Assembly: GCA_016215605.1 (NCBI GenBank)
Contig: JACRJB010000031.1
Coordinates: forward strand, 1 to 64,000
Source of the DNA: Rhodopseudomonas palustris
Lineage (GTDB): Bacteria; Pseudomonadota; Alphaproteobacteria; Rhizobiales; Xanthobacteraceae
Direction of reading: 5' to 3'
DNA length: 64,000 nt
In this document: in pieces, positions 1-64,000 of the stretch
How the letters are laid out: each line of letters opens with the position of its first letter
How positions within the stretch are numbered: the first letter of the stretch is position 1
Position numbers and translations under genes: made by a program
Notes under the pieces: model-generated
The model's database searches: none
What the model was told of the DNA's origin: nothing
Seen by the model: only the letters and a program-made list of their open reading frames with translations

Positions 1-129
1 GACCTTCAGGCAGTCGCCGCAGCACTCAACGCCAGACCGCGAAAAACCCTCGGCTGGAAGACACCCGCGGAAGCCCTCGACGAGGTCATTCGCGTCAGCC
101 ATAGAGAGAGTGTTGCGACGACCGGTTGA
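1..129 (+). CDS. IS30-family transposase, C-terminal fragment (cut by window edge)
   Basis: The window opens inside a reading frame that runs to a TGA at 127-129. It encodes 42 residues with the RPRKTLGWKTPAEAL motif, which is the conserved C-terminal end of IS30-type DDE transposases. The N-terminus and catalytic core lie outside the window, so intactness cannot be judged. The short tail ending SVATTG is common in this family. The element presumably ends shortly downstream, but I could not identify its terminal inverted repeat from one end only. Family assignment rests on this one motif and is fairly secure. Confidence 0.75.
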   Translation, partial: DLQAVAAALNARPRKTLGWKTPAEALDEVIRVSHRESVATTG

Positions 130-421
130 ATCCGCCCTGGATCACCCCGCTTTCGCCGGGGATGGCGGCTTACTTTGAGGCAACACGCGCGACGTCTTGG
201 GCGCCGCGCTTCGCCTCGTGGCATCGCGCGTCGTCACCTCATCCATCATGCGGGGCTCGACCAGTCCGCGCGTTGACTCGCTTCGCGCGATCAAAGCAGC
301 CGTGCAGTTCCACCCGGCCGCGATGCGGCCGCAGTTCCTTCACGCTCAATTCAGGGCGACGCAACGAAGCTGTGAGCAAGCCGTTAGACCAGGCTTCAAT
401 CACAGTCCAAGGAGATCCCCC
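130..421. other. Intergenic region after the transposase; no gene seen
   Basis: These 292 bases follow the transposase stop and precede a small secreted-protein gene. Both-strand reading frames here lack recognisable motifs and plausible ribosome-binding sites. The insertion sequence's right end and the promoter of the next gene should lie here, but neither can be delimited without the other IS end. Confidence 0.4.
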
Positions 422-673
422 ATGAAAAAGCTTGCCCTCGGAATCGCCGCCGCCGTCGTGCTCGGCCTCGGCGCGTTCAGCGCGCCCGCCTCCGCGGCGA
501 CGTCCGCGCCGGCTGCGTCGACCACCGCGGCGCCGATGACCGACGTGTCTTCGCAGCGCTACGTGTCGCGCCGCACCGTCGTCCGCCACGGTCCGCGCTG
601 CACCGTGCGCAAGGTCGTGCGCCGCGGGCCGATGGGCCGCCGCGTGGTCAGCACCACGCGCGTCTGTCGCTAA
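422..673 (+). CDS. Small secreted basic protein, function unknown
   Basis: The product is 83 residues with a clear Sec signal peptide: MKK, a hydrophobic core, then ASA-type cleavage near residue 26. The mature part is Ala/Thr-rich, then strongly basic with repeated Arg-Arg/Val patterns and two cysteines (in RCTV and at the C-terminal RVCR). The start is set by AAGGAG at 409-414, eight bases upstream of the ATG. Longer upstream starts in this frame lack a ribosome-binding site. Small basic exported proteins of this kind are common in Bradyrhizobiaceae, but I know no function. The two cysteines could form a disulfide in the periplasm. The gene stands alone between the IS remnant and a convergent gene. 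Confidence 0.75.
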   Translation: MKKLALGIAAAVVLGLGAFSAPASAATSAPAASTTAAPMTDVSSQRYVSRRTVVRHGPRCTVRKVVRRGPMGRRVVSTTRVCR

Positions 674-726
674 CTGACGACCCGGCGGCGGAGCGACTGC
701 TTCGCCGCCACCCTACTCTGCCGACA

Positions 727-1038
727 CTACTCGTCGTCGATCTCGCGGAATTGCGGCTGCGGCTGCACCTGGCGCCGCACGGTGCGGACCGGCGCGCGCT
801 GCTCCTGCGGCGGGTTGAACACCACGTAGCAGGCCGGGCTGAGCCGCGGACCGGCGTCTCGCAGGCAAGTCTCGATCCGCGATGCGTCGGGAATGAACTG
901 GCTGCAGAGCCGGAACGCGTCGGGCGTGCAGGCTTCGCGCTGCGCTTCCGATCCCCGCTCCTGAGCCAGAGCCGCGCCGCTGCCGAGCAGCGAGGTCAAC
1001 GTCAACGCCATAACGCCGGTCGTGAGTCGTGAGGGCAT
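727..1038 (-). CDS. Small secreted cysteine-rich protein
   Basis: The start at 1038 is chosen because GGAGG lies seven bases upstream; a longer frame to 1065 lacks this. The 103-residue product has a signal peptide (MPSRLTTGVMALTLTSLLGS, cleavage near ALAQ). Its mature domain has four cysteines in the order C..D.FRLC, CL and C, spaced like cysteine-rich repeat domains. The tail is Gln/Arg-rich. Similar short periplasmic proteins with the pattern C-x-D-x-x-RLC-PD-I-x-CL are widespread in Bradyrhizobium relatives and are annotated only as hypothetical or cysteine-rich repeat proteins. It is convergent with the preceding gene. No function can be assigned. Confidence 0.75.
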   Translation of the reverse strand: MPSRLTTGVMALTLTSLLGSGAALAQERGSEAQREACTPDAFRLCSQFIPDASRIETCLRDAGPRLSPACYVVFNPPQEQRAPVRTVRRQVQPQPQFREIDDE

Positions 1039-1214
1039 GGTCGATCCTCCGATGAGAACGACCAATCATCGCGGGTGCCAACTGGTTCCGGCCGAGATCC
1101 TTCACATTGTGAATCGACGATTGCGGCGAGCCTCACCCGCGATCCAAGCCGCTGCGGCGCAACCGCGCCGCGAGCGATATGGTCAATGAAGGGTTGACGA
1201 TCCGCGGGCGCGGA

Positions 1215-2405
1215 TCAGGTCATGCTGCCGACGACGACGAGGCGCTTGACCTCGCCGCGTTTGAACGCCTGCAGGAAGGCGTTGTAGTCCTTGAACGAGA
1301 CGCAGCCGTTGGAATCGCCGCGCGGTCCGAGCATGTAGGTGTGCGCCAACAGGCCGGTGCGACCGTGGATCATGTCCTCGCCGCCGACCGGCGTCAGGCG
1401 GATCGCGGCGACGCCGTGGAACAGCGCTTCGCGCATCTTGAGGTCGTAGATGTGCGGCGGGGTGGCGCCGTGCATCCGGACGTTGACGTGGCGCGGATCG
1501 TCCATCTTCGGGCCGAGGCCGGAATGCGCCTCGAGCTTGCTGCCGTCCGGCATGTACACGGTCTTGGCGGTGATGTCGTAGACCGCGGTGTAGCGGTCGT
1601 CGTCGGACGGGCTGAACGCCGGGTCGCGCGCTTCGCCGGTCGAGGTGACGCCGGCGTCGGCGGAGGCGTAGGCCAGCGCCGGGGCGTCGGGCTTGCCGAA
1701 CAGCTTGTCGAAGAAGCTCGACTTGCTCTCGGACTTCGCCGCCATCAGCGCCGCCTTGGCGCGGGCGACCAGGGCTTCCTGGCTGAAGGGATTGCGGGTC
1801 GGGCCCGGCGCAACGCGCGATGCGGTGGTTTTGCTCCGCTCCGGCGGCAGCGGCGCGATCATCGCCAGCTTCACCGGCTGCGGCGCCGGGGCGACCGTCG
1901 GCTTGCCGGCGGCATCGGCCCTGACGACATCCGCCTTGGCGACGTCGGCGCGGGCTTCGGCGGGCTCGGCAGAATTATTTTGCGCCGGCCTGAACCTGTC
2001 GGGCTCGAAACCGAACGAATAATTGGCGTCGAGCAGGGCGTAATAGCGGTGACCGGATTTCGCCTGCGGCGCCGCGGCATTGGCGGCCTGCACGCTGGCG
2101 GTGACCGGGACGTCGCCCGGGTCGGCCGAGGCGACCTGCACGCCGCCCTTGCGGGCCATCGCGTTTTTCAGCGCGAGATGGGCCATCAGCTTCGGCGCAT
2201 TGGCCGCGGCGGCGGCCAGCGGCTCGAAGCGCGCGGCGAAATTGGGCCGGTCCCTGCCGGGGCCTTGCCGGCTGGCGGGCTCGTCGCCCCACACGCCGAC
2301 GCTGGGATAGATGCTCGCGCCGACGGTGTTGGCATACACCGTCCAGACACAGCCGATGACCGGCAGCGCGATTGCGATCGCGCCGAGCGATTTACGAAAA
2401 CCCAT
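1215..2405 (-). CDS. DUF2778 (Tlde1-like / L,D-transpeptidase-like) envelope protein
   Basis: The 396-residue protein has an N-terminal membrane anchor or uncleaved signal (residues about 8-28), a long low-complexity Ala/Pro/Lys linker, and a C-terminal domain from about residue 250. That domain carries HGRTG (H347), a second His (H355) and SNGCVSF (C368). This His...Ser-x-Gly-Cys arrangement is typical of DUF2778 and YkuD-like L,D-transpeptidase folds that act on peptidoglycan stem peptides. Some DUF2778 proteins are T6SS effectors (Tlde1), but no T6SS gene or immunity gene is adjacent, so a resident cell-wall enzyme is the safer reading. The start at 2405 gives the cleanest anchor; an alternative ATG at 2459 would add 18 residues. 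Neither has a strong ribosome-binding site. Confidence 0.75.
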   Translation of the reverse strand: MGFRKSLGAIAIALPVIGCVWTVYANTVGASIYPSVGVWGDEPASRQGPGRDRPNFAARFEPLAAAAANAPKLMAHLALKNAMARKGGVQVASADPGDVPVTASVQAANAAAPQAKSGHRYYALLDANYSFGFEPDRFRPAQNNSAEPAEARADVAKADVVRADAAGKPTVAPAPQPVKLAMIAPLPPERSKTTASRVAPGPTRNPFSQEALVARAKAALMAAKSESKSSFFDKLFGKPDAPALAYASADAGVTSTGEARDPAFSPSDDDRYTAVYDITAKTVYMPDGSKLEAHSGLGPKMDDPRHVNVRMHGATPPHIYDLKMREALFHGVAAIRLTPVGGEDMIHGRTGLLAHTYMLGPRGDSNGCVSFKDYNAFLQAFKRGEVKRLVVVGSMT

Positions 2406-3018
2406 ATAGCGGGCCCCACGGTGGTTGGGCAGAGTACGCGCCCCGGTACCGACACTCATTCGCCTAGCATCCAGACTTGCCCCATTGCCGGCGGTGCTTC
2501 AACCCAAAATCCGCATAAGCATGTGGCAGAAGAGAGGAGCGCGATTAAGGCGGGTTTTAGTTAAATGCCGCTTAAGCGGCTCGAAACCGGACCTTGCGCC
2601 GGGATGGTTAACGACTGGTTAGCGCCGCTAAATCGTGAATAGAGCAATAAGTTCAATATCTTGCATGGCCACTGAGGCGCGGAAGGTATCCGGATGACCC
2701 TCTGTTGGTCCCGCCAGCCGCTCTCCCCCGTAGTCTGACGAGGCGGCCTGACCGCCTTGTCCTCCCGAAAAAATCGCCCGCCGACCCGGCTCGGGGGCGC
2801 CGGACGCGCCCGGCCGGGCCGACTCAGCTGTAGTCGAGCTTCTGGTACCCGTCGGTTCCCCGCCCCTCCGGGGTGGTGTCCAGAATGGTCCACAGCGAGT
2901 GTCGGCTTGTCGCCAAACAGCCCGGCGAATTCGGTTGCCGCCGCCCTCCGCCGCGAACGCCAAGGCCTCAGCGGCGCGATCCGGCAGCGCGAGCCAAAGA
3001 CGCGCACGCCCGCCGCGA
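2406..3018. other. Intergenic region upstream of cowN; no gene seen
   Basis: About 610 bases separate the DUF2778 gene from the cowN promoter. Reading frames crossing it on both strands have no motifs or ribosome-binding sites and look like GC-driven chance frames. The left end should hold the promoter of the minus-strand gene. The right end should hold activator sites for the sigma-54 promoter at 3019, but no TGT-N10-ACA NifA site was found by eye. One TGT-N12-ACA near 2877-2894 has non-canonical spacing. Confidence 0.4.
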
Positions 3019-3034
3019 TGGCATGTCGCTTGCC
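3019..3034 (+). promoter_or_regulatory. Sigma-54 (-24/-12) promoter of cowN
   Basis: The sequence TGGCATGTCGCTTGCC matches the sigma-54 consensus TGGCACG-N4-TTGCW, with the invariant GG (3020-3021) and GC (3032-3033) separated by exactly ten bases. Transcription would start near 3045, about 24 bases before the cowN ATG. This fits the known NifA/RpoN control of nitrogen-fixation genes. Confidence 0.8.
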
Positions 3035-3068
3035 TCCCCGTCGCACAAGTCCGGTTTTGGAGTTTGGA

Positions 3069-3347
3069 ATGTCGGGTTCGTTCGATCGCTATGTCAGCTT
3101 CAAGAATTCCAATTGGGAGGTTCGTTCGGAACGCGTGATGGCGCGATTGCAGAAGCACATCGACGCCGCGGAAAATCCGTTCTGGGCGTATTTCGCCCAG
3201 AAGCGCACCGAGCTGCGCGACAAGCAGGGTCTCGACGATCTACGCGTGCTGCACAACTATCTGCCGACGCTGCGCGAGCTGCTCGAGGACAATGGCGATC
3301 TCGAAACGCTCGCGATGCTGGAAGAGCTCGAAGTCACCCTGATGTGA
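3069..3347 (+). CDS. cowN: N2-fixation sustaining protein CowN
   Basis: The 92-residue product matches the small acidic CowN family. It has DRYVSFKN near the N-terminus, the central [11 protein letters not shown] segment, [13 protein letters not shown] and an LAMLEELE tail, with family-typical length. CowN is known to let diazotrophs keep fixing N2 in the presence of carbon monoxide by protecting nitrogenase. The ATG is chosen because it starts the conserved block and lies just downstream of a well-formed sigma-54 promoter (3019-3034). A longer upstream frame would swallow that promoter. The gene is monocistronic and convergent with the dehydratase gene, 12 bases away. No nif structural genes are in the window, so it acts in trans with a nif cluster elsewhere. 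Confidence 0.9.
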
Positions 3348-3359
3348 GCGCGCGGCGCT

Positions 3360-5069
3360 TCAGCGTTCGCTGCGCCCCGCCGCAGTGAGAAAATCGAAGT
3401 CGCAGCCTTCGTCCGCCTGCAGGATGGTGTCGTGAAACAGCTGCGCATAGCCGCGCGGCGGCCGCGCCGACGCCGACGACGACAGCGCGGCGCGGCGTCG
3501 CGACAGCTCGGCATCGTCGACCAGCAGATCGATCCGGCGCGCGGCGACGTCGAGCCTGATCATGTCGCCGGTCTCGACCAAAGCGAGCGGTCCGCCGTCG
3601 GCGCTTTCCGGGGTGATGTGCAGCACGATGGTGCCGAACGCAGTGCCGCTCATCCGCGCGTCGGAGATCCGCACCATGTCCTTCACCCCTGCCCGCGCCA
3701 GCTTCAGCGGGATCGGCAGATAGCCGGCTTCCGGCATGCCCGGCGCGCCGCGCGGGCCTGCATTGCGCAGCACCAGCACGTCGTCCGCCGCCACGTCGAG
3801 ATCGGGATCGTCGATCCGCAGCGTCATGTCCTCGACCGAGTCGAAGACAACGGCGCGGCCGGTGTGCTGCATCAGCTGCGGCGACGCGGCGGCGTGTTTG
3901 ATCACCGCGCCACGCGGCGCCAGATTGCCGGTGAGACACGCAATGCCGCCTTCGCGGCGGATCGGATTGTCGCGCGAGCGGATCACGTCCTGCCCCGGCA
4001 CGTGTTCGGCCCGGGCGACGACGTCGCGCAGCGCCGCGCCGGTGATCGTCCTGGCATCGAGGTCGATCAGCTCGCCGAGCTGCGCCATCAGCTTCGGCAC
4101 GCCGCCGGCATGGTGGAAGTGCTCCATGTAGTGCGCACCCGACGGCTTGAGATCGACCAGCACCGGCACCTCGCGGCCGATCCGGTCGAACGCGTCGAGA
4201 TCGATCGCGTGCGGGACGCGGCCGGCGATCGCGGTGAGATGGATCAGCCCGTTGGTCGACCCGCCGATCGCCTGCAGCACCACCTGCGCGTTGCGGAACG
4301 CGGCAGGCGTGAGGAGCTCGCTCGGCTTCGGCCCTTTCGCCCTGGCCATCGCGGCCACGACGCGGCCGCTCTCCTCCGCCGAGCGAAACCGCTCGGCATG
4401 CGGCGCCGGAATCGTCGCACTCATCGGCAGCGACAGGCCCATCGCTTCGGTGATGCAAGCCATCGTCGAGGCGGTGCCCATCACCATGCAGGTGCCGACC
4501 GACGGCGCGAGACGGCCGTTGACCGCCTCGATCTCCACCTCGTCGATCTCGCCGGCGCGGTGCTTGCCCCACAGCCGCCGACAATCGGTGCAGGCCCCTA
4601 ACACTTCGCCCTTGTGATGGCCGACCACCATCGGCCCGACCGGAATCACCACGGTCGGCAGATCGGCCGAGACCGCGGCCATGATCTGCGCCGGCAGCGT
4701 CTTGTCGCAGCCGCCGATCACCACCACCGCATCCATCGGCTGGGCGCGGATCATCTCCTCGGTGTCCATCGCCATCAGATTGCGCAGATACATCGAGGTC
4801 GGATGCGCGAAACTCTCGGCGATCGAAATGGTCGGAAACACCATCGGCATCGCGCCGGCCAGCATCACGCCGCGCTTCACCGCCTCGATGATCTGCGGCA
4901 CGTTGCCGTGGCAGGGATTGTAGTCGCTGTGGGTGTTGGTGATGCCGACGATCGGCCGTTCCAGCGCGTCGTCGGAATAGCCCATCGCCTTGATGAAGGC
5001 CTTGCGCAGGAACAGCGAGAATCCGGCGTCGCCGTAAGAGGTCAATCCCTTGCGCAGTCCGTCGGCCAT
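3360..5069 (-). CDS. IlvD/Edd-family dehydratase (dihydroxy-acid or sugar-acid dehydratase)
   Basis: The 569-residue protein is full length for the IlvD/Edd Fe-S dehydratase family. Visible landmarks are NPCHGN early on, GGCDKTLPA in the middle of the N-terminal half, GACTDCRRLW, GGSTNGLIHLTAIA and the C-terminal RMSGTAFG..HITPES. The three cysteine motifs supply the iron-sulfur cluster ligands. Members dehydrate 2,3-dihydroxy acids (branched-chain amino-acid synthesis) or aldonic acids such as arabinonate or xylonate. The GACTDCRRLW stretch and the lack of ilv neighbours make a sugar-acid dehydratase plausible, but substrate is inference. The start at 5069 begins MADGLRKGL; a longer frame to 5114 adds residues unlike the family. 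Confidence 0.85.
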   Translation of the reverse strand: MADGLRKGLTSYGDAGFSLFLRKAFIKAMGYSDDALERPIVGITNTHSDYNPCHGNVPQIIEAVKRGVMLAGAMPMVFPTISIAESFAHPTSMYLRNLMAMDTEEMIRAQPMDAVVVIGGCDKTLPAQIMAAVSADLPTVVIPVGPMVVGHHKGEVLGACTDCRRLWGKHRAGEIDEVEIEAVNGRLAPSVGTCMVMGTASTMACITEAMGLSLPMSATIPAPHAERFRSAEESGRVVAAMARAKGPKPSELLTPAAFRNAQVVLQAIGGSTNGLIHLTAIAGRVPHAIDLDAFDRIGREVPVLVDLKPSGAHYMEHFHHAGGVPKLMAQLGELIDLDARTITGAALRDVVARAEHVPGQDVIRSRDNPIRREGGIACLTGNLAPRGAVIKHAAASPQLMQHTGRAVVFDSVEDMTLRIDDPDLDVAADDVLVLRNAGPRGAPGMPEAGYLPIPLKLARAGVKDMVRISDARMSGTAFGTIVLHITPESADGGPLALVETGDMIRLDVAARRIDLLVDDAELSRRRAALSSSASARPPRGYAQLFHDTILQADEGCDFDFLTAAGRSER

Positions 5070-5171
5070 GCTGTTATCCCGTGCTCGTCCCTGCGCAGTT
5101 ACGAGCGCCCGCATTTCGCTGTCAATCGGCAGAGTGCCGGCGATGGCGCTGAAACCGCGTCAGGTGCCGAT

Positions 5172-6413
<1,242 letters not shown>

Positions 6414-6620
6414 CTGGTCGTCATCCGTCGCGTCATTCCAAACTCGCTCGCATTCAGAGCGAGACAATGTAGGGAATCTTCTGAACGTAGACGAAATGCC
6501 GATCGGCGTATTGCGGCTATTCTGAATCAGGCGTTAAGGGCGACGACCAAAAGCCGGTGAACTCGCCGCGCCCCGTCGCTGCAGTTCCAGGCCGACGTGA
6601 CGCGTCGGCCGACCGCAATA

Positions 6621-6725
6621 TCAGGTGATGATTTTCGCCACCAGCAGCGCGACGAAGATCGCCGCACCGCTGCAGGCGATCGTCAGGAACTGTCGTCGGT
6701 AGTCGCCGGAAATCGGGGTATTCAT
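6621..6725 (-). CDS. Candidate 34-residue single-pass membrane peptide
   Basis: This short minus-strand frame begins ATG at 6725 and ends TGA at 6621-6623. The peptide starts MNTPISGDYRR and continues as one hydrophobic helix (FLTIACSGAAIFVALLVAKI). The positive-inside pattern is sensible: Arg-Arg before the helix and a single Lys near its end. No clear Shine-Dalgarno is visible upstream. The frame lies in an otherwise empty 500-base gap between the diguanylate cyclase and aldehyde dehydrogenase genes. Small membrane proteins of this shape are often missed. I cannot assign a function, and chance occurrence is possible. Confidence 0.35.
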   Translation of the reverse strand: MNTPISGDYRRQFLTIACSGAAIFVALLVAKIIT

Positions 6726-6861
6726 CGGGCCGCGGGTCCATCGAACGGCGCGCGTCCCGGAATGAAACGCCGCGCACGACTTCTACCGGCGCCCCGATGC
6801 AGCATCTACTTCGGACGACTACCAAGACCGACGGAACCGATTCACCGAGCCGGGTAGACGA

Positions 6862-6897
6862 CACACAAACGCCGGAATGGCGAAACCATCCCGGCGT
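6862..6897 (-). terminator. Rho-independent terminator of the aldehyde dehydrogenase gene
   Basis: A 12-bp stem (6869-6880 with 6886-6897) encloses a 5-base loop. The single A/C mismatch seen on the plus strand becomes a G-U pair in the minus-strand transcript. The stem is followed in that transcript by TTTGTGTGT. It lies 29 bases after the minus-strand stop at 6926. Confidence 0.8.
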
Positions 6898-6925
6898 CGA
6901 TGCAGATCGAACAATCGGCGCGGCG

Positions 6926-8356
6926 TTAGGCGGCGTTGAAGCCGGCGATCGCCTTGACCTCGAGATATTCCTCGAGACCGAACTTGCCCCACTCGCGGCC
7001 GTTGCCGGATTGCTTGTAGCCGCCGAACGGCGCAGTGCGTTCGTTCGGCACGCCCTGCAGATTGACGTTGCCGGCGCGGATCTGGCGGCCGACCTTGCGG
7101 GCGCGTTCGACCGAACCGGCCGAGACGTAGCCGGCCAGACCATAGGGCGTGTCGTTGGCGAGCTTCACCGCCTCGTCCTCGTCCTTGGCGCCCATGATCA
7201 CCAGCACCGGCCCGAAGATCTCTTCGCGCGCGATGGTCATGTTGTCGGTGACGTCAGCGAACACGGTCGGACGGACGTAGAAGCCCTTGTTGACGCCTTC
7301 CGGCAGGCCCGGACCGCCGGCGACCAGGGTCGCGCCCTCTTCGATGCCCTTGTTGATCAGCGACTGGATCTTGTCCCATTGGCCGCGATTGACCACAGGA
7401 CCGATCGTGGTGCCCTCGGCGCGCGGATCGCCCGCCTTGGTCTTCTCCGCGACGCCCTTGGCGATCGCAGCGACCTCCTTCATCTTCGACAGCGGCACGA
7501 TCATCCGGCTCGGCGCGTTGCACGACTGGCCGGAGTTGTTGAACATGTGCATCACGCCGCCGGTCACCGCCTTGGTGAGATCGGCGTCTTCCAGAATCAC
7601 GTTCGGCGACTTGCCGCCGAGTTCCTGGCTGACGCGCTTCACCGTCGGCGCCGCGCGCTTGGCGACGTCGATGCCGGCGCGAGTCGAACCGGTGAACGAG
7701 ATCATGTCGATGTCCGGATGCTCGCTCATCGCCGCGCCGACCTCCGGACCGAGGCCGTTGACGAGGTTGAACACGCCCTTCGGCACGCCGGCTTCATGCA
7801 GGATCTCGGCGAAGATCAGCGCCGAAGTCGGGGTGAACTCGGACGGCTTCAGGATCATGGTGCAGCCGGCGGCGAGCGCCGGCGCGACCTTGCAGGCGAT
7901 CTGGTTCAGCGGCCAGTTCCACGGCGTGATCATGCCGACGACGCCGATCGGCTCGCGCACGATCACCGCCGAGCCCATCGGCTCCTCGAAGTGATAATTC
8001 TTCAGCACGTCGAGCGTCGACATGATGTGGCCGAGGCCGGCGCCGGCCTGCATCTTTTCGGCCATCGGCAGCGGCGCGCCCATCTCGTCGGAGACGGCGC
8101 CGCCGATCTCCTTCATGCGCCCCTTGTAGATCGCGACGATCTTCTCGAGCAGCGCGATGCGCTCTTCGCGGCTGGTCTGGGAGAAGGTCTCGAACGCACG
8201 CTTGGCGGCAGCGACGGCCTTGTCGACGTCGGCCTTGGAGCCGAGTGCAACTTCGTACATCGCCTCTTCGGTGGCCGGATTCACCACCGGCGTCGACTTG
8301 GGAGCGACCGGATCGACCCAGGCGCCGTCGATGTAGAATTGCATGCGGTTGACCAT
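6926..8356 (-). CDS. NAD(P)-dependent aldehyde dehydrogenase
   Basis: The 476-residue product is the normal length for the ALDH superfamily. Visible motifs are TPWNWPLNQIACKVAPALAAG (cofactor domain), FTGSTRAG, the general-base loop ELGGKSPNVIL, the catalytic Cys279 in NSGQSCNAPSR, and EEIFGPVL near the C-terminus. Such enzymes oxidise aldehydes to acids; the natural aldehyde is not evident. AGAGG lies eight to nine bases upstream of the ATG at 8356, and the conserved domain starts there. A longer open frame to 8536 has no ribosome-binding site. The gene is monocistronic and ends in a strong terminator hairpin. Confidence 0.9.
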   Translation of the reverse strand: MVNRMQFYIDGAWVDPVAPKSTPVVNPATEEAMYEVALGSKADVDKAVAAAKRAFETFSQTSREERIALLEKIVAIYKGRMKEIGGAVSDEMGAPLPMAEKMQAGAGLGHIMSTLDVLKNYHFEEPMGSAVIVREPIGVVGMITPWNWPLNQIACKVAPALAAGCTMILKPSEFTPTSALIFAEILHEAGVPKGVFNLVNGLGPEVGAAMSEHPDIDMISFTGSTRAGIDVAKRAAPTVKRVSQELGGKSPNVILEDADLTKAVTGGVMHMFNNSGQSCNAPSRMIVPLSKMKEVAAIAKGVAEKTKAGDPRAEGTTIGPVVNRGQWDKIQSLINKGIEEGATLVAGGPGLPEGVNKGFYVRPTVFADVTDNMTIAREEIFGPVLVIMGAKDEDEAVKLANDTPYGLAGYVSAGSVERARKVGRQIRAGNVNLQGVPNERTAPFGGYKQSGNGREWGKFGLEEYLEVKAIAGFNAA

Positions 8357-8604
8357 CGTGAACCTCTTGTTTGAACGTAGCTGGAAGCTTCGTGAGGAAA
8401 GCATCGGCGGCATCGCCAACACGTCTTGGCGGCATGGCCGACCTGGAGTGAGAACGCGCCCTTTTGCAGGATGCGCATATAAAAACACCGGGCCAATCGG
8501 AGCAAGGCTCGATCGGACAATTGCGCGTGTGTGCACGCCCGAAGTCGAGGCATTCCACGAGGTGGAACGAACGGCGCAGTGGCCACGCTGCAGCGCAGCA
8601 AAGA

Positions 8605-10626
8605 TCAGCCGGCCTGGGCGATCCGCGGCTCGGGCGCGGCGACGCCGGTCACGTGACGATATTGCGCGATCGGACAGGGCTTGCCGATCAGATAGCCCTG
8701 CACCTCACCGCAGCCGGCGCCGGTCAGAAACGCCAGCTGGCTTTCGGTCTCGACGCCTTCGGCGATCACCGGCAGATTCAGCCGGCGCGCCAGGCTGAGG
8801 ATCGCCTCGACGATCGCCGGGGAATCCGGATTGGTCTCGAGCTTGCGGGTGAACGCCTGATCGATCTTGATCTTGTCGAACGGAAACGACTGCAGATACG
8901 ACAGCGACGAATAGCCGGCGCCGAAATCGTCCATCGCGACGCGCACGCCGCGATTTTTGATCTGCCGGAGAATGCCGATGGCGCCGGCGAAATCGTCGAT
9001 CAGCACGCCCTCGGTGATCTCGACTTCGAGGCGCTTGGGGTCGAGCCCGGTTTCCAGCAGCACCTGCAGGATCAGCGCGGGCACGTCGAGCCGCCGGAAA
9101 TCGAGCGGCGACAGGTTGACGGCGATGGCCAGCGGCTTCGGCCAGGAGGCGGCTTCGCTGCAGGCGGTGCGGAGCACCCATTCGTCGATGGCGCCGATCA
9201 GCCCGATTTCCTCCGCGAGCGGAATGAAGACCGCCGGCGACACCATGCCGCGGACCGGATGACGCCAGCGCAGCAGGGCCTCGAAGCCGACGATCTCGCC
9301 CGCGGTGGTCGCCTGCGGCTGGTAGTGCAGTTCGAACTCGTCGTTCTGCAGCGCCAGCGCCAGTTCGCGCTGCAGGGCGCGCTTCTCGCGGATCTGCAGG
9401 TCCATCGCCGGCTCGAACACGCAGACGCTTCCGCGGCGTTCGGTCTTGGCGCGATACAGCGCGACGTCGGCATGCGCGATCAGCGTCTCGGCGTTGTCGC
9501 CGTCGCGCGGATAGACGCTGACGCCGGCGGTCGAGCCGACCCGGATCAGGTGGCCGTCGATATCGAATTCGACGTCGCAGAGCCGCAACACCTGGCTGCA
9601 GATCTCTTCCATGGCATCGGCGGCCTGATCCGGCGGCGTGACGATCGAAAATTCGTCACCGCCCGGCCGCGCCAGAAAGCCCCAATGGCAAGTCTCGGTC
9701 AGCAGCGCCGCCATCCTGGCGAGCACGGCGTCGCCGACCGACTGGCCGAACACGTCGTTGATTTCCTTGAACCGGTCGATGCCGAGCCGGACCACGGCGA
9801 AGCTAGCGCCGCGCTCGCGGGCGACCGACAGGCTGTGCACGATCCGCTGATTGAAGGCCGCGCGATTTGGCAAACCGGTGGCGATGTCGTGCAGCGTGAC
9901 GTAGGCGAAGCGCTGCTCCGCCATCTTGTAGTCGGTGACGTCCGTCTGCTTGTTGATCCAGCCGCCGTTCGGCAGCGGCCGGAGTTCGGTCTTGATATGA
10001 CGGCCGTCGCGTAGCTCGATGATGATTTCGGACGGCTCCCCGCTGGCGCTCGCGGCTTTGATCTCCGATAATTGTTCGATGTCCGCGAGCTGATTGCCGC
10101 AGCGCCGCAGGATCTCGATCAGTTCGTCGAGCCCCGCACCGGCGAGCGGCTGGCCGGGCGGGATCGCATAGATGTCGAGAAAGGCGTTGTTCCAGGCTTC
10201 CAGCCGACCATCCGGGCTGAACAGGCAGAAGCCGTGGGAGTCTTCCTGCACCATGGCGTCGAGCACCATGACGCGCTCGGCGAGCGCGCTGCGGACATTG
10301 TTGGTCCCTTTCGCGCCCGACCACACCGCCATGGCGACGGTCACCGTCATGCCGAGGATCGTCACGGTGACGATCGACAGCGCCGCATCGCGAACGGCCT
10401 GCTCTCCGGGAACGGCCAACAACAATCCGACGGTCGTGGCGCTGGCGAGACAGCACGCCGCCGCCACGCAGGCCGCGATCACCCAGCCCTTGCGCACCCG
10501 ACCCGAACTGATCCGGGTGAAGCGCAGCGCGCCGGCCGCAGCCATGCCGCCCAGCAAACACAGCGCCAGCCCGAGGGCGACGAGCTCGGTCTGTTGGCCG
10601 TCCCATGCGTGGAAGAGTTGAGGCAT
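8605..10626 (-). CDS. GGDEF-EAL c-di-GMP protein with membrane anchor
   Basis: The 673-residue protein has two N-terminal membrane helices (about residues 13-35 and 45-75) and a linker and PAS-like segment that includes FCLFSPDGRLEAWNN. A GGDEF domain follows (RPGGDEF near 321-327), then a full EAL domain. The EAL domain starts at GFEALLRWRHP (near 447) and continues with EITEGVL, DDFGAGYSSLSYLQ and KIDQAF. Catalytic residues look intact in both domains, so it could act as cyclase, phosphodiesterase or both; many such proteins are net phosphodiesterases. It is convergent with nothing and separate from the other c-di-GMP gene at 5.2-6.4 kb. The sensory input is unknown. Confidence 0.9.
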   Translation of the reverse strand: MPQLFHAWDGQQTELVALGLALCLLGGMAAAGALRFTRISSGRVRKGWVIAACVAAACCLASATTVGLLLAVPGEQAVRDAALSIVTVTILGMTVTVAMAVWSGAKGTNNVRSALAERVMVLDAMVQEDSHGFCLFSPDGRLEAWNNAFLDIYAIPPGQPLAGAGLDELIEILRRCGNQLADIEQLSEIKAASASGEPSEIIIELRDGRHIKTELRPLPNGGWINKQTDVTDYKMAEQRFAYVTLHDIATGLPNRAAFNQRIVHSLSVARERGASFAVVRLGIDRFKEINDVFGQSVGDAVLARMAALLTETCHWGFLARPGGDEFSIVTPPDQAADAMEEICSQVLRLCDVEFDIDGHLIRVGSTAGVSVYPRDGDNAETLIAHADVALYRAKTERRGSVCVFEPAMDLQIREKRALQRELALALQNDEFELHYQPQATTAGEIVGFEALLRWRHPVRGMVSPAVFIPLAEEIGLIGAIDEWVLRTACSEAASWPKPLAIAVNLSPLDFRRLDVPALILQVLLETGLDPKRLEVEITEGVLIDDFAGAIGILRQIKNRGVRVAMDDFGAGYSSLSYLQSFPFDKIKIDQAFTRKLETNPDSPAIVEAILSLARRLNLPVIAEGVETESQLAFLTGAGCGEVQGYLIGKPCPIAQYRHVTGVAAPEPRIAQAG

Positions 10627-10797
10627 GCCTGATCCAGATCAGCGAAGGTGCCTCACCATCCCACCGTAGTTTTGCCTATTGCTTAAAGATCGATTCGAAA
10701 GAGCGACCCAATCGCAAGTCACATCGCGCCAAATCGGCCCACGGGTTCATTATTGGTGAAATCAACCACTGATTCACCATCAGCAGCCGGGGAAATC

Positions 10798-13194
10798 CTA
10801 CACCGCCGTTTTCCGGTGCAGCACCGGCGCGCCGGTGACGAGGCTTTCGGCCGCATCGATGATCGCGTTGGCGTCGATGCCGTAGTGCCGGTACAGATCG
10901 GCGATGCTGCCGGTCTGGCCGAAATGTTCGACGCCGAGCGCTTCCATGCGATGGCCGCAGACCGCGCCGATCCAACCCAGCGTCGCCGGATGGCCGTCGA
11001 GCACGGTGACGATGCCGCAACTTCGCGGCAGCGGCGCGAGCAGCGTCTCGATGTGGCTCCTGCGCCGCGATCCGCGATGCGCCCGGCGCAGACGGCGCGC
11101 GGCGGTCCAGCCGGCGTGCAGCCGGTCAGCCGACGTGATCGCCAGCAAGCCGACGTCGCGGCGGCTGTCGCCGAGCAGACCGACGGCGGCGATCGCCTCG
11201 GGCGCCACCGCGCCGGTGTAGGCCACCACCAGCTCGCAATTCGGCCCCGGCTCGCGCAGCCAATAGGCGCCGTCGGCGATCGCCCTGGCGAGATCCGGCG
11301 TCATCATCCGCTGCGGCTGCTCGATCGTGCGCGTCGACAGCCGCAAGTGAACCGAGCCGCCGGCGCGCATGCCGTCGGATGCGTCGCCGCCTTCGACGTC
11401 GTCGCGCTGCATATGCGCGAAGCCCCAGCGCATGATCGCGGCCAGCTCATCGACGAAGGCCGGCTCGAACGACGCCAGCCCGTCCTGGGCGATGCCGATC
11501 AGTGGCGTCGCGATCGACTGATGCGCGCCGCCTTCCGGCGCCAGCGTGATCCCCGACGGCGTCGCCGCCACCATGAAGCGCGCGTCCTGATAGCAGGCGT
11601 AGTTCAGCGCATCGAGGCCGCGCTGGATGAAGGGATCGTACAGCGTCGCGACCGGCAGCAGCCGCTCGCCGTTGATCGAATGCGACAAACCCAGCGCCGA
11701 CATCAGGATGAACAGATTCATCTCGGCGATGCCGAGCTCGATGTGCTGGCCGTTGGGCGAGAAGTCCCAATTGAACGTCGTCGGAATTTTCTCGCTGCGG
11801 AACAGATCGGCCTTCTCGGCGCGCGCGAACAGGCCGCGGCGATTGACCCAGGCGCCGAGATTGGTCGACACCGTGACGTCGGGCGACGCGGTGACGATCC
11901 GCGATGCCAGCTCGCTGTCGCCCCGCGCCAGTTCGTTGAGGATCAGCCCGAAGCCCTGCTGGGTCGACATCTCCGCCGCCGGCTTGAACGCAAGTTGCTG
12001 CGGCACCTCGATCACCGGTGCGCTCAGCCGGCGCTCGCCGCCAGAATTGATCGGCGCGGCCTTCAGCAGCGCGTCGAGCGCGGCCGCATCCTGCGTCAGC
12101 CCCTCGAACCGGTCCCATTCGTGGCCGGGCCGGATGTTCTGCGCGGCGCGATAAGTTTCGATTTGCGTGGGCGTCATCAGCCCGGCGTGGTTGTCCTTGT
12201 GGCCCTGGAACGGCAGCCCGACGCCCTTGATGGTGTAGGCGATGAAGCAGACGGGGCGATCGTGGTCGATGGACTCGAACGCCTCCAGCATGCTCGCCAT
12301 GTCGTGGCCGCCGAGATTTGACATCAGCGCCAACAGTTCGTCGTCGCTGCGCGCATCGATCAGCCGCGACACCTCCGCCTGATCGCCGATCTCATCGTGC
12401 AGCCGCTTGCGGAACGCCGCCCCGCCCTGGAAGCACAAGGCCGCGTACATCTGGTTCGGGCAATTGTCGATCCAGTGCCGCAGCGCCTCGCCGCCGGGCT
12501 CGGCGAACGCCTGCTGCATCAGCCGGCCGTATTTCACGATGACGACGTCCCAGCCGAAATTGCGGAACATCGACTCGAACTTCTCCCACAGCCCCTCGCG
12601 CACCACCGCGTCGAGGCTCTGGCGATTGTAGTCGACCACCCACCAGGTGTTGCGCAGGCCGTGCTTCCAGCCTTCGAGCAGCGCCTCGAAGATGTTGCCC
12701 TCGTCCATCTCGGCGTCGCCGACCAGCGCGATCATCCGGCCTTCACGGCGATCCTTCATCCAGCCGTGCGCCGTGACGTAGTCCTGAACCAGTGACGAAA
12801 ACAGCGTCTGCGCCACGCCGAGCCCGACCGAACCGGTCGAAAAATCGACGTCGTCGACGTCCTTGGTCCGCGACGGATAGGATTGCGCGCCCTTGAAGCC
12901 GCGGAAATTCTCCAGCCGCGCCCGGCTCTGCCGCCCGAACAAATACTGAATGGCGTGGAAGATCGGGCTGGCATGCGGCTTCACCGCGACGCGGTCCTCC
13001 GGCCGCAGCACCGAGAAATACAAAGCGGACATGATGGTCGCGAGCGACGCCGACGACGCCTGATGGCCGCCGACCTTCAGGCCGTCGGCGTTGGGACGAA
13101 TGTGGTTGGCGTGGTGGATCGTCCAGGTCGAGAGCCACAACACCTTGCGCGACAAAGCGGTGAGTAGATCGAGACGTTGCTGGGTCTGCGGCAT
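10798..13194 (-). CDS. Thiamine-diphosphate enzyme, pyruvate-dehydrogenase-E1-like (transketolase fold)
   Basis: The 798-residue protein resembles homodimeric 2-oxoacid dehydrogenase E1 (AceE/MdeB type). It has HHANHIRPNADGLKVGGHQASS at the N-terminus and the ThDP motif GDAEMDEGN...WWVVDYNRQS. A pyrimidine-domain stretch (MNLFILMSALGLS) and a C-terminal transketolase domain follow. It is shorter than AceE (about 890) and has no E2/E3 genes nearby. ATG 13194 is preferred because AGGTG precedes it; GTG 13203 is an alternative. The divergent Lrp-type regulator gene resembles the mdeR-mdeB layout of Pseudomonas putida, where MdeB decarboxylates 2-oxobutyrate from methionine. That role is inference; generic annotation as transketolase would also be defensible. 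Confidence 0.8.
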   Translation of the reverse strand: MPQTQQRLDLLTALSRKVLWLSTWTIHHANHIRPNADGLKVGGHQASSASLATIMSALYFSVLRPEDRVAVKPHASPIFHAIQYLFGRQSRARLENFRGFKGAQSYPSRTKDVDDVDFSTGSVGLGVAQTLFSSLVQDYVTAHGWMKDRREGRMIALVGDAEMDEGNIFEALLEGWKHGLRNTWWVVDYNRQSLDAVVREGLWEKFESMFRNFGWDVVIVKYGRLMQQAFAEPGGEALRHWIDNCPNQMYAALCFQGGAAFRKRLHDEIGDQAEVSRLIDARSDDELLALMSNLGGHDMASMLEAFESIDHDRPVCFIAYTIKGVGLPFQGHKDNHAGLMTPTQIETYRAAQNIRPGHEWDRFEGLTQDAAALDALLKAAPINSGGERRLSAPVIEVPQQLAFKPAAEMSTQQGFGLILNELARGDSELASRIVTASPDVTVSTNLGAWVNRRGLFARAEKADLFRSEKIPTTFNWDFSPNGQHIELGIAEMNLFILMSALGLSHSINGERLLPVATLYDPFIQRGLDALNYACYQDARFMVAATPSGITLAPEGGAHQSIATPLIGIAQDGLASFEPAFVDELAAIMRWGFAHMQRDDVEGGDASDGMRAGGSVHLRLSTRTIEQPQRMMTPDLARAIADGAYWLREPGPNCELVVAYTGAVAPEAIAAVGLLGDSRRDVGLLAITSADRLHAGWTAARRLRRAHRGSRRRSHIETLLAPLPRSCGIVTVLDGHPATLGWIGAVCGHRMEALGVEHFGQTGSIADLYRHYGIDANAIIDAAESLVTGAPVLHRKTAV

Positions 13195-13279
13195 GGCGAT
13201 CACCTGAGGTACTGACGTCGAAGTCTACTCCCGAGCGCAAGGCGAGTTTTCTCAAATCCCGGCGACAAGTCGGCTCCGG

Positions 13280-13296
13280 TTGGGATATCCTCCCAA
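13280..13296. promoter_or_regulatory. Candidate operator (dyad) between the E1-like gene and the Lrp-type regulator
   Basis: TTGGGA (13280-13285) and TCCCAA (13291-13296) form a perfect 6-bp inverted repeat around a 5-base centre, 30 bases before the regulator's ATG. A second small dyad, GAGTTTTCTC, lies about 30 bases to the left. Lrp/AsnC proteins bind such short dyads in divergent promoters. Binding is inferred from position only. Confidence 0.4.
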
Positions 13297-13326
13297 TCTC
13301 GGCCACGGTACGGTGACTTCATCCCA

Positions 13327-13788
13327 ATGTCCGACCTCGACGCGATCGACCGCAAGATTCTCGCCGGCCTCCAGGCCGACGGCCGCATCACCATGCAGGA
13401 GCTCGCCGATCAGGTCGGCCTTTCGGTGTCGCCCTGCCACCGCCGCGTCAAGCTGCTGGAGAGTCGCGGCGTGATCACGCGCTACACCGCTCAGGTCGAT
13501 CAGAAGGCGATCGGGCTGCACGTCAGCGTGTTCATCTCGATCAAGCTGACGCGGCAGAAGGAGGAAGACCTCAACCGCTTCGCGCGGGCGATCTCGAAGT
13601 GGGACGAAGTGCTGGAATGCTATCTGATGACCGGCAACCGCGACTATCTGCTGCGCGTGGTCGCCGCCGACCTCGCCGCCTATGAGGCGTTCCTGAAGAA
13701 CAAGCTGACGCGGCTCGACGGCATCGCCTCGATCGAGTCGAGCTTCGCGCTCAGCCAGGTGAAATATTCGATCGCGCTGCCGGTGTAG
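13327..13788 (+). CDS. Lrp/AsnC-family transcriptional regulator
   Basis: The 153-residue protein has the family's usual length and layout. The N-terminal helix-turn-helix domain starts SDLDAIDRKILAGLQADGR, with ELADQVGLSVSPCHRRVK as the recognition region. The C-terminal RAM/ligand domain includes WDEVLECYLMTGNRDYLLRV. Such proteins sense amino acids or keto acids and often control a divergent gene, here the ThDP enzyme at 10798-13194. The spacing between the two starts is 132 bases and contains a dyad. The DinB-like gene follows 11 bases after the stop and is probably co-transcribed. Confidence 0.9.
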   Translation: MSDLDAIDRKILAGLQADGRITMQELADQVGLSVSPCHRRVKLLESRGVITRYTAQVDQKAIGLHVSVFISIKLTRQKEEDLNRFARAISKWDEVLECYLMTGNRDYLLRVVAADLAAYEAFLKNKLTRLDGIASIESSFALSQVKYSIALPV

Positions 13789-13799
13789 GAGACGCAACC

Positions 13800-14372
13800 A
13801 TGCCTGCCGATCTGGTCGAGACCTACCGGGCCTTCGCCTACAACAATGCCTGGGCGAACCACCGCCTGCTCGCCGCCTGCGCCAAACTCGACCAGGGAGC
13901 TTTCGAGGCGGCGCGGACCAGCTTCTTTCCGAGCCTGCAGCTGACGCTGAACCACAACTACACGATCGACCTGTTCTATATCGACGCGCTGGAAGGCGGA
14001 TCGATCGGACCGCGTGCCTGGGCGAAGGAGGTGCCGTATCCGTCGGTGGCCTCGCTGGCTCCGGCGCAGGCCGCGCTCGACCGGCGCCTGATCGCGATCT
14101 GCGACGCGCTGACTCCGGAGGCTCTGGGCCGGGACCTGCGGATCAACCGCCAGACCAGCGTCCAGATCGAGCGGCGGGATCGCCTGCTGATGCATCTGTT
14201 TCAGCACCAGATTCATCACCGCGGACAGGCGCACGCCATGCTGGCGGGCACCGGCGTCGCGCCGCCTCAGCTCGACGAGTTCTTCTCCGCGATGGATGCG
14301 CCGCTGCGGGCCGCCGAACTGGCCGAGCTCGGCTGGACCGAGGAGACGATCTGGGGAACGCCCTCTCCCTGA
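13800..14372 (+). CDS. DinB/YfiT-like four-helix metalloprotein
   Basis: The 190-residue protein carries the DinB-family pattern. It starts YRAFAYNNAWANHRLLAACAKL, has a first histidine in LTLNHNYTIDLFY (near residue 58), and a late HQIHHRGQAHAML motif that gives two more histidines. These three histidines form the divalent-metal site of the family. DinB-like proteins include mycothiol/bacillithiol-dependent enzymes and many of unknown role; glutathione is the likely thiol in this organism. GGAG lies about seven bases upstream of the ATG. The 11-base gap to the Lrp-type gene suggests one transcript. Confidence 0.85.
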   Translation: MPADLVETYRAFAYNNAWANHRLLAACAKLDQGAFEAARTSFFPSLQLTLNHNYTIDLFYIDALEGGSIGPRAWAKEVPYPSVASLAPAQAALDRRLIAICDALTPEALGRDLRINRQTSVQIERRDRLLMHLFQHQIHHRGQAHAMLAGTGVAPPQLDEFFSAMDAPLRAAELAELGWTEETIWGTPSP

Positions 14373-14398
14373 AGGTCGGACACCCGACCCGACCTGCC

Positions 14399-15346
14399 TC
14401 ACGGGCTCGGATACGGCTCCGCCGGCACCGGCGGCTGCTTGCGCCGCAGCCGTTCGCGATGCGCGGTGTAGATGCCGCTGGCGATGATCACCGCGGCGCC
14501 GACGAAGGTCCAAACATCGGGGATTTCGCCGAACATGCCGAAGCCGAGGAACGTCACCCAGACCAGCTGGCTGTAGGTGAACGGCGCCAGCACCGAGGCG
14601 TCGGCGTAGCGATAGGCCAGCACCACGATCCACTGCCCCATGGTCGAGGCGAGGCCGACCAGCACGCCGATCAGGATGTCGTGCCAGCTCGGCGTCACCC
14701 AGACGAACGGCACCATCGCGCTGAGCGCGATCAAGCCGACCAGCGCCGAAAACGTCATGGTGACCACGGCGCGGTCGGCGCCGCTGATCATCCGGGTCAG
14801 GATCAGCGTCACCGCCCAGCTCAGCGCCGACAGGATCGGAAAGATCGCGGCCGCGTTGAACGCCGCCGAACCCGGCCGGATCACGATCAGGACGCCGATC
14901 AACCCGACCGCGGTCGCGGCCCAGCGCCGGATGCCGATCGCCTCGCCGAGCAGGACGATCGACAGCGCCGTGACGAACAGCGGCGCCACGAACGACGTGG
15001 CCGACGCTTCGGCGATCGGCAGATACTGCAGTCCGGTGATGAACAGCACAGAGGAGCCCACCAGCGCCAGCGCCCGCAGCACCTGCAGTTTCGGCCGGGC
15101 CGAGCGCAGCGGCGACGCCGACGACGTCAGCATCACCGGCAGCATGATCAGCAGAAACACCAGGAAGCGGATCCAGCCGATCTCGATCGGCGGCAGCGTC
15201 TTGCCGAGATATTTCGCCATGGTGTCGGAACAGGCGAGAAACACGGTCGATGCGACGATCAGCGCGATGCCGCGCAGCGGATGATCGGCGTGGCGCGCGG
15301 TCAGGCGGCGGGTCGCGTCGTTCACGGATGGCGAGGTGATGGTCAC
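14399..15346 (-). CDS. EamA/DMT-family transporter
   Basis: The product is about 315 residues with ten hydrophobic segments in two EamA repeats: the first from GIALIVASTVFLACSD, the second from FPILSALSWAVTLILTRM. This is the normal form for drug/metabolite exporters of the inner membrane. The substrate is unknown. The start is uncertain. GTG at 15346 begins just before the first repeat; the frame stays open to a TTG at 15421, which would add 25 residues unlike a membrane protein. It lies downstream of and in the same direction as the aldo/keto reductase and dioxygenase genes and may be co-transcribed. Confidence 0.85.
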   Translation of the reverse strand: MTITSPSVNDATRRLTARHADHPLRGIALIVASTVFLACSDTMAKYLGKTLPPIEIGWIRFLVFLLIMLPVMLTSSASPLRSARPKLQVLRALALVGSSVLFITGLQYLPIAEASATSFVAPLFVTALSIVLLGEAIGIRRWAATAVGLIGVLIVIRPGSAAFNAAAIFPILSALSWAVTLILTRMISGADRAVVTMTFSALVGLIALSAMVPFVWVTPSWHDILIGVLVGLASTMGQWIVVLAYRYADASVLAPFTYSQLVWVTFLGFGMFGEIPDVWTFVGAAVIIASGIYTAHRERLRRKQPPVPAEPYPSP

Positions 15347-15497
15347 GGATCCAATGGCGCGGTGAAATGGGAAATCGGCCCAGGCCGCGTGCGGCGGACC
15401 ACTCAAGTAACAGCCCGACAAAACGATGTTCGCGGCCGCCGCGCAAGCGCGGAAATCAGGACTCGGCTATGCACCGGGCGAGACGCGCCCGGCCCGC

Positions 15498-16343
15498 CTA
15501 CAGCATCGGCAGACTGACTGGCTCCGGCCCGAGCGGAAACGCCTGATCGATCGCCGCGATCTCCTCGTCGGAGAGCCGCAGCGACCCGGCCGCGGCGTTG
15601 TCGGCCGCATGGGCGGTGTTCGCCGCCTTTGGGATCGCGAACAGCGACGGCCGACGGATCAGGAACGCCAGGGCCACCTGGCGCGGCGTCGCGCCGTGCG
15701 CGTCGGCCACCGTCTGCAGCAGCCGCCCCTCCGGGCTGCGCGGCGCCGGAAACTCGTCATGACCGAACGGGGAATAAGCGGTGACCGCGACGCCGTGCGC
15801 CTCGCACCACGGGATCACCGCGTGCTCGATCGCGCGTTCGCGCAGATGGTACAGCACCTGATTGCAGGCGATCTTGCCCGGCCCCGCCACCTTGAACAGT
15901 TCCCAGAGATCGCCGGCGTCGAAATTGCTCACACCCCAGCAGCGGATCTTGCCGTCAGCGACCAGTTCCTCGAACGCCGCCACCGTATCCGCCAGCCGAT
16001 ACTGCCCGCGCCAGTGCAGCAGATAGCAGTCGAGCCGGTCGGTCTTGAGCCGCTTCAGCGAGCGCTCGCAGGCCGTGATGGTGCCGCGCCGGGAGGCGTT
16101 GCTCGGCAGCACCTTGGAAACCAGAAACACGTCGTCGCGCCGGCCCGCGATGGCCTCGGCCACCAGCGGTTCGGCGTCGCCGTACATCTCGGCGGTGTCG
16201 ATATGCGTCATGCCGAGATCGAGGCCGCGCCGCAGCGCGGCGATCGCCGCCGTCCGGTCACCCCGGTCGATGTACCAGGTACCCTGCCCGATCGGCGCAA
16301 TCTCCGGCCCGCCCCGGCCGAATTTGCGCGTGTCCCCGCCCAC
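15498..16343 (-). CDS. Aldo/keto reductase
   Basis: The 281-residue protein is a single (beta/alpha)8 aldo/keto reductase with the catalytic tetrad visible in order: Asp in THIDTAEMYG, Tyr in AEMYG, Lys in FLVSKVLP and His in YLLHWRG. The cofactor-binding region AIPKAANTAHAADN is present near the C-terminus. It should reduce aldehydes or ketones with NADPH; the physiological substrate is unknown. It follows the intradiol dioxygenase gene by 15 bases on the same strand, so the two are probably one operon and may act on the same aromatic-derived intermediates. Confidence 0.9.
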   Translation of the reverse strand: MGGDTRKFGRGGPEIAPIGQGTWYIDRGDRTAAIAALRRGLDLGMTHIDTAEMYGDAEPLVAEAIAGRRDDVFLVSKVLPSNASRRGTITACERSLKRLKTDRLDCYLLHWRGQYRLADTVAAFEELVADGKIRCWGVSNFDAGDLWELFKVAGPGKIACNQVLYHLRERAIEHAVIPWCEAHGVAVTAYSPFGHDEFPAPRSPEGRLLQTVADAHGATPRQVALAFLIRRPSLFAIPKAANTAHAADNAAAGSLRLSDEEIAAIDQAFPLGPEPVSLPML

Positions 16344-16358
16344 TGTGCACTCCCGCGT

Positions 16359-17267
16359 TCACTCCGCGGCCGCCGCCATCATCGGCTTCGGCGCCGCGCC
16401 CCTGCCCGGCTTCAGCCGGAATTCATACGTCATCAAATGCCACGGTCCCGGCGCCGCGCGGCCATCCGGCATCGTCGCATCATTGCGCAATTCGATCGTC
16501 GAAATCAGGTCGTCCTTGACGCCGAACACGGCGTCGGTCTCGAGATATCTGTCGCCCTCGATGAACACATGGGTGATCAGCGGTTCGTAACCCGGCGCAT
16601 CGACCAGGAAATGCACATGCGCCGGCCGCATCGGGTGCCGCTGCGAGGCGAGGATCAGCTCGCCGACCGGGCCATCGATCGGGATCGGATAGCTGCACGG
16701 CAGAATGGTGCGGAAGGCGAACCGTCCGTCGTCATCGGTGATGAACCGCGCCCGCAGCGACGGGCCGGCCTCCGCGTAAGCCGGCTTCTGCGAGTCGTAG
16801 AAGCCCTCGTCGTCGGCGTGCCAGACGTCGATCGCCGCGGCCGCGAGCGGCTGGCCGGCGAGATCGGTGACACGGCCCTCGACATACATCCGTTCGCCCT
16901 CGACGCCCTCCGAAATGTCGGCGCCGTTCGGCATCGGCTTGTGCTCGCCGACATAGAACGGCCCGAGCACCGTGGTCTGGGTGGCGCCGTCGCGTTCGCG
17001 ATGATTGACCGCATCGACCAGCATCGAGACCCCGAGCACGTCGGACAGCAGGATGAATTCCTGCCGGCTCGGGCTGCATTTCTGCCCGGTCCGGGTCAGG
17101 AACTCGATCGCCTTCTGCCACTCCTCGAAGCTCAGCCCGGTGCGGCGAACGTAATCGTGCAGCGAGCGGACCAGTTCCCGCATCAGATGCTTCAGCCGCG
17201 GATCCGGCGTCTCGTCGAAGCTTGCGACGACCGCTTCGGTCAGTTCGGTCTCGTCGAATTGAGGCAT
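16359..17267 (-). CDS. Intradiol ring-cleavage dioxygenase, hydroxyquinol 1,2-dioxygenase-like
   Basis: The 302-residue protein has an N-terminal helical linker domain with QEFILLSDVLGVSMLVDAVNH, as in hydroxyquinol 1,2-dioxygenases, and a catalytic beta-sandwich. Non-haem Fe(III) ligands are visible: Tyr in DEGFYDSQ, Tyr in PCSYPIPIDGPVG, and two His in RHPMRPAHVHF. The conserved VFIEGDRYLETDAVFGVK follows. It would cleave hydroxyquinol or catechol between the hydroxyls to a maleylacetate or muconate product. Hydroxyquinol is favoured by the N-terminal domain but not proven. ATG 17267 starts the conserved region; a longer frame to 17423 is less likely. The aldo/keto reductase gene is downstream. 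Confidence 0.88.
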   Translation of the reverse strand: MPQFDETELTEAVVASFDETPDPRLKHLMRELVRSLHDYVRRTGLSFEEWQKAIEFLTRTGQKCSPSRQEFILLSDVLGVSMLVDAVNHRERDGATQTTVLGPFYVGEHKPMPNGADISEGVEGERMYVEGRVTDLAGQPLAAAAIDVWHADDEGFYDSQKPAYAEAGPSLRARFITDDDGRFAFRTILPCSYPIPIDGPVGELILASQRHPMRPAHVHFLVDAPGYEPLITHVFIEGDRYLETDAVFGVKDDLISTIELRNDATMPDGRAAPGPWHLMTYEFRLKPGRGAAPKPMMAAAAE

Positions 17268-17528
17268 ATTCCATTCCCGGTTGGCGACACGCGACGCTAC
17301 AACAGGCCTCCCCGCCTGATAAGCGCACCACTTGCAGACCGGCCTGCGCGGACCGTCATTGCGGGCCCCCCCGCTGATGTGCTCAAAATCGCACAGATTC
17401 CGGGTCGTGCCCGACGCGGCCACAATAGAACGACCGACGCTTTTCCGTTATCAGATTCGCGGAACCACGCGGCCGGCTCCCTGCGGCGCGTACGCCAACG
17501 GACCTTTTCTGCAACGATGGAGTGTCGA

Positions 17529-18791
17529 ATGCCGGCCCTAGCTCAAGCCACCCGGGCGCCCGTGACCGGTTCAGCCGCCGACGCCGGCATGTCGGCTTCT
17601 GCACTCGAGCGGATCGACGATCATCTGCAGCGGGTCTATGTCGGTCCGGGCAAGTACGCCGGCACCCAGACGCTGGTCTATCGCCGCGGCCGGATCGTCT
17701 ACCAGTCCTCGCTCGGCCATGCCGATCGCGAACGCCAGGTGCCGATCAAGGACGACACCATCTTCCGCATCTATTCGATGACCAAGCCGATCACCTCGGT
17801 CGCCTTGATGATGCTGTTCGAGGAAGGCCGCGTCCAGCTCGACGACCCGGTCGCGAAGTACATTCCGGAATGGGCCAATCTCGGCGTGTTTCAGGCCGGC
17901 ATCGCGCCGCTGTTCCTGACCAAGCCGCCGGTGCGGCCGATGCAGGTCGTCGACCTGCTGCGGCACACCTCGGGCCTCACCTACGGCTTCCAGAACCGCA
18001 CCAATGTCGACGCCGCCTATCGCGACAAGGGCATCGGCGCGTTCGAGAAGGCCGGCACGCTGGACTCCTGGATCGCCGACCTCGCCCGCATTCCGCTGGA
18101 GTTCTCGCCGGGCGAGGCCTGGAACTATTCGGTGTCCACCGACGTCGTCGGCTACATCGTCCAGAAGATCAGCGGCATGCCGTTCGAACAATTCGTCAAG
18201 CAGCGCATCCTCGATCCGCTCGGGATGTCCGACACCGATTTCCACGTCCCCGCGGCGAAGGCGCATCGCCTCGCGGCCTGCTATTCCGCCGACGGCAAGG
18301 GCGGCATGCAGCTGTCGGACGATCCGACGACGTCGAGCTTCCTCGCGCCGCCGGACCTGATCTCGGGGGGCGGCGGCCTGGTCTCGACCACCGCGGACTA
18401 TCTCACGTTCTGCCGTGCGCTCCTCAATGGCGGCGAGCTGGACGGTGTCCGCCTGCTCGGTCCGAAGACCTTGAAGCTGATGACCAGCAATCACCTGCCG
18501 GGCAATCGCGACCTCACCGAGCTGTCGCGTTCGATGTTCAGCGAGGCGACCAATGCCGGCATCGGCTTCGGCCTCGGCTTCGCGGTGAACATGAACCCGG
18601 CCTCGACGCTGCTGCCCGGCAGCGTCGGCGAATATTACTGGGGCGGCGCCGCCTCGACGGCGTTCTGGATCGATCCGGCCGAAGAGCTGATCACGATCTT
18701 CATGACGCAGCTATTGCCGTCGAGCGCCTACCCGATCCGGCGCGAGCTGCGCGCGCTGGTCTACGGCGCGATCACCGAGAGCAATCTCTAA
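17529..18791 (+). CDS. Serine hydrolase, class C beta-lactamase-like (EstB-type esterase)
   Basis: The 420-residue protein has the class-C/PBP-like nucleophile motif S83-M-T-K86 and the second-motif region WNYSVSTDVVGY. Other landmarks are RHTSGLTYGF and the C-terminal YYWGGAASTAFWIDP in place of KTG. This W-G-G variant is typical of EstB-like esterases and 1,4-butanediol diacrylate esterases rather than true beta-lactamases. No signal peptide is visible, so it is probably cytoplasmic. GGAG at 17519-17522 sets the ATG at 17529; an in-frame ATG 12 bases upstream is possible. It is divergent from the dioxygenase gene across a 261-base gap and nearly abuts the convergent membrane-protein gene. 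Confidence 0.85.
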   Translation: MPALAQATRAPVTGSAADAGMSASALERIDDHLQRVYVGPGKYAGTQTLVYRRGRIVYQSSLGHADRERQVPIKDDTIFRIYSMTKPITSVALMMLFEEGRVQLDDPVAKYIPEWANLGVFQAGIAPLFLTKPPVRPMQVVDLLRHTSGLTYGFQNRTNVDAAYRDKGIGAFEKAGTLDSWIADLARIPLEFSPGEAWNYSVSTDVVGYIVQKISGMPFEQFVKQRILDPLGMSDTDFHVPAAKAHRLAACYSADGKGGMQLSDDPTTSSFLAPPDLISGGGGLVSTTADYLTFCRALLNGGELDGVRLLGPKTLKLMTSNHLPGNRDLTELSRSMFSEATNAGIGFGLGFAVNMNPASTLLPGSVGEYYWGGAASTAFWIDPAEELITIFMTQLLPSSAYPIRRELRALVYGAITESNL

Positions 18792-18797
18792 GGCCGA

Positions 18798-20246
18798 TCA
18801 GTCGCCGTCGCGCACATGCACGACGGCGATGGCGTCGGCATGCAGCCGGTGCCAGCCGGCGCGGCGATCCATCAAGCCGACCGCCGGCGCCGTCGCGGGC
18901 AGCATCGTGGCGTCGATTGCGTAAGTATCGATGAAGCGATCGAGCGCCGCCGCGTCGCGCCCGGCGACGGCGCGGAACATGTCCATCACCATCGCCTCGC
19001 CGTACAATTCGGCGCGGCCGTCGATGAACACCGGCACATGGCGCGAGATCAGATAGCCGCCGAACTCGTAGGCATTGAGGATCCGCTTGGCGCCGGCGCG
19101 CTGCGCCGCCGCCAGCGCCTGCTCCGGAATCTGCGTGGCGACGAATTGGTAGTGCAGCCGCGGCGCGACGGCGACGGTTGCGGCGACGATCGCGAGCACG
19201 GCCCCCGCCGCCGCCCAGCCCGGCAGCCGGAACTCAAGCTGCGCGGCCCCTGACGCCGGACGTCGCAACGCAAGCTGCTCGGCCCATGGCCGTGCCAGCG
19301 CCAGCGGCACCAGCAATGCGAAGCTTTCGATGTTGCGGACATGCGCCAGCGCCATGTGCAGCAGCCCAAGCACAAGTAGCAGCCGCGGCCACGGCAGCGT
19401 CAGCCCGCGCCATAGCGCGACGCCGAGCAGCGCCAGCACGCTCGCCTCGAACGGGCCGAACCGGCTGAAATCCGCCGGCACCCATTCGCCGACCGTCGTC
19501 AGCACTTCGCCGAGGCTGAGGATCTTGCCGGCGGCGATCAGCGTGTTCCAGCCATAGGGCGTGGCGCAGCACGCCGCGAGCGCCGCCGTGCCGAACACGC
19601 CCCAGCGCAATGCCAGTCGCAGACGCTGCGCCGGCGCCGCCTGCCGCAACGCCTCAAGCGCGGCGGGGCCGATCAGCACCAGGCCGAGCCCGAAACTGCC
19701 GTGCAGATTCGCCCACAGCGCCATCACAATCAGCAGCGGCCAGGGCGGCGCGGCCTTGCGATCGGCGGCATCGATCAGGCCGATGAACCAGCCGACCATC
19801 AAGGGCCACGCCAGCACGTGCGGCCGCGCCAGGATATGCGGCACCGTCAGCGTCACCACCAGCATCGCCAGCGCCGTCGTCAGCAGCGCCGACGCATGGC
19901 GTTCCAGATACGCGGCGAACAGCGCGACAGCGGCCGCCGTCGCCAGCGCCGTGACGATCACCGGCCCAGCCCACCCAGCCCGCATCGCCAGCGCGAAGAT
20001 CACCTGCGAAAGCCACGACGACGACATCCACGGCTCGCCGGCCTTGGTGAACGAGAACAGATCGGCGGTCGGCACGGCGCCGTGCGCGAGAATCCAGCGC
20101 CCGGTCTCGATCTGCCAGAAGCTGTCGGAATCCTGCAGGAAGGAGTCGCCGATCGCGAGCAGATAGACCAGCGCGCCGCTGCCGATCAGCAGCGGCAGCA
20201 CGCCGCCCTTGAAACCGGCGGTCTCGGACGACTGAATCGCCTGCAT
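18798..20246 (-). CDS. Polytopic inner-membrane protein, glycosyltransferase-like
   Basis: The 482-residue protein has about ten to twelve hydrophobic helices. The first periplasmic loop has the pattern DSDSFWQIETGRWILAHG and a later loop contains HGSFGLG, an arrangement like GT39/PMT-type lipid-linked sugar transferases. A soluble C-terminal part includes RILNAYEFGGYLI and VFIDGRAELYGE, a signature of a group of uncharacterised bacterial membrane proteins. No transferase activity is established for that group. ATG 20246 is used; a GTG six bases upstream is also possible. It sits convergent with the esterase gene (6 bases between stops) and just downstream of the acyl-CoA block. Confidence 0.7.
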   Translation of the reverse strand: MQAIQSSETAGFKGGVLPLLIGSGALVYLLAIGDSFLQDSDSFWQIETGRWILAHGAVPTADLFSFTKAGEPWMSSSWLSQVIFALAMRAGWAGPVIVTALATAAAVALFAAYLERHASALLTTALAMLVVTLTVPHILARPHVLAWPLMVGWFIGLIDAADRKAAPPWPLLIVMALWANLHGSFGLGLVLIGPAALEALRQAAPAQRLRLALRWGVFGTAALAACCATPYGWNTLIAAGKILSLGEVLTTVGEWVPADFSRFGPFEASVLALLGVALWRGLTLPWPRLLLVLGLLHMALAHVRNIESFALLVPLALARPWAEQLALRRPASGAAQLEFRLPGWAAAGAVLAIVAATVAVAPRLHYQFVATQIPEQALAAAQRAGAKRILNAYEFGGYLISRHVPVFIDGRAELYGEAMVMDMFRAVAGRDAAALDRFIDTYAIDATMLPATAPAVGLMDRRAGWHRLHADAIAVVHVRDGD

Positions 20247-20345
20247 GGTCACGACACAACTCGCGCAATCGGAGGATCGCCCGATTACGCCATGCCCGGC
20301 GATAATGTCCGGTTAACCGGCCGTTGACGAATGGCCGTGGCGCGA

Positions 20346-21887
20346 TCAAATCTTGCGGTCGCGGCCCTGCCAGAACGGATCGCGGACCGCGCGGCGCAGC
20401 AGCTTGCCGACCGGGCTCTTCGGCACCTCGTCGATGAAGCGGACCTGCTTGGGCACCTTGTAGCTCGCCACCCGCTCGCGCGCGAAGGCGATCAGTTCGG
20501 GCTCTTCGGCGCTGGCGTCCTTGCGCAGCGCCACGAAGGCGGCGACGCTCTCGCCCCATTTGTCGTCGGGCAGCCCGACCACCACGACTTCGCGCACCGC
20601 CGGATGCGCGGCGAGCGCGTCCTCGACCTCGCGCGGATAGACGTTGTAGCCGCCGGTGACGATCATGTCGGAGGTGCGATCGACCAGATACAGATAGCCG
20701 TCGGCGTCGAACCGGCCGACGTCGCGGGTGCGCAGCCAGCCGCCCGGCAGGAACATCTGCGCGTTCAGCTCGGGCGCGTTGTAGTAGCCCTTCATCGCGA
20801 ACGGCGTGCGCAGCGCGATCTCGCCGGCCTCGCCGGGCGCGACCTCGTCGCCCTCCTCGTTGACCAGCTTGATCTCGCAATCGATCGAGGGCCGGCCGCA
20901 GGAGGCGAGCCGCTGCTCGGCGTTCGGCCCGACATGATCCGCTTGCGTCAGATGCGTGATGAAGATCGGCGCTTCGGACTGGCCGTAATATTGCGCGAAG
21001 CGCGGCCCCCACAGCTTCAGCGCCCGCTGCATCGTCGGCCGCGGCATCGGCGACGCGCCGTAGATGATGCTCTTCACCGAACTGAAATCCGCCTGCTCGA
21101 TGCCGGGATGATCGAGCAGCATGCCGATCATGGTCGGCACCAGATTGAGTGCGGACGGCTTCCAGCGCTCGACCGCGTCGAGATAGCTCGCCGGCGTGAA
21201 GCCCGGCAGCACTGCGGCGACGCCGCCGCGCAGCCAGTACGGCACGATGAAGCAGCCGGAGGCGTGGATCATCGAGGCGGCGTGCAGCATCACGTCGCCC
21301 TCGCCGATCTCCATGTTGATCAGCACGTTGGTGGCCATCGCCGCCCAGCTCGCCTGGGTGTGCTCGACAGCCTTGAGCTTGCCGGTGGTGCCGGACGTGA
21401 AGATGGTGATGACCACGTCGTCCGGCTCCGCCACGCGTGTCGGCGGCGTCTCCGCCTGCGCCTGCGCGAGCTGCAGCAGGTCGCCGGGATCGGCGGCGTT
21501 GCCGATGCTGATCAGCTTCAGGCCCGGCATCGCTTGCGCGAGTTCGCGGGCCCGCTCGGTGAGATCGGTGCCGTGGATCAGCATGCCGACGCCGGCGCCG
21601 TCCAGCATCTGCTGCTGCTCGACCATCGACAGCCGCGAATTCAGCGGCACCCGCGACAGCCGCGACTTCACGAACCCGAAATCGATCGGCAGCGTGTAGA
21701 TCGAATTGTTGAGCAGCATCCCGACCCGGCTGCCGACCTCGAGCTTGAAGGTGTCGATGAAGACGTTGGCGATTCGGCTCGACAGCAGGTCGATCTCGGT
21801 GAATGTCAGTGTCTGATCGCCGAACATCACCGCCGTCTTAGGCCCGTGATAGATCGCCCCGCGCCGGATCATCTCGCTCGCCAGCAT
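20346..21887 (-). CDS. AMP-forming acyl-CoA synthetase (class I adenylate-forming)
   Basis: The 513-residue ligase carries the P-loop ITIFTSGTTGKLKAVEHTQ, the A5-like motif YYGQSEAP, the hinge and ATP region YLYLVDRTSDMIVTGGYNVYPREVE, and the terminal catalytic Lys in PVGKLLRRAVRD. It should activate a carboxylic acid to its CoA thioester in two steps through an acyl-AMP. GAGG lies nine bases before the ATG. It is the last gene of a minus-strand acyl-CoA catabolic block and is separated from the hydratase gene by palindromic repeats. Chain-length preference cannot be read from the sequence. Confidence 0.9.
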   Translation of the reverse strand: MLASEMIRRGAIYHGPKTAVMFGDQTLTFTEIDLLSSRIANVFIDTFKLEVGSRVGMLLNNSIYTLPIDFGFVKSRLSRVPLNSRLSMVEQQQMLDGAGVGMLIHGTDLTERARELAQAMPGLKLISIGNAADPGDLLQLAQAQAETPPTRVAEPDDVVITIFTSGTTGKLKAVEHTQASWAAMATNVLINMEIGEGDVMLHAASMIHASGCFIVPYWLRGGVAAVLPGFTPASYLDAVERWKPSALNLVPTMIGMLLDHPGIEQADFSSVKSIIYGASPMPRPTMQRALKLWGPRFAQYYGQSEAPIFITHLTQADHVGPNAEQRLASCGRPSIDCEIKLVNEEGDEVAPGEAGEIALRTPFAMKGYYNAPELNAQMFLPGGWLRTRDVGRFDADGYLYLVDRTSDMIVTGGYNVYPREVEDALAAHPAVREVVVVGLPDDKWGESVAAFVALRKDASAEEPELIAFARERVASYKVPKQVRFIDEVPKSPVGKLLRRAVRDPFWQGRDRKI

Positions 21888-21958
21888 CGCCGGTTCCTCG
21901 CTCGATCGCGCCCGCCGCTTGGCGCGGCGTGGCTGATTGACTATCGCCCCATCAACTC

Positions 21959-22103
21959 GTCATTCCGGGGCGCGCGCAGCGCGAGCCCGGAATCCATAAA
22001 CCCTGCGCTCTCGTCGGACGGCGGCGTCACCACCGCCATGCACCAGCGCCCCCGCCGGGAGTATGGATTCCGGGTTCGCCGCTTCGCGGCGCCCCGGAAT
22101 GAC
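21959..22103. repeat. Palindromic repeat class A, inverted pair
   Basis: Two copies face each other. The first (21959-21998) starts GTCATTCCGGGGCGCGCG. The second (22063-22103) is its inverse and ends GGCGCCCCGGAATGAC. Each copy is itself a small hairpin. The same unit recurs at 26.6, 28.5 and 34.0 kb. Confidence 0.85.
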
Positions 22104-22129
22104 AAACGAGAGGCTGTCCCCAGCGACAA

Positions 22130-22909
22130 TTACTTCCCCGGCCACACCGGCTTCCGCTTCTCCGCGAATGCCTTCAGCCCTTCCTTCGCATCCTCGGTCA
22201 TCGCCAGCAGCGCGATCTGGCTTTCGGTGTAGGCGATGCTCTGGTCGAACGACATCGCGGCGATCGCGCGCATCGCGTATTTGCCGCGGCGGATCGCGGT
22301 CGGCGACTTGTCGGTCAGCCGCTTCACCAGCCACTCGACCTTGGCGTCGAGTTCGGCGCCCGGCACCACGTAGTTCAGCAATCCGGCGTCGCGCGCCGTC
22401 GCCGCGTCAAAGGGCTCGCCGGTCAGCGCCCATTCGTTGATCAGCCGGCGCGGCGCGATATCCTGCAGCAGCGCCATCACCTGCATCGGGAACACGCCGA
22501 CCTTGACTTCCGGCAAGCCGAACTGGACGTGATCGGCGGCGACCGCCATGTCGGTCATGCACAGCAGCCCCATCCCGCCGGCCATGCAAGTGCCGTTGAC
22601 GCGGGCGATCGACGGCTTGGTGGCGTTCTGGGCCAGCCGCAGCAGATCGGCGTAGTCGACATTCGGCTTGGAGAAATCGAACGAGAACGCCGCGCCTGTC
22701 GATTGCAGATCGGCGCCGGCGCAGAACGCCTTGTCGCCCGTGCCGGTCAGCACGATGACGCGCACCGACGGATCGTCGTGCGCCTGCTTCCAGCCACGTG
22801 TGATGCCCTCGACCACACCGGCATTGATGGCGTTGCGCTTGTCGGGACGGTTGATGGTGATCCACAGCGCCTGGTCGCGCTTGTCGATGATCACGGCGTC
22901 ATTGCTCAT
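22130..22909 (-). CDS. Enoyl-CoA hydratase/isomerase family, LiuC/AtuE-like
   Basis: The 259-residue crotonase has the CoA-binding oxyanion loop GDKAFCAGADL and the second loop CMAGGMGLLCMTDMA. By motif alignment the first catalytic Glu of classical enoyl-CoA hydratase (GGGCE) is replaced by Leu, while the second (FGLPEVKVG) is kept. The same change occurs in methylglutaconyl-CoA hydratases of the LiuC/AtuE group. With the adjacent biotin-dependent carboxylase genes, a role hydrating a 3-methylglutaconyl-type CoA ester is plausible but unproven. The ATG at 22909 follows AGAGGACAG at a usable distance. A class B repeat lies immediately upstream, so longer frames through it are spurious. Confidence 0.85.
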   Translation of the reverse strand: MSNDAVIIDKRDQALWITINRPDKRNAINAGVVEGITRGWKQAHDDPSVRVIVLTGTGDKAFCAGADLQSTGAAFSFDFSKPNVDYADLLRLAQNATKPSIARVNGTCMAGGMGLLCMTDMAVAADHVQFGLPEVKVGVFPMQVMALLQDIAPRRLINEWALTGEPFDAATARDAGLLNYVVPGAELDAKVEWLVKRLTDKSPTAIRRGKYAMRAIAAMSFDQSIAYTESQIALLAMTEDAKEGLKAFAEKRKPVWPGK

Positions 22910-22930
22910 GGTCGATCTGTCCTCTGGTCT

Positions 22931-23013
22931 CGTCATTGCGAGGAGCGAAGCGACGAAGCAATCCAGCCCAGCGCACGGAGCTTCTGGATTGCTTCGCTTC
23001 GCTCGCAATGACG
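22931..23013. repeat. Palindromic repeat class B, inverted pair
   Basis: The left arm (22931-22966) begins CGTCATTGCGAGGAGCGAAG and the right arm (22984-23013) is its inverse, ending CGCTCGCAATGACG. The pair could fold as one long hairpin between the carboxylase alpha gene and the hydratase gene. This unit is distinct in sequence from class A. Confidence 0.85.
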
Positions 23014-23035
23014 GGGCAAATGTTCATCCGTGCTG

Positions 23036-25015
23036 CTACGAAGCCTCGATCTCGGCGACGATGCGGCCGGTGGTCACCTGCTCGCCCTCGGCGACATCGA
23101 TCGCGATGATGCCCGAGGCCGGCGCCAGATGCACGTGCTCCATCTTCATCGCTTCCAGCGTCAGCACCGGCTGGCCGGCGGCCACCGTGTCACCCGACTT
23201 GACCAGCACGGCGACGACGCGGCCGTTGAGCGCCGCGCGCAGCTTGCCGTCACCGCCGGCGGCTGCGGCGCGCTGCGGCGCCGCGCGGGTCAGATCGACC
23301 ACGGTGTTGCCGACGCCGAGCCGTTGCACGAACAGCCGGTCGCCATCCCGATGATACACCGCGGATTCGCTGAAGTCGCCGCCCTGAAACCGGATGCTGT
23401 CACCGCTGAGGTGTTCGATCGTGAACGAGGTCGTGCGGCCGTCATGGCTGGCACGGTAGCTGCCGTCCCGCTCGCGGACCACCTCGCAGCTCTGCGCACT
23501 GCCGTCGAGCTCGAACCGCAGCAGGGTCGGAAACACCGCGGCGAGCGAGCGGCCCGGCCGATGCGGCGGGGCATAAGGATCGGTGACGTAGAGCAGCACC
23601 GCCGCGACCGCGGCCGCAGGCACCGCGTCGTCCGGCAGCGCGCGCGTCAGCGCGTCGCGGTTCTGCGCGATGAACGCCGTGGTCGCCTCGCCGCGCGCGA
23701 ACGCCTCGTGGCGCAGACAGGCGGCGAGGAAGCCGCGATTGGTGGTGACGCCGAAGGCGAAGGTGGTATCGAGGCCGTGGATCAGCTTGCGCCGTGCCTC
23801 GTCGCGGCTGGCGCCGACCGCGATGATCTTGGCGATCATCGAGTCGTAGTACGGCGGAATTTCCGAGCCGGACTGCAGCGCGTGCTCGACCCGCAATTCG
23901 CCCGGCATCCGCCACAGCGCCATCTTGCCGGATTGCGGCATGAAGTCCTTGTCGGCGTCTTCCGAGCACAGCCGTACCTCGATGGCGTGCCCCGTGAAGG
24001 TCACGTCGTCCTGGCGCAGCGGCAACGGCTCGCCCGCGGCGATGCGTAGTTGCAGCTCGACCAGATCGAGCCCGGTGATCGCCTCGGTCACCGGATGCTC
24101 GACCTGCAGCCGGGTGTTCATTTCCATGAAGTAGAACTGCCCCTGCGCGTCGAGCAGGAATTCGAGCGTGCCGGCGCCTTCGTAGCCGATCGCCTTCACG
24201 GCGTTGACCGCGACCGTGCCCATCTGCTCGCGCAGCGCTTCGGAGACCGCCGGCGACGGCGCCTCCTCGATCAGCTTCTGATGCCGGCGCTGCACCGAGC
24301 AGTCGCGCTCGCCGAGATGGATGGCGTGGCCGTAGCGATCGCCGAACACCTGAATCTCGATGTGGCGCGGATCGACGATGGCGCGCTCCAGGATCACGGT
24401 CGGATCGCCGAACGCGCTCTGCGCTTCGGAGCGCGCGCTGCGCAGCGCGTCCGGCAGCGCGTCGGACTCCTTCACCAGCCGCATGCCGCGGCCGCCGCCG
24501 CCCGCCACCGCCTTGATCATCACCGGAAAGCCGATCTTGCCGGCCTCCGCGATCATCGCCGCGTCGCTCTGATCGGCGCCCTGATAGCCCGGCACGCACG
24601 GCACGCCGGCCTTCAGCATGATCTCCTTGGCGCCGGCCTTGTTGCCCATCGCGGCGATCGACTCGGCCGACGGGCCGATGAACACCAGCCCGGCATCGCG
24701 GCAGGCCGCGGCGAAATCCTCGTTCTCGGCGAGGAAGCCGTAGCCGGGATGCACCGCGTCGGCGCCGGCGATCTTCGCGGCTTCGATCAGCACCGGAATG
24801 TTGAGGTAGGATTGCGACGGCTGCGCGCCGCCGATCGCCACCGCCTCGTCGGCCTCGCGGACATGAGCAGCGTCGGCGTCGGCGGTCGAATACACCGCGA
24901 CCACGCCGTAGCCCATGCGTCGCGCGGTGCGCATCACGCGCAGCGCGATCTCGCCACGGTTGGCGATCAGGATTTTCGAATAGGGAGTGAGCTTCAACAT
25001 GCGCGTCGCATTCAT
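23036..25015 (-). CDS. Acyl-CoA carboxylase alpha subunit (biotin carboxylase + BCCP), MCC/GCC type
   Basis: The 659-residue protein combines a biotin carboxylase with a carrier domain. The carboxylase part has KILIANRGEIALRVMRTARR at the N-terminus, the ATP-grasp loop AGGGGRGM, and EMNTRLQVEHPVTE. A linker of about 150 residues leads to a biotinyl carrier domain whose EAMKMEH motif has the biotinylated Lys. Length and order match the alpha subunit of methylcrotonyl- or geranyl-CoA carboxylase. It would carboxylate biotin with bicarbonate and ATP. The ATG at 25015 overlaps the stop of the carboxyltransferase gene by four bases (ATGA), implying coupled translation. A second ATG at 25000 is possible. 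Confidence 0.92.
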   Translation of the reverse strand: MNATRMLKLTPYSKILIANRGEIALRVMRTARRMGYGVVAVYSTADADAAHVREADEAVAIGGAQPSQSYLNIPVLIEAAKIAGADAVHPGYGFLAENEDFAAACRDAGLVFIGPSAESIAAMGNKAGAKEIMLKAGVPCVPGYQGADQSDAAMIAEAGKIGFPVMIKAVAGGGGRGMRLVKESDALPDALRSARSEAQSAFGDPTVILERAIVDPRHIEIQVFGDRYGHAIHLGERDCSVQRRHQKLIEEAPSPAVSEALREQMGTVAVNAVKAIGYEGAGTLEFLLDAQGQFYFMEMNTRLQVEHPVTEAITGLDLVELQLRIAAGEPLPLRQDDVTFTGHAIEVRLCSEDADKDFMPQSGKMALWRMPGELRVEHALQSGSEIPPYYDSMIAKIIAVGASRDEARRKLIHGLDTTFAFGVTTNRGFLAACLRHEAFARGEATTAFIAQNRDALTRALPDDAVPAAAVAAVLLYVTDPYAPPHRPGRSLAAVFPTLLRFELDGSAQSCEVVRERDGSYRASHDGRTTSFTIEHLSGDSIRFQGGDFSESAVYHRDGDRLFVQRLGVGNTVVDLTRAAPQRAAAAGGDGKLRAALNGRVVAVLVKSGDTVAAGQPVLTLEAMKMEHVHLAPASGIIAIDVAEGEQVTTGRIVAEIEAS

Positions 25016-26634
25016 GCCCGGGACACCGCGAATTGCATGCGCTGAGGTTCGCGCGCCTCGCTTTCGCGGCAGATCGCCAGCACCTCCGCCAGCACCGCGC
25101 GGGTGTCGCGCGGGTCGATCACGCCGTCGTCGAGCATCCGAGCCGAGGTCGCGAACACGTCCATCTGGCCGTTGAACACCGCGGTGATCCCCGCCTTCAT
25201 CTGGTCGAGCTTCTCGCGATCGACCGGCACGCCTTTGCGCGCCGCGCCGGCCTCGGCGACGATCGCCATCGTCTCCGCCGCCTGCTCGCCGCCCATCACC
25301 GCCGTCTTGGCGTTCGGCCAGGAGAAGCAGAACCGCGGATGGAAGCCGCGGCCGCACATGCCGTAATTGCCGGCGCCGAACGAGGCGCCGCAATAGATCG
25401 TGATCTGCGGCACCGACGCCGAGGTCACCGCCTGGATCATTTTCGAGCCGTGCTTGATCATGCCGGCTTCCTCATAGGCCTTGCCGACGATGTAGCCGGT
25501 GGTGTTGTTGAGATACAGGATCGGCGTGCGCGACTGGCAGCACGCCTGGATGAAGTGCGTCGCCTTGTTGGCGCCGGCCGGATCGAGCGGGCCGTTGTTG
25601 GTGATGATGCCGATCGGCTGGCCGACGATCTTGGCATGGCCGACCACCGTGGCCGGCCCGTAATTCGGCGACATTTCGGTGAAGTCGGAATCGTCGACGA
25701 TCCGCGCGATCACCTGCCGCATGTCGACCGGCCGCTTGTGATCCATCGGCATGATGCCGAGCAGTTCTTCCGGATCGTGCACCGGCGGATGATAGCTCGA
25801 AGGATCCGGTCCCGGCCCGGAGCGATCCCACGGCAGGCCGGCCATGATGTCCCGCGCGATCCGCAGCGCATCGCGGTCGTCTTCGGCGAGATAATCGCCG
25901 AGCCCGGAGACCGAGGTGTGCATCTCGGCGCCGCCGAGTTCTTCTTCGGTGGCGATCTCGCCGGTGGCGGCTTTCAGCAGCGGCGGCCCGGCGAGAAACG
26001 CCCGCGTCCGCCCGCGCACCATCACGATGTAGTCGGACAGGCCGGTCTGATATGCGCCGCCCGCCGTGGACGAGCCGTGCGTCACCGTCACTACCGGCAG
26101 GCCGGCGGCGGACAGCCGCGCCAGGTTGCGAAAGATGTTGCCGCCGCGGACGAAGTCCTCGACACGGTAACGCAGCAGATTGGCGCCGGCGCTTTCGACC
26201 AGCTGGACGAACGGCAGCTTGTTCTCCAGCGCCAATTCCTGAATCCGCAGCGTCTTGTCGAGGCCGAACGGCTGCAGCGCGCCGGCGTCGATGCCGGAAT
26301 CGTTGGCGCTGATCATGCAGCGGATGCCGGCGACGTAGCCGATGCCGCCGATCACGCCGCCGCCCGGCGTGCTCTTCTCGGCGTTGGCGGTGTCGAACAT
26401 GTAGCCGGCGAGCGTCGACAGTTCGATGAACGGCGCACCCGGATCCAGCACCAGCGCGACGCGCTCGCGCGGCAGCAATTGCCCGCGCTTGTGGAAGCGT
26501 TCGGCGGAGGCGGCGGAGGCGGTGCGCGCCCGGCTCTCCAGCATCCGCATCCGCTCGATCAGCGCCAGCATGCCGTCGCGGTTCGCCCTGAAGCCTTCGC
26601 TGCCCGGCGCGACGGTGGATTCGATCAGTGCCAT
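25012..26634 (-). CDS. Acyl-CoA carboxylase beta subunit (carboxyltransferase), MCC/GCC type
   Basis: The 540-residue carboxyltransferase has both crotonase-like halves. The N-terminal part has LLPRERVALVLDPGAPFIELS and HGSSTAGGAYQTGLSDY. The C-terminal part has GPATVVGHAKIVGQPIGII, FGAGNYGMCGRGFHPRF and MGGEQAAETMA. This is the form of methylcrotonyl- and geranyl-CoA carboxylase beta subunits (about 535-540 residues). It transfers the carboxyl group from biotin to the gamma carbon of a branched enoyl-CoA. The exact substrate is uncertain. AAAGGAA precedes the ATG, and a class A repeat starts immediately upstream of that ribosome-binding site. It is translationally coupled to the alpha subunit gene. 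Confidence 0.92.
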   Translation of the reverse strand: MALIESTVAPGSEGFRANRDGMLALIERMRMLESRARTASAASAERFHKRGQLLPRERVALVLDPGAPFIELSTLAGYMFDTANAEKSTPGGGVIGGIGYVAGIRCMISANDSGIDAGALQPFGLDKTLRIQELALENKLPFVQLVESAGANLLRYRVEDFVRGGNIFRNLARLSAAGLPVVTVTHGSSTAGGAYQTGLSDYIVMVRGRTRAFLAGPPLLKAATGEIATEEELGGAEMHTSVSGLGDYLAEDDRDALRIARDIMAGLPWDRSGPGPDPSSYHPPVHDPEELLGIMPMDHKRPVDMRQVIARIVDDSDFTEMSPNYGPATVVGHAKIVGQPIGIITNNGPLDPAGANKATHFIQACCQSRTPILYLNNTTGYIVGKAYEEAGMIKHGSKMIQAVTSASVPQITIYCGASFGAGNYGMCGRGFHPRFCFSWPNAKTAVMGGEQAAETMAIVAEAGAARKGVPVDREKLDQMKAGITAVFNGQMDVFATSARMLDDGVIDPRDTRAVLAEVLAICRESEAREPQRMQFAVSRA

Positions 26635-26646
26635 GTCGGTTCCTTT

Positions 26647-26844
26647 GTCATTCCGGGCGGCTTCTCACCGGCTCGGAATCTCTCGCCTCTCGCTCGTCAT
26701 TCCGGGGCGCGACCGCAGGTCGCGAACCCGGAATCTCTTTTCGGTTCGTCATTCCGGGGCGCGCGCAGCGCGAACCCGGAATCCCGAGGTGCTCTGAACC
26801 TCTGGATTCCGGGTCTGCGCGCCTTGGCGCGCATCCCGGAATGA
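26647..26844. repeat. Palindromic repeat class A, four-copy cluster
   Basis: Three direct copies (about 26648-26680, degenerate; 26696-26734; 26748-26783) and one inverted copy (about 26803-26844) share the GTCATTCCGGGGCGCG...CGAACCCGGAATC unit. They fill nearly the whole gap between the second acyl-CoA ligase gene and the carboxyltransferase gene. Confidence 0.85.
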
Positions 26845-26858
26845 CGACCCCGGGTCCA

Positions 26859-28463
26859 TCACCCCGTCTGCGCCATCGCGAAGTAATCGGTGAACTGGTT
26901 GCGCAGTTCGACCTTGCGCAGCTTGCCGGTGGCGGTCATCGGCATTTCCTCGACGATCCGCACCAGCTTCGGCACCTGGAAGCCGCCGAGCGTCTTGCGG
27001 CAATGCTCGATGATCTCGGTCTCGGTCGCGGAGGCGCCGGGCTTGAGCTTGACGAAGCCGGACACCGCCTCGCCCCATTGCGGATGCGGCAGGCCGACCA
27101 CCGCGGCGTTCATCACCGCCGGATGCGCCAGCAAGGTCTCCTCGATCTTGACCGAGGCGACGTTCTCGCCGCCGGACTTGATCATGTCCTTCTTGCGGTC
27201 GAGGAACAGCACCTCGCCGTGCTCGTCGATCAGCGCCAGGTCGCCGGTGTGATGCCAGCCGAACTTTCGCGCAGCTTCGGTCGCTTCGGGATCCTTGTAG
27301 TAGCCGAGCATCACGTTGGGTCCGCGGTGCACGATCTCTCCGACCTCGCCGACGCCGAGCAGATTGCCGGCATCGTCCATGATCGCGGTCTCGTTGACCA
27401 GCGTCGACTCGCCCCAGTAGTTGCCGAAGCGTGCCAGCTGCCGGTCCGGCTGCGACATCGTCGTCGCCGGGTACATCTCGGTCTGGCCCGAGGGCTGGAC
27501 GAAGTTCGGGCACAGTTCGGCGATCGCCCGCTCCAGCAGCGGCCGCGGCATCGGCGCCATGGTGTAGATGCAGCAGCGCAGCGTCGACAGGTCGAACTCC
27601 TTGCGCCGCGGATGATCGAGGATCACCTGGTACATCAGCGGCAGGCCGATGAAGACGGTGAGCTTGTCGCGCTGGATCGACTCCATGCAGGCGACCGGGT
27701 CGAAGCCGCGCATCAGCGCCATCTTGCCGCCGACCGCGAGATAGCTCAGCAGAACGACGTGCGCCGCGCAGTGGAACAGCGGGAATTGCCCGGTGATGCC
27801 GTCCTCGCGCGACAGATGCATCTCGATGGCGTTGCTCATCACCGCCATCGTCACCGCGAGATGACAATGCATCGCCCCCTTCGGACGCGACGTGGTGCCG
27901 GACGTGTAGATGATCATCGCCAGGTCGCGGTCGTCGAACGCGATCTCCGGCTCGATCTCGGATTGCCCCTGGATCAGCTCGTTGAAGCTCGCCAGACCGG
28001 CGTCCTTGGCCTTGCCGGTGAGATCGACCGCGATCAGCGCGATGCCGCGCTGTTCGAGCGCGGCGCGGCGGTCCGGCTGGCCGTGCAGATTGTCGTCGAT
28101 CAGCGCGAACTTCACCCCGGCATGGTCGAGGATGTAGCTCATGTCGTCGGGGCCGAGCATGGTGTTGATCGGGACCCAGACCAGGCCGGCGCGGTGAATG
28201 CCGAACAGCGCTTTGACGAATTCGACCGAGTTGTTGCAGATCGTCGAGATCTTGTCGCCCGGCTTGAGCCCGCGCGAGACCAGATAGTTGGCGAAGCGGT
28301 TGGCGTCGCGTTCGAGCTCGGCATAGCTGACTTGACGCGCGCCTTCGGTCAGCGCGATCCGCGCCGGAAAGCGCCGCGCCGATTTGCGTAGGATATCGCC
28401 GATCGCAACCCGTCCGATCCGGCCCGGTCCCGGCACGCCGCCGGTCGCTTCTAGATTGGTCAT
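26859..28463 (-). CDS. AMP-forming acyl-CoA synthetase
   Basis: The 534-residue ligase has the P-loop MIIYTSGTTSRPKGAMHCH, QPSGQTEMYPATTMS, GWHHTGDLALIDEHGE, DRKKDMIKSGGENVASVKIE and the terminal TATGKLRKVELR with the catalytic Lys. It is a different paralogue from the ligase at 20346-21887. Its motifs resemble fatty-acid or benzoate/cyclohexane-carboxylate-type ligases, but the substrate is unknown. GAGGGAG lies about six bases before the ATG. It sits upstream of the carboxylase genes and downstream of the keto-acid cleavage enzyme gene on the same strand, with repeats on both sides. Confidence 0.9.
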   Translation of the reverse strand: MTNLEATGGVPGPGRIGRVAIGDILRKSARRFPARIALTEGARQVSYAELERDANRFANYLVSRGLKPGDKISTICNNSVEFVKALFGIHRAGLVWVPINTMLGPDDMSYILDHAGVKFALIDDNLHGQPDRRAALEQRGIALIAVDLTGKAKDAGLASFNELIQGQSEIEPEIAFDDRDLAMIIYTSGTTSRPKGAMHCHLAVTMAVMSNAIEMHLSREDGITGQFPLFHCAAHVVLLSYLAVGGKMALMRGFDPVACMESIQRDKLTVFIGLPLMYQVILDHPRRKEFDLSTLRCCIYTMAPMPRPLLERAIAELCPNFVQPSGQTEMYPATTMSQPDRQLARFGNYWGESTLVNETAIMDDAGNLLGVGEVGEIVHRGPNVMLGYYKDPEATEAARKFGWHHTGDLALIDEHGEVLFLDRKKDMIKSGGENVASVKIEETLLAHPAVMNAAVVGLPHPQWGEAVSGFVKLKPGASATETEIIEHCRKTLGGFQVPKLVRIVEEMPMTATGKLRKVELRNQFTDYFAMAQTG

Positions 28464-28526
28464 GATTCACTCCCTCGGTGCGAGGCAGCTCTTTCGGCTG
28501 CTTGTTTGATGTTGCCTCTCCGCCCG

Positions 28527-28624
28527 GTCGTTCCGGGGCGCGCGAAGCGCGAACCCGGAAGCCGACACGTGCAGAGCATCTCGGGATTCCGGGTTCGCGC
28601 GTTTTGCGCGCGCCCCGGAATGAC
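28527..28624. repeat. Palindromic repeat class A, inverted pair
   Basis: A forward copy at 28527-28562 (GTCGTTCCGGGGCGCGCGAA...) faces an inverse copy at 28583-28624 ending CGCGCCCCGGAATGAC. The pair lies between the acyl-CoA ligase start and the end of the beta-keto-acid cleavage enzyme gene, only seven bases from the latter's stop. Confidence 0.85.
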
Positions 28625-28631
28625 GCGACGA

Positions 28632-29498
28632 CTAGTGTCGTACGCCGAAGATCTGCCGCGCCTCGGCCGGGCTTGCGATCTCGCGCCCTGCCCGCCGCGC
28701 ACAGCCAGCGATCTCCTCGATCAGCTGTCCGTTCGACCGCACCTTCTCGCCATTGGCGAGGTAGAACGTATCTTCGAGGCCGGTGCGGAGATGGCCGCCG
28801 AGCTCGGCGCAGCGCTGATGCAGCGGCCAGATCTCCGAACGGCCGATCGCGGTGACCTGCCAGTGCGCCTCGGGGCGCTTCAGCTTCAGCAGGATCGGCA
28901 GCAATTCGGGATCGGACGGCATGCCGGAGGCGACGCCCATCACGAAGTTGTATTCGAGCGGACCGCTGTACATCCCGGTCTGGACGTACATGTCGACGCA
29001 GCGAACGATGCCGACATCGAAGCATTCGAATTCCGGCACGGTGCCGGCGTCCTTCATCGCGCCGAGGAAGTCCTGAATCTTCTCGACCGAATTGTCGAAC
29101 ATCATCGGCGGCCAGGCCCAGCTGTTGTCGGACTTGACCTTGAGGTAGTTCAGCGAGCCGGCGTTGCACGCGGCGATCTCCGGCCTGGTCTCGCGGATGC
29201 AGGCGAGCGGACCTTCGTAATGCGGGCCCGAGGTGCCGGAGGTGTGGTTGATGATGACGCCGGGGCAGGCCTCGCGGATCGCCTGCTGGATGTCGCGCGA
29301 GACCTTGACGTCCCAGCTCGGCAGATGCCCCTTGTCCGGCCGCTGGTCGCGCAGATGGATGTGCACGATGGCGGCGCCGGCGTCGTAGGCCGCCTTGGCT
29401 TCGCGCGCCATCTGTTCCGGCGTCACCGGCACGTTGTGCTGCTTCGGATCGGTCAGCACGCCGTTCAGCGAGCAGGTGATGACGGCCTTGTCGCTCAT
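28632..29498 (-). CDS. Beta-keto acid cleavage enzyme (BKACE, DUF849 family)
   Basis: The 288-residue TIM-barrel protein has the family's zinc and substrate motifs: AVITCSLNGVLTDP at the N-terminus, AAIVHIHLRD with the HxH zinc ligands, PGVIINHTSGTSG, FECFDVGIVR and GGHLRTGLEDTFYL. BKACE enzymes condense a beta-keto acid with acetyl-CoA to give acetoacetate plus a shorter acyl-CoA. 3-Keto-5-aminohexanoate cleavage enzyme (Kce) is the founding member. The specific keto acid cannot be read here. ATG 29498 is chosen because AAGGG lies about ten bases upstream and the conserved N-terminus starts there; a longer frame to 29555 is unsupported. Confidence 0.88.
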   Translation of the reverse strand: MSDKAVITCSLNGVLTDPKQHNVPVTPEQMAREAKAAYDAGAAIVHIHLRDQRPDKGHLPSWDVKVSRDIQQAIREACPGVIINHTSGTSGPHYEGPLACIRETRPEIAACNAGSLNYLKVKSDNSWAWPPMMFDNSVEKIQDFLGAMKDAGTVPEFECFDVGIVRCVDMYVQTGMYSGPLEYNFVMGVASGMPSDPELLPILLKLKRPEAHWQVTAIGRSEIWPLHQRCAELGGHLRTGLEDTFYLANGEKVRSNGQLIEEIAGCARRAGREIASPAEARQIFGVRH

Positions 29499-29727
29499 TC
29501 CAAATAGCCCTTCCGGCAATGCTGCGCTTGCGAGGATCGCGTTGCGCAAAACCATGTGACCAGAATGATGCGTGGGCGGCGGGCCGGCTTCTTGCGTGCA
29601 CGCGCTGTCGTCGGATCAGGGTGTCGGCCGAAGCCATTTCGAGCGAAGTGACGACCGGTTCGCGTCCCCGAACCGCGTCAGTCAAAGTGCGGAGCCAAGG
29701 TTCTGATCCTTCAGAACCGGCTTGGTC

Positions 29728-30552
29728 CTACGGCCGTCCCTGCCGGAATTCGGCGATGCCGGCGGCGTGCGGATCGCTGCGCCAGATCGCAAGATCGCGC
29801 GAGCCGGAGAAGATGGCGCGCGGCTGCAGACCGTAGAAGCGCCGGATCGAATGGCTGAAGTGAGTCGAGTCCGGATAGCCGATGTCCTGCGCCAGATGGG
29901 CGAGGTTGATGTCGGCATTGACGAAGTGCAGCAGATGCCGCGCCCTCTTCCAGGCGCGCAGCGCTCGGAACGACACCCCGGTCTCGTCCTTGAACAGATG
30001 CAGGAAACGCGACTGCGACAGGTTGGCGGCTGCGGCGCAATCCTCGGCGGTCACCGCCGCGCCGGAGACGTCGTTGAGCCGGACGATGGCGACTGCGATT
30101 CGCCGGTCGAGCTTCCGCGCCGGCAGCGGTTCGCCGAACACCAGATTGTCGAATTCGGTCGTGGTGAAACCGTCACGTCGCCCGGTCGCGACCAGCGCCT
30201 GATAGGCTTGCCGCACCCGGTTGGCCAGCGCGGCGGCGCCGCCGCCGCCGATCCGCGCGCCCAGCGCCGTCATCGGCGCTGTCAGCACGCTCTCCGGCTC
30301 GATCATCAGCGTGATCACCGACAGGCAATCGCTCGCGACATCGTGGACCAGGTAAGGCGGCACAAAAGCCATTGCGCCGCATAGTTCGGGCTGGCCCTCG
30401 ACGGTGACCCGCAGCTGACCTTGCAGCGCAACATAAATCGAGAAGCCGCCGACACTCCGCCGCCGCGGCCGGCCCAACAAGCCGGCGTAGAACACACGTT
30501 CAGGACTGATCAGAATCAGGCGTCCGGTATCCGGACATTCGTGGTCGCTCAT
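29728..30552 (-). CDS. AraC-family transcriptional regulator
   Basis: The 274-residue protein has an N-terminal cupin-like effector domain (GGFSIYVALQGQLRVTVEGQ, VPPYLVHDVAS). Its C-terminal AraC/XylS DNA-binding domain has two helix-turn-helices: LSQSRFLHLFKDETGVSFRALRAWKR and LAHLAQDIGYPDSTHFSHSIRRFYGLQPRAI. GGGAGG lies just upstream of the ATG at 30552. It lies in the same direction as and upstream of the keto-acid cleavage enzyme gene and is the only regulator inside the catabolic block, so it is the best candidate to control it. The effector and target promoter are unknown. Confidence 0.9.
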   Translation of the reverse strand: MSDHECPDTGRLILISPERVFYAGLLGRPRRRSVGGFSIYVALQGQLRVTVEGQPELCGAMAFVPPYLVHDVASDCLSVITLMIEPESVLTAPMTALGARIGGGGAAALANRVRQAYQALVATGRRDGFTTTEFDNLVFGEPLPARKLDRRIAVAIVRLNDVSGAAVTAEDCAAAANLSQSRFLHLFKDETGVSFRALRAWKRARHLLHFVNADINLAHLAQDIGYPDSTHFSHSIRRFYGLQPRAIFSGSRDLAIWRSDPHAAGIAEFRQGRP

Positions 30553-30713
30553 CGTTCCTCCCGGGGCGGATCGACGCCCTTCTGCCGCATCGCTGCAGGG
30601 CCCTCTTGCGGAGCGCCACGGACAATACAACAAACCCCGGGGTTGTCACCGGGCGAGATGACGCGGAACTGCGTCCTGGTCCGCGGTCGCGACCGCGCGG
30701 ATCGCCTGCCCGG

Positions 30714-31364
30714 TCAGGCGCGCCGGGCGACCTTCTGCTCGTCGCCGGCGCGGATTTCCGCCTCCAGCGCACGGCGGTAGCCGTCGCGATTCTGCAGCCG
30801 CTGCCAATAGGCCGTGACGTTGGGCCCGAAATCCTTGGCGAGACCGAGCGTCTCCGCCAGCCGCAACGCGTAGCCGATCGCCACATCGGCCGCGGTGAAG
30901 CGTCCGGCGCACAGCCATTCGGCCTGCCCCGCCGCCGCTTCGACCGCGCGCAGCCGTCCGAGGAACCACTTGGCGTAGTCCTCGACCACCTGCGGCTGCC
31001 GCCGCTCGTTCGGCTCGAGCGCGCCGTAGCGCAACACCAGCGTCTGCGGAAACGTCAGCGTCGCATCGCTGAAGAACATCCAGTTGAGGTAGCTGCCATA
31101 GTCGCTTTCGCCGACATCGACCACCAGCGGCGTCGGCCCGTATTTGGTGCCGAGATAGTGACAGATACCGGACGACTCCGTCATCCGGGTGTCGCCGTCG
31201 ATCATGAACGGAATGGTGCCGAGCGGATTGATCGCCAGATATTCCTTGGCGAACATCCGCGGCGGGAACGGCAGCATCTTCAGTTCGTAGTCGAGCCCGA
31301 GTTCCTCCAGCATCCACACAGGCCTAAACGAACGCGCGCCGTGGCAGTGATACAGCGTGATCAT
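30714..31364 (-). CDS. Glutathione S-transferase family protein
   Basis: The 216-residue protein begins MITLYHCHGARSFRPVWMLEELGLDYEL. This is a thioredoxin-fold N-terminal domain with Ser/Arg at the glutathione-activating position, followed by NPLGTIPFMIDGDTRMTESSGICHYL, the cis-Pro and glutathione gamma-Glu binding Glu-Ser. The C-terminal all-helical domain includes GRFTAADVAIGYALRLAE. It should bind glutathione; the conjugated substrate or any isomerase role is unknown. It sits within the acyl-CoA block between the AraC regulator and the ABC binding protein genes, same strand. GGGAG precedes the ATG. Confidence 0.9.
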   Translation of the reverse strand: MITLYHCHGARSFRPVWMLEELGLDYELKMLPFPPRMFAKEYLAINPLGTIPFMIDGDTRMTESSGICHYLGTKYGPTPLVVDVGESDYGSYLNWMFFSDATLTFPQTLVLRYGALEPNERRQPQVVEDYAKWFLGRLRAVEAAAGQAEWLCAGRFTAADVAIGYALRLAETLGLAKDFGPNVTAYWQRLQNRDGYRRALEAEIRAGDEQKVARRA

Positions 31365-31532
31365 GTGGTGGACGTCTCCCTCGATGTCATTGTTCGTTGA
31401 TGGGCTGAGCCGCCCGATGGAATCGAGCGAGCCGGCTGCGCTGCAGACTATCCCGTCGGTCCGCCGTGCGCGAGCGCCATGTCCCGCATGCCGCTCGCGA
31501 AGTGGCGGGGCCGTCCTGTCGCGACGGCGGTC

Positions 31533-32756
31533 CTACAGCATCGTCCCCTCGATGATCGAACCGATCCGCTTGTAGCCCTGCCCCTCGAACCGCTGCAACT
31601 GCATCTGCCGCAGCGGATGATGATTGGTCGGACTGGTGTTGACCCGGACGCCGGGCAACAGCGTCGGCACCTCGACGTCCTTCAGGTTGTTGGCCTGCGC
31701 CATGATGTTGTCGCGGCTGAAATTGCCCTTGCACTGTTCGAGCAGCACGCGCAGCACGGACGCCGACGTATAGCCGTAGGCGTTCAGGCTCTCTTTGGGA
31801 TTCCCGGTGGGGTAGTATTTCGCCATGAACGCGATGTAGTCCTTGATGCCGGGATCGTCCGCCCACGCCGGGTCGGCCGGATCCTTGACATAGGTCGAGG
31901 TGATCAGGCCCTCGGCGCGCTCGGCGCCGACCGGTGTGATCGTCGACGCCACCGATGCCGCGCCACTGGTGACGAAGTGCATCGGCTTCCAGCCCAGCTC
32001 GTAGACCTTGCGGATCGCCTGCGCGGCGAATTTGGAGGTGACGCCCGAGATCAGGACGTCGGCATTGGTGGAGCGCAACGTCACGATCTGCGAGTCGATC
32101 GTCGGTTCGGTCACCTCGTAAGACACCGCCTTCACCATTGCCTCGTAGCGGTCGCCGAGCACGTCGCGCAGGCCGGCCACGAAATCCTTGCCGAGATCGT
32201 CGTTCTGATACAGCAGCGCGAACTTGGCGTCGGGCTTCTGGCTGAGCGCGTGCTTGGCGAACACTTGCGCTTCAGTTCGCGAACTCGGTGCGAAGCCCAT
32301 GGTCCACGGATAGGACTTGTAATCCCCCCATTTGTCGCCGTTCACCGACAGAAACAGATGCGGGACCTTCTGTGCATTGATGTATTTCACCACGGCCGAA
32401 TTCGGCGCGGTGCCGAGCATCGAGAACAGGAAAGCAACGTTGTCGCTCTCGATCAGCCGCCGGGTCTGCTCGACCGTCTTGGAGGGGTTGAAGGCGTCGT
32501 CATACATGATGAAGTTGATCTTCCGGCCGGCGACGCCGCCCAGATCGTTGAGCATCTTGAAGTAGGCATCCTGACTCTTGGCGATGGTGCCGAGCGCCGA
32601 CACCGGCCCGCTCAGCGACGTGGTGCAACCGATCTTGATCTCGGTGGCGGTCACGCCCGGCGTGTCGTCGGCACGGGCGTTTCGTGAACCTGCAAGCGCG
32701 GCGAGACCGGCAGCGACCGACCCGGCCATCAGCGACCGGCGACTGAGCGACGTCAT
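31533..32756 (-). CDS. ABC transporter substrate-binding protein, branched-chain amino acid (LivK) type
   Basis: The 407-residue protein starts with a Tat-type signal (LSRRSLMAGSVAAGLAAL, cleavage near ARA), so it is likely folded before export. The mature part has the type I periplasmic-binding fold of the LivK/Peripla_BP_6 family: EIKIGCTTSLSGPVSALG, INFIMYDDAFNPSKTVEQTRRLI, and FALLYQNDDLGKDF. In R. palustris relatives this family commonly binds aromatic acids, dicarboxylates or fatty-acid-like ligands rather than amino acids. No permease or ATPase gene is nearby, so it must borrow a transporter or act as a sensor. AGGGAG lies six bases before the ATG. Confidence 0.88.
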   Translation of the reverse strand: MTSLSRRSLMAGSVAAGLAALAGSRNARADDTPGVTATEIKIGCTTSLSGPVSALGTIAKSQDAYFKMLNDLGGVAGRKINFIMYDDAFNPSKTVEQTRRLIESDNVAFLFSMLGTAPNSAVVKYINAQKVPHLFLSVNGDKWGDYKSYPWTMGFAPSSRTEAQVFAKHALSQKPDAKFALLYQNDDLGKDFVAGLRDVLGDRYEAMVKAVSYEVTEPTIDSQIVTLRSTNADVLISGVTSKFAAQAIRKVYELGWKPMHFVTSGAASVASTITPVGAERAEGLITSTYVKDPADPAWADDPGIKDYIAFMAKYYPTGNPKESLNAYGYTSASVLRVLLEQCKGNFSRDNIMAQANNLKDVEVPTLLPGVRVNTSPTNHHPLRQMQLQRFEGQGYKRIGSIIEGTML

Positions 32757-32873
32757 GACTATCTCCCTACGTTTCCTCGGACCTGGGCCTGCGTCTTGCG
32801 CGCAGTTATCAGGTACCAGCGTAGGAGACAGTCATTCCCGCCATCTTGCGTCCATGCGCTGGACGGCAGCTAT

Positions 32874-34031
<1,158 letters not shown>

Positions 34032-34044
34032 TGATTCTTCCCTT

Positions 34045-34203
34045 GTCATTCCAGGGCGCTCGCAAAGCGAGCGAACCCGGAATCTCCCTTGTTATCTATC
34101 GTTCGTCATTCCGGGGCGCGCGTAGCGCGAGCCCGGAATCCATAATCCCCGACGGTGGTTATGGATTCCGGACTTGCTCCCTTCGGTCGCAATCCGGAAT
34201 GAC
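34045..34203. repeat. Palindromic repeat class A, three-copy cluster
   Basis: Two forward copies (34045-34084, divergent; 34105-34143) and one inverted copy (about 34160-34203) separate the two acyl-CoA dehydrogenase genes. The first copy ends directly beside the ribosome-binding site of the downstream gene at 34031. Confidence 0.85.
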
Positions 34204-34220
34204 GAACTTTGAGATCACGT

Positions 34221-35360
34221 TCACAGCCCCATCTGCCGGCTGGCGAGGTCCTTCATGATCTCCTCGGTGCCGCCGCCGATGGCGTTGACCTTCACCTCGC
34301 GGTAGATCCGCTCGACCTTGACGCCGCGCATGAAGCCGGCGCCGCCGAAGATCTGCACCGCCTCGGAAGCGCAGAACGCCATGGTCTGCGTCGCCTGGTT
34401 CTTCAGCATGCAGATCTCGGCGATCGGGCTTTCGCCCTGCTCGACCCGCCACGCCAGCAATTCCAGCATCGCCTGCGACGCCGCGATTTTCTGCGCCATG
34501 TCGACCAGCTTGTGGCGGATCACCTGATGCTTGGTCAGCGGCTTGCCGAAGGTCACGCGCTCCTTGGCGTAGGCCGTCGCCTCGTCGAGGCAGACGCGCG
34601 ATGCCGCGATGCAGCCCGCCGCCATCGTCAGCCGCTCGCTGTTGAAGTTCTGCATGATGATCATGAAGCCGGCGCCTTCCTGCCCGAGCAGGTTGCCCAC
34701 AGGCACGCGGCAATTGTCGAAATGCAAGGTCGCGGTGTCGGACGCCCACCAGCCCATCTTCTTCAGCGACGTCCGCGTCAGCCCCGGCGTATCGCCCGGG
34801 ATCAGCAACAGGCTGACACCGCCCGGACCATCGCCGCCGGTGCGCACCGCGGTGGTGATGTAGTCGGCGCGCATCCCGGAGGTGATGAACGTCTTCTCGC
34901 CGTTGACGACGTAATGGTCGCCGTCGCGCACCGCGCGGGTGCGCAGATTGGCGACGTCCGAGCCGCCCCACGGTTCGGTGATCGCCAGCGCCGAGATCTT
35001 CTTGCCGGCGAGAATCTCGGGCAGCACCCGGGCCTTCAGCTCGGGCGTTCCGGCGCGCGCGATCGGCGGCGCGCCGATCGAATGGCTGTTGAGGCTGGCG
35101 CTGACGCCGCCCGCCCCGGCCCGCGCCAGTTCCTGCGTCGCGACGATCCACATGAACTGATCGGTCGGCGTGCCGCCGTATTCTTCAGGAAAGCCCAGCC
35201 CGAGCAGCCCGATCGCCGCGGCCTTCTCGTAGAGCTCGCGCGGAAAGCCGCCGGCCTCGTCCCACTCGGTCGCGAACGGCTCGATCTCTTTCTGGACGAA
35301 GCGGCGCACCACGTCGCGGAAGGCGATGTGGTCGGCGGTATAAAAAGGAGAGTTGGTCAA
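34221..35360 (-). CDS. Acyl-CoA dehydrogenase
   Basis: The 379-residue enzyme has EEYGGTPTDQFMWIVATQELAR, ALAITEPWGGSDVANLRTRA, GEKTFITSGMRADYI, RVTFGKPLTKHQVIRHKL and AVQIFGGAGFMRGVKVERIYRE. Its C-terminal motif is GGGTEEIMKDL, again with Gly where medium-chain enzymes have the catalytic Glu. Together with the gene at 32874 it could give paired dehydrogenation steps on branched acyl-CoAs; electrons would pass to ETF. No ATG exists near the domain start. A TTG at 35360 begins LTNSPFYTADHIAF at the usual place, whereas the frame stays open upstream to 35450. The start is therefore uncertain. Confidence 0.88.
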   Translation of the reverse strand: MTNSPFYTADHIAFRDVVRRFVQKEIEPFATEWDEAGGFPRELYEKAAAIGLLGLGFPEEYGGTPTDQFMWIVATQELARAGAGGVSASLNSHSIGAPPIARAGTPELKARVLPEILAGKKISALAITEPWGGSDVANLRTRAVRDGDHYVVNGEKTFITSGMRADYITTAVRTGGDGPGGVSLLLIPGDTPGLTRTSLKKMGWWASDTATLHFDNCRVPVGNLLGQEGAGFMIIMQNFNSERLTMAAGCIAASRVCLDEATAYAKERVTFGKPLTKHQVIRHKLVDMAQKIAASQAMLELLAWRVEQGESPIAEICMLKNQATQTMAFCASEAVQIFGGAGFMRGVKVERIYREVKVNAIGGGTEEIMKDLASRQMGL

Positions 35361-35481
35361 TGTCGCACCCGCAGCTCGAGTGCCGCGAGGATGCCGGGAA
35401 AGCCTGAGCCTCACTTGCGTCGAGACGCTGATCCAGGGCGCTCGGATCAACGACGCGCGGATCGAGCCGCGCGCGGGCGCG

Positions 35482-35796
35482 CTACGGCCGCTTCTGCTCG
35501 GCGATATAGGCCGCGATGTTCTTGGCCTCGATCCGGCTCAGCGCCATGCTGGACATCTTCGGGTGCGGCTCGAGCAGGAAGGTCGCGAGCTTGTCCTCGT
35601 CGAAGCCGGGCTGCGCGGCGACCGATGCGAACGACGGAACGAGGTCGGTGCCCTTGCGCTGATCCTCGGACACGACGTGGCAGCCGACGCACCAGCGCTT
35701 GGCGAGCGTTTCGCCGTTGACGGCATCGGCGGCAAACGACGGAGCGTGGACGCCGGCGAGCAGCAGACAGGACAGGCCCAGAGTCAAAGCGCGCAT
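35482..35796 (-). CDS. Class I c-type cytochrome, small periplasmic
   Basis: The 104-residue protein has a Sec signal (MRALTLGLSCLLLAGVHAPS, cleavage near FAA), one haem-binding motif C36-V-G-C39-H40 and a likely axial Met in PHPKMSSMAL. A single c-type haem is expected after Ccm maturation in the periplasm. Its partner is unknown; electron carriers of this size serve many dehydrogenases and oxidases. GAGG lies six to ten bases before the ATG at 35796. It is divergent from the histidine-kinase gene across a 213-base region with a long inverted repeat. A much longer antisense frame over the kinase gene is spurious. Confidence 0.88.
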   Translation of the reverse strand: MRALTLGLSCLLLAGVHAPSFAADAVNGETLAKRWCVGCHVVSEDQRKGTDLVPSFASVAAQPGFDEDKLATFLLEPHPKMSSMALSRIEAKNIAAYIAEQKRP

Positions 35797-35906
35797 GACA
35801 TTCCTCTTTGTCGGCGGTCCGGCCGGGATCCGCACCGAGCAGCGATCGGGATCATCGCAGCTGTTTACTGCAACGGTTCCACGGACGATAGGTGGAGGAT
35901 CGTCTG

Positions 35907-35947
35907 GGGATACCATCATAGCCCTCGACCGGCGTGCTATGGGTATC
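35907..35947. promoter_or_regulatory. Inverted repeat between the cytochrome c and hybrid kinase genes
   Basis: GGATACCATCATAGC and GCTATGGGTATCC form arms of a near-perfect dyad; the right arm lacks two bases of the left. They are separated by about 13 bases. The dyad sits in the divergent promoter region and could be an operator or an RNA hairpin. No known binding motif was recognised. Confidence 0.45.
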
Positions 35948-36009
35948 CGATCAAGGGAAAAGATGCTTAATTGACAATCAATGGCAGCTGATTTCGAATC
36001 TTCCAGACA

Positions 36010-38130
36010 ATGCTGACCGCGCAACGCGATTCCCTTCGGCTGCTGCGTGCGATTCTGATCGCGTCCGTGATACTGCCGATCGCGCTGTTCAGCTACGCGG
36101 CCTGGCTCGCCTACCGTTCCAACGACGACAGTGCCGACCGGCAGATCGACAAGACCCGCGACATCGTCACCGAACACGCGCTGAAGATCTTCGAATCGGT
36201 CGAGCGCTCGATCGCCGAAACCGGCGAGATCATCCGCGGCATGACGGACGACCAGATCCGCGCCAGCGAAGGCGTGCTGCACGAGCGCCTGAAGCGGCTG
36301 GCCGACAGTTCCGAGCAGATCAAGTCGATGTGGATCTTCGACAAGAACGGGCGGACGCTGGTCAACTCCCTGCTCGACCCGTCGTCGCCGGCGGACTTCT
36401 CCGATCGCGACTACTTCAAAGCCCATGTCGGCAACGACATCGGACTGTTCGTCGGGCGCACGCTGAAACCCCGCGCGCCCTATGGCGGGGCGCCGTTCTT
36501 CGGCGTCAGCGTCCGCCGCACCGCCGCGGACGGCAGTTTCGCCGGCGTCATCCAGACCTCCGTGCTGCCCGACTACTTCGAAGGCTTTTATGCCAAGGTC
36601 GGCCGCGAGGCCGGGAGCTACGCCGCTCTCGTCCGCGAGGATGGCGCCATCCTGGCCCGCTTCCCGACCATCGCCGATGGCGATCTGACGGTGAAGACCG
36701 ACGGCCCGATCGGCCGCGCGATGCAGAACGGCAGCTCCGAAGGCACGCTGACCCAGGTCTCCGCGCTCGACGGCGTGGAGCGGCGCGTCGCCTATCGCAA
36801 GCTGCCGAAGCTTCCCGTCTACGTCTATGCCGGGCTGGAGACGCAGGCCATCCACAAGATGTGGCTGGCCCAGCTCGGCGCCTATCTGCTGGTCGGCCTG
36901 CCGGCGACCGCCGCGCTGATCGCGATCGTGATGCTCGCTTTGGCCCGGACCCGGCGGCTGTACGAGGAAGCCGGCCGCCGCACGGTCGCCGAAAATGCGC
37001 TGAAGCAGTCGCAGCGGCTGGAATCGCTCGGCCGCCTCACCGGCGGCGTGGCGCACGACTTCAACAATCTGCTGATGGTGGTCGGCGGTTCGGTGCAGAA
37101 GCTGCGGCGGCGGCACAACGACCTGCAGGACCGCAAGACCTTCGACATGATCGATTCCGCGGTGGCCAAGGGCGCCGGCCTGACCCGGCAATTGCTGTCG
37201 TTCTCCCGCCGCCACAACGTCGCGGCGAAGCTGGTCGACCTCGGCGACAGCGTCACAAAGTTCGCCGACGTGCTGCGCCAGTCCGTTCGCAGCGACATCG
37301 CCATCGCGATCGAGGCCCCGCGCGAGCCGATCATCGTCGAGATCGATCCCAACGAATTCGAGATCGCCCTGCTCAATCTCGCCTTGAATGCGCGCGATGC
37401 GATGCCCGACGGCGGCCGCATCACCATTTCGATCCGGACCGAGACGCTGAAGAATTTCGGCCCGCGCCGGCTGAGCGGCGACTACGCCATTCTCGGATTC
37501 GCCGACACCGGCACCGGCATTCCGGAAGACATCCGCGACCGGATCTTCGAGCCGTTCTTCACCACCAAGTCGGTCGATCGCGGGACCGGCTTGGGTCTCA
37601 GTCAGATCTACGGCTTCATTCAGCAGTCGAACGGCGCGATCACGGTGGACAGCGAACTCGGCCGCGGCACCCGCTTCGACCTGTTCCTGCCGCGCTCGTC
37701 CGAGCGTCCCACGCAGGACGCCGACGTGTCCGACACCACGCCGCAACGGGTCGGAAAAGCCTCGACGCTGCTGCTGGTCGAGGATCATCCCGACGTCGCC
37801 GCGGTCGCCACCGACTATGCCGAGCAATGCGGCTTCACCGTCGTCAGGGTCGGCTCCGCCGAAGACGCCATCGGCCTGCTCAACAAACGCCGGGATATCG
37901 ATCTGGTGTTCAGCGACATCGTGATGCCGGGGATGAGCGGTCTCGAACTCGGCCGGCTGATCCGCGAACATCATCCGGAAACGCCGGTGGTGCTGGCCTC
38001 GGGCTACAGCGACCGCAGCGCGTCGGCGATGAGCGAAGGCTTTCCGCTGCTGCAGAAGCCGTACACGCTGGACACGCTGCGCAAGACCTTGATCACCGCA
38101 CTGCGCCCCGCCGACGCCGAGCGCCGTTAA
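36010..38130 (+). CDS. Hybrid sensor histidine kinase with periplasmic sensor and C-terminal receiver
   Basis: The 706-residue protein has membrane helices at about 13-33 and 285-310, bracketing a large periplasmic Cache-like sensor ([24 protein letters not shown]). The transmitter follows: phospho-acceptor H349 in [12 protein letters not shown] box [15 protein letters not shown] boxes [12 protein letters not shown] and [11 protein letters not shown] receiver domain at about 585-700 contains the phospho-Asp D636 ([10 protein letters not shown]) and the conserved Lys in LLQKPYT. The HDFNN box marks the family of hybrid kinases common in Bradyrhizobiaceae. There is no separate response regulator beside it, so the output may pass by phosphotransfer elsewhere. 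The ligand is unknown. Confidence 0.9.
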
Positions 38131-38145
38131 CCGCGGACGAACGAA

Positions 38146-38171
38146 GGGCGGCAGCGTCGCCGCTGCCGCCC
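38146..38171 (+). terminator. Hairpin after the hybrid kinase gene
   Basis: A perfect 11-bp GC stem (38146-38156 with 38161-38171) with a 4-base loop lies 15 bases after the kinase stop, between convergent genes. No T-run follows, so it may stabilise the 3' end or work with Rho. Confidence 0.6.
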
Positions 38172-38222
38172 TCGATCCGTGGACGACCGACTGGTTCGAT
38201 TGCGCGACCGTCGCCGGTCGGC

Positions 38223-38681
38223 TTACCAGTGCCGATGGTGACGATAGCCGTAGCGCGGGCCACCGATGTAGCCGGCCCGAATGACCGGCGCGCGGTAGTA
38301 GCCATAGGACGACCGGTAGCCGCCATACGGCCGATAGTAGCCTCCGCCGCCGTAATACACCGCGCGCGGACGCGCGTAGTAGCGCGGACCGGCATAGCCC
38401 CAGCCGCCGCCATAATAGCCCGGACCGCCGTAGTAGCCGACATAGCGCGGGCCGTAGCCGCCGTAATACGGCCCGCCATAGCCATAATAGCCGGGGCCGT
38501 AGCCGTAACCGTACCCGCCGCTCGCAGCACCGGCGATCAGCGCGCCCGCCGCAAGGCCACCGATCAGGGCCGGGCCGAACCCACCATGATGATAGCCATA
38601 GCGCTGAGCCTGCGCAGGGGCCGATGCAGTGGCGACCGCAAGGGCCGCAGCCGCACCAAGAACCAGAGCCGTCTTCTTCAT
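38223..38681 (-). CDS. Secreted Gly/Tyr-rich repeat protein
   Basis: The 152-residue protein has a signal peptide (MKKTALVLGAAAALAVATAS, cleavage near AQA). A short hydrophobic glycine-zipper-like segment follows (GPALIGGLAAGALIAGAASGG), then a low-complexity region dominated by Gly, Tyr and Arg in motifs such as GYYGG and YGGP. It ends RYGYRHHRHW. Such proteins are frequent in Bradyrhizobiaceae and are presumed outer-membrane or extracellular; no function is established. The Tyr-rich part could be disordered or aggregate-forming, and the terminal His cluster might bind metal. Both are inference. It is convergent with the kinase gene. Confidence 0.8.
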   Translation of the reverse strand: MKKTALVLGAAAALAVATASAPAQAQRYGYHHGGFGPALIGGLAAGALIAGAASGGYGYGYGPGYYGYGGPYYGGYGPRYVGYYGGPGYYGGGWGYAGPRYYARPRAVYYGGGGYYRPYGGYRSSYGYYRAPVIRAGYIGGPRYGYRHHRHW

Positions 38682-38839
38682 CTCGCTATATCCTTCGCCA
38701 GCGTTTCACCTGACCCATAACCGCAACGAAATTCAAAAGTTGCCGGAACCCGATGTGGAACACCACGAAAAGTGTGATTTTATGGTGCGATAGCGCGCCG
38801 CGGCTGCGACACCTCGCCGCGACCGGGCGGAAGCACCAT

Positions 38840-39655
38840 TCAGAGCTTTGCCGCAGGCGCCGCCGCGGTCACGATGTTGAACTTGCTCAATTCCTCCGGC
38901 TTGAACACGAACAGCCGGTCCTTCGGCGTCTCCATCGCATGGATCCAGACCTGAAGGTCGATCACCATGTCGCCGAGATAGCGCTGGCAGCGCGCCGAGA
39001 TCCGTTGCGCGTCGCTCATGCCGTCGCGCGGCGAAGACGCAGCCGTCGCGGTCTTCGCCGCGAACACCTGATGCACGCCGATCGCCGCCCGGTCGCCGGC
39101 GCGGCGCTCGACGCCGCCGAAGAACACCAGCGGGCAGGATGACGCGCAGTATTTTCCGGCCTCGACCAGCGTGGCGAGCTTGCGGTCCCGGATCAGCCGC
39201 CCCATCGCCAGCGCATCGCCGACCGACCCGCCCGGCGAATTCAGCACCACGGTCTTGATGTACTCGCCGTGGCGCTCGATCTCCTTGGCGAAGGCATCGG
39301 CGGTGCCCGGCGTGATCGTGCCGGTGGCGGTGAGCCGGCCGCCGCTGACCAGTTCGAACGCCATCCCCTTGCCGAGAACACCGTCCGGCTGCGGCGCCGG
39401 CGTCAGTCGATCGCCGCCCGGCAGCCATGGCGTCAGGATCGCCGGCAGCGTCGGCAGTCCGCTCGGCACCGGCTCGCGCTGGTCGGCCGGCGTCGGCGCC
39501 ACGTCGCCGGGCGCCACCCAGCCGTTGGCGCTGGCGAGATCGGACGCCAGCGCGCCGATCGACACCGCGACCAGCGCGCGGAAGATCACGCGCAGCACCG
39601 CGTCGTCCGGGTTGCCGGCCATCCATTGCTGGAAGCGCTGCGTCAAACCGCCCAT
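38840..39655 (-). CDS. Membrane-anchored ClpP-like (COG3904-type) protein
   Basis: The 271-residue protein has one membrane helix at about 19-41 and a Pro-rich linker. A ClpP/crotonase-fold domain follows, with TVVLNSPGGSVGDALAMGRLIRD, the likely nucleophile region YCASSCPLVFFGG and a His in AIGVHQVF. The Ser in SSC, followed about 25 residues later by His, is the arrangement of ClpP-class serine proteases, but whether this protein is active is unknown. The topology suggests the domain faces the periplasm. It starts nine bases after the stop of the coiled-coil membrane gene on the same strand, so the two are almost certainly one operon and perhaps one complex. Confidence 0.8.
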   Translation of the reverse strand: MGGLTQRFQQWMAGNPDDAVLRVIFRALVAVSIGALASDLASANGWVAPGDVAPTPADQREPVPSGLPTLPAILTPWLPGGDRLTPAPQPDGVLGKGMAFELVSGGRLTATGTITPGTADAFAKEIERHGEYIKTVVLNSPGGSVGDALAMGRLIRDRKLATLVEAGKYCASSCPLVFFGGVERRAGDRAAIGVHQVFAAKTATAASSPRDGMSDAQRISARCQRYLGDMVIDLQVWIHAMETPKDRLFVFKPEELSKFNIVTAAAPAAKL

Positions 39656-39664
39656 CGGCCGCGC

Positions 39665-41044
39665 TTACTTGACGTGCCGCGCCGTGGACAGCGCGGTGAC
39701 GTTCTCGTCGGTCGCCGCCACTGCGGGCTCGCCCGGGGGCGCAGGCATCTCGGTCGGATCGCTCACCCTCGGTTCGCTCGGCGCGGGAACGGCGCGGCTG
39801 GCCTGCTCGACCTCGCGCGCCATCCGTAGCGCCGCCATCATCTCGGCCGCGGTCATCGCCGAGGCGCTCGCCACCGGCAGGCCCTCGCGCCGGATCGCGG
39901 CGTGCACCACGCACAGGATCAGCACCAGCACCGCCGGCATCAGGTCGATCGAGATCGCCCCGGCCCAGCTCGGGATGAAATCGCCGGCGTAGCGCAGCAC
40001 GGCTTCGGCCGGCGACATCGCCTGGAAGCGCGCCGGCTCGATCCGCGGCATGTCGAGGATCTTGTCGGCCGCACCGGCGAGCGAAGCCGCCTGCGCGGCG
40101 ATCGCGCCCTCGACCTTGCCGACCACCGCCGTCTGCCGCTCGGCGAGATCGGCACTGCGACCTCCCGCCGCGGGCGCGATGAACGTCGACGACAGCGACG
40201 CCGCGGCGCGCTTCACCGCGGGCGCGACTGACGTCTGTTGCAGATTGGCGATCACGCCCATCAGCGCCAGGGATTCGGTGGCGAAGCCGTCGCTACGCTC
40301 GGTGATCGGGCCGCGATCCGACACCATCTCGCGCATCTTGGCGAGATGCTTGCCGCCCTCCTCGAACAGCGCCGAGACGCGCTTGCCGGACGCCTCGACC
40401 TCCTTGCCGAGACTGTCGAGCTGCCCCGACATCTGCGTCAGCAGCTGCACCACCGTGCCGGAGCCCGACGTGCCGGTGAGCGAACCGGCGCGTTCGGCGT
40501 CGGCCAGTTTGGCGAAGCGCGACGACGCGATTTGGATATCGGGCAGCAATCCCTGCGCGGCGATGGCGTTGGTGTTGGCGGCGTCGAGATCGCGGGTGTA
40601 GTTCTGCACCGTGATCGCCAGATGCTGGCGGATCGCGGCGGCGCCGGCCAGCGCCGACGCGTTGAGCCAGGACGACATCGCCACGATCATCAGCGAGCCG
40701 AAGATCATGCAGCCGAACATCAGCGCGCGGCCGGTGCGGTCGACGACGTGCGGCATGAACTGCATCAGGAACACCCAGAAGGCGTAGATGCCGACCGACA
40801 CCGCGACCGAATAGATCAGCGCGGCGAAGAACACCGTGGTCGGGCTGCCGTTGAGCAGTTCGCGGACGCCGAGATAGGTGTAGACGCCGGCGGCCAGCGC
40901 CAGAATCGCGGTGGTCAGCTTGAGCATCACCTCGAGCCGGGCCACGCCGCGCGACAGCAGCAGCGACGCCGGAACCGGCGGGTTGACGGGATGCGAGTTG
41001 GACGAGGATGACGGGACGGCGGCCGGGTCGGCGGCAAGGGGCAT
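39665..41044 (-). CDS. Inner-membrane protein with long coiled-coil-like loop, function unknown
   Basis: The 459-residue protein has three hydrophobic helices near 42-62, 69-94 and 107-127. A region of about 240 residues rich in Ala, Gln and Glu with few helix breakers comes next (LTQMSGQLDSLGKEVEASGKR), then a fourth helix near 383-402 and a Pro-rich tail. I do not recognise a family; the helical loop recalls sensory or scaffolding proteins. ATG 41044 follows GGATATACCC; a longer frame to 41107 adds residues without features. It is directly upstream of the ClpP-like gene (9-base gap), suggesting a two-component membrane protease or scaffold unit. That pairing is inference. Confidence 0.7.
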   Translation of the reverse strand: MPLAADPAAVPSSSSNSHPVNPPVPASLLLSRGVARLEVMLKLTTAILALAAGVYTYLGVRELLNGSPTTVFFAALIYSVAVSVGIYAFWVFLMQFMPHVVDRTGRALMFGCMIFGSLMIVAMSSWLNASALAGAAAIRQHLAITVQNYTRDLDAANTNAIAAQGLLPDIQIASSRFAKLADAERAGSLTGTSGSGTVVQLLTQMSGQLDSLGKEVEASGKRVSALFEEGGKHLAKMREMVSDRGPITERSDGFATESLALMGVIANLQQTSVAPAVKRAAASLSSTFIAPAAGGRSADLAERQTAVVGKVEGAIAAQAASLAGAADKILDMPRIEPARFQAMSPAEAVLRYAGDFIPSWAGAISIDLMPAVLVLILCVVHAAIRREGLPVASASAMTAAEMMAALRMAREVEQASRAVPAPSEPRVSDPTEMPAPPGEPAVAATDENVTALSTARHVK

Positions 41045-41187
41045 GGGTATATCCGGCTGGTGCGACACTGCGCACGACCAACGCCCCCGCGGGTTCGTAC
41101 TTCGCAACGCTTAGTTGCGGAATCGGACCAGATTATGGTGACGCCCACGCGGCGCTCGCGTGCCCGTCCGTTCCGGCTACGCGTGGC

Positions 41188-42264
41188 TCAGAAGTGCGCG
41201 TTGATCCGCAGCATCGCCTGATGCCGCTCGAAATTCTCCAGGTCGAGCCGCCGGCCGTCGCCACTCGCACGGCCGGCGACCTGGATCTGCCAGGTGCCGG
41301 ACAGCCCGAGCGAACTGGTGAGATTGTAGGAGAAGGTCGGGCCGACGAACACCGCCTCGCCGGCGAGGCGGTCGAGCCCGCCGCCGTCATAGCTGCGCAG
41401 ATAGCGGGTCCCGACGCCGACCACCAGTCCGGGCTGCAGCTGATAGGACAGCGCGCCGTGCAGCGCGAATTCGGAATCGTGGCCGCTGCGGCCGGTGGCG
41501 TGCTCGCGGGTGACGCCGGTCCCGTACCAGACGTTGAACGCAGCGAACCAGCGATCCTTGACGAGTTCCCGGTCGAACAGCGCGGCGAATTCGGCGCCGT
41601 ACTGCTCGACGCGCAGCCCACTGCCCTCGTCGACCCGATTCCACCCCGGCTGCGCGTGCAGCGTCAGGCCGAACGGCGCCACCGCGCGATCGACCAGCTT
41701 GTAGCGGAACTCCATCGTCGCGCCGTTGAAGCTCATATGATGCCGATCATCGAAGCCGGCAACGCCGTCGATCCGCTGCGCGCCGAGCGCGAACCCCGGC
41801 GCGATCCGGAAGCGATCGGTCAGCGTGTATTTGACCTGGTTCAGTGTCGCGAGCGTGGCGTAGCTGCCGTCGCGTTTGCCGAACGCGCCGACATTCTCCA
41901 TCTCGAGTTCGATCTCGCCCGGCTTGCCGATGTCGGACCCCATGCTGAAGCCGAAAATATGCTCGGTGTCCGCGCCCTCGTCATGCGTCGCCGCGCTGTG
42001 GGCCGACGGACCGTCGCCGGGTGGCGAAGCCGGAACGGACCGGCCACCGGAGCGCCGGAAGGCTTCGCCCTCCGCCAACGCCGGCGAGGTGTCCAATGCG
42101 CCCCCCAGCGCCATCAGAACCGAGGCGGAGGTCATCGACACAAGCGGCCATCGCCGGGCGTGCCGACCGCGCGCGGCGACCGTCGGTGCAACGGAGGAGC
42201 GCGCCTGCCGCGGCTCCTGGCGCTTCCTTCCAGCTTTCCCAAGCGTTTTCAGGGCCATAACCAT
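41188..42264 (-). CDS. Outer-membrane beta-barrel protein candidate
   Basis: The product is 358 residues from the ATG at 42264, which has GGGAGG nine bases upstream. The N-terminal 45 residues are very Arg-rich and precede a hydrophobic stretch (TSASVLMALGGALDTSPALA), as in an unusually long signal peptide; translation from an internal ATG at 42135 is an alternative. The mature part alternates polar and aromatic residues in strand-like blocks (MEFRYKLVDRAVAPFGLTLHA, GTRYLRSYDGGG, GPTFSYNLTSSLGL). It ends in Phe, the usual outer-membrane barrel signature. No specific porin or receptor family was recognised. An iron-box-like palindrome lies 32 bases upstream of 42264. Confidence 0.7.
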   Translation of the reverse strand: MVMALKTLGKAGRKRQEPRQARSSVAPTVAARGRHARRWPLVSMTSASVLMALGGALDTSPALAEGEAFRRSGGRSVPASPPGDGPSAHSAATHDEGADTEHIFGFSMGSDIGKPGEIELEMENVGAFGKRDGSYATLATLNQVKYTLTDRFRIAPGFALGAQRIDGVAGFDDRHHMSFNGATMEFRYKLVDRAVAPFGLTLHAQPGWNRVDEGSGLRVEQYGAEFAALFDRELVKDRWFAAFNVWYGTGVTREHATGRSGHDSEFALHGALSYQLQPGLVVGVGTRYLRSYDGGGLDRLAGEAVFVGPTFSYNLTSSLGLSGTWQIQVAGRASGDGRRLDLENFERHQAMLRINAHF

Positions 42265-42295
42265 CCAACCGCCTCCCGCACCAGACACGCCTTAC

Positions 42296-42324
42296 TTGCA
42301 TATGCGACTTATTAGCATTTGCAA
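42296..42324 (-). promoter_or_regulatory. Iron-regulator (Fur-like) box candidate upstream of the barrel gene
   Basis: The 29-base element has arms TTGCAAATGC and GCATATGCAA around an AT-rich centre (TAATAAGTC), read on the minus strand. It resembles the long TTGCAAATGCTAATNATTTGCA-type palindromes found before iron-uptake outer-membrane genes in alphaproteobacteria. The match was made by eye. Its position, 32 bases before the preferred start, fits an operator over the promoter or leader. Confidence 0.5.
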
Positions 42325-43085
42325 CTGGAACTGAACAGCCCTTGGTGATACCGATCTCGGTCACGGCCAGGCGGCGGCAGCCGTCACCACATCGGACCAG
42401 CAGTTTTGGGACAGGGGGAAGAGAGAGCCCCGGGGCTGGGCGGGAAGCCCCGGGGCCGGTCACCGCCGACCGGGGGAGGTTTCGGCGTTGACGAGTGGGC
42501 TCGCTGCAAGACCGCTTCAGAGCGGATGGGGGCGCGATCTGTCCGAAGGCAGCCCTGCAGCAAGTTGGCGACATTCGCGGATGCTGCCGGCATTGGTCCG
42601 GGCAGCTGGCGAGCGGATTGAGCAAGCAGGCTGCAACGCGCACGCGTCATACGCAGCGATGTGATGCACCCTCGCCGCGCGGAGGGAAAGCGAGAGTTCC
42701 CAGGGTGGTTGGCCGGCCGCTAACCGAAGCCGAACAATCGGCGGCAGCGAATTAGTTCGAAATCAATCCGCGCGAAGCCGTCCCGGTTCGAGACATCGGA
42801 CCGACGTAAGGTCCCCCGCCCGACCTCGTGGGACTACCTGACGCGCACGCCGCTCGGGCGTTGCGGTGACGAACGTCGTTGGGCCGTAGCGGCGCCCGGC
42901 TGCGACGCCCGACGCCGACAAGCGTCGCCACGACTCGCGGCTTGCGATTGCAGGACGGATTCGCAAGCAACCGCGCACCTCCCGCAAACGGCTGTGGGCC
43001 ATCGCAGCCGGGTCGTCCCGCTCGCTCCCGAGATGTCGTACGGTGCCTTCGATTCGCCGCGCAGCCGGCGCTCAACTCCACTTCC
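42325..43085. other. Long intergenic region upstream of tex; GC-rich hairpin, no gene seen
   Basis: About 760 bases separate the barrel gene's control region from tex. Frames on both strands lack motifs or ribosome-binding sites. A notable feature is a stem of two GCCCCGGGGC copies (about 42428-42437 and 42448-42457) with a 10-base loop. The middle of the region is purine-rich on the plus strand, unlike the flanking genes. It could hold an unrecognised small RNA and the tex promoter. I did not find a match to SRP, 6S, RNase P or tmRNA. Confidence 0.35.
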
Positions 43086-45449
43086 ATGCCATCTTTCGAG
43101 AGACCTTCAGTGCCGAAAATCGCGTCCGTCATCGCCACCGAACTCGCCGTCCGTGAAGAGCAGGTCCAGGCCGCCATCGACCTTCTCGACGGCGGGTCGA
43201 CCGTCCCGTTCATCGCGCGCTACCGCAAGGAAGCGACAGGGATGCTCGACGACACGCAGTTGCGGACGCTGGAGGAACGCCTGACCTATCTGCGCGAAAT
43301 GGACGCGCGCCGCCTCGCGATCATCGACAGCATCAAGGAACAGGGCAAGCTGACGCCCGAGATCGAGAAGGCCCTGTTCGCGGCCGACACCAAGGCGCGG
43401 CTCGAGGACATCTATCTGCCGTTCAAGGAGAAGCGACGGACCAAGGCGCAGATCGCCCGCGAGTCGGGACTGGAGCCCCTCGCCGATCTGTTGTTGCAGA
43501 ACCCCGACAAGGACCCGCAGGCAGAGGCCGCGGCCTATGTGAAGACGGACGGCGAGCATCCGGTCGCCGACGTCAAGGCGGCGCTCGAGGGCGCACGCGC
43601 CATTCTGGTCGAGCGCTTCTCGGAGCACGCCGACCTCACCGGCAGCCTGCGCGAGCAGATGTGGAGCCGCGGCCAGATCAAGGCCAGCGTGCGCGACGGC
43701 AAGAAGACCGCCGGGGCGAAATTCTCCGACTATTTCGACTTCTCCGAACCGTACGAAAAGCTGCCGTCGCACCGCATCCTGGCGCTGCTGCGCGGCGAGA
43801 AGGAAGAGATCCTGTCGCTCGATTTCGGCGACGGCGAGGATCCCGACTCCAAGGAGCCGACCCAATACGAGAACCGCATCGCGGCGACCTTCGGCATTTC
43901 CCGCAAGGGACGGCCGGGCGACGCGTTCCTGTCGGACTGCGTCCGCTGGGCGTGGCGGACACGGATCAAGACCGGGCTCGCGCTCGACACCCGGATGCGG
44001 CTGTGGCAGCAGGCCGAGAAGGAAGCGGTGCGCGTGTTCGCCGCCAATCTGCGCGACCTGCTGCTCGCCGCGCCCGCCGGCGGCCGCGCCACGCTCGGCC
44101 TCGATCCCGGCTTCCGCACCGGCGTCAAGGTCGCGGTGATCGACCAGACCGGCAAGTTCGTCGACCACACCACGATCTATCCGCACGAGCCGGCGCGGAA
44201 ATGGAACGAGAGCATGCTCGAACTGGCGCAACTCTGCGTCAAGCATCGCATCGAACTGGTGGCGATCGGCAACGGCACCGCGTCGCGCGAAACCGAGAAG
44301 CTGGTCGCCGATCTGATGAAAGCCAAGCCGGATCTGAAACTCACCAAGGCGATCGTCTCCGAAGCCGGCGCGTCGGTGTACTCCGCCTCCGAATTCGCCT
44401 CGAAGGAGTTCCCCGATCTCGACGTCTCGATCCGCGGCGCGGTGTCGATCGCACGGCGGCTGCAGGACCCGCTCGGCGAGCTGGTGAAGGTGCCGCCGCA
44501 ATCGATCGGCGTCGGCCAGTATCAGCACGACCTCAACCAGTTCGTACTGTCGCGCGCGCTCGACGCCACCGTCGAGGACTGCGTCAACGCGGTCGGCGTC
44601 GATCTCAACACCGCGTCGGCGCCGCTGCTCGCGCGCGTCTCCGGCATCGGCGAAACGCTGGCGGCGAACATCGTCGCGCATCGCGACGCCAACGGTCCCT
44701 TCCCCAGCCGCGCCAAGCTCAAGGAAGTGCCGCGGCTCGGACCGAAAGCGTTCGAGCAATGCGCCGGCTTCCTGCGGATCCGCGACGGCGAGAATCCGCT
44801 CGACGCCTCCGGCGTGCATCCCGAAGCCTATCCGATCGTGAAGAAGATTCTGGCGGCGACCAAGAGCGACATCAAGGCGCTGATCGGCCAGACCAAGACG
44901 CTGCAAACGCTGCAGCCGGCGGCGTTCGCCGACGACAAATTCGGCGTCCCGACCGTCACCGACATCATCAAGGAGCTCGACAAGCCCGGCCGCGATCCGC
45001 GTCCTGAGTTCAAGACCGCCACCTTCCAGGAAGGCGTCGAGAAGATCACCGATCTCAAGCCGGGCATGATCCTCGAAGCGACCGTGACCAACGTCGCCGC
45101 GTTCGGCGCCTTCGCCGACATCGGCGTGCATCAGGACGGTCTGATCCACATCTCGGCGATGTCGGAACGGCGCATCAACGATCCGCGCGAAGTGGTGAAG
45201 CCCGGCCAGGTGGTCAAGGTGAAGGTGCTCGAGGTCGACGTGCCGCGCAACCGGATCGGGCTGACGCTGCGGCTGTCGGATCCGATCCCCGCGGTCGGCG
45301 AACGCCGCAAGGACGGCGGCAGCGGCAGCGCCAAGCTGGTCGATCGCTATCGGCCGAAGCCGGAGCCGAAGAACGCCGGCGGCGGCGCCTTTGCGGCCGC
45401 GCTGGCGAAGGCGGCCGAAAGCAGCAAAAACCGCTCGAAGTCCAAGTAA
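43086..45449 (+). CDS. tex: Tex family RNA-binding protein (S1 domain)
   Basis: The 787-residue protein has the full Tex layout. The N-terminal helical domain has STVPFIARYRKEATGMLDD, and the YqgF/RNase H-like domain starts GGRATLGLDPGFRTGVKVAV. A helix-hairpin-helix region follows (VDLNTASAPLLARVSGIGETLA), then a C-terminal S1 domain (PGMILEATVTNVAAFGAFADIGVHQDGLIHIS) and a basic tail. Tex is a conserved cytoplasmic nucleic-acid-binding factor linked to transcription, stress tolerance and virulence. The start is uncertain. ATG 43086 has no ribosome-binding site, whereas the in-frame GTG at 43110 has GAGAGA upstream and begins at the conserved region. The gene stands alone. Confidence 0.93.
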   Translation: MPSFERPSVPKIASVIATELAVREEQVQAAIDLLDGGSTVPFIARYRKEATGMLDDTQLRTLEERLTYLREMDARRLAIIDSIKEQGKLTPEIEKALFAADTKARLEDIYLPFKEKRRTKAQIARESGLEPLADLLLQNPDKDPQAEAAAYVKTDGEHPVADVKAALEGARAILVERFSEHADLTGSLREQMWSRGQIKASVRDGKKTAGAKFSDYFDFSEPYEKLPSHRILALLRGEKEEILSLDFGDGEDPDSKEPTQYENRIAATFGISRKGRPGDAFLSDCVRWAWRTRIKTGLALDTRMRLWQQAEKEAVRVFAANLRDLLLAAPAGGRATLGLDPGFRTGVKVAVIDQTGKFVDHTTIYPHEPARKWNESMLELAQLCVKHRIELVAIGNGTASRETEKLVADLMKAKPDLKLTKAIVSEAGASVYSASEFASKEFPDLDVSIRGAVSIARRLQDPLGELVKVPPQSIGVGQYQHDLNQFVLSRALDATVEDCVNAVGVDLNTASAPLLARVSGIGETLAANIVAHRDANGPFPSRAKLKEVPRLGPKAFEQCAGFLRIRDGENPLDASGVHPEAYPIVKKILAATKSDIKALIGQTKTLQTLQPAAFADDKFGVPTVTDIIKELDKPGRDPRPEFKTATFQEGVEKITDLKPGMILEATVTNVAAFGAFADIGVHQDGLIHISAMSERRINDPREVVKPGQVVKVKVLEVDVPRNRIGLTLRLSDPIPAVGERRKDGGSGSAKLVDRYRPKPEPKNAGGGAFAAALAKAAESSKNRSKSK

Positions 45450-45468
45450 GCAGTGGCGAAGCGACGCC

Positions 45469-45490
45469 TCTCCGGCCAATCGCCGGAGAC
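45469..45490. terminator. Hairpin between convergent tex and hydrolase genes
   Basis: TCTCCGGC and GCCGGAGA pair around a short CAAT loop, about 20 bases after the tex stop and just past the stop of the convergent hydrolase gene. It lacks a T-run but is well placed as a bidirectional 3' end. Confidence 0.5.
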
Positions 45491-45504
45491 GCGGCGCCGC
45501 GTGC

Positions 45505-46257
45505 TTACTTGCTGTAGCGCTGCACGAAAGCGTGCACTTCGGCCGCGATCAGATCCTTGTCGTGATCGATCGTCGCGACGTGATACGAACGGTTCAGCCA
45601 CAGCAGCTCGATGCGATCGGAGCCGACATTGTTGGCGATCACGGTGGCGTTGTTCGGCGATAGCACGTGATCGACCCGCGAGTTGATCACGAAGGTCGGG
45701 CACTTGATCCGCGGCAGCAACGCACGTGCGGTGGCCGCAAGCCCGAGCGCCTGCTTCATGCAGACCACCGGCACCTCCGCATAAGCCAGTTCCTTGGTCT
45801 CGGTATCCATCATGTCGGAGCCGATGCCCGGGATGGTCTCGGGCAGATTGCGCGCATAGGCGATCGACGCCATGTCGGGCGATTCGATCTGCGCCGCGGC
45901 ATTGATCGGGATCACGCCGCTGACCTTGTCCGGATGCATCGCGGCGAGATACAGCGACAGCGTGCCGCCCATCGACAGGCCGGCGACGAACACCTTGTCG
46001 CACTTGGCCGAGATTTCGGCCAAGGCGTCTTCGGCGGCGCCGACCCAATCGCTCGCCGTCGTCTTCGCCATCGCCGCGGGTGAGACGCCGTGTCCCGGCA
46101 GGCGCGGACCGAGCACGGTGTAGCCTTGCTCGCCGAGGCGCTCGCCGAGATAGCGCATGCTCTGCGGACTGCCGGTGAACCCGTGCACCAGCAGCACGCC
46201 GATTTTCCCGCCCGGAAAGGAAAACGCTTCCGCGCCCGCCAAGACCACGTCACTCAT
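45505..46257 (-). CDS. Alpha/beta hydrolase, carboxylesterase/monoacylglycerol-lipase type
   Basis: The 250-residue enzyme has the oxyanion motif LLVHGFTGSPQSMRYLGERL, the nucleophile elbow VFVAGLSMGG, the acid Asp in INSRVDHVLSP and the catalytic His in NRSYHVATIDHDKD. This is the order and length of Est30-like carboxylesterases (about 250 residues). It would hydrolyse short- to medium-chain esters in the cytoplasm; no signal peptide is visible. It lies 126 bases downstream of the cysteine-rich gene on the same strand. It could therefore be read through from the riboswitch-controlled transcript, but nothing links it to B12 biochemically. Confidence 0.9.
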   Translation of the reverse strand: MSDVVLAGAEAFSFPGGKIGVLLVHGFTGSPQSMRYLGERLGEQGYTVLGPRLPGHGVSPAAMAKTTASDWVGAAEDALAEISAKCDKVFVAGLSMGGTLSLYLAAMHPDKVSGVIPINAAAQIESPDMASIAYARNLPETIPGIGSDMMDTETKELAYAEVPVVCMKQALGLAATARALLPRIKCPTFVINSRVDHVLSPNNATVIANNVGSDRIELLWLNRSYHVATIDHDKDLIAAEVHAFVQRYSK

Positions 46258-46383
46258 GTCGATCTCCTCTCGTGTTGCGACTGCTTCATCGTCAGCTTCG
46301 ACGTCTGGAATACGCGATCGCCGCGCCGATGGCGATTCATCCCTGCAGTCGCGATCGACGCCGCTTCCCGCCGCGGCGCTGCA

Positions 46384-46710
46384 TCACTCCGACGGCGTCT
46401 CCTTGATGCGCTTCGGATCCTGGTCCTGACCGTCCCACAGCTTCGGCTTTTCGAGCCAGCGCTGGATGAAATTCCACGAACGGCGATAGCCGTTGTGCGG
46501 CAGCGTGCAGGCGCTGCAATCCTTGCGCCGGAGGCCGTTCCGATCGGTGAACACCTGATACGGCCCGGGACACTCGTAGGCGATCAGCGGGCAGTAGCAG
46601 AACAGGCAATTGAATTCCCGCTCGACGCCGCGGTGACACGGCAGGAACGGGCAGGCCTCGTTGGTGAAGCCCTTGAAGGCCTCGTTCGTCGTGGTGTCCT
46701 TGGGCTCCAT
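46384..46710 (-). CDS. Cysteine-rich small-domain protein (PF04071-like), behind a cobalamin riboswitch
   Basis: The 108-residue protein has eight cysteines in the pattern CPFLPCHRG...NCLFCYCPL...ECPGPY...DCSACTLPH, with the NCLFCYCPL core typical of the PF04071 cysteine-rich small domain. That family is thought to bind metal and often sits beside cobalamin genes, but its biochemical role is unknown. AAGGAG six bases before the ATG at 46710 fixes the start; the frame continues upstream without support. A cobalamin riboswitch on the same strand (46915-47099) lies about 200 bases upstream, making B12 control of this gene likely. It may assist cobalt or corrinoid handling; that is inference. Confidence 0.85.
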   Translation of the reverse strand: MEPKDTTTNEAFKGFTNEACPFLPCHRGVEREFNCLFCYCPLIAYECPGPYQVFTDRNGLRRKDCSACTLPHNGYRRSWNFIQRWLEKPKLWDGQDQDPKRIKETPSE

Positions 46711-46914
46711 GTCCACTCCTTGACCAGCGGCGCATCGGCGCACGACCGCGCGCGGCGCCGACCGTCGCAGGGTCGCGGCGCGGCTGTGCCTCGCGTAAAA
46801 TTGTTCAAGCGACAGCAGCGCGATCGGCGCTGCAACGACGGCGAACTACGTCTTGATCGTCATGGAATTCTCCGCTGTCGACCCACCGTCGACATCAACT
46901 GGACCATTGCCTGC

Positions 46915-47099
46915 GGCCGGTCTCCTGGCTCGCGGATGTTGTCCCGATCGCCTTCCCGAGCGCGAGAACGATCGCTCAGTGGCATGTCGATCGCGGACGA
47001 TCCGCTCACAGTTGCGGGGGCAGCCGCGGAATTGGCGATCTCTCGCCGCACCGCATTCCCGTTTCACCTCTCTTGCGAGAGGCACCGAAGGCGACACGA
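46915..47099 (-). promoter_or_regulatory. Cobalamin riboswitch (minus strand)
   Basis: Read on the minus strand, the element runs from GGTGCCTCTCGCAAGAGAGG through GGGAATGCGGTGC and GCCCCCGCAACTG. It continues through the B12 box GCCACTG (46977-46983 on the plus strand) to ACATCCGCGAGCCAGGAGACCGGCC. These are the conserved core blocks of adenosylcobalamin riboswitches in order. It lies about 200 bases upstream of the cysteine-rich PF04071-like gene. A short hairpin TCGACGGTGGGTCGA (46878-46892) follows and may be part of the switching platform. It is an inverted near-copy of the riboswitch at 47304-47485. Confidence 0.93.
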
Positions 47100-47303
47100 A
47101 AAGAGCACGGCTCTGCTCCCCGCGCAAGCGCGATCCGAAATCGGCCACGGCGCGCGAACCAACGAAGGACAGCAGAAGGCGTCGCCCACGATCGCGTGTG
47201 AAGCAGACGAATAGCGAGTCGGTATGCACCTTCGTCTGAGACGCGGCATTCTGGTTGCTATCAATCTTGCGTCGGGCCCGGCGCCGTGCTCTTGTCGGTG
47301 CGT

Positions 47304-47485
47304 CTACGGTGCCTCTCGCAAGAGAGGTGAAACAGGGAATGCGGTGCGGCGTGAAAACGCCAAGGCCGCGGCTGCCCCCGCAACTGTAAGCGGATCGGTT
47401 TCGATCACACCAGCCACTGAGACCGCAGAAGCGGCTTCGGGAAGGCGATCGGAACAACATCCGCGAGCCAGGAGACCGGCCGGAG
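47304..47485 (+). promoter_or_regulatory. Cobalamin riboswitch (plus strand) of the cobT operon
   Basis: Conserved blocks appear in order: GGTGCCTCTCGCAAGAGAGG, GGGAATGCGGTGC, GCCCCCGCAACTG, B12 box GCCACTG (47413-47419), GGGAAGGCGAT, and CATCCGCGAGCCAGGAGACCGGCC. The aptamer ends about 210 bases before cobT. TCGACGGTGGGTCGA at 47502-47516 repeats the element found after the minus-strand copy. A GC hairpin (CGTCGTCC 47644-47651 with GGACGACG 47663-47670) lies just before the cobT start and may take part in repression. Confidence 0.95.
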
Positions 47486-47698
47486 ATTTGTGCAATGCCA
47501 TTCGACGGTGGGTCGAAGAAGGACGTTCAGATGCCACATCCGCTTTCCACGTAGCACCACGCTATCGCCGTCGGCATAGTTTCGACGATGCGGTCCGCGC
47601 TTGCTCGCGACCGCGCGGAGACGCTTGTCCGATCGCATCGAGTCGTCGTCCGCGGACGCGGAGGACGACGCATGTCTCCTGCTCATCGCTGATCGCCC

Positions 47699-48763
47699 AT
47701 GCACGCCGCATTGCCCGCCCCGCATTTCTGCACGATCGACGCCGTCGATCATGCGCTCGAGCCGATCCTGCGCGGCCGGATCGACGCCAAGGCCAAGCCG
47801 CCGGGCTCGCTCGGCCGGCTGGAAGATCTCGCCGTGCAGCTCGGCATGATCTGGCATCCGATGCCGCCGCGCGCGGAGCGCGCCACGGTGTTCATCTTCG
47901 CGGCTGATCACGGCATTGCGGCCGAAAGCGTGTCGCCCTATCCGGCGAGCGTGACGCGATCGATGGTGAGCGCCTATCTCGCCGGATGCGCCGGCATGAA
48001 CGTGCTGGCGAAGGCCGCGGGCGCCGATGTCTGCGTCGTCGATGCCGGCATCGACGACGATCTGCCGCCCTGCCCCGGCCTGATCGATCGCAAGATCGCG
48101 CGCGGCACCCGCAATGCCAGCCGCGAGCCGGCGATGACCACCGATCAGGCGCGGCGCGCGATCGCCGCCGCGGTCACGCTGGTCTGCGATGCGATCGACG
48201 GCGGCATCGACATCGTCGCGATCGGCGAGATGGGGATCGGCAACACCACCTCCGCCGCGCTGATCACGCACCGTCTCGCCGCGGCGCCGATCGCCGATTG
48301 CGTCGGCCGCGGCGCCGGGCTCGATGCCGCCGGCGTCGCCCACAAGCTCGCGGTGGCGGCGCAAGCCGCCGCGCGCACCACGGCCACCGCCCCGCTCGAC
48401 GTGCTCGCTGAATTCGGCGGCTTCGAAATCGCGATGATGGCCGGCGCGGTGCTCGCCGCCGCGGCGCGGCGCCGTCCGGTGGTGATCGACGGCTTCATCG
48501 CCAGCGCCGCCGCCTTGGTCGCGGTGCGGCTACATCCGGAGGCGCGCGACTATTGCGTGTTCTCGCATCGCTCCGCGGAACGCGGCCATAAAATTCTCCT
48601 CGAGACCATGGCGGCGACGCCCTATCTCGATCTCGGCCTGCGGCTCGGCGAAGGCACCGGCGCGCTGATGGCGATTCCGCTGCTCCGCGCCGCCGCCGGC
48701 ATCCTCACCGATTTCGCCGACCTGTCCGACGTTCTCGCCGGCACGCTCGGGCGACGATCGTGA
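47699..48763 (+). CDS. cobT: Nicotinate-nucleotide--dimethylbenzimidazole phosphoribosyltransferase
   Basis: The 354-residue protein matches CobT (CobU in Pseudomonas denitrificans naming). It has KPPGSLGRLEDLAVQLG at the N-terminus, FIFAADHGIAAESVSPYP, AIGEMGIGNTTSAA, VVIDGFIASAAAL and the C-terminal LRLGEGTGALMAIPLL with the catalytic Glu. It makes alpha-ribazole 5'-phosphate from dimethylbenzimidazole and nicotinate mononucleotide for the lower loop of cobalamin. No Shine-Dalgarno is evident before the ATG at 47699; the leader ends with a hairpin. It is controlled by the riboswitch at 47304-47485 and overlaps cobS by four bases (GTGA). Confidence 0.95.
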   Translation: MHAALPAPHFCTIDAVDHALEPILRGRIDAKAKPPGSLGRLEDLAVQLGMIWHPMPPRAERATVFIFAADHGIAAESVSPYPASVTRSMVSAYLAGCAGMNVLAKAAGADVCVVDAGIDDDLPPCPGLIDRKIARGTRNASREPAMTTDQARRAIAAAVTLVCDAIDGGIDIVAIGEMGIGNTTSAALITHRLAAAPIADCVGRGAGLDAAGVAHKLAVAAQAAARTTATAPLDVLAEFGGFEIAMMAGAVLAAAARRRPVVIDGFIASAAALVAVRLHPEARDYCVFSHRSAERGHKILLETMAATPYLDLGLRLGEGTGALMAIPLLRAAAGILTDFADLSDVLAGTLGRRS

Positions 48764-49536
48764 TCCGCCTGTTGCGGCCTCTGCTGAACGCGATCCAGTT
48801 CATGACCGTGATGCCGATGCTCGGCGCCACGCGGCTCGACGACGACTGGGTGCTGGCCGCCCGCAAGTACTTCCCTCTGGTCGGCGTGCTGATCGGGCTG
48901 GTCAGCGCCGGCGTGTTGCTGCTCGCCTCCGGGCTCTGGACCGGCGCCGTGCCGGCGACGCTGGCGATCCTCGCCGGCGCGGTCGTCACCGGTGCGCTGC
49001 ACGAAGACGGCGTCGCCGACACCGCGGACGGACTGTTCGGCGGCCGGACGCGCGAGCAGCGGCTCTCGATCATCAAGGACAGCCGGATCGGCAGCTACGG
49101 CGCAGTGATGCTGGTGGCGAGCTTGGTGCTGCGCATCGTCGTGCTCGCCAGCCTGCCGCCCTGGCTGGGCGCCGCCGCGCTGATCGCCGGCCACAGCGTC
49201 GGGCGCGCCGGCATCGTGCTGGTGATGTCGGTGCTGCCCTATGCCGGCAATCCGGCGACCGCCAAGCTGAACTACCCGGCCGAGCCGATCGGTCACGCCG
49301 ACGCCGCGGCGGCCGCGGCCTTCACCGCGCTCGGCATGCTGTGGCTGGGGATCTCCGCCCCTACGGCGGCCGGCGTCGGACTCGCTGCCGCCGCGATCCT
49401 GGCGCTGCTACCAGCGATGGCGGCGCGTCGCCTGCTCGGCGGCTATGTCGGCGACGTGCTCGGCGCCACCGAACAGTTTGCCGAGATCGGGATGCTGCTG
49501 GGCGTCGCTGCGATCTCGGGCCAGAGTCAGATCTGA
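48760..49536 (+). CDS. cobS: Adenosylcobinamide-GDP ribazoletransferase (cobalamin synthase)
   Basis: The 258-residue polytopic protein matches CobS/CobV. It has LLNAIQFMTVMPM near the start and the catalytic loop GALHEDGVADTADGLFGGRTREQRLSIIKDSRIGSYG, rich in Asp for Mg2+. About five to six membrane helices follow. It joins alpha-ribazole (phosphate) to adenosylcobinamide-GDP at the inner membrane, the last step of cobalamin assembly. Translation starts at a GTG whose TG overlaps the TGA of cobT, so the two genes are coupled. Its 3' end overlaps the convergent phosphatase-like gene by ten bases. Confidence 0.95.
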   Translation: MIRLLRPLLNAIQFMTVMPMLGATRLDDDWVLAARKYFPLVGVLIGLVSAGVLLLASGLWTGAVPATLAILAGAVVTGALHEDGVADTADGLFGGRTREQRLSIIKDSRIGSYGAVMLVASLVLRIVVLASLPPWLGAAALIAGHSVGRAGIVLVMSVLPYAGNPATAKLNYPAEPIGHADAAAAAAFTALGMLWLGISAPTAAGVGLAAAAILALLPAMAARRLLGGYVGDVLGATEQFAEIGMLLGVAAISGQSQI

Positions 49537-50060
49537 TGCGCCGGACCGTCCCGCCAATCGAGCGGCAGACAGAACGGCGTGGCTTCGCCGTCGTACTCCG
49601 CGCCCCGGCCGATACGCTCGATCGCCTCGACCATGCGGCCGTTGCGCTTGAGCAGATCGTCCGCGATCGCGACCATCAGCCGGTTCGGCGTCGCCACCGG
49701 CGAGCAGCGGCGCAGCTCTTCGGCGATCGCGCGTTCCTCGCCCGGCGCACGGGCGCAGGCGATGACATAGGCCGCGGCCGGCGAGCGGCTGACGCCCATC
49801 CAGCAATGCACCAGCACGTCCTGACCGCTGTCGCAGCCGCGCGCGAAATCGATGATCCGGCGCACGATCGCAGCGTCCGGCGCGACATGGACGGAGCCGG
49901 TCTCGACGACGTCGTTGAAGGCGAGGATCAGCCGCTGCTCGGGCAGCCAGTCCTCGTTGAAGACGACGCGCTGCCACGGCGCCATCAACGACAGCGACCG
50001 CGCCGGCCGCAGCCGCGCGACGAGATCCTGAGCATGGCTGAGGGCGCTGACGATGATCAC
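49527..50060 (-). CDS. Tyrosine/dual-specificity phosphatase-like protein (COG5350 type)
   Basis: The product is 177 residues from a GTG at 50060, or longer if translation starts upstream (frame open to 50174). It begins VIIVSALSHAQDLVARLRPARSLSLM and carries the phosphatase loop VHCWMGVSRSPAA with catalytic Cys86 and the invariant Arg. This pattern matches small alphaproteobacterial protein-tyrosine-phosphatase-like proteins of the COG5350 group, whose substrates are unknown. It lies between cobS and cobQ on the opposite strand and is divergent from cobQ by 104 bases. The location invites a role in removing the ribazole phosphate, but this is speculative; chance adjacency is equally possible. 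Confidence 0.8.
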   Translation of the reverse strand: MIIVSALSHAQDLVARLRPARSLSLMAPWQRVVFNEDWLPEQRLILAFNDVVETGSVHVAPDAAIVRRIIDFARGCDSGQDVLVHCWMGVSRSPAAAYVIACARAPGEERAIAEELRRCSPVATPNRLMVAIADDLLKRNGRMVEAIERIGRGAEYDGEATPFCLPLDWRDGPAHQI

Positions 50061-50164
50061 GCCGGCGTCGTATCGCCGACGCCGCGCCAGCGTCAAGCCG
50101 CTTCCGCCGACGTCGCGCTTTCTCCCCCGCCCGCTGTGTTTCTTTCCTCCGACGAGTTCTTCAA

Positions 50165-51739
50165 ATGACCGCACCCGACGTCGATGAGTTGATCTCCCGC
50201 ATCCAGTTCACGCCGCGCGCGACCGCGGCGCCGCGGCGGGCTCGCGCGCTGATGATCCAGGGCACCAGCTCCGACGTCGGCAAGAGCATGGTGGTCGCCG
50301 GCCTGTGCCGCGCCTATAGCCGCCGCGGCCTCGTGGTCCGTCCGTTCAAGGCGCAGAACATGAGCAACAACGCCGCGGTCGCCGGCGATCCCGATCTGCC
50401 CGGCGCCGACGGCGCCGCGGCGCGCGGCGAGATCGGCCGTGCGCAGGCGCTGCAGGCGCGCGCCTGCCGGACGGCGCCGTCGATCCACATGAATCCGGTG
50501 CTGCTGAAGCCGCAGACCGAGATCGGCGCGCAGGTCGTGCTGCGCGGCCGCGTGCTCGGCAATTGTCCGGCGCGGATCTATCATCACATGCGGCAGCGCT
50601 TGATCCCGGCGGTGCTCGACAGTTTCGAGCGGCTCGCCGGTGAGGCCGATCTCGTGCTGGTGGAAGGCGCCGGCAGCGGCGCCGAGGTGTATCTGCGCGC
50701 CTCCGACATCACCAACATGCGCTTCGCCGAAGCCGCCGATCTGCCGGTCGTGTTCCTGTCCGACATCGATCGCGGCGGCACGATGGCGGCGCTGGTCGGC
50801 AGCTACGTGCTGCTGAACGACGGCGACCGCGCCCGCGTCGCCGGCTATCTGATCAACAAATTCCGCGGCGACTTCTCGCTGTTCGAGCCCGGCTGCCGCA
50901 CCATCACCGAACAGACCGGCTGGCCGTTTCTCGGCGTGCTGCGCTGGTTTCCCGGCGCCGACCGGCTGCCGGCGGAAGACTCGCTCGCGCTCGAACGCGC
51001 CGCCGCCGCGAGCCGCGGCCGGATCAGGATCGCGGTGCCGCGGCTGCAGCGCGTGGCGAATTTCGACGACCTCGATCCGCTGGCCGCCGAGCCCGATGTC
51101 GATCTGCGCTGGATCCAGCCCGGCTCGCCGATCCCCGGCGACATCGACGTCGTCGTGCTGCCCGGCTCGAAGGCGACGCGCACCGAACTCGATCTGATCC
51201 GGCGCGAGGGCTGGGACGTCGATATCCACGCCCATGTCCGCCGCGGCGGCCGCGTCGTCGGCCTGTGTGCGGGCTTCCAGATGCTCGGCCGCGTGGTTCG
51301 CGATCCGATGGGCATCGAGGGACCGCCGGGAGAAACGCCGGGCCTCGGCCTGCTCGATGTCGAGACCGAGATTTCGGACGACAAGCGGCTGGTCGAGATC
51401 GACGCGGTCGATCGGCTCGGCGGCTGCCGCGTGACCGGCTACGAGATGCACATGGGGCGCACCACCGGCGCCGGCCTGGGGCGGCCGTGGCTGCTGCTCG
51501 ACGACGGATGCGGCAAGCCGCGGCCGGAGGGCGCGGTCTCGGCCGACGGCCGCGTCATGGGCGGCTATCTGCACGGCCTGTTCGGCGGCGACGGCTTCCG
51601 CTCGTCCTGGCTCGCGGCGCTCGGCGCGGCGACATCCGGCCTCGACTTCGAGCGCCGCATCGAGGACGCGCTCGAAGCTCTCGCCGATCACTGCGAAGAC
51701 AATCTCGACCTCGACGCCCTGCTGGCGCTGGCGAAGTGA
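50165..51739 (+). CDS. cobQ: Cobyric acid synthase
   Basis: The 524-residue protein matches CobQ: the N-terminal P-loop-like LMIQGTSSDVGKSMVVAGLCR, the KAQNMSNNAAV motif, VEGAGSGAEVYLRASDITNM and DIDRGG in the amidoligase half. A C-terminal type I glutamine amidotransferase domain follows, with GLCAGFQMLGR (catalytic Cys) and YLHGLFGGDGFR (catalytic His). It amidates four carboxyl groups of adenosylcobyrinic acid a,c-diamide using glutamine and ATP in the cytoplasm. It lies after cobT-cobS but is separated from them by the convergent phosphatase-like gene, so it needs its own promoter in the 104-base gap. No riboswitch is visible there. Confidence 0.95.
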   Translation: MTAPDVDELISRIQFTPRATAAPRRARALMIQGTSSDVGKSMVVAGLCRAYSRRGLVVRPFKAQNMSNNAAVAGDPDLPGADGAAARGEIGRAQALQARACRTAPSIHMNPVLLKPQTEIGAQVVLRGRVLGNCPARIYHHMRQRLIPAVLDSFERLAGEADLVLVEGAGSGAEVYLRASDITNMRFAEAADLPVVFLSDIDRGGTMAALVGSYVLLNDGDRARVAGYLINKFRGDFSLFEPGCRTITEQTGWPFLGVLRWFPGADRLPAEDSLALERAAAASRGRIRIAVPRLQRVANFDDLDPLAAEPDVDLRWIQPGSPIPGDIDVVVLPGSKATRTELDLIRREGWDVDIHAHVRRGGRVVGLCAGFQMLGRVVRDPMGIEGPPGETPGLGLLDVETEISDDKRLVEIDAVDRLGGCRVTGYEMHMGRTTGAGLGRPWLLLDDGCGKPRPEGAVSADGRVMGGYLHGLFGGDGFRSSWLAALGAATSGLDFERRIEDALEALADHCEDNLDLDALLALAK

Positions 51740-51830
51740 GCGAGCGATTGAAGGGCATCAAGACAATGCGCTAGCTGTGAGCGCTTCATCGATTGATTGA
51801 AGCGATACGGCCTTTCCGGAGGCACTGCCT

Positions 51831-51935
51831 CCTCATCCTGAGGAGCCCGGCGAAGCCGGGCGTCTCGAAGGATGAGGCGATGCGGGCCGGCGGCCCATGG
51901 TTCGAGACGGCGCTTCGCGCCTCCTCACCATGAGG
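51831..51935. repeat. Palindromic repeat class C
   Basis: CCTCATCCTGAGGAGCCCGG starts a unit (51831-51877) that folds on itself through CGAAGGATGAGG. It is followed by a CATGGTTCGAGACGGCGC...CCTCACCATGAGG unit (51896-51935). The two-part structure resembles dispersed repeats of Bradyrhizobiaceae genomes. It is unrelated in sequence to classes A and B. Confidence 0.75.
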
Positions 51936-52295
51936 CGCACTTGTGGCAAGAGATCTGGATCGCCGGCTCCGATTCCAGCAGAATCAGAACTGCGCTAAGC
52001 AGTTTGGGATGCGCGGCCGCGCGCCGCGATTCTCCGAACTAAGCGCATCGTTTGTGCCGATCGATGCGCTCGAACTCGCAGAATGCACGTCGCCATGCAT
52101 TCGGCATGGCGCCCATCGCGCCGGAAGATTCGAGACAGATGAGCAAGGCCAGTCCGAAGGTGCGATCAGCGCCGCCTTCGCGACGTCGCCGAACCCGCAC
52201 AAAGGGGAATCACCACCGCGATCAGCGTGGGCGGTCCGACAAGCGGACGACCGTCTGATGATGTTTGCGGGGTGACAGCCTGGTCACTGAAGGGA
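51936..52295. other. Intergenic region between repeat and tRNA; no gene seen
   Basis: About 360 bases follow the class C repeat. One open frame on the plus strand (51943-52275) has no motif, skewed composition and no ribosome-binding site. No integrase gene or attachment duplication was found beside the tRNA. Confidence 0.4.
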
Positions 52296-52371
<76 letters not shown>

Positions 52372-52483
52372 GGAGCCGATCCGGAGTTTCCCGTTCGGGA
52401 CGGCTGCGTTTAGCAAAGCAGGCCGGGGATGTCCAGCAAGCCGGGCGACTTTTTCCCGCCCGGGCTCGATCTTTTTCGCATGC

Positions 52484-52513
52484 CGAAAACCGCCGGATCT
52501 CCGGCGGTTTTCG
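52484..52513 (-). terminator. Rho-independent terminator of the LTXXQ gene
   Basis: A perfect 14-bp palindromic stem (CGAAAACCGCCGGA with its complement) with a TC centre ends in TTTTCG on the minus strand, 26 bases after the stop at 52539. A second GC stem with a T-rich loop lies at about 52440-52465. Either could also insulate the tRNA gene. Confidence 0.8.
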
Positions 52514-52538
52514 TGCCCGATCGCGGCCGGCGCAGCGG

Positions 52539-53180
52539 TCAGAGCTGGCGCGGGCCCGCACCCTCGTCGAAATCGTCGCGGTCTTCCATCATCGGCCGGG
52601 GCCCCCGGTCCGGGCCGCGGTCCCGGTCGCGCTCCCAGCGCGGGCCGCGGTCGTCGTCGTGATGCATGAAGCGCGGATGGTGATGCGGTCCCCCGCCCCA
52701 GCCGCTGCGGAAGCCCTCGAACCGGGTCAGCACGCGCAGCCGGCGCTTCTGGGCGTCGTCGAGCGATTTGTACAGCGGGTCGGCGGCGTCGGCGATCTTC
52801 TTCATCGCCGCGGCGGTGGCGGCCATGCCGTCGGCGCGGTCGCGCAGCCGGGTCACCGGGTCGCCTGCGTCGCGGCTGTCGCGGTCCTCGTCGCGCGCCT
52901 TCATCCGCGCCTCGGCGCGGTCGATCCGCAGCTTGGCGAAGTCCTTCACCGCGGCCTCGAGCGGCGGCCACAGCTTCTCCTGATCGGGCGTCAGCTTCAG
53001 CCCGGCCCTCACCGCCGCGATCCGCGCATCGGCGAACGCGGCGCGATCCTCCGCGCTGGCCCAAGAACGATCAGCGCGATGATCGCGATGATGGTCGAAC
53101 CAGCCGCGCTGCTGGGCATAGGCGGCCGACGTGCCGGCGAGAACCAGCGCGGTGGCGCCGGCGAGCAGAACCTTCTTCAT
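52539..53180 (-). CDS. Periplasmic Spy/CpxP-like LTXXQ-motif protein
   Basis: The 213-residue protein has a signal peptide (MKKVLLAGATALVLAGTSAA, cleavage near AYA). Two LTXXQ-type elements are visible, LKLTPDQEKLWPPLEAAV and the weaker YKSLDDAQKRRLRVL, in a mostly helical domain rich in Arg and Asp. The tail is extremely charged (repeated DRGP and DRD). Spy/CpxP proteins are ATP-independent periplasmic chaperones or stress sensors; this longer, charged alphaproteobacterial form is uncharacterised. The tail may be disordered. AAGGAGG lies about eight bases before the ATG. The gene is monocistronic with a strong terminator. Confidence 0.85.
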   Translation of the reverse strand: MKKVLLAGATALVLAGTSAAYAQQRGWFDHHRDHRADRSWASAEDRAAFADARIAAVRAGLKLTPDQEKLWPPLEAAVKDFAKLRIDRAEARMKARDEDRDSRDAGDPVTRLRDRADGMAATAAAMKKIADAADPLYKSLDDAQKRRLRVLTRFEGFRSGWGGGPHHHPRFMHHDDDRGPRWERDRDRGPDRGPRPMMEDRDDFDEGAGPRQL

Positions 53181-53344
53181 GGAAACCTCCTTGCAAAGGT
53201 CACCCGAAGATGTGGTCGGCCGGCTCCCGGATCAACTTACAGTTTGGACAGAAAGCCCCTATGACCATCTTGGAATAGCAGGCTTTTTGTTTCCGAACGT
53301 GGCGACGGTGTCGGCCCGTCTCCATTCGTTTCGGGCGTTTCCGC

Positions 53345-54670
53345 TCACAGCATGCCGAGCATCCGCGGCAGCCACAGCGACAGCTCCGGCACGTAGGTGA
53401 CGAGGCCGAGGAAGGCGATCATCGTCAGCAGCCACGGCATCACCGCGATGGTGAGTTCGGTGATGCCCATCTTGGCGATGCCGGAGGCGACGTAGAGATT
53501 GAGCCCCACAGGGGGGTGGCACATCCCGACCTCCATGTTCACCACCATCAGGATGCCGAGATGCACCGGATGGATGCCGAGCTTGACCGCCACCGGGAAC
53601 AGGATCGGCGCCATGATCAGCACGATCGAGGTCGCCTCCATGACGTTGCCGGCGAGCAGCAGCAGCAGGTTCACCACCAGCAGGAACACGATCCAGTTGA
53701 CGCCGGCCGTGGACATCCAGTTGGCGATCTGCTGCGGGATGTTTTCGTTGGCCATCAGGAACGAGAACAGCACCGCGTTGGTGATGATATAGAGGATCAT
53801 CGCGCTCATATTGGCGGAGCCGAGCAGCACCTTCGGCACGTCCTTGAGCGACAGGTCGCGATACACGAACACCGCGATCACGAACGCATAGACCGCGCTG
53901 ATCGCCGCCGCCTCGGTCGGCGTGAACCAGCCGGCATAGATGCCGCCCAGCACGATCGCGATCAGCAGCAGACCCCAGACGCATTTGCGGAACGCGACGA
54001 AGCTCTCGCCCCAGGTCGCGCGCGGCAGCCGCGGATAGTCATACTTCCAGGCGCGGTAGAAGGTGGTGACGCCGAGCAGCGTCGCCAGCATGATGCCGGG
54101 GATCACGCCGGCCATGAACAGCTGACCGACCGACGCCGACGACACGCGGTTGCCGGCCGGATCGAGCGCAATCGAGCCGCCGGTCGCCACCGAATATACC
54201 ACCATCACGATCGACGGCGGGATCAGGATTCCGAGCGCGCCGGAGGTGGTGATGACGCCGGCGCCGAACCGCTTCGGGAAGCCCTGCTTCACCATCGCCG
54301 GCAGCATGATCGAGCCGATCGCGATCACGGTGGCGGGCGACGAGCCCGACACCGCGGCGAACAGCGCGCAGGCCATCACGCCGGCGAGGCCGAGGCCGCC
54401 GTACCAGTGGCCGACCATGGTGGTGGCGAAATTGATCATGCGGCGGGCGACGCCGCCATGGGTCAGGAAGTTGCCGGCCAGGATGAAGAACGGGATCGCC
54501 ATGATCTCGAAGTTCTCGATGCCGGTGAACAGCTTCAGCGACACCGCCTCGATCGGCACGTTGGTGAACAAGAACACGAACGACAGCACGGTCAGGCCGA
54601 GCGCGATCGAGATCGGCATGCCGGTCAGCATCAGCCCGATCAGAAGGCCAAAGATCAGCGCGGTGTTCAT
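53345..54670 (-). CDS. dctM: TRAP transporter large permease (DctM)
   Basis: The 441-residue protein has about twelve hydrophobic segments, with the family signatures AIPFFILAGNFLTHGGVARRMINF, AAVSGSSPATVIAIGSIMLPAM, GALGILIPPSIVMVVY and GWFTPTEAAAISAVYA. This is the DctM subunit that couples Na+ movement to substrate uptake. Its ATG overlaps the stop of the small-permease gene by four bases (ATGA), so synthesis of the two is coupled. It is the last gene of the operon. The family type suggests a C4-dicarboxylate or other organic acid as substrate. Confidence 0.93.
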   Translation of the reverse strand: MNTALIFGLLIGLMLTGMPISIALGLTVLSFVFLFTNVPIEAVSLKLFTGIENFEIMAIPFFILAGNFLTHGGVARRMINFATTMVGHWYGGLGLAGVMACALFAAVSGSSPATVIAIGSIMLPAMVKQGFPKRFGAGVITTSGALGILIPPSIVMVVYSVATGGSIALDPAGNRVSSASVGQLFMAGVIPGIMLATLLGVTTFYRAWKYDYPRLPRATWGESFVAFRKCVWGLLLIAIVLGGIYAGWFTPTEAAAISAVYAFVIAVFVYRDLSLKDVPKVLLGSANMSAMILYIITNAVLFSFLMANENIPQQIANWMSTAGVNWIVFLLVVNLLLLLAGNVMEATSIVLIMAPILFPVAVKLGIHPVHLGILMVVNMEVGMCHPPVGLNLYVASGIAKMGITELTIAVMPWLLTMIAFLGLVTYVPELSLWLPRMLGML

Positions 54671-55251
54671 CGCACCGCCTCCGCCGCTGCCGCCGCCGAA
54701 CCGGGCATGTGCGGCTCGTCGATGCCTTCGACATGGCTGTGGTCGTGATGCGGCAGATGGTCGTGACGCCAGAAGTGATACGCAACCTGCAGGAAGCGGA
54801 AGCACATCAGATACGAGCCCAGCGGAATGCACAGATAGACGATCCAGCTGGGGATCTCGAGGTCCGGCGAGGTCTGGTTGGTGTCGATCAGGCCGTAGAC
54901 GAATTTCGCCCCCATGGTGCCGATCACCGCGGTGAAGAACGCGCCCGCGAACAGCCCGAACAGGATCGTCGCCTTGCGGATGCCCGGCCGCATCACATTG
55001 ACCAGCACGTCGACGCCGACGTGGATGCCGGTGCGCACGCCGTAGGCCGCGCCGAATTTCGCCATCCACACGAACATGTAGATGCACAGCTCCTGCGCCC
55101 AGGACAGGTCGATCGGAAACAGGATCGGATAGAACAGCGGGATGCCGACCAGATATCGGTGCATCACGGCGATGAAGATCAGCAGCGTGGCGCCGCCGAT
55201 CATCGTCGCGATCAGGATTTCCTCGAGCCGGTCGAGCACGCGCAGGAACAT
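54667..55251 (-). CDS. dctQ: TRAP transporter small permease (DctQ)
   Basis: The 194-residue protein has four hydrophobic helices in the DctQ pattern: ILIATMIGGATLLIFIAVMHRYL, WAQELCIYMFVWMAKFGAAYGVRTGIHVGVDVL, ATILFGLFAGAFFTAVIG, and IVYLCIPLGSYLMCFRFLQVAYHF. The RTGIHVGVD segment is the family's conserved core. A His-rich cytoplasmic tail (HDHLPHHDHSH) might bind metal, but that is not known for the family. It lies between dctP and dctM, and a strong hairpin (55342-55371) separates it from dctP. Confidence 0.92.
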   Translation of the reverse strand: MFLRVLDRLEEILIATMIGGATLLIFIAVMHRYLVGIPLFYPILFPIDLSWAQELCIYMFVWMAKFGAAYGVRTGIHVGVDVLVNVMRPGIRKATILFGLFAGAFFTAVIGTMGAKFVYGLIDTNQTSPDLEIPSWIVYLCIPLGSYLMCFRFLQVAYHFWRHDHLPHHDHSHVEGIDEPHMPGSAAAAAEAVR

Positions 55252-55341
55252 TCATCTCCCCCGTATGGATCGGCCGCCCGGGTCGGACCCGCCGGCGGCC
55301 GTTGTTGGTGCCGGACGTGCGATACGGTCCGGAAATACATC

Positions 55342-55371
55342 GGGCGCCCGCGCTTGTCGACGCGGGCGCCC
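55342..55371 (-). terminator. Intra-operon hairpin between dctP and dctQ
   Basis: An 11-bp perfect stem (GGGCGCCCGCG with its complement) and 8-base loop lie 10 bases after the dctP stop and about 90 bases before dctQ. Lacking a T-run, it more likely stabilises dctP mRNA or reduces read-through than stops transcription fully. Confidence 0.65.
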
Positions 55372-55381
55372 TCTCCCAGGC

Positions 55382-56386
55382 TTAGTTGGTCGGGCCGCCG
55401 CCGCTTTCCTTGAGGAATTCGGCGATCAGCGCCTTGCCGACGCGGCCACCGACTTCGTCGTAGACCGGCGCCATCGCCTTGCGCATCGCGGCGTTCTGCT
55501 CGGGCGTGAGCGTGATGATCTCGGTCTTGCCGGACTTCTTCATCTCCGCCAGCGCGTCTTCGTTCTCCTTCTGCGACTGGTTGTTGCCGTATTCGGTGGC
55601 TTCGGCCATCGCCTTGTCGAGCTGGGCGCGGACGTCGGCCGGGATGCCGTCCCAGAACTTCTTGTTCACGATCACCGCGTAGCCGATGTAGCCGTGATTG
55701 GTCACCGTGGTGTACTTCTGCACTTCGTGCATCTTCTGCGTGTACATGTTCGACGGCGTGTTTTCCTGGCCGTCGACCACGCCGGTCTGCAGCGCCTGAT
55801 ACACTTCGGAGAACGCCATCACCTGCGGGATCGCGCCGAGCGAGCGGAACTGCGCGTCGAGCACCTTCGACGACTGGATTCGGAACTTCAGGCCCTTGTA
55901 GTCCTCGGGCGCGATCAGCTTCTTGTTGGCGCTCATGATCTTGAAGCCGTTGTCCCAGTACGCCAGACCGGTCATGCCCTTGGCGTCGAGCAGCTTGAAC
56001 AGCTTGGCGCCGACCGGGCCGGTGGTCACCTTGCGCAGCGCCGCGATGTCCGGGAGGATGTAGGGCAGATCGAACACCTCGAATTCCTTGACGCCGGCCG
56101 GGCCGAACTTCGAGATCGACGGCGCCAGCATCTGCACCGCGCCGAGCTGCAGCGCGTCGAGTTCTTCCTTGTCCTTGTAGAGTTGGGAGTTCGGATAGAC
56201 TTCGACCTTGACCTTGCCGGCGGTGTACTTCTCGGCCAGTTCCCTGAACTTCTCGGCGGCCAGCCCCTTCGGCGTATTCGGGGCGACCACGTGGCTGAAC
56301 TTGATGACGATCGGCGATTGAGCCGCCGCAGGTCCGATCAGGGCCAGCATTGCGACCGAGGCCGCGGACAGAATCAGCTTACGCAT
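55382..56386 (-). CDS. dctP: TRAP transporter substrate-binding protein (DctP)
   Basis: The 334-residue periplasmic protein has a signal peptide (MRKLILSAASVAMLALIG, cleavage near AAAQ) and the DctP-family landmarks: VIKFSHVVAPNTPKGLAAEKF, GLKFRIQSSKVLDAQFRSLGA with the substrate-carboxylate Arg, and GVVDGQENTPSNMY. It delivers an organic acid, probably a C4-dicarboxylate, to the DctQM permease. GGGGGA lies just before the ATG. It is the first gene of the operon; the hairpin downstream would favour more binding protein than permease, as usual in binding-protein-dependent systems. Confidence 0.93.
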   Translation of the reverse strand: MRKLILSAASVAMLALIGPAAAQSPIVIKFSHVVAPNTPKGLAAEKFRELAEKYTAGKVKVEVYPNSQLYKDKEELDALQLGAVQMLAPSISKFGPAGVKEFEVFDLPYILPDIAALRKVTTGPVGAKLFKLLDAKGMTGLAYWDNGFKIMSANKKLIAPEDYKGLKFRIQSSKVLDAQFRSLGAIPQVMAFSEVYQALQTGVVDGQENTPSNMYTQKMHEVQKYTTVTNHGYIGYAVIVNKKFWDGIPADVRAQLDKAMAEATEYGNNQSQKENEDALAEMKKSGKTEIITLTPEQNAAMRKAMAPVYDEVGGRVGKALIAEFLKESGGGPTN

Positions 56387-56541
56387 GGGACTTCCCCCTG
56401 GATTTTTTGGGTGCGCGATGATGCACAGGCTCGTGTTTCCCCTTACAGAGACTCGGAGCTAAAAGCCATTGTCGTTTCGGAGGGTGGTGGGGCGGAGGGA
56501 CCCGTTGCACCGCAACAAACGCGCCGGGCGTACGGTCCCGC

Positions 56542-57771
56542 TCATAAGTCCGCGCCAGGGCAGCTGCCATCATGGTGCTGCGACAGCCCCGGCCGCAGGC
56601 GCCGCAAGCGTGAGAGAATGAGGCACGCGCCGAACGAACAAAATGCGGCCAGTCCGAGCACGGCGTTGGTCCCGAAACGATCGAGCAGACCGATCAGAAC
56701 GGGCGGCGACATCGCCGCAACCAGATTGAGCGGCAGCGCAATCCGCGATGTCGCCCGGGCAAACTCGGCTTTGTCGTAGAACACCAGCGGCATTGTCGCA
56801 CGCGCGACGGCAAGGATCCCGCTGGCCAATCCATAGAGCGCGATGAAGACCATGATGGTCCAATGCGAACCGTGGCTCATCATCAGCACCAGCATGGCCA
56901 CAGGAAGCAGGAAGCTTGCGAACAATCCCGTCGTGACGCCGTCCCATCGCCCACCGCCGAACAAATCGACCGCGCGGGCGCCGACCTGAATGACGCCCAG
57001 AGCGGACCCGAAGCCGATCGCTTCGGCGGGGCCGAGGCCTGCGGATTTCAGCAGTTCGATCATGATCGCGGAGAATCCGTAGGTGACGAAGGCGTTCAGC
57101 GCGATCGCCGACACAAGCAGGTAAAACGTGCTGGTTCGGGCCGGTTGGGTATGGCGGGCCTCGGCCGCAACGGCCTTTTTCGTCGGCGCAATTCGTTGCG
57201 GCAAACCGAAGGCAATGAGCGGCAGACACACGATCAGAATCGTGGCCGCATAGACCAGACCTGTGCCTCGCCAACCGATCGCATCCGACAGCGCTCCGCC
57301 GACCGGCCAGAACAGACTGCTGGAGAGTCCGGTGACCAGCATGAGTGCCCCGATCGCACCTCCGGCGGCCACGCCGCAGACTTCGTTGAGAAGAATGTAG
57401 GCGGCCGTCGACAACGCTGCGCTGCCCGCCGAGCCGAGGATGGCCCAGGCGACGAAGTAGGACGGCGCCCCCTGGGCCGACGACATCACCACGAAGCCGA
57501 CTGCGGCCACCACGGTGCCGAGCATCATCACCGGCTTGGCGCCGCGGCGGCTGAAGACGCCCGCTAGCACAGGAGCCCACAGGCCCATCGCGACATAGAG
57601 AATCGAGGTTCCGGCGAACGCCGATGCAACATCCATCCCCAGATCGGCGGCGATCTGCCTGCCGCTGACCGCAGGAAGGCTGAGCGTCCCCCACCCGATC
57701 ACTTGCGTCACCGAAAGGATGAGCAGGACCCTCACCGTCCTGCGATCGAAGCTGCCGAACCGCACCGCCAT
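56542..57771 (-). CDS. MFS transporter
   Basis: The 409-residue permease has twelve hydrophobic helices in two six-helix halves. The loop 2-3 motif is GVFSRRGAKPVMMLGT (a variant of the MFS motif A), followed by WAILGSAGSAALSTAAYILLNEV and GLSSSLFWPVGGALSDAIGWRGT. It resembles the YbfB or oxalate/formate-type uptake-or-efflux group, but substrate is unknown. The start is ATG 57771; GTG 57774 immediately before is also possible. Its neighbour on the same strand (dctP) lies 155 bases downstream and may not be co-transcribed. It is separated from leuA by leuA's terminator. Confidence 0.85.
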   Translation of the reverse strand: MAVRFGSFDRRTVRVLLILSVTQVIGWGTLSLPAVSGRQIAADLGMDVASAFAGTSILYVAMGLWAPVLAGVFSRRGAKPVMMLGTVVAAVGFVVMSSAQGAPSYFVAWAILGSAGSAALSTAAYILLNEVCGVAAGGAIGALMLVTGLSSSLFWPVGGALSDAIGWRGTGLVYAATILIVCLPLIAFGLPQRIAPTKKAVAAEARHTQPARTSTFYLLVSAIALNAFVTYGFSAIMIELLKSAGLGPAEAIGFGSALGVIQVGARAVDLFGGGRWDGVTTGLFASFLLPVAMLVLMMSHGSHWTIMVFIALYGLASGILAVARATMPLVFYDKAEFARATSRIALPLNLVAAMSPPVLIGLLDRFGTNAVLGLAAFCSFGACLILSRLRRLRPGLSQHHDGSCPGADL

Positions 57772-57910
57772 CACCTGTCAAGCCATCAGCGGTCAGCTAG
57801 CAAGCTGCAGATTGTCATTTGATGACAGCCTGGAGGCCTTCTCAAATCGCCGGGCACATCGGCTTCGGCTGTTCTTCGCCTCGACGTTCGGTCCGACCGA
57901 GGTCCCCTCA

Positions 57911-57944
57911 CAAAACAAAAACGCAGCGCCGAAGCGCTGCGTTT
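57911..57944 (-). terminator. Rho-independent terminator of leuA
   Basis: Arms AAACGCAGCGC and GCGCTGCGTTT pair perfectly around a 4-base loop. On the minus strand the stem is followed by TTTTGTTTTG. It lies 34 bases after the leuA stop. Confidence 0.92.
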
Positions 57945-57977
57945 GATGGCGTAGCAAATGCGGCTATCGCCGGGGCG

Positions 57978-59552
<1,575 letters not shown>

Positions 59553-59612
59553 AACGGATTTCCTTTGGTCGGGGCGCCACCGGGGCGCGTGAGGGGCTGG
59601 CGTTCGTGCGAT

Positions 59613-59655
59613 CCCCTGAGTGCCCAGGCGCAAATGCCCAGACGGCCCTCAGGGG
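59613..59655 (-). promoter_or_regulatory. Attenuator-like hairpin of the leuA leader
   Basis: CCCCTGAG and CTCAGGGG pair perfectly and bracket a 27-base interior that itself contains GGGC/GCCC pairings. The 5' arm on the minus strand contains the stop codon of the leader peptide. The distal GGGG arm could also pair with a CCCCTC run at about 59592-59597, giving an alternative structure. No T-run follows, so it may act with Rho or on leuA translation. Confidence 0.6.
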
Positions 59656-59786
59656 CAAATAAGCAGAAGCAGCCCGCCAAGCGCGAGGGTCTCGAGCGCA
59701 AGGGTCGCCTGCGGCGCAGCCGGAATCGCGTCGGAACCGGCCAAAGCCGTCCCCGCCAACTCCATCCTGCCGCTGCGAATCGCCAT
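59649..59786 (-). CDS. leuA leader peptide (leucine-rich attenuator peptide)
   Basis: A 45-residue minus-strand frame starts ATG at 59786 with GAAGGTG about nine bases upstream. It ends in LETLALGGLLLLICP, then TGA (59649-59651). It contains ten leucine codons, including four in a row (CTG CTT CTG CTT) just before the stop, which is itself inside the hairpin stem at 59613-59655. Ribosome stalling at the Leu run would alter folding of the downstream hairpin, as in classical amino-acid attenuators. It lies about 100 bases upstream of leuA. An internal ATG at 59765 could also start it. Confidence 0.7.
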   Translation of the reverse strand: MAIRSGRMELAGTALAGSDAIPAAPQATLALETLALGGLLLLICP

Positions 59787-60007
59787 GCCCAACACCTTCA
59801 GGTCCATATCGTCGGCGACAACCCTTGAGAGACGGTTGACGCAAGAGTCCGACGGACCGAACAGCTATCCTTCTAGACGACCTCGCCGCAGCTTCGCAAC
59901 GGCAAATGATGGGCAAAACCGGCGATAAAGCGTCAGAAATCCTGACCTAAACCATCGTCGGCCGGCCCCGTCGCGGCGACGGGTTTCCTCCCCCACCGAA
60001 ACCCCGT

Positions 60008-61060
60008 ATGCCAATGCGAGCTGAACGACACAGCATGGAGCGCCCCGCGTTGAACTCGATCGATCTGGCCTCACTGGCCGCCGCAACCCCGACCCTCCGC
60101 CACGACTGGACGCGTGAGGAAGCCGCCGCGATCTATCACGCGCCGTTCGCCGACCTGATCTTCCGGGCGCAGACGATCCATCGCCAGAGCTTCGACGCCA
60201 ATGCGGTGCAGTGCAACCAGCTGCTCAACGTCAAGACCGGCGGCTGCGCCGAGGATTGCGGCTATTGCAGCCAGTCGGCGCATCACGACACCGCCCTGCC
60301 CGCCTCCAAGCTGATGGACCCGAAGAAGGTGATCGAAGGCGCCAAGGCGGCCCGCGACGCCGGCGCGACGCGCTACTGCATGGGCGCGGCCTGGCGTTCG
60401 CCGAAAGAGCGCGACATGGCGCCGATCATCGAGATGGTGAAGGGCGTCAAGGCGCTCGGCATGGAAGCCTGCATGACGCTCGGCATGCTGAGCGACGACC
60501 AGGCCAAGCAGCTCGCCGACGCCGGCCTGGATTACTACAACCACAACGTCGACACCTCCGAGGAGTTCTATTCCTCCGTGGTGAAGACCCGCAGCTACTC
60601 GGATCGTCTCGATACGCTGGAGAAGGTGCACGACGCTGGCATCAAAGTCTGCTGCGGCGGCATCCTCGGCCTCGGCGAGAAGCCGACCGATCGCGTCGAG
60701 ATGCTGCGCACGCTGGCCAATCTGCCGCAGCATCCGGAGAGCGTGCCGATCAACATGCTGATCCCGATCGAAGGCACGCCGATCGCCAAGACCGCGACGC
60801 CGGTCGACCCGTTCGAATTCGTCCGCACCATCGCGCTGGCGCGCATCATGATGCCGAAGTCCGACGTCCGCCTCGCCGCCGGCCGCACCGCGATGAGCGA
60901 CGAGATGCAGGCGCTGTGCTTCCTCGCCGGCGCCAATTCGATCTTCATCGGCGACACCCTGCTGACGACGCCGAACCCCGGTGACAGCAAGGACCGCGCC
61001 CTGTTCGCCCGGCTCGGCATCACCCCGCGCGACGACCTCGGCGTGCATACGCACGGGTGA
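60008..61060 (+). CDS. bioB: Biotin synthase
   Basis: The 350-residue radical-SAM enzyme has the cluster motif C80-AED-C84-GY-C87 and [20 protein letters not shown]. Further family landmarks are [38 protein letters not shown] and [15 protein letters not shown]. It inserts sulfur into dethiobiotin to make biotin, using a sacrificial 2Fe-2S cluster. Biotin is needed by the acyl-CoA carboxylase encoded at 23-26.6 kb. The start is uncertain: ATG 60008 and ATG 60035 both lack a clear Shine-Dalgarno. The other bio genes are not adjacent, and it is divergent from leuA. Confidence 0.95.
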
Positions 61061-61192
61061 TCGGAGAACCTCTGAGCCGGGCAGCCGTCGACGCGAGCCC
61101 GGCTCGGGGTACCTTCCTGTCTGCACGCTTTGAAACCGACAGTGTTCGGCCTATATTCCACATGCGATCTGGTGGATGGCAGGGAGGCGCGG

Positions 61193-61426
61193 ATGCAGGT
61201 TTCCAAATGGGGCGACAGTCTCGCCGTCCGGCTGCCTCAGACGCTGGTCGACCAGCTCGGCCTCAAGGAAGGCGACGAGTTGAACGTGGTCGCCGCGAGC
61301 AACGGCGTCCTCGAAATCGAAACCCGAGAACAACAGCGGCGTCGGGCGCTTGACCGGATGGCTGAGCGCAGCTGGACGCTGCCCGAAGGCTATCGCTTCG
61401 ATCGCGACGAAGCCAACGAACGTTGA
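61193..61426 (+). CDS. AbrB/MazE-type antitoxin of a VapBC-like pair
   Basis: The 77-residue protein starts MQVSKWGDSLAVRLPQTLVDQLGLKEGDELNV, the swapped-hairpin AbrB/SpoVT DNA-binding fold of VapB/MazE antitoxins. A C-terminal tail with WTLPEGYRFDRDEANE follows that would mask the toxin. GGGAGG lies just before the ATG at 61193; a longer frame from 61130 has no such signal. Its stop overlaps the toxin start (TTGA). As in related modules, the antitoxin with its toxin probably represses this promoter. Confidence 0.9.
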   Translation: MQVSKWGDSLAVRLPQTLVDQLGLKEGDELNVVAASNGVLEIETREQQRRRALDRMAERSWTLPEGYRFDRDEANER

Positions 61427-61827
61427 CCGCGTTCTTCGATACCAACATCCTCATCTATGCCCAGGAGGCCGGAACGAAGGCCGATCGCGCCCGCGCGCTT
61501 ATTGCGCAGGGTGGCAGACTCAGCGTCCAGGTTCTGAACGAGTTTGCCACCGTCGCACGGCGCAAGCTCGCCCATGACTGGGGAGAGATTGCCGATGCGA
61601 TCGATGACGCTCTGGTGTTAGCTGGGCCGCCGCTTCCAATCACGATCGACCTCCATATCACCGCAAGAACGCTCGCCGAGCGACACCGTCTCGCCTTCTA
61701 CGACGCGCTGATCGTCGCCGCCGCGCTCGAGGCAGGCTGCGATACGCTCTACAGCGAAGACATGCAGCATGGCCGGACCATCGGCACACTGCGCATCGAA
61801 AACCCGTTCCTCGAACGCGCGTCGTGA
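61423..61827 (+). CDS. PIN-domain toxin (VapC type)
   Basis: The 134-residue protein has the PIN-domain acidic residues: D6 in FFDTNILIYA, Glu in VQVLNEFATVARRK, Asp in HRLAFYDALIVAAAL and Asp in LYSEDMQHG. VapC toxins are Mg2+-dependent ribonucleases that cut tRNA or rRNA; the target here is unknown. Translation begins at a TTG (61423) that overlaps the antitoxin's stop codon, which should keep toxin output low relative to antitoxin. Its own stop overlaps the next gene's GTG start by four bases. Confidence 0.9.
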   Translation: MTAFFDTNILIYAQEAGTKADRARALIAQGGRLSVQVLNEFATVARRKLAHDWGEIADAIDDALVLAGPPLPITIDLHITARTLAERHRLAFYDALIVAAALEAGCDTLYSEDMQHGRTIGTLRIENPFLERAS

Positions 61828-63059
61828 CGGTGCCCGGACAACCGGCGCAATCGTCGCCGTCCACTTGGGGACCGGTCGCGCTGGTAGCGCTGCCGACCTT
61901 TGCGCTCGCCAGCCTCTACGGTTTCGCGGTGCTGGGGTCGACCGCGATCAAGCCGGGCTTCATCGGCCTGAACCACATCGCGCTCGGCACCGACTGGGCG
62001 GTGTTCTGGGGCGCGATCCGCAGCATGCTCGACGGCAATCTGCCGCTGATCATGGACGGCGACCGCTTCACCGCGTTCCTCAACGATCAATTGCGCGACT
62101 GGCTCACGGTGCCGCTGGCGTATCGGCCGTGGTTCTATCCGCCGAGCTTCCTGGTGCTGCTGCTGCCGTTCGCGCCGCTCGGCTTCGTCGGCTCCTACGT
62201 CGCGTTCCAGATCGTCAGCGCCGCCCTGCTGGCCGCCGCGCTGCTGATCGGCGCCGACCGCCCCGACCGCGCCCGCTGGGTGACGCTCGCGGTGCTGCTG
62301 TCGCCGGCCGCGGCGATCACGGTCACCGACGGCCAGTGCTCGTTCCTGGTCGCGGCGTTGTTCGTCGCCGGATTTCGGGCGCTGCCGCAGCGGCCGCTGC
62401 TCGGCGGCGCGCTGCTCGGCCTGCTCAGCTTCAAGCCGCAATTCGCCGTGCTGATTCCGGTGGCTCTGATCGCCGGTGGGTGCTGGCGCGCGCTGCTGGC
62501 CACGGCCCTCTCCGCGCTGGCGCTGGCGGCGGCGAGCGCGCTGATCTTCGGCCTCGACATCTGGATCTGGTGGCTGCCGAAGCTGATCGAGAATCTGCTC
62601 AGCGGCGATCCGAAATGGGCGACCTACGGCCGGATCTGGGGTCACAGCGTCTGGGCCTGCGCCAAGCTGCTTGGCGCCGGCGACGGCGTCGCCTCCGCGC
62701 TGCAGGCCGCGGCGGTGGTCGTCGCGGTGGCGGTCACCGCGCTGGCTTTCCGCGTCAGCCGCGCGCCGGATTTGCGGCTGGCGATCCTGCTGGCCGCGAC
62801 CATTCTCGCCGCGCCGCATTCCGGGCCTTACGACGCCGTGCTGCTGGTGGTCGCGCTGGCGCTGTGGTTCGCGTCGTTCACTGCGCCGCCGGGGCCGCTG
62901 CCCTGGCTGGTCGCGACCGCGATCTGGCTGGTGCCGCTGGCGAGCCCCGCGGTCTATGTCGAAGCCGGACGGTTCGCGCCGGTCGCGGTGCTGGCGATGA
63001 TCGGGCTGATCTTCCTGGCGCTACGCAGAGGCGATACGGCCGCGGCCGCGCCGGCCTGA
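61824..63059 (+). CDS. GT87-like (DUF2029) polytopic mannosyltransferase-type protein
   Basis: The 411-residue membrane protein has about ten hydrophobic helices, with an early Asp in GTDWAVFWGAIR (the acidic residue in the first loop typical of GT-C enzymes), FYPPSFLVLLLPFAPLG, and LLSFKPQFAVLIP in the middle. This is the pattern of the GT87/DUF2029 family, which includes polyprenyl-phosphate-mannose-dependent mannosyltransferases in actinobacteria. In alphaproteobacteria the acceptor is unknown. The GTG start overlaps the toxin gene's stop (GTGA), so it may be translated from the toxin-antitoxin transcript. Its stop directly abuts the convergent Nudix-like gene. Confidence 0.8.
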   Translation: MTVPGQPAQSSPSTWGPVALVALPTFALASLYGFAVLGSTAIKPGFIGLNHIALGTDWAVFWGAIRSMLDGNLPLIMDGDRFTAFLNDQLRDWLTVPLAYRPWFYPPSFLVLLLPFAPLGFVGSYVAFQIVSAALLAAALLIGADRPDRARWVTLAVLLSPAAAITVTDGQCSFLVAALFVAGFRALPQRPLLGGALLGLLSFKPQFAVLIPVALIAGGCWRALLATALSALALAAASALIFGLDIWIWWLPKLIENLLSGDPKWATYGRIWGHSVWACAKLLGAGDGVASALQAAAVVVAVAVTALAFRVSRAPDLRLAILLAATILAAPHSGPYDAVLLVVALALWFASFTAPPGPLPWLVATAIWLVPLASPAVYVEAGRFAPVAVLAMIGLIFLALRRGDTAAAAPA

Positions 63060-63776
63060 TCAGTCGTCGCCGGCCAGCAGCATCGTCAGATAGGCGGTAA
63101 CGAAGCGCGGCATGGTCGGCAGCAGATCCGCCTCCGACCGCACCAGATGCACCCGGCTGAACTCCGGCAGTTCGTCGCGCGCCAGATGCGCCTCGATCCG
63201 CGCCTTCAAGGCGTCGGCGGGCAGATAGACATCGAGGATTCGCAGCATCGCCACGTAAGGTCCGGACTCCACGCAATGCCAGTGATCGGCGGCGCGGTAG
63301 TCGGAGCGCCGCAACCCGGTCTCCTCCTCGACCTCACGTGCGACGCTGGCGGGAATGTCAAGCCGCTTGCCGCGGACATCGGACGGGTCCGGCGTACCGC
63401 CGGCGAAATACACCTTGCCGGCATTGGAGGTGTGCGCGCCCATTTCGCCGAGCACGATCGCGCCGTCGCTCGAGCGGATCACCCCCATGCCGAAGCCGTT
63501 GAAGACCGCGCCGTCGGGGAAGTCCCAATCGCGCCAGCACAGGAAGCTGGCGAAGTCGGTCTCGAAGTAATCGGCGCTGAACAGCCCGCCTTCGAAGCGC
63601 GGCCGCCGTCCGAGCATGACGCGGCCGTTCCACAGCTGCGGCTGTTCGAGCTGCCGCGCGGCGAAATACCCGTCGATCTTCGACCGATGGTTTTGCGCGA
63701 ACGGCCACGCATAGTCGCCGACCCACAGATCGAGATTCGTCACGCGGTGGATCGTGACCGGCGGGGCCGCACTCAT
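63060..63776 (-). CDS. Nudix-like hydrolase
   Basis: The 238-residue protein has a Nudix-box core near residues 130-160: GGTPDPSDVRGKRLDIPASV followed by AREVEEETGL, which fits the REUXEEXGU motif. The stretch before it is longer than the usual box spacing, so the fold is a Nudix relative with an extended loop. The first hundred residues (ending FETDFASFLCWRDWDFPDG) form an extra N-terminal domain that I do not recognise. Nudix enzymes hydrolyse nucleoside diphosphate derivatives; the substrate here is unknown. It is on the same strand as the ABC binding-protein gene upstream in the transcript sense and may be co-transcribed with it. Confidence 0.75.
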   Translation of the reverse strand: MSAAPPVTIHRVTNLDLWVGDYAWPFAQNHRSKIDGYFAARQLEQPQLWNGRVMLGRRPRFEGGLFSADYFETDFASFLCWRDWDFPDGAVFNGFGMGVIRSSDGAIVLGEMGAHTSNAGKVYFAGGTPDPSDVRGKRLDIPASVAREVEEETGLRRSDYRAADHWHCVESGPYVAMLRILDVYLPADALKARIEAHLARDELPEFSRVHLVRSEADLLPTMPRFVTAYLTMLLAGDD

Positions 63777-63787
63777 GGTCGATGCCG

Positions 63788-64000
63788 TTACTTGGCCGCG
63801 CCCGACGTCTTCGCCGCCTGCTCGACGAAAGCGTTGGTGTAGGTCTTGGTGACGTCGATATTGGCTTTCGCCACGTCCGGCGAGCTGGTGCTGAACACCG
63901 CGAGCACGGCGTCCGCGCCCTTCGGGTCCATCAGCCCGGTGGTCGAATACATCGGGATGGTGTTCTTCAGTGCCGCGATGTACTGCGCCTTGTCCTTGCC
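63788..64000 (-). CDS. ABC transporter substrate-binding protein, C-terminal part (cut by window edge)
   Basis: The final 70 codons of a minus-strand gene enter the window from the right. The text TIPMYSTTGLMDPKGADAVL, followed by DVTKTYTNAFVEQAAK, fits the C-terminal end of NMT1/SsuA-like periplasmic binding proteins (sulfonate, nitrate or pyrimidine-precursor transporters). Only the end is present, so the family is moderately sure and the ligand unknown. The Nudix-like gene starts 11 bases after its stop. Confidence 0.7.
   Translation of the reverse strand, partial: GKDKAQYIAALKNTIPMYSTTGLMDPKGADAVLAVFSTSSPDVAKANIDVTKTYTNAFVEQAAKTSGAAK

Follow-up and report, generated by a model that had tools for sequence, protein, structure and literature searches.

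A kissing interaction between the aptamer loop L5 and loop L13 stabilizes the P13 hairpin in other corrinoid riboswitches (PMC10653944). In Mycobacterium tuberculosis, the B12 riboswitches of ppe2 and metE are associated with upstream open reading frames (uORFs); at ppe2 the downstream gene requires translation of the uORF, uPPE2, which overlaps ppe2 (AUGA), the mode of coupling being termination–reinitiation (PMC11260477). The pe20 Mbox of the same species, a Mg2+ switch, is followed by a uORF and then by a gene further downstream, and acts with Rho-dependent termination (PMC12810186).

Here we analyse a divergent pair of cobalamin riboswitches in Rhodopseudomonas palustris, within a window of 64,000 nucleotides (positions 1 to 64,000 of contig JACRJB010000031.1, assembly GCA_016215605.1). 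The parts of the locus are ordinary, namely two paralogous RF00174 riboswitches; its novelty lies in mini-ORFs of locked length. In a literature search of partial coverage, no paper came up that describes such frames after cobalamin riboswitches of alphaproteobacteria.

Two paralogous riboswitches and their genes

The preliminary description of the window had proposed two cobalamin riboswitches in inverted order, one serving cobT–cobS and the other a cysteine-rich gene. Both halves do match the RF00174 covariance model over its whole length (gathering score 31.5 bits), and Pfam matches identify the served genes as cobT–cobS on the plus arm and a PF04071 gene on the minus arm (Table 1). Aligned to each other, the arms agree in 204 of 255 columns, 8 columns being gaps (E 5e-60), which marks them as paralogous. 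The aligned stretch begins roughly 40 nt ahead of the aptamer and extends to TCGACGGTGGGTCGA, at about 80% likeness, so that the shared unit comprises the aptamer, the promoter-like element before it and, from the expression platform, P13, as had been supposed. The 15-base TCGACGGTGGGTCGA lies where it had been placed in both arms; of the upstream sequences, CCGTGCTC was correctly located at 47284–47291 (+) and GAGCACGG occupies 47103–47110 (−), ten nucleotides from the 47113–47120 originally given. Both arms are predicted to respond to B12.

Table 1. Features of the divergent riboswitch locus, in window coordinates
Feature	Position	Strand	Evidence
Cysteine-rich small protein, 108 aa, PF04071	46384..46710	minus	Pfam 51.6 bits, cut-off 27; own Shine–Dalgarno AAGGAG
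Untranslated spacer, 135 nt, C roughly equal to G	46711..46845	minus	Composition
Mini-ORF, 5 codons, MTIKT-stop	46846..46863	minus	5 codons in 13/13 genus leaders, 5/5 outside genus
Shine–Dalgarno GGAG of 5-codon mini-ORF	46870..46873	minus	Sequence
P13 hairpin, loop L13 = GGTGG, holds 15-mer 46878–46892	46876..46894	minus	Sequence; L13–L5 association
Cobalamin riboswitch aptamer, cysteine-rich gene arm	46898..47104	minus	RF00174, 128.6 bits, model positions 1–189
Promoter-like element CTTGCG...CCGTGC, minus arm	47105..47128	minus	TTGN2-N12..20-YRTGST pattern
Promoter-like element CTTGCG...CCGTGC, plus arm	47266..47289	plus	TTGN2-N12..20-YRTGST pattern
Cobalamin riboswitch aptamer, cobT–cobS arm	47290..47498	plus	RF00174, 112 bits, model positions 1–189
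P13 hairpin, loop L13 = GGTGG, holds 15-mer 47502–47516	47501..47517	plus	Sequence; L13–L5 association
Shine–Dalgarno AAGGA of 7-codon mini-ORF	47519..47523	plus	Sequence
Mini-ORF, 7 codons, MPHPLST-stop	47531..47554	plus	7 codons in 16/16 genus cobT-type leaders
Untranslated spacer, 144 nt, C above G	47555..47698	plus	Composition
cobT, nicotinate-nucleotide--dimethylbenzimidazole phosphoribosyltransferase	47699..48763	plus	PF02277; TIGR03160 above cut-off
cobS-like, adenosylcobinamide-GDP ribazoletransferase	48760..49536	plus	PF02654; NCBIfam cobS models match below cut-offs

The window genome holds seven RF00174 matches by covariance-model search, and 16 genomes of the genus hold 136, of which 135 were analysed together and the remaining one (G003:C1:373048) was examined singly. 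Aptamer identity over the 541 within-genome pairs of these 135 riboswitches averages 63.3%, with a 95th percentile of 72.1%. The window pair, at 80.3%, ranks third among them, indicating that the arms are more alike than unrelated cobalamin riboswitches.

TCGACGGTGGGTCGA constitutes the P13 hairpin of the expression platform. Its loop L13 is able to pair with the aptamer loop L5 through the outer four of five positions, leaving a central mismatch. The two loops are associated without exception over 54 hairpins: L5 CCCCC accompanies L13 GGTGG (21 cases), GGCGG (8) or GGGTGG (1) in 30/30, L5 CCCTC accompanies GATGG (9) or GAAGG (2) in 11/11, and 13 further hairpins from other platforms (GGGCGG) also go with L5 CCCCC. 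The change from G-C to A-U in the L5–L13 pairing was probably one event on the tree. A search for the B12 box combined with this P13 pattern gave 32 occurrences, spread over 21 of 296 genomes of the family; the reversed control pattern gave 0.

The GAGCACGG-type sequence is part of a wider element, TTGN2-N12..20-YRTGST, which is carried by 39 of the 42 P13-subfamily riboswitches, the majority of which stand unpaired, and by none of 93 riboswitches outside the subfamily. The 42 were chosen by P13 sequence pattern, and the set slightly exceeds that of the 41 sites whose P13 loop has 5 nt. The element may be a promoter; no match to the sigma-70 consensus was found within 46300–48000. Because it is a subfamily trait that also occurs at unpaired loci, the similarity of the flanks is no proof of local duplication, although it had been read as a sign of one. 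A CTTCGTCTKA-type sequence, at 47228–47240 (+) in the window, precedes most cobT-type aptamers by about 60 nt and in the alignment is missing upstream of the cysteine-gene aptamers; it is possibly a protein-binding site.

The cysteine-rich gene has a good Shine–Dalgarno sequence of its own, and none is evident at cobT. Beyond the cobS-like gene, past an opposite reading frame, lies cobQ. The window genome carries a second cobT (G000:C17:85845-86870, plus strand), 59% identical to the window CobT, with an opposite-strand riboswitch nearby (85508–85715). Close relatives of the cysteine-rich protein are found largely in Rhodopseudomonas, Rhodoblastus, Rhodovulum, Rhodobacter, Thiohalocapsa and Rubrivivax, which are genera of purple phototrophs, together with others, and there is a hint that the B12-controlled cysteine-rich gene is linked to phototrophy.

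Reading frames of fixed length behind P13

Missing from the preliminary description was a mini-ORF after each P13. A Shine–Dalgarno sequence lies 2–4 nt behind P13, and in 29/29 genus leaders of both kinds an ATG lies 30–35 nt after the aptamer end; in the window arms this ATG is the start of the mini-ORF, not that of the metabolic gene. Ahead of the cysteine-rich gene the frame is exactly 5 codons long, in all 13 leaders from the genus and in all five tested from other genera of the family; in the 16 genus cobT-type leaders, including an orphan arm without cobT in genome G012, it is always exactly 7 codons long. The leaders are related by descent, so that these counts are not independent draws. 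As background, of the 94 ATGs in the window that are preceded by a Shine–Dalgarno sequence, 3 open a 5-codon frame and another 3 a 7-codon frame. Outside the genus, a motif scan of 30 fetched loci (28 of them outside it) found no 7-codon cobT-type leader.

The encoded peptides are diverse, both among the 5-codon frames (MTIKT, MMIQT, MYTRS, MTAVD, MTEFS, MIIRF and MPIRS) and among the 7-codon frames (MPHPLST, MLHRPPT, MHRRRYA and MTDLPRA), and the stop codons TAG, TGA and TAA are all used. Mean sense-codon identity is 0.38 over 11 representatives of the 5-codon and 0.47 over 8 of the 7-codon ORF, all of them distinct and hand-picked. Across six close genomes, column identity falls from 0.90 in the 5-codon ORF to 0.67 in the next 30 columns, and from 0.94 in the 7-codon ORF to 0.74 behind the stop. 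The invariant length and the drop in conservation at the stop indicate that this short ORF between riboswitch and gene is kept by selection. From its stop to the gene start, the distance in the window is 135 nt for the cysteine-rich gene and 144 nt for cobT, within a range of 116–238 nt across leaders.

Two variations on these leaders were seen. At locus L199 (G060) most of the mini-ORF is repeated in tandem directly after it, with ATCAAGCACAGTTAA occurring twice; the first stop is kept and the frame still has 5 codons. Just before the window cobT ends another short frame, MSPAHR-stop (47672–47692, plus strand), whose Shine–Dalgarno sequence GGAGG falls in a predicted hairpin; its counterpart in G008 and G010 begins with GTG or TTG and runs in frame into cobT.

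The position behind P13 is occupied differently at other loci. A second cobT copy in G001 and G003 has its own start exactly at the mini-ORF position, as does a TonB-receptor-like gene in G249, named from its sequence by inspection. This indicates that the AUG at that place is the regulated one, which both leader types of the window appear to have given over to the mini-ORF. Within the BtuC-like branch of the subfamily, six genomes have a 16–17-codon frame at this position, and five have a frame that leads straight into a long one. We considered the 16–17-codon uORF, which ends in CRARC, as a conserved peptide and rejected the idea, because its overlap with the permease reading frame explains the conservation.

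At 30 of 69 loci a motif scan, rather than the covariance model, placed a riboswitch before the cysteine-rich gene, in a set that overlaps the genus genomes. The 11 with this P13 sequence all carry the 5-codon ORF. The other 19, mostly from relatives of Rhodobacter and Rhodovulum, have a GGGC-type P13, a distance of about 100–220 nt between riboswitch and gene, and, over the range tested, no mini-ORF closed by a stop (10 without a candidate start, 9 with a frame into the gene). This indicates that the link between riboswitch and gene can work without the mini-ORF, which would then be an addition in one lineage.

Age of the divergent pair

The pair had been taken for a recent duplication. The same divergent arrangement is present in G008 and G010, two other Rhodopseudomonas-group genomes, to whose corresponding arms the cysteine-gene arm of the window is 88.9% (G008) and 90.4% (G010) identical and the cobT arm 89.0% and 92.8%, against 80.3% between the two arms of the window. 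In a 55-row tree the three cobT arms group together (96/97) and the three cysteine-gene arms do so more weakly (89/63); the two arms of one genome are never joined, the backbone is unresolved and neither arm type is one clade overall. As the arms are nearer to their orthologues than to each other, the duplication was not recent, and we rejected recency on the identities and the tree.

Related genomes retain the arrangement to different degrees. In G012 (R. pseudopalustris) the pair is kept, the cobT arm faces an opposite reading frame with no match to cobT behind it, and an intact-looking cobT with its own riboswitch is found elsewhere in the genome. The orphan cobT-type riboswitch of R. pseudopalustris (L082, G012:C6, 2515–2621; L008, 3018–3124) has its aptamer, P13 and 7-codon mini-ORF intact. 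In G002, G009 and G014 only the cysteine-gene riboswitch is left at this place. These arrangements suggest that the pairing is older than several species splits. By sequence comparison, the two elements appear to be old paralogous translation-type riboswitches that were already a divergent pair before at least three species separated, and have remained one.

Divergent cobalamin riboswitch pairs number eight, in six of the 16 genus genomes. Four of them, in G001 and G003 (L077, L078, L079 and L083), have arms only 60.6–64.4% identical, so that divergent pairing alone is no proof of duplication; these pairs sit between other B12-related genes, cobT and cobQ included.

A recent inverted duplication in place, or repeated gene conversion keeping the arms alike, seems to us highly improbable. 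The 80.3% identity would suit either process, and conversion could also account for the cobT arm of the three paired genomes agreeing with the cysteine arm at 8 of 35 diagnostic columns, of which five lie in the P2 stem, and for stretches of the P2 region where the two arms of a genome rise to 0.97 identity. However, the cobT state is kept at 23 of the 35 columns, four of the five P2 columns pair together, and a similar P2 stem in related riboswitches would allow simple retention; each arm is, moreover, closer to its orthologues than to the other arm. If the pair is old, similar divergent riboswitch pairs need not mean recent duplication.

Proposed relay to the gene and relation to known leaders

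Sequence comparison establishes the aptamers, P13, the L5–L13 covariation, the old pairing and the conserved mini-ORF length. We think it reasonably probable that the two elements are paralogous riboswitches of ancient origin acting on translation, and that what they control directly is the access of ribosomes to a minimal ORF, an output then passed to a distant gene. With B12 bound, the aptamer loop L5 would kiss L13 of P13, and the docked hairpin, the 3' strand of which ends about 14 nt before the AUG, would keep the 30S subunit off the adjacent Shine–Dalgarno sequence. The sequence so blocked would serve the mini-ORF, of 5 codons ahead of the cysteine-rich gene and 7 ahead of cobT, and not the gene. 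The 3' strand of P13 falls inside the footprint of an initiating ribosome, so that docked P13 probably blocks initiation at the mini-ORF sterically. Under B12 scarcity, ribosomes would initiate and terminate on the mini-ORF, which would be so short that a ribosome covers the region from P13 to the stop throughout, and the effect of this occupancy would reach the gene, over 100 nt further downstream, most probably through the exclusion of Rho or RNase from the nascent leader.

Translation of the mini-ORF and its relay to the gene, through Rho or RNA decay, we infer. The gaps of 135 and 144 nt are too long for termination–reinitiation of the ppe2 kind, and only the cysteine-rich gene has an evident Shine–Dalgarno sequence of its own; the relay therefore probably operates at the RNA level. 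C exceeds G in 15/15 cobT spacers, that of the window lying at the 80.6th percentile, a composition that would suit Rho. The cysteine-gene spacers have C above G in 9/13 (mean skew 0.04), with no excess in that of the window, so that Rho is not favoured there. A transcriptional riboswitch with an intrinsic terminator was considered and rejected, the spacers having no GC-rich hairpin followed by a T run; the region 46300–48000 contains one terminator-like site (expected 1.0), and neither spacer contains any. Peptide-independent protection of more than 100 nt by an ORF this short remains conjectural. Tentatively, the item switched could be the mere presence of one ribosome on the 5- or 7-codon ORF, with the peptide irrelevant and the gene more than 100 nt downstream; such a ribosome parking site, though rather doubtful, would be neither leader-peptide attenuation nor translational coupling.

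Two other readings let the gene be reached differently. The riboswitches might act on their genes directly, the mini-ORFs being functionless relics of an older start codon. That the second cobT copy and the TonB-receptor-like gene start behind P13 shows how a module of P13, Shine–Dalgarno sequence and AUG can be left over, and in the 19 of 30 loci described above the riboswitch precedes the cysteine-rich gene without a mini-ORF. A relic would nevertheless not be expected to hold its length at exactly 5 or 7 codons through the divergence of its sense codons (to 0.38 and 0.47) and changes of its stop, and the genes begin 116–238 nt past the mini-ORF stop, beyond the reach of P13; we consider this reading unlikely. 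Still less probable, in our view very much so, is long-range translational attenuation, in which the mini-ORF region pairs with the ribosome-binding site of the gene and a ribosome opens the pairing. The mini-ORFs of the six closest R. palustris-group cysteine-gene leaders are indeed complementary to the gene start region (−18.2 to −26.0 kcal/mol; −23.2 kcal/mol in G014), and 18 leaders average −16.9 for cognate against −14.5 for non-cognate partners, but the six best leaders are near-copies. Such pairing is absent from both window arms and from the cobT leaders: the window cysteine-gene arm reaches −13.3 against a non-cognate mean of −14.5, the window cobT arm −9.7 against −9.1, and 15 cobT leaders −10.6 against −11.0.

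If ribosome access to the mini-ORF is what is switched, a riboswitch regulates a distant gene by gating ribosome entry to a minimal ORF of which the length, not the peptide, is conserved, and does so in purple bacteria that are simple to culture. The invariant 5 and 7 codons would then be a sharp, testable constraint on leader protection by a translating ribosome.

With the translational RF00174 type of Escherichia coli btuB and env8HyCbl, as presented in PMC10653944, the arms share a whole-model aptamer, a P13 loop that can pair with L5 and a Shine–Dalgarno sequence adjoining P13, whereas here the Shine–Dalgarno sequence just 3' of P13 serves a 5- or 7-codon mini-ORF and not the gene. The usual P13-gated layout is thus present in having a Shine–Dalgarno sequence and AUG directly after P13, but the AUG is not that of the metabolic gene. 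Nearer at hand, the BtuC-like permease uORF of 16–17 codons, in the same subfamily and in six genus genomes, has the same order of P13, Shine–Dalgarno sequence and start; unlike the mini-ORFs, it overlaps the start of the permease (seen in G003, the permease being named from its sequence by inspection), so that ordinary translational coupling suffices there.

The M. tuberculosis ppe2 and metE leaders likewise have a B12 switch that acts on translation, with a short ORF as its first target (PMC11260477); in contrast to ppe2, the gap here is 135–144 nt and the ORFs have only 5 or 7 codons and an invariant length, and we claim no relationship. The pe20 Mbox resembles our leaders in its riboswitch-controlled uORF, distant gene and translational platform, with Rho shown for pe20 and conjectured here; the pe20 uORF2 peptide is highly conserved, whereas the mini-ORF peptides diverge and only their length is kept (comparison with PMC12810186). 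Riboswitch-controlled uORFs are thus already known in M. tuberculosis, and the length-locked mini-ORFs are new; if our reading is correct, they add a second bacterial group, far from the mycobacteria, with control by riboswitch and uORF.
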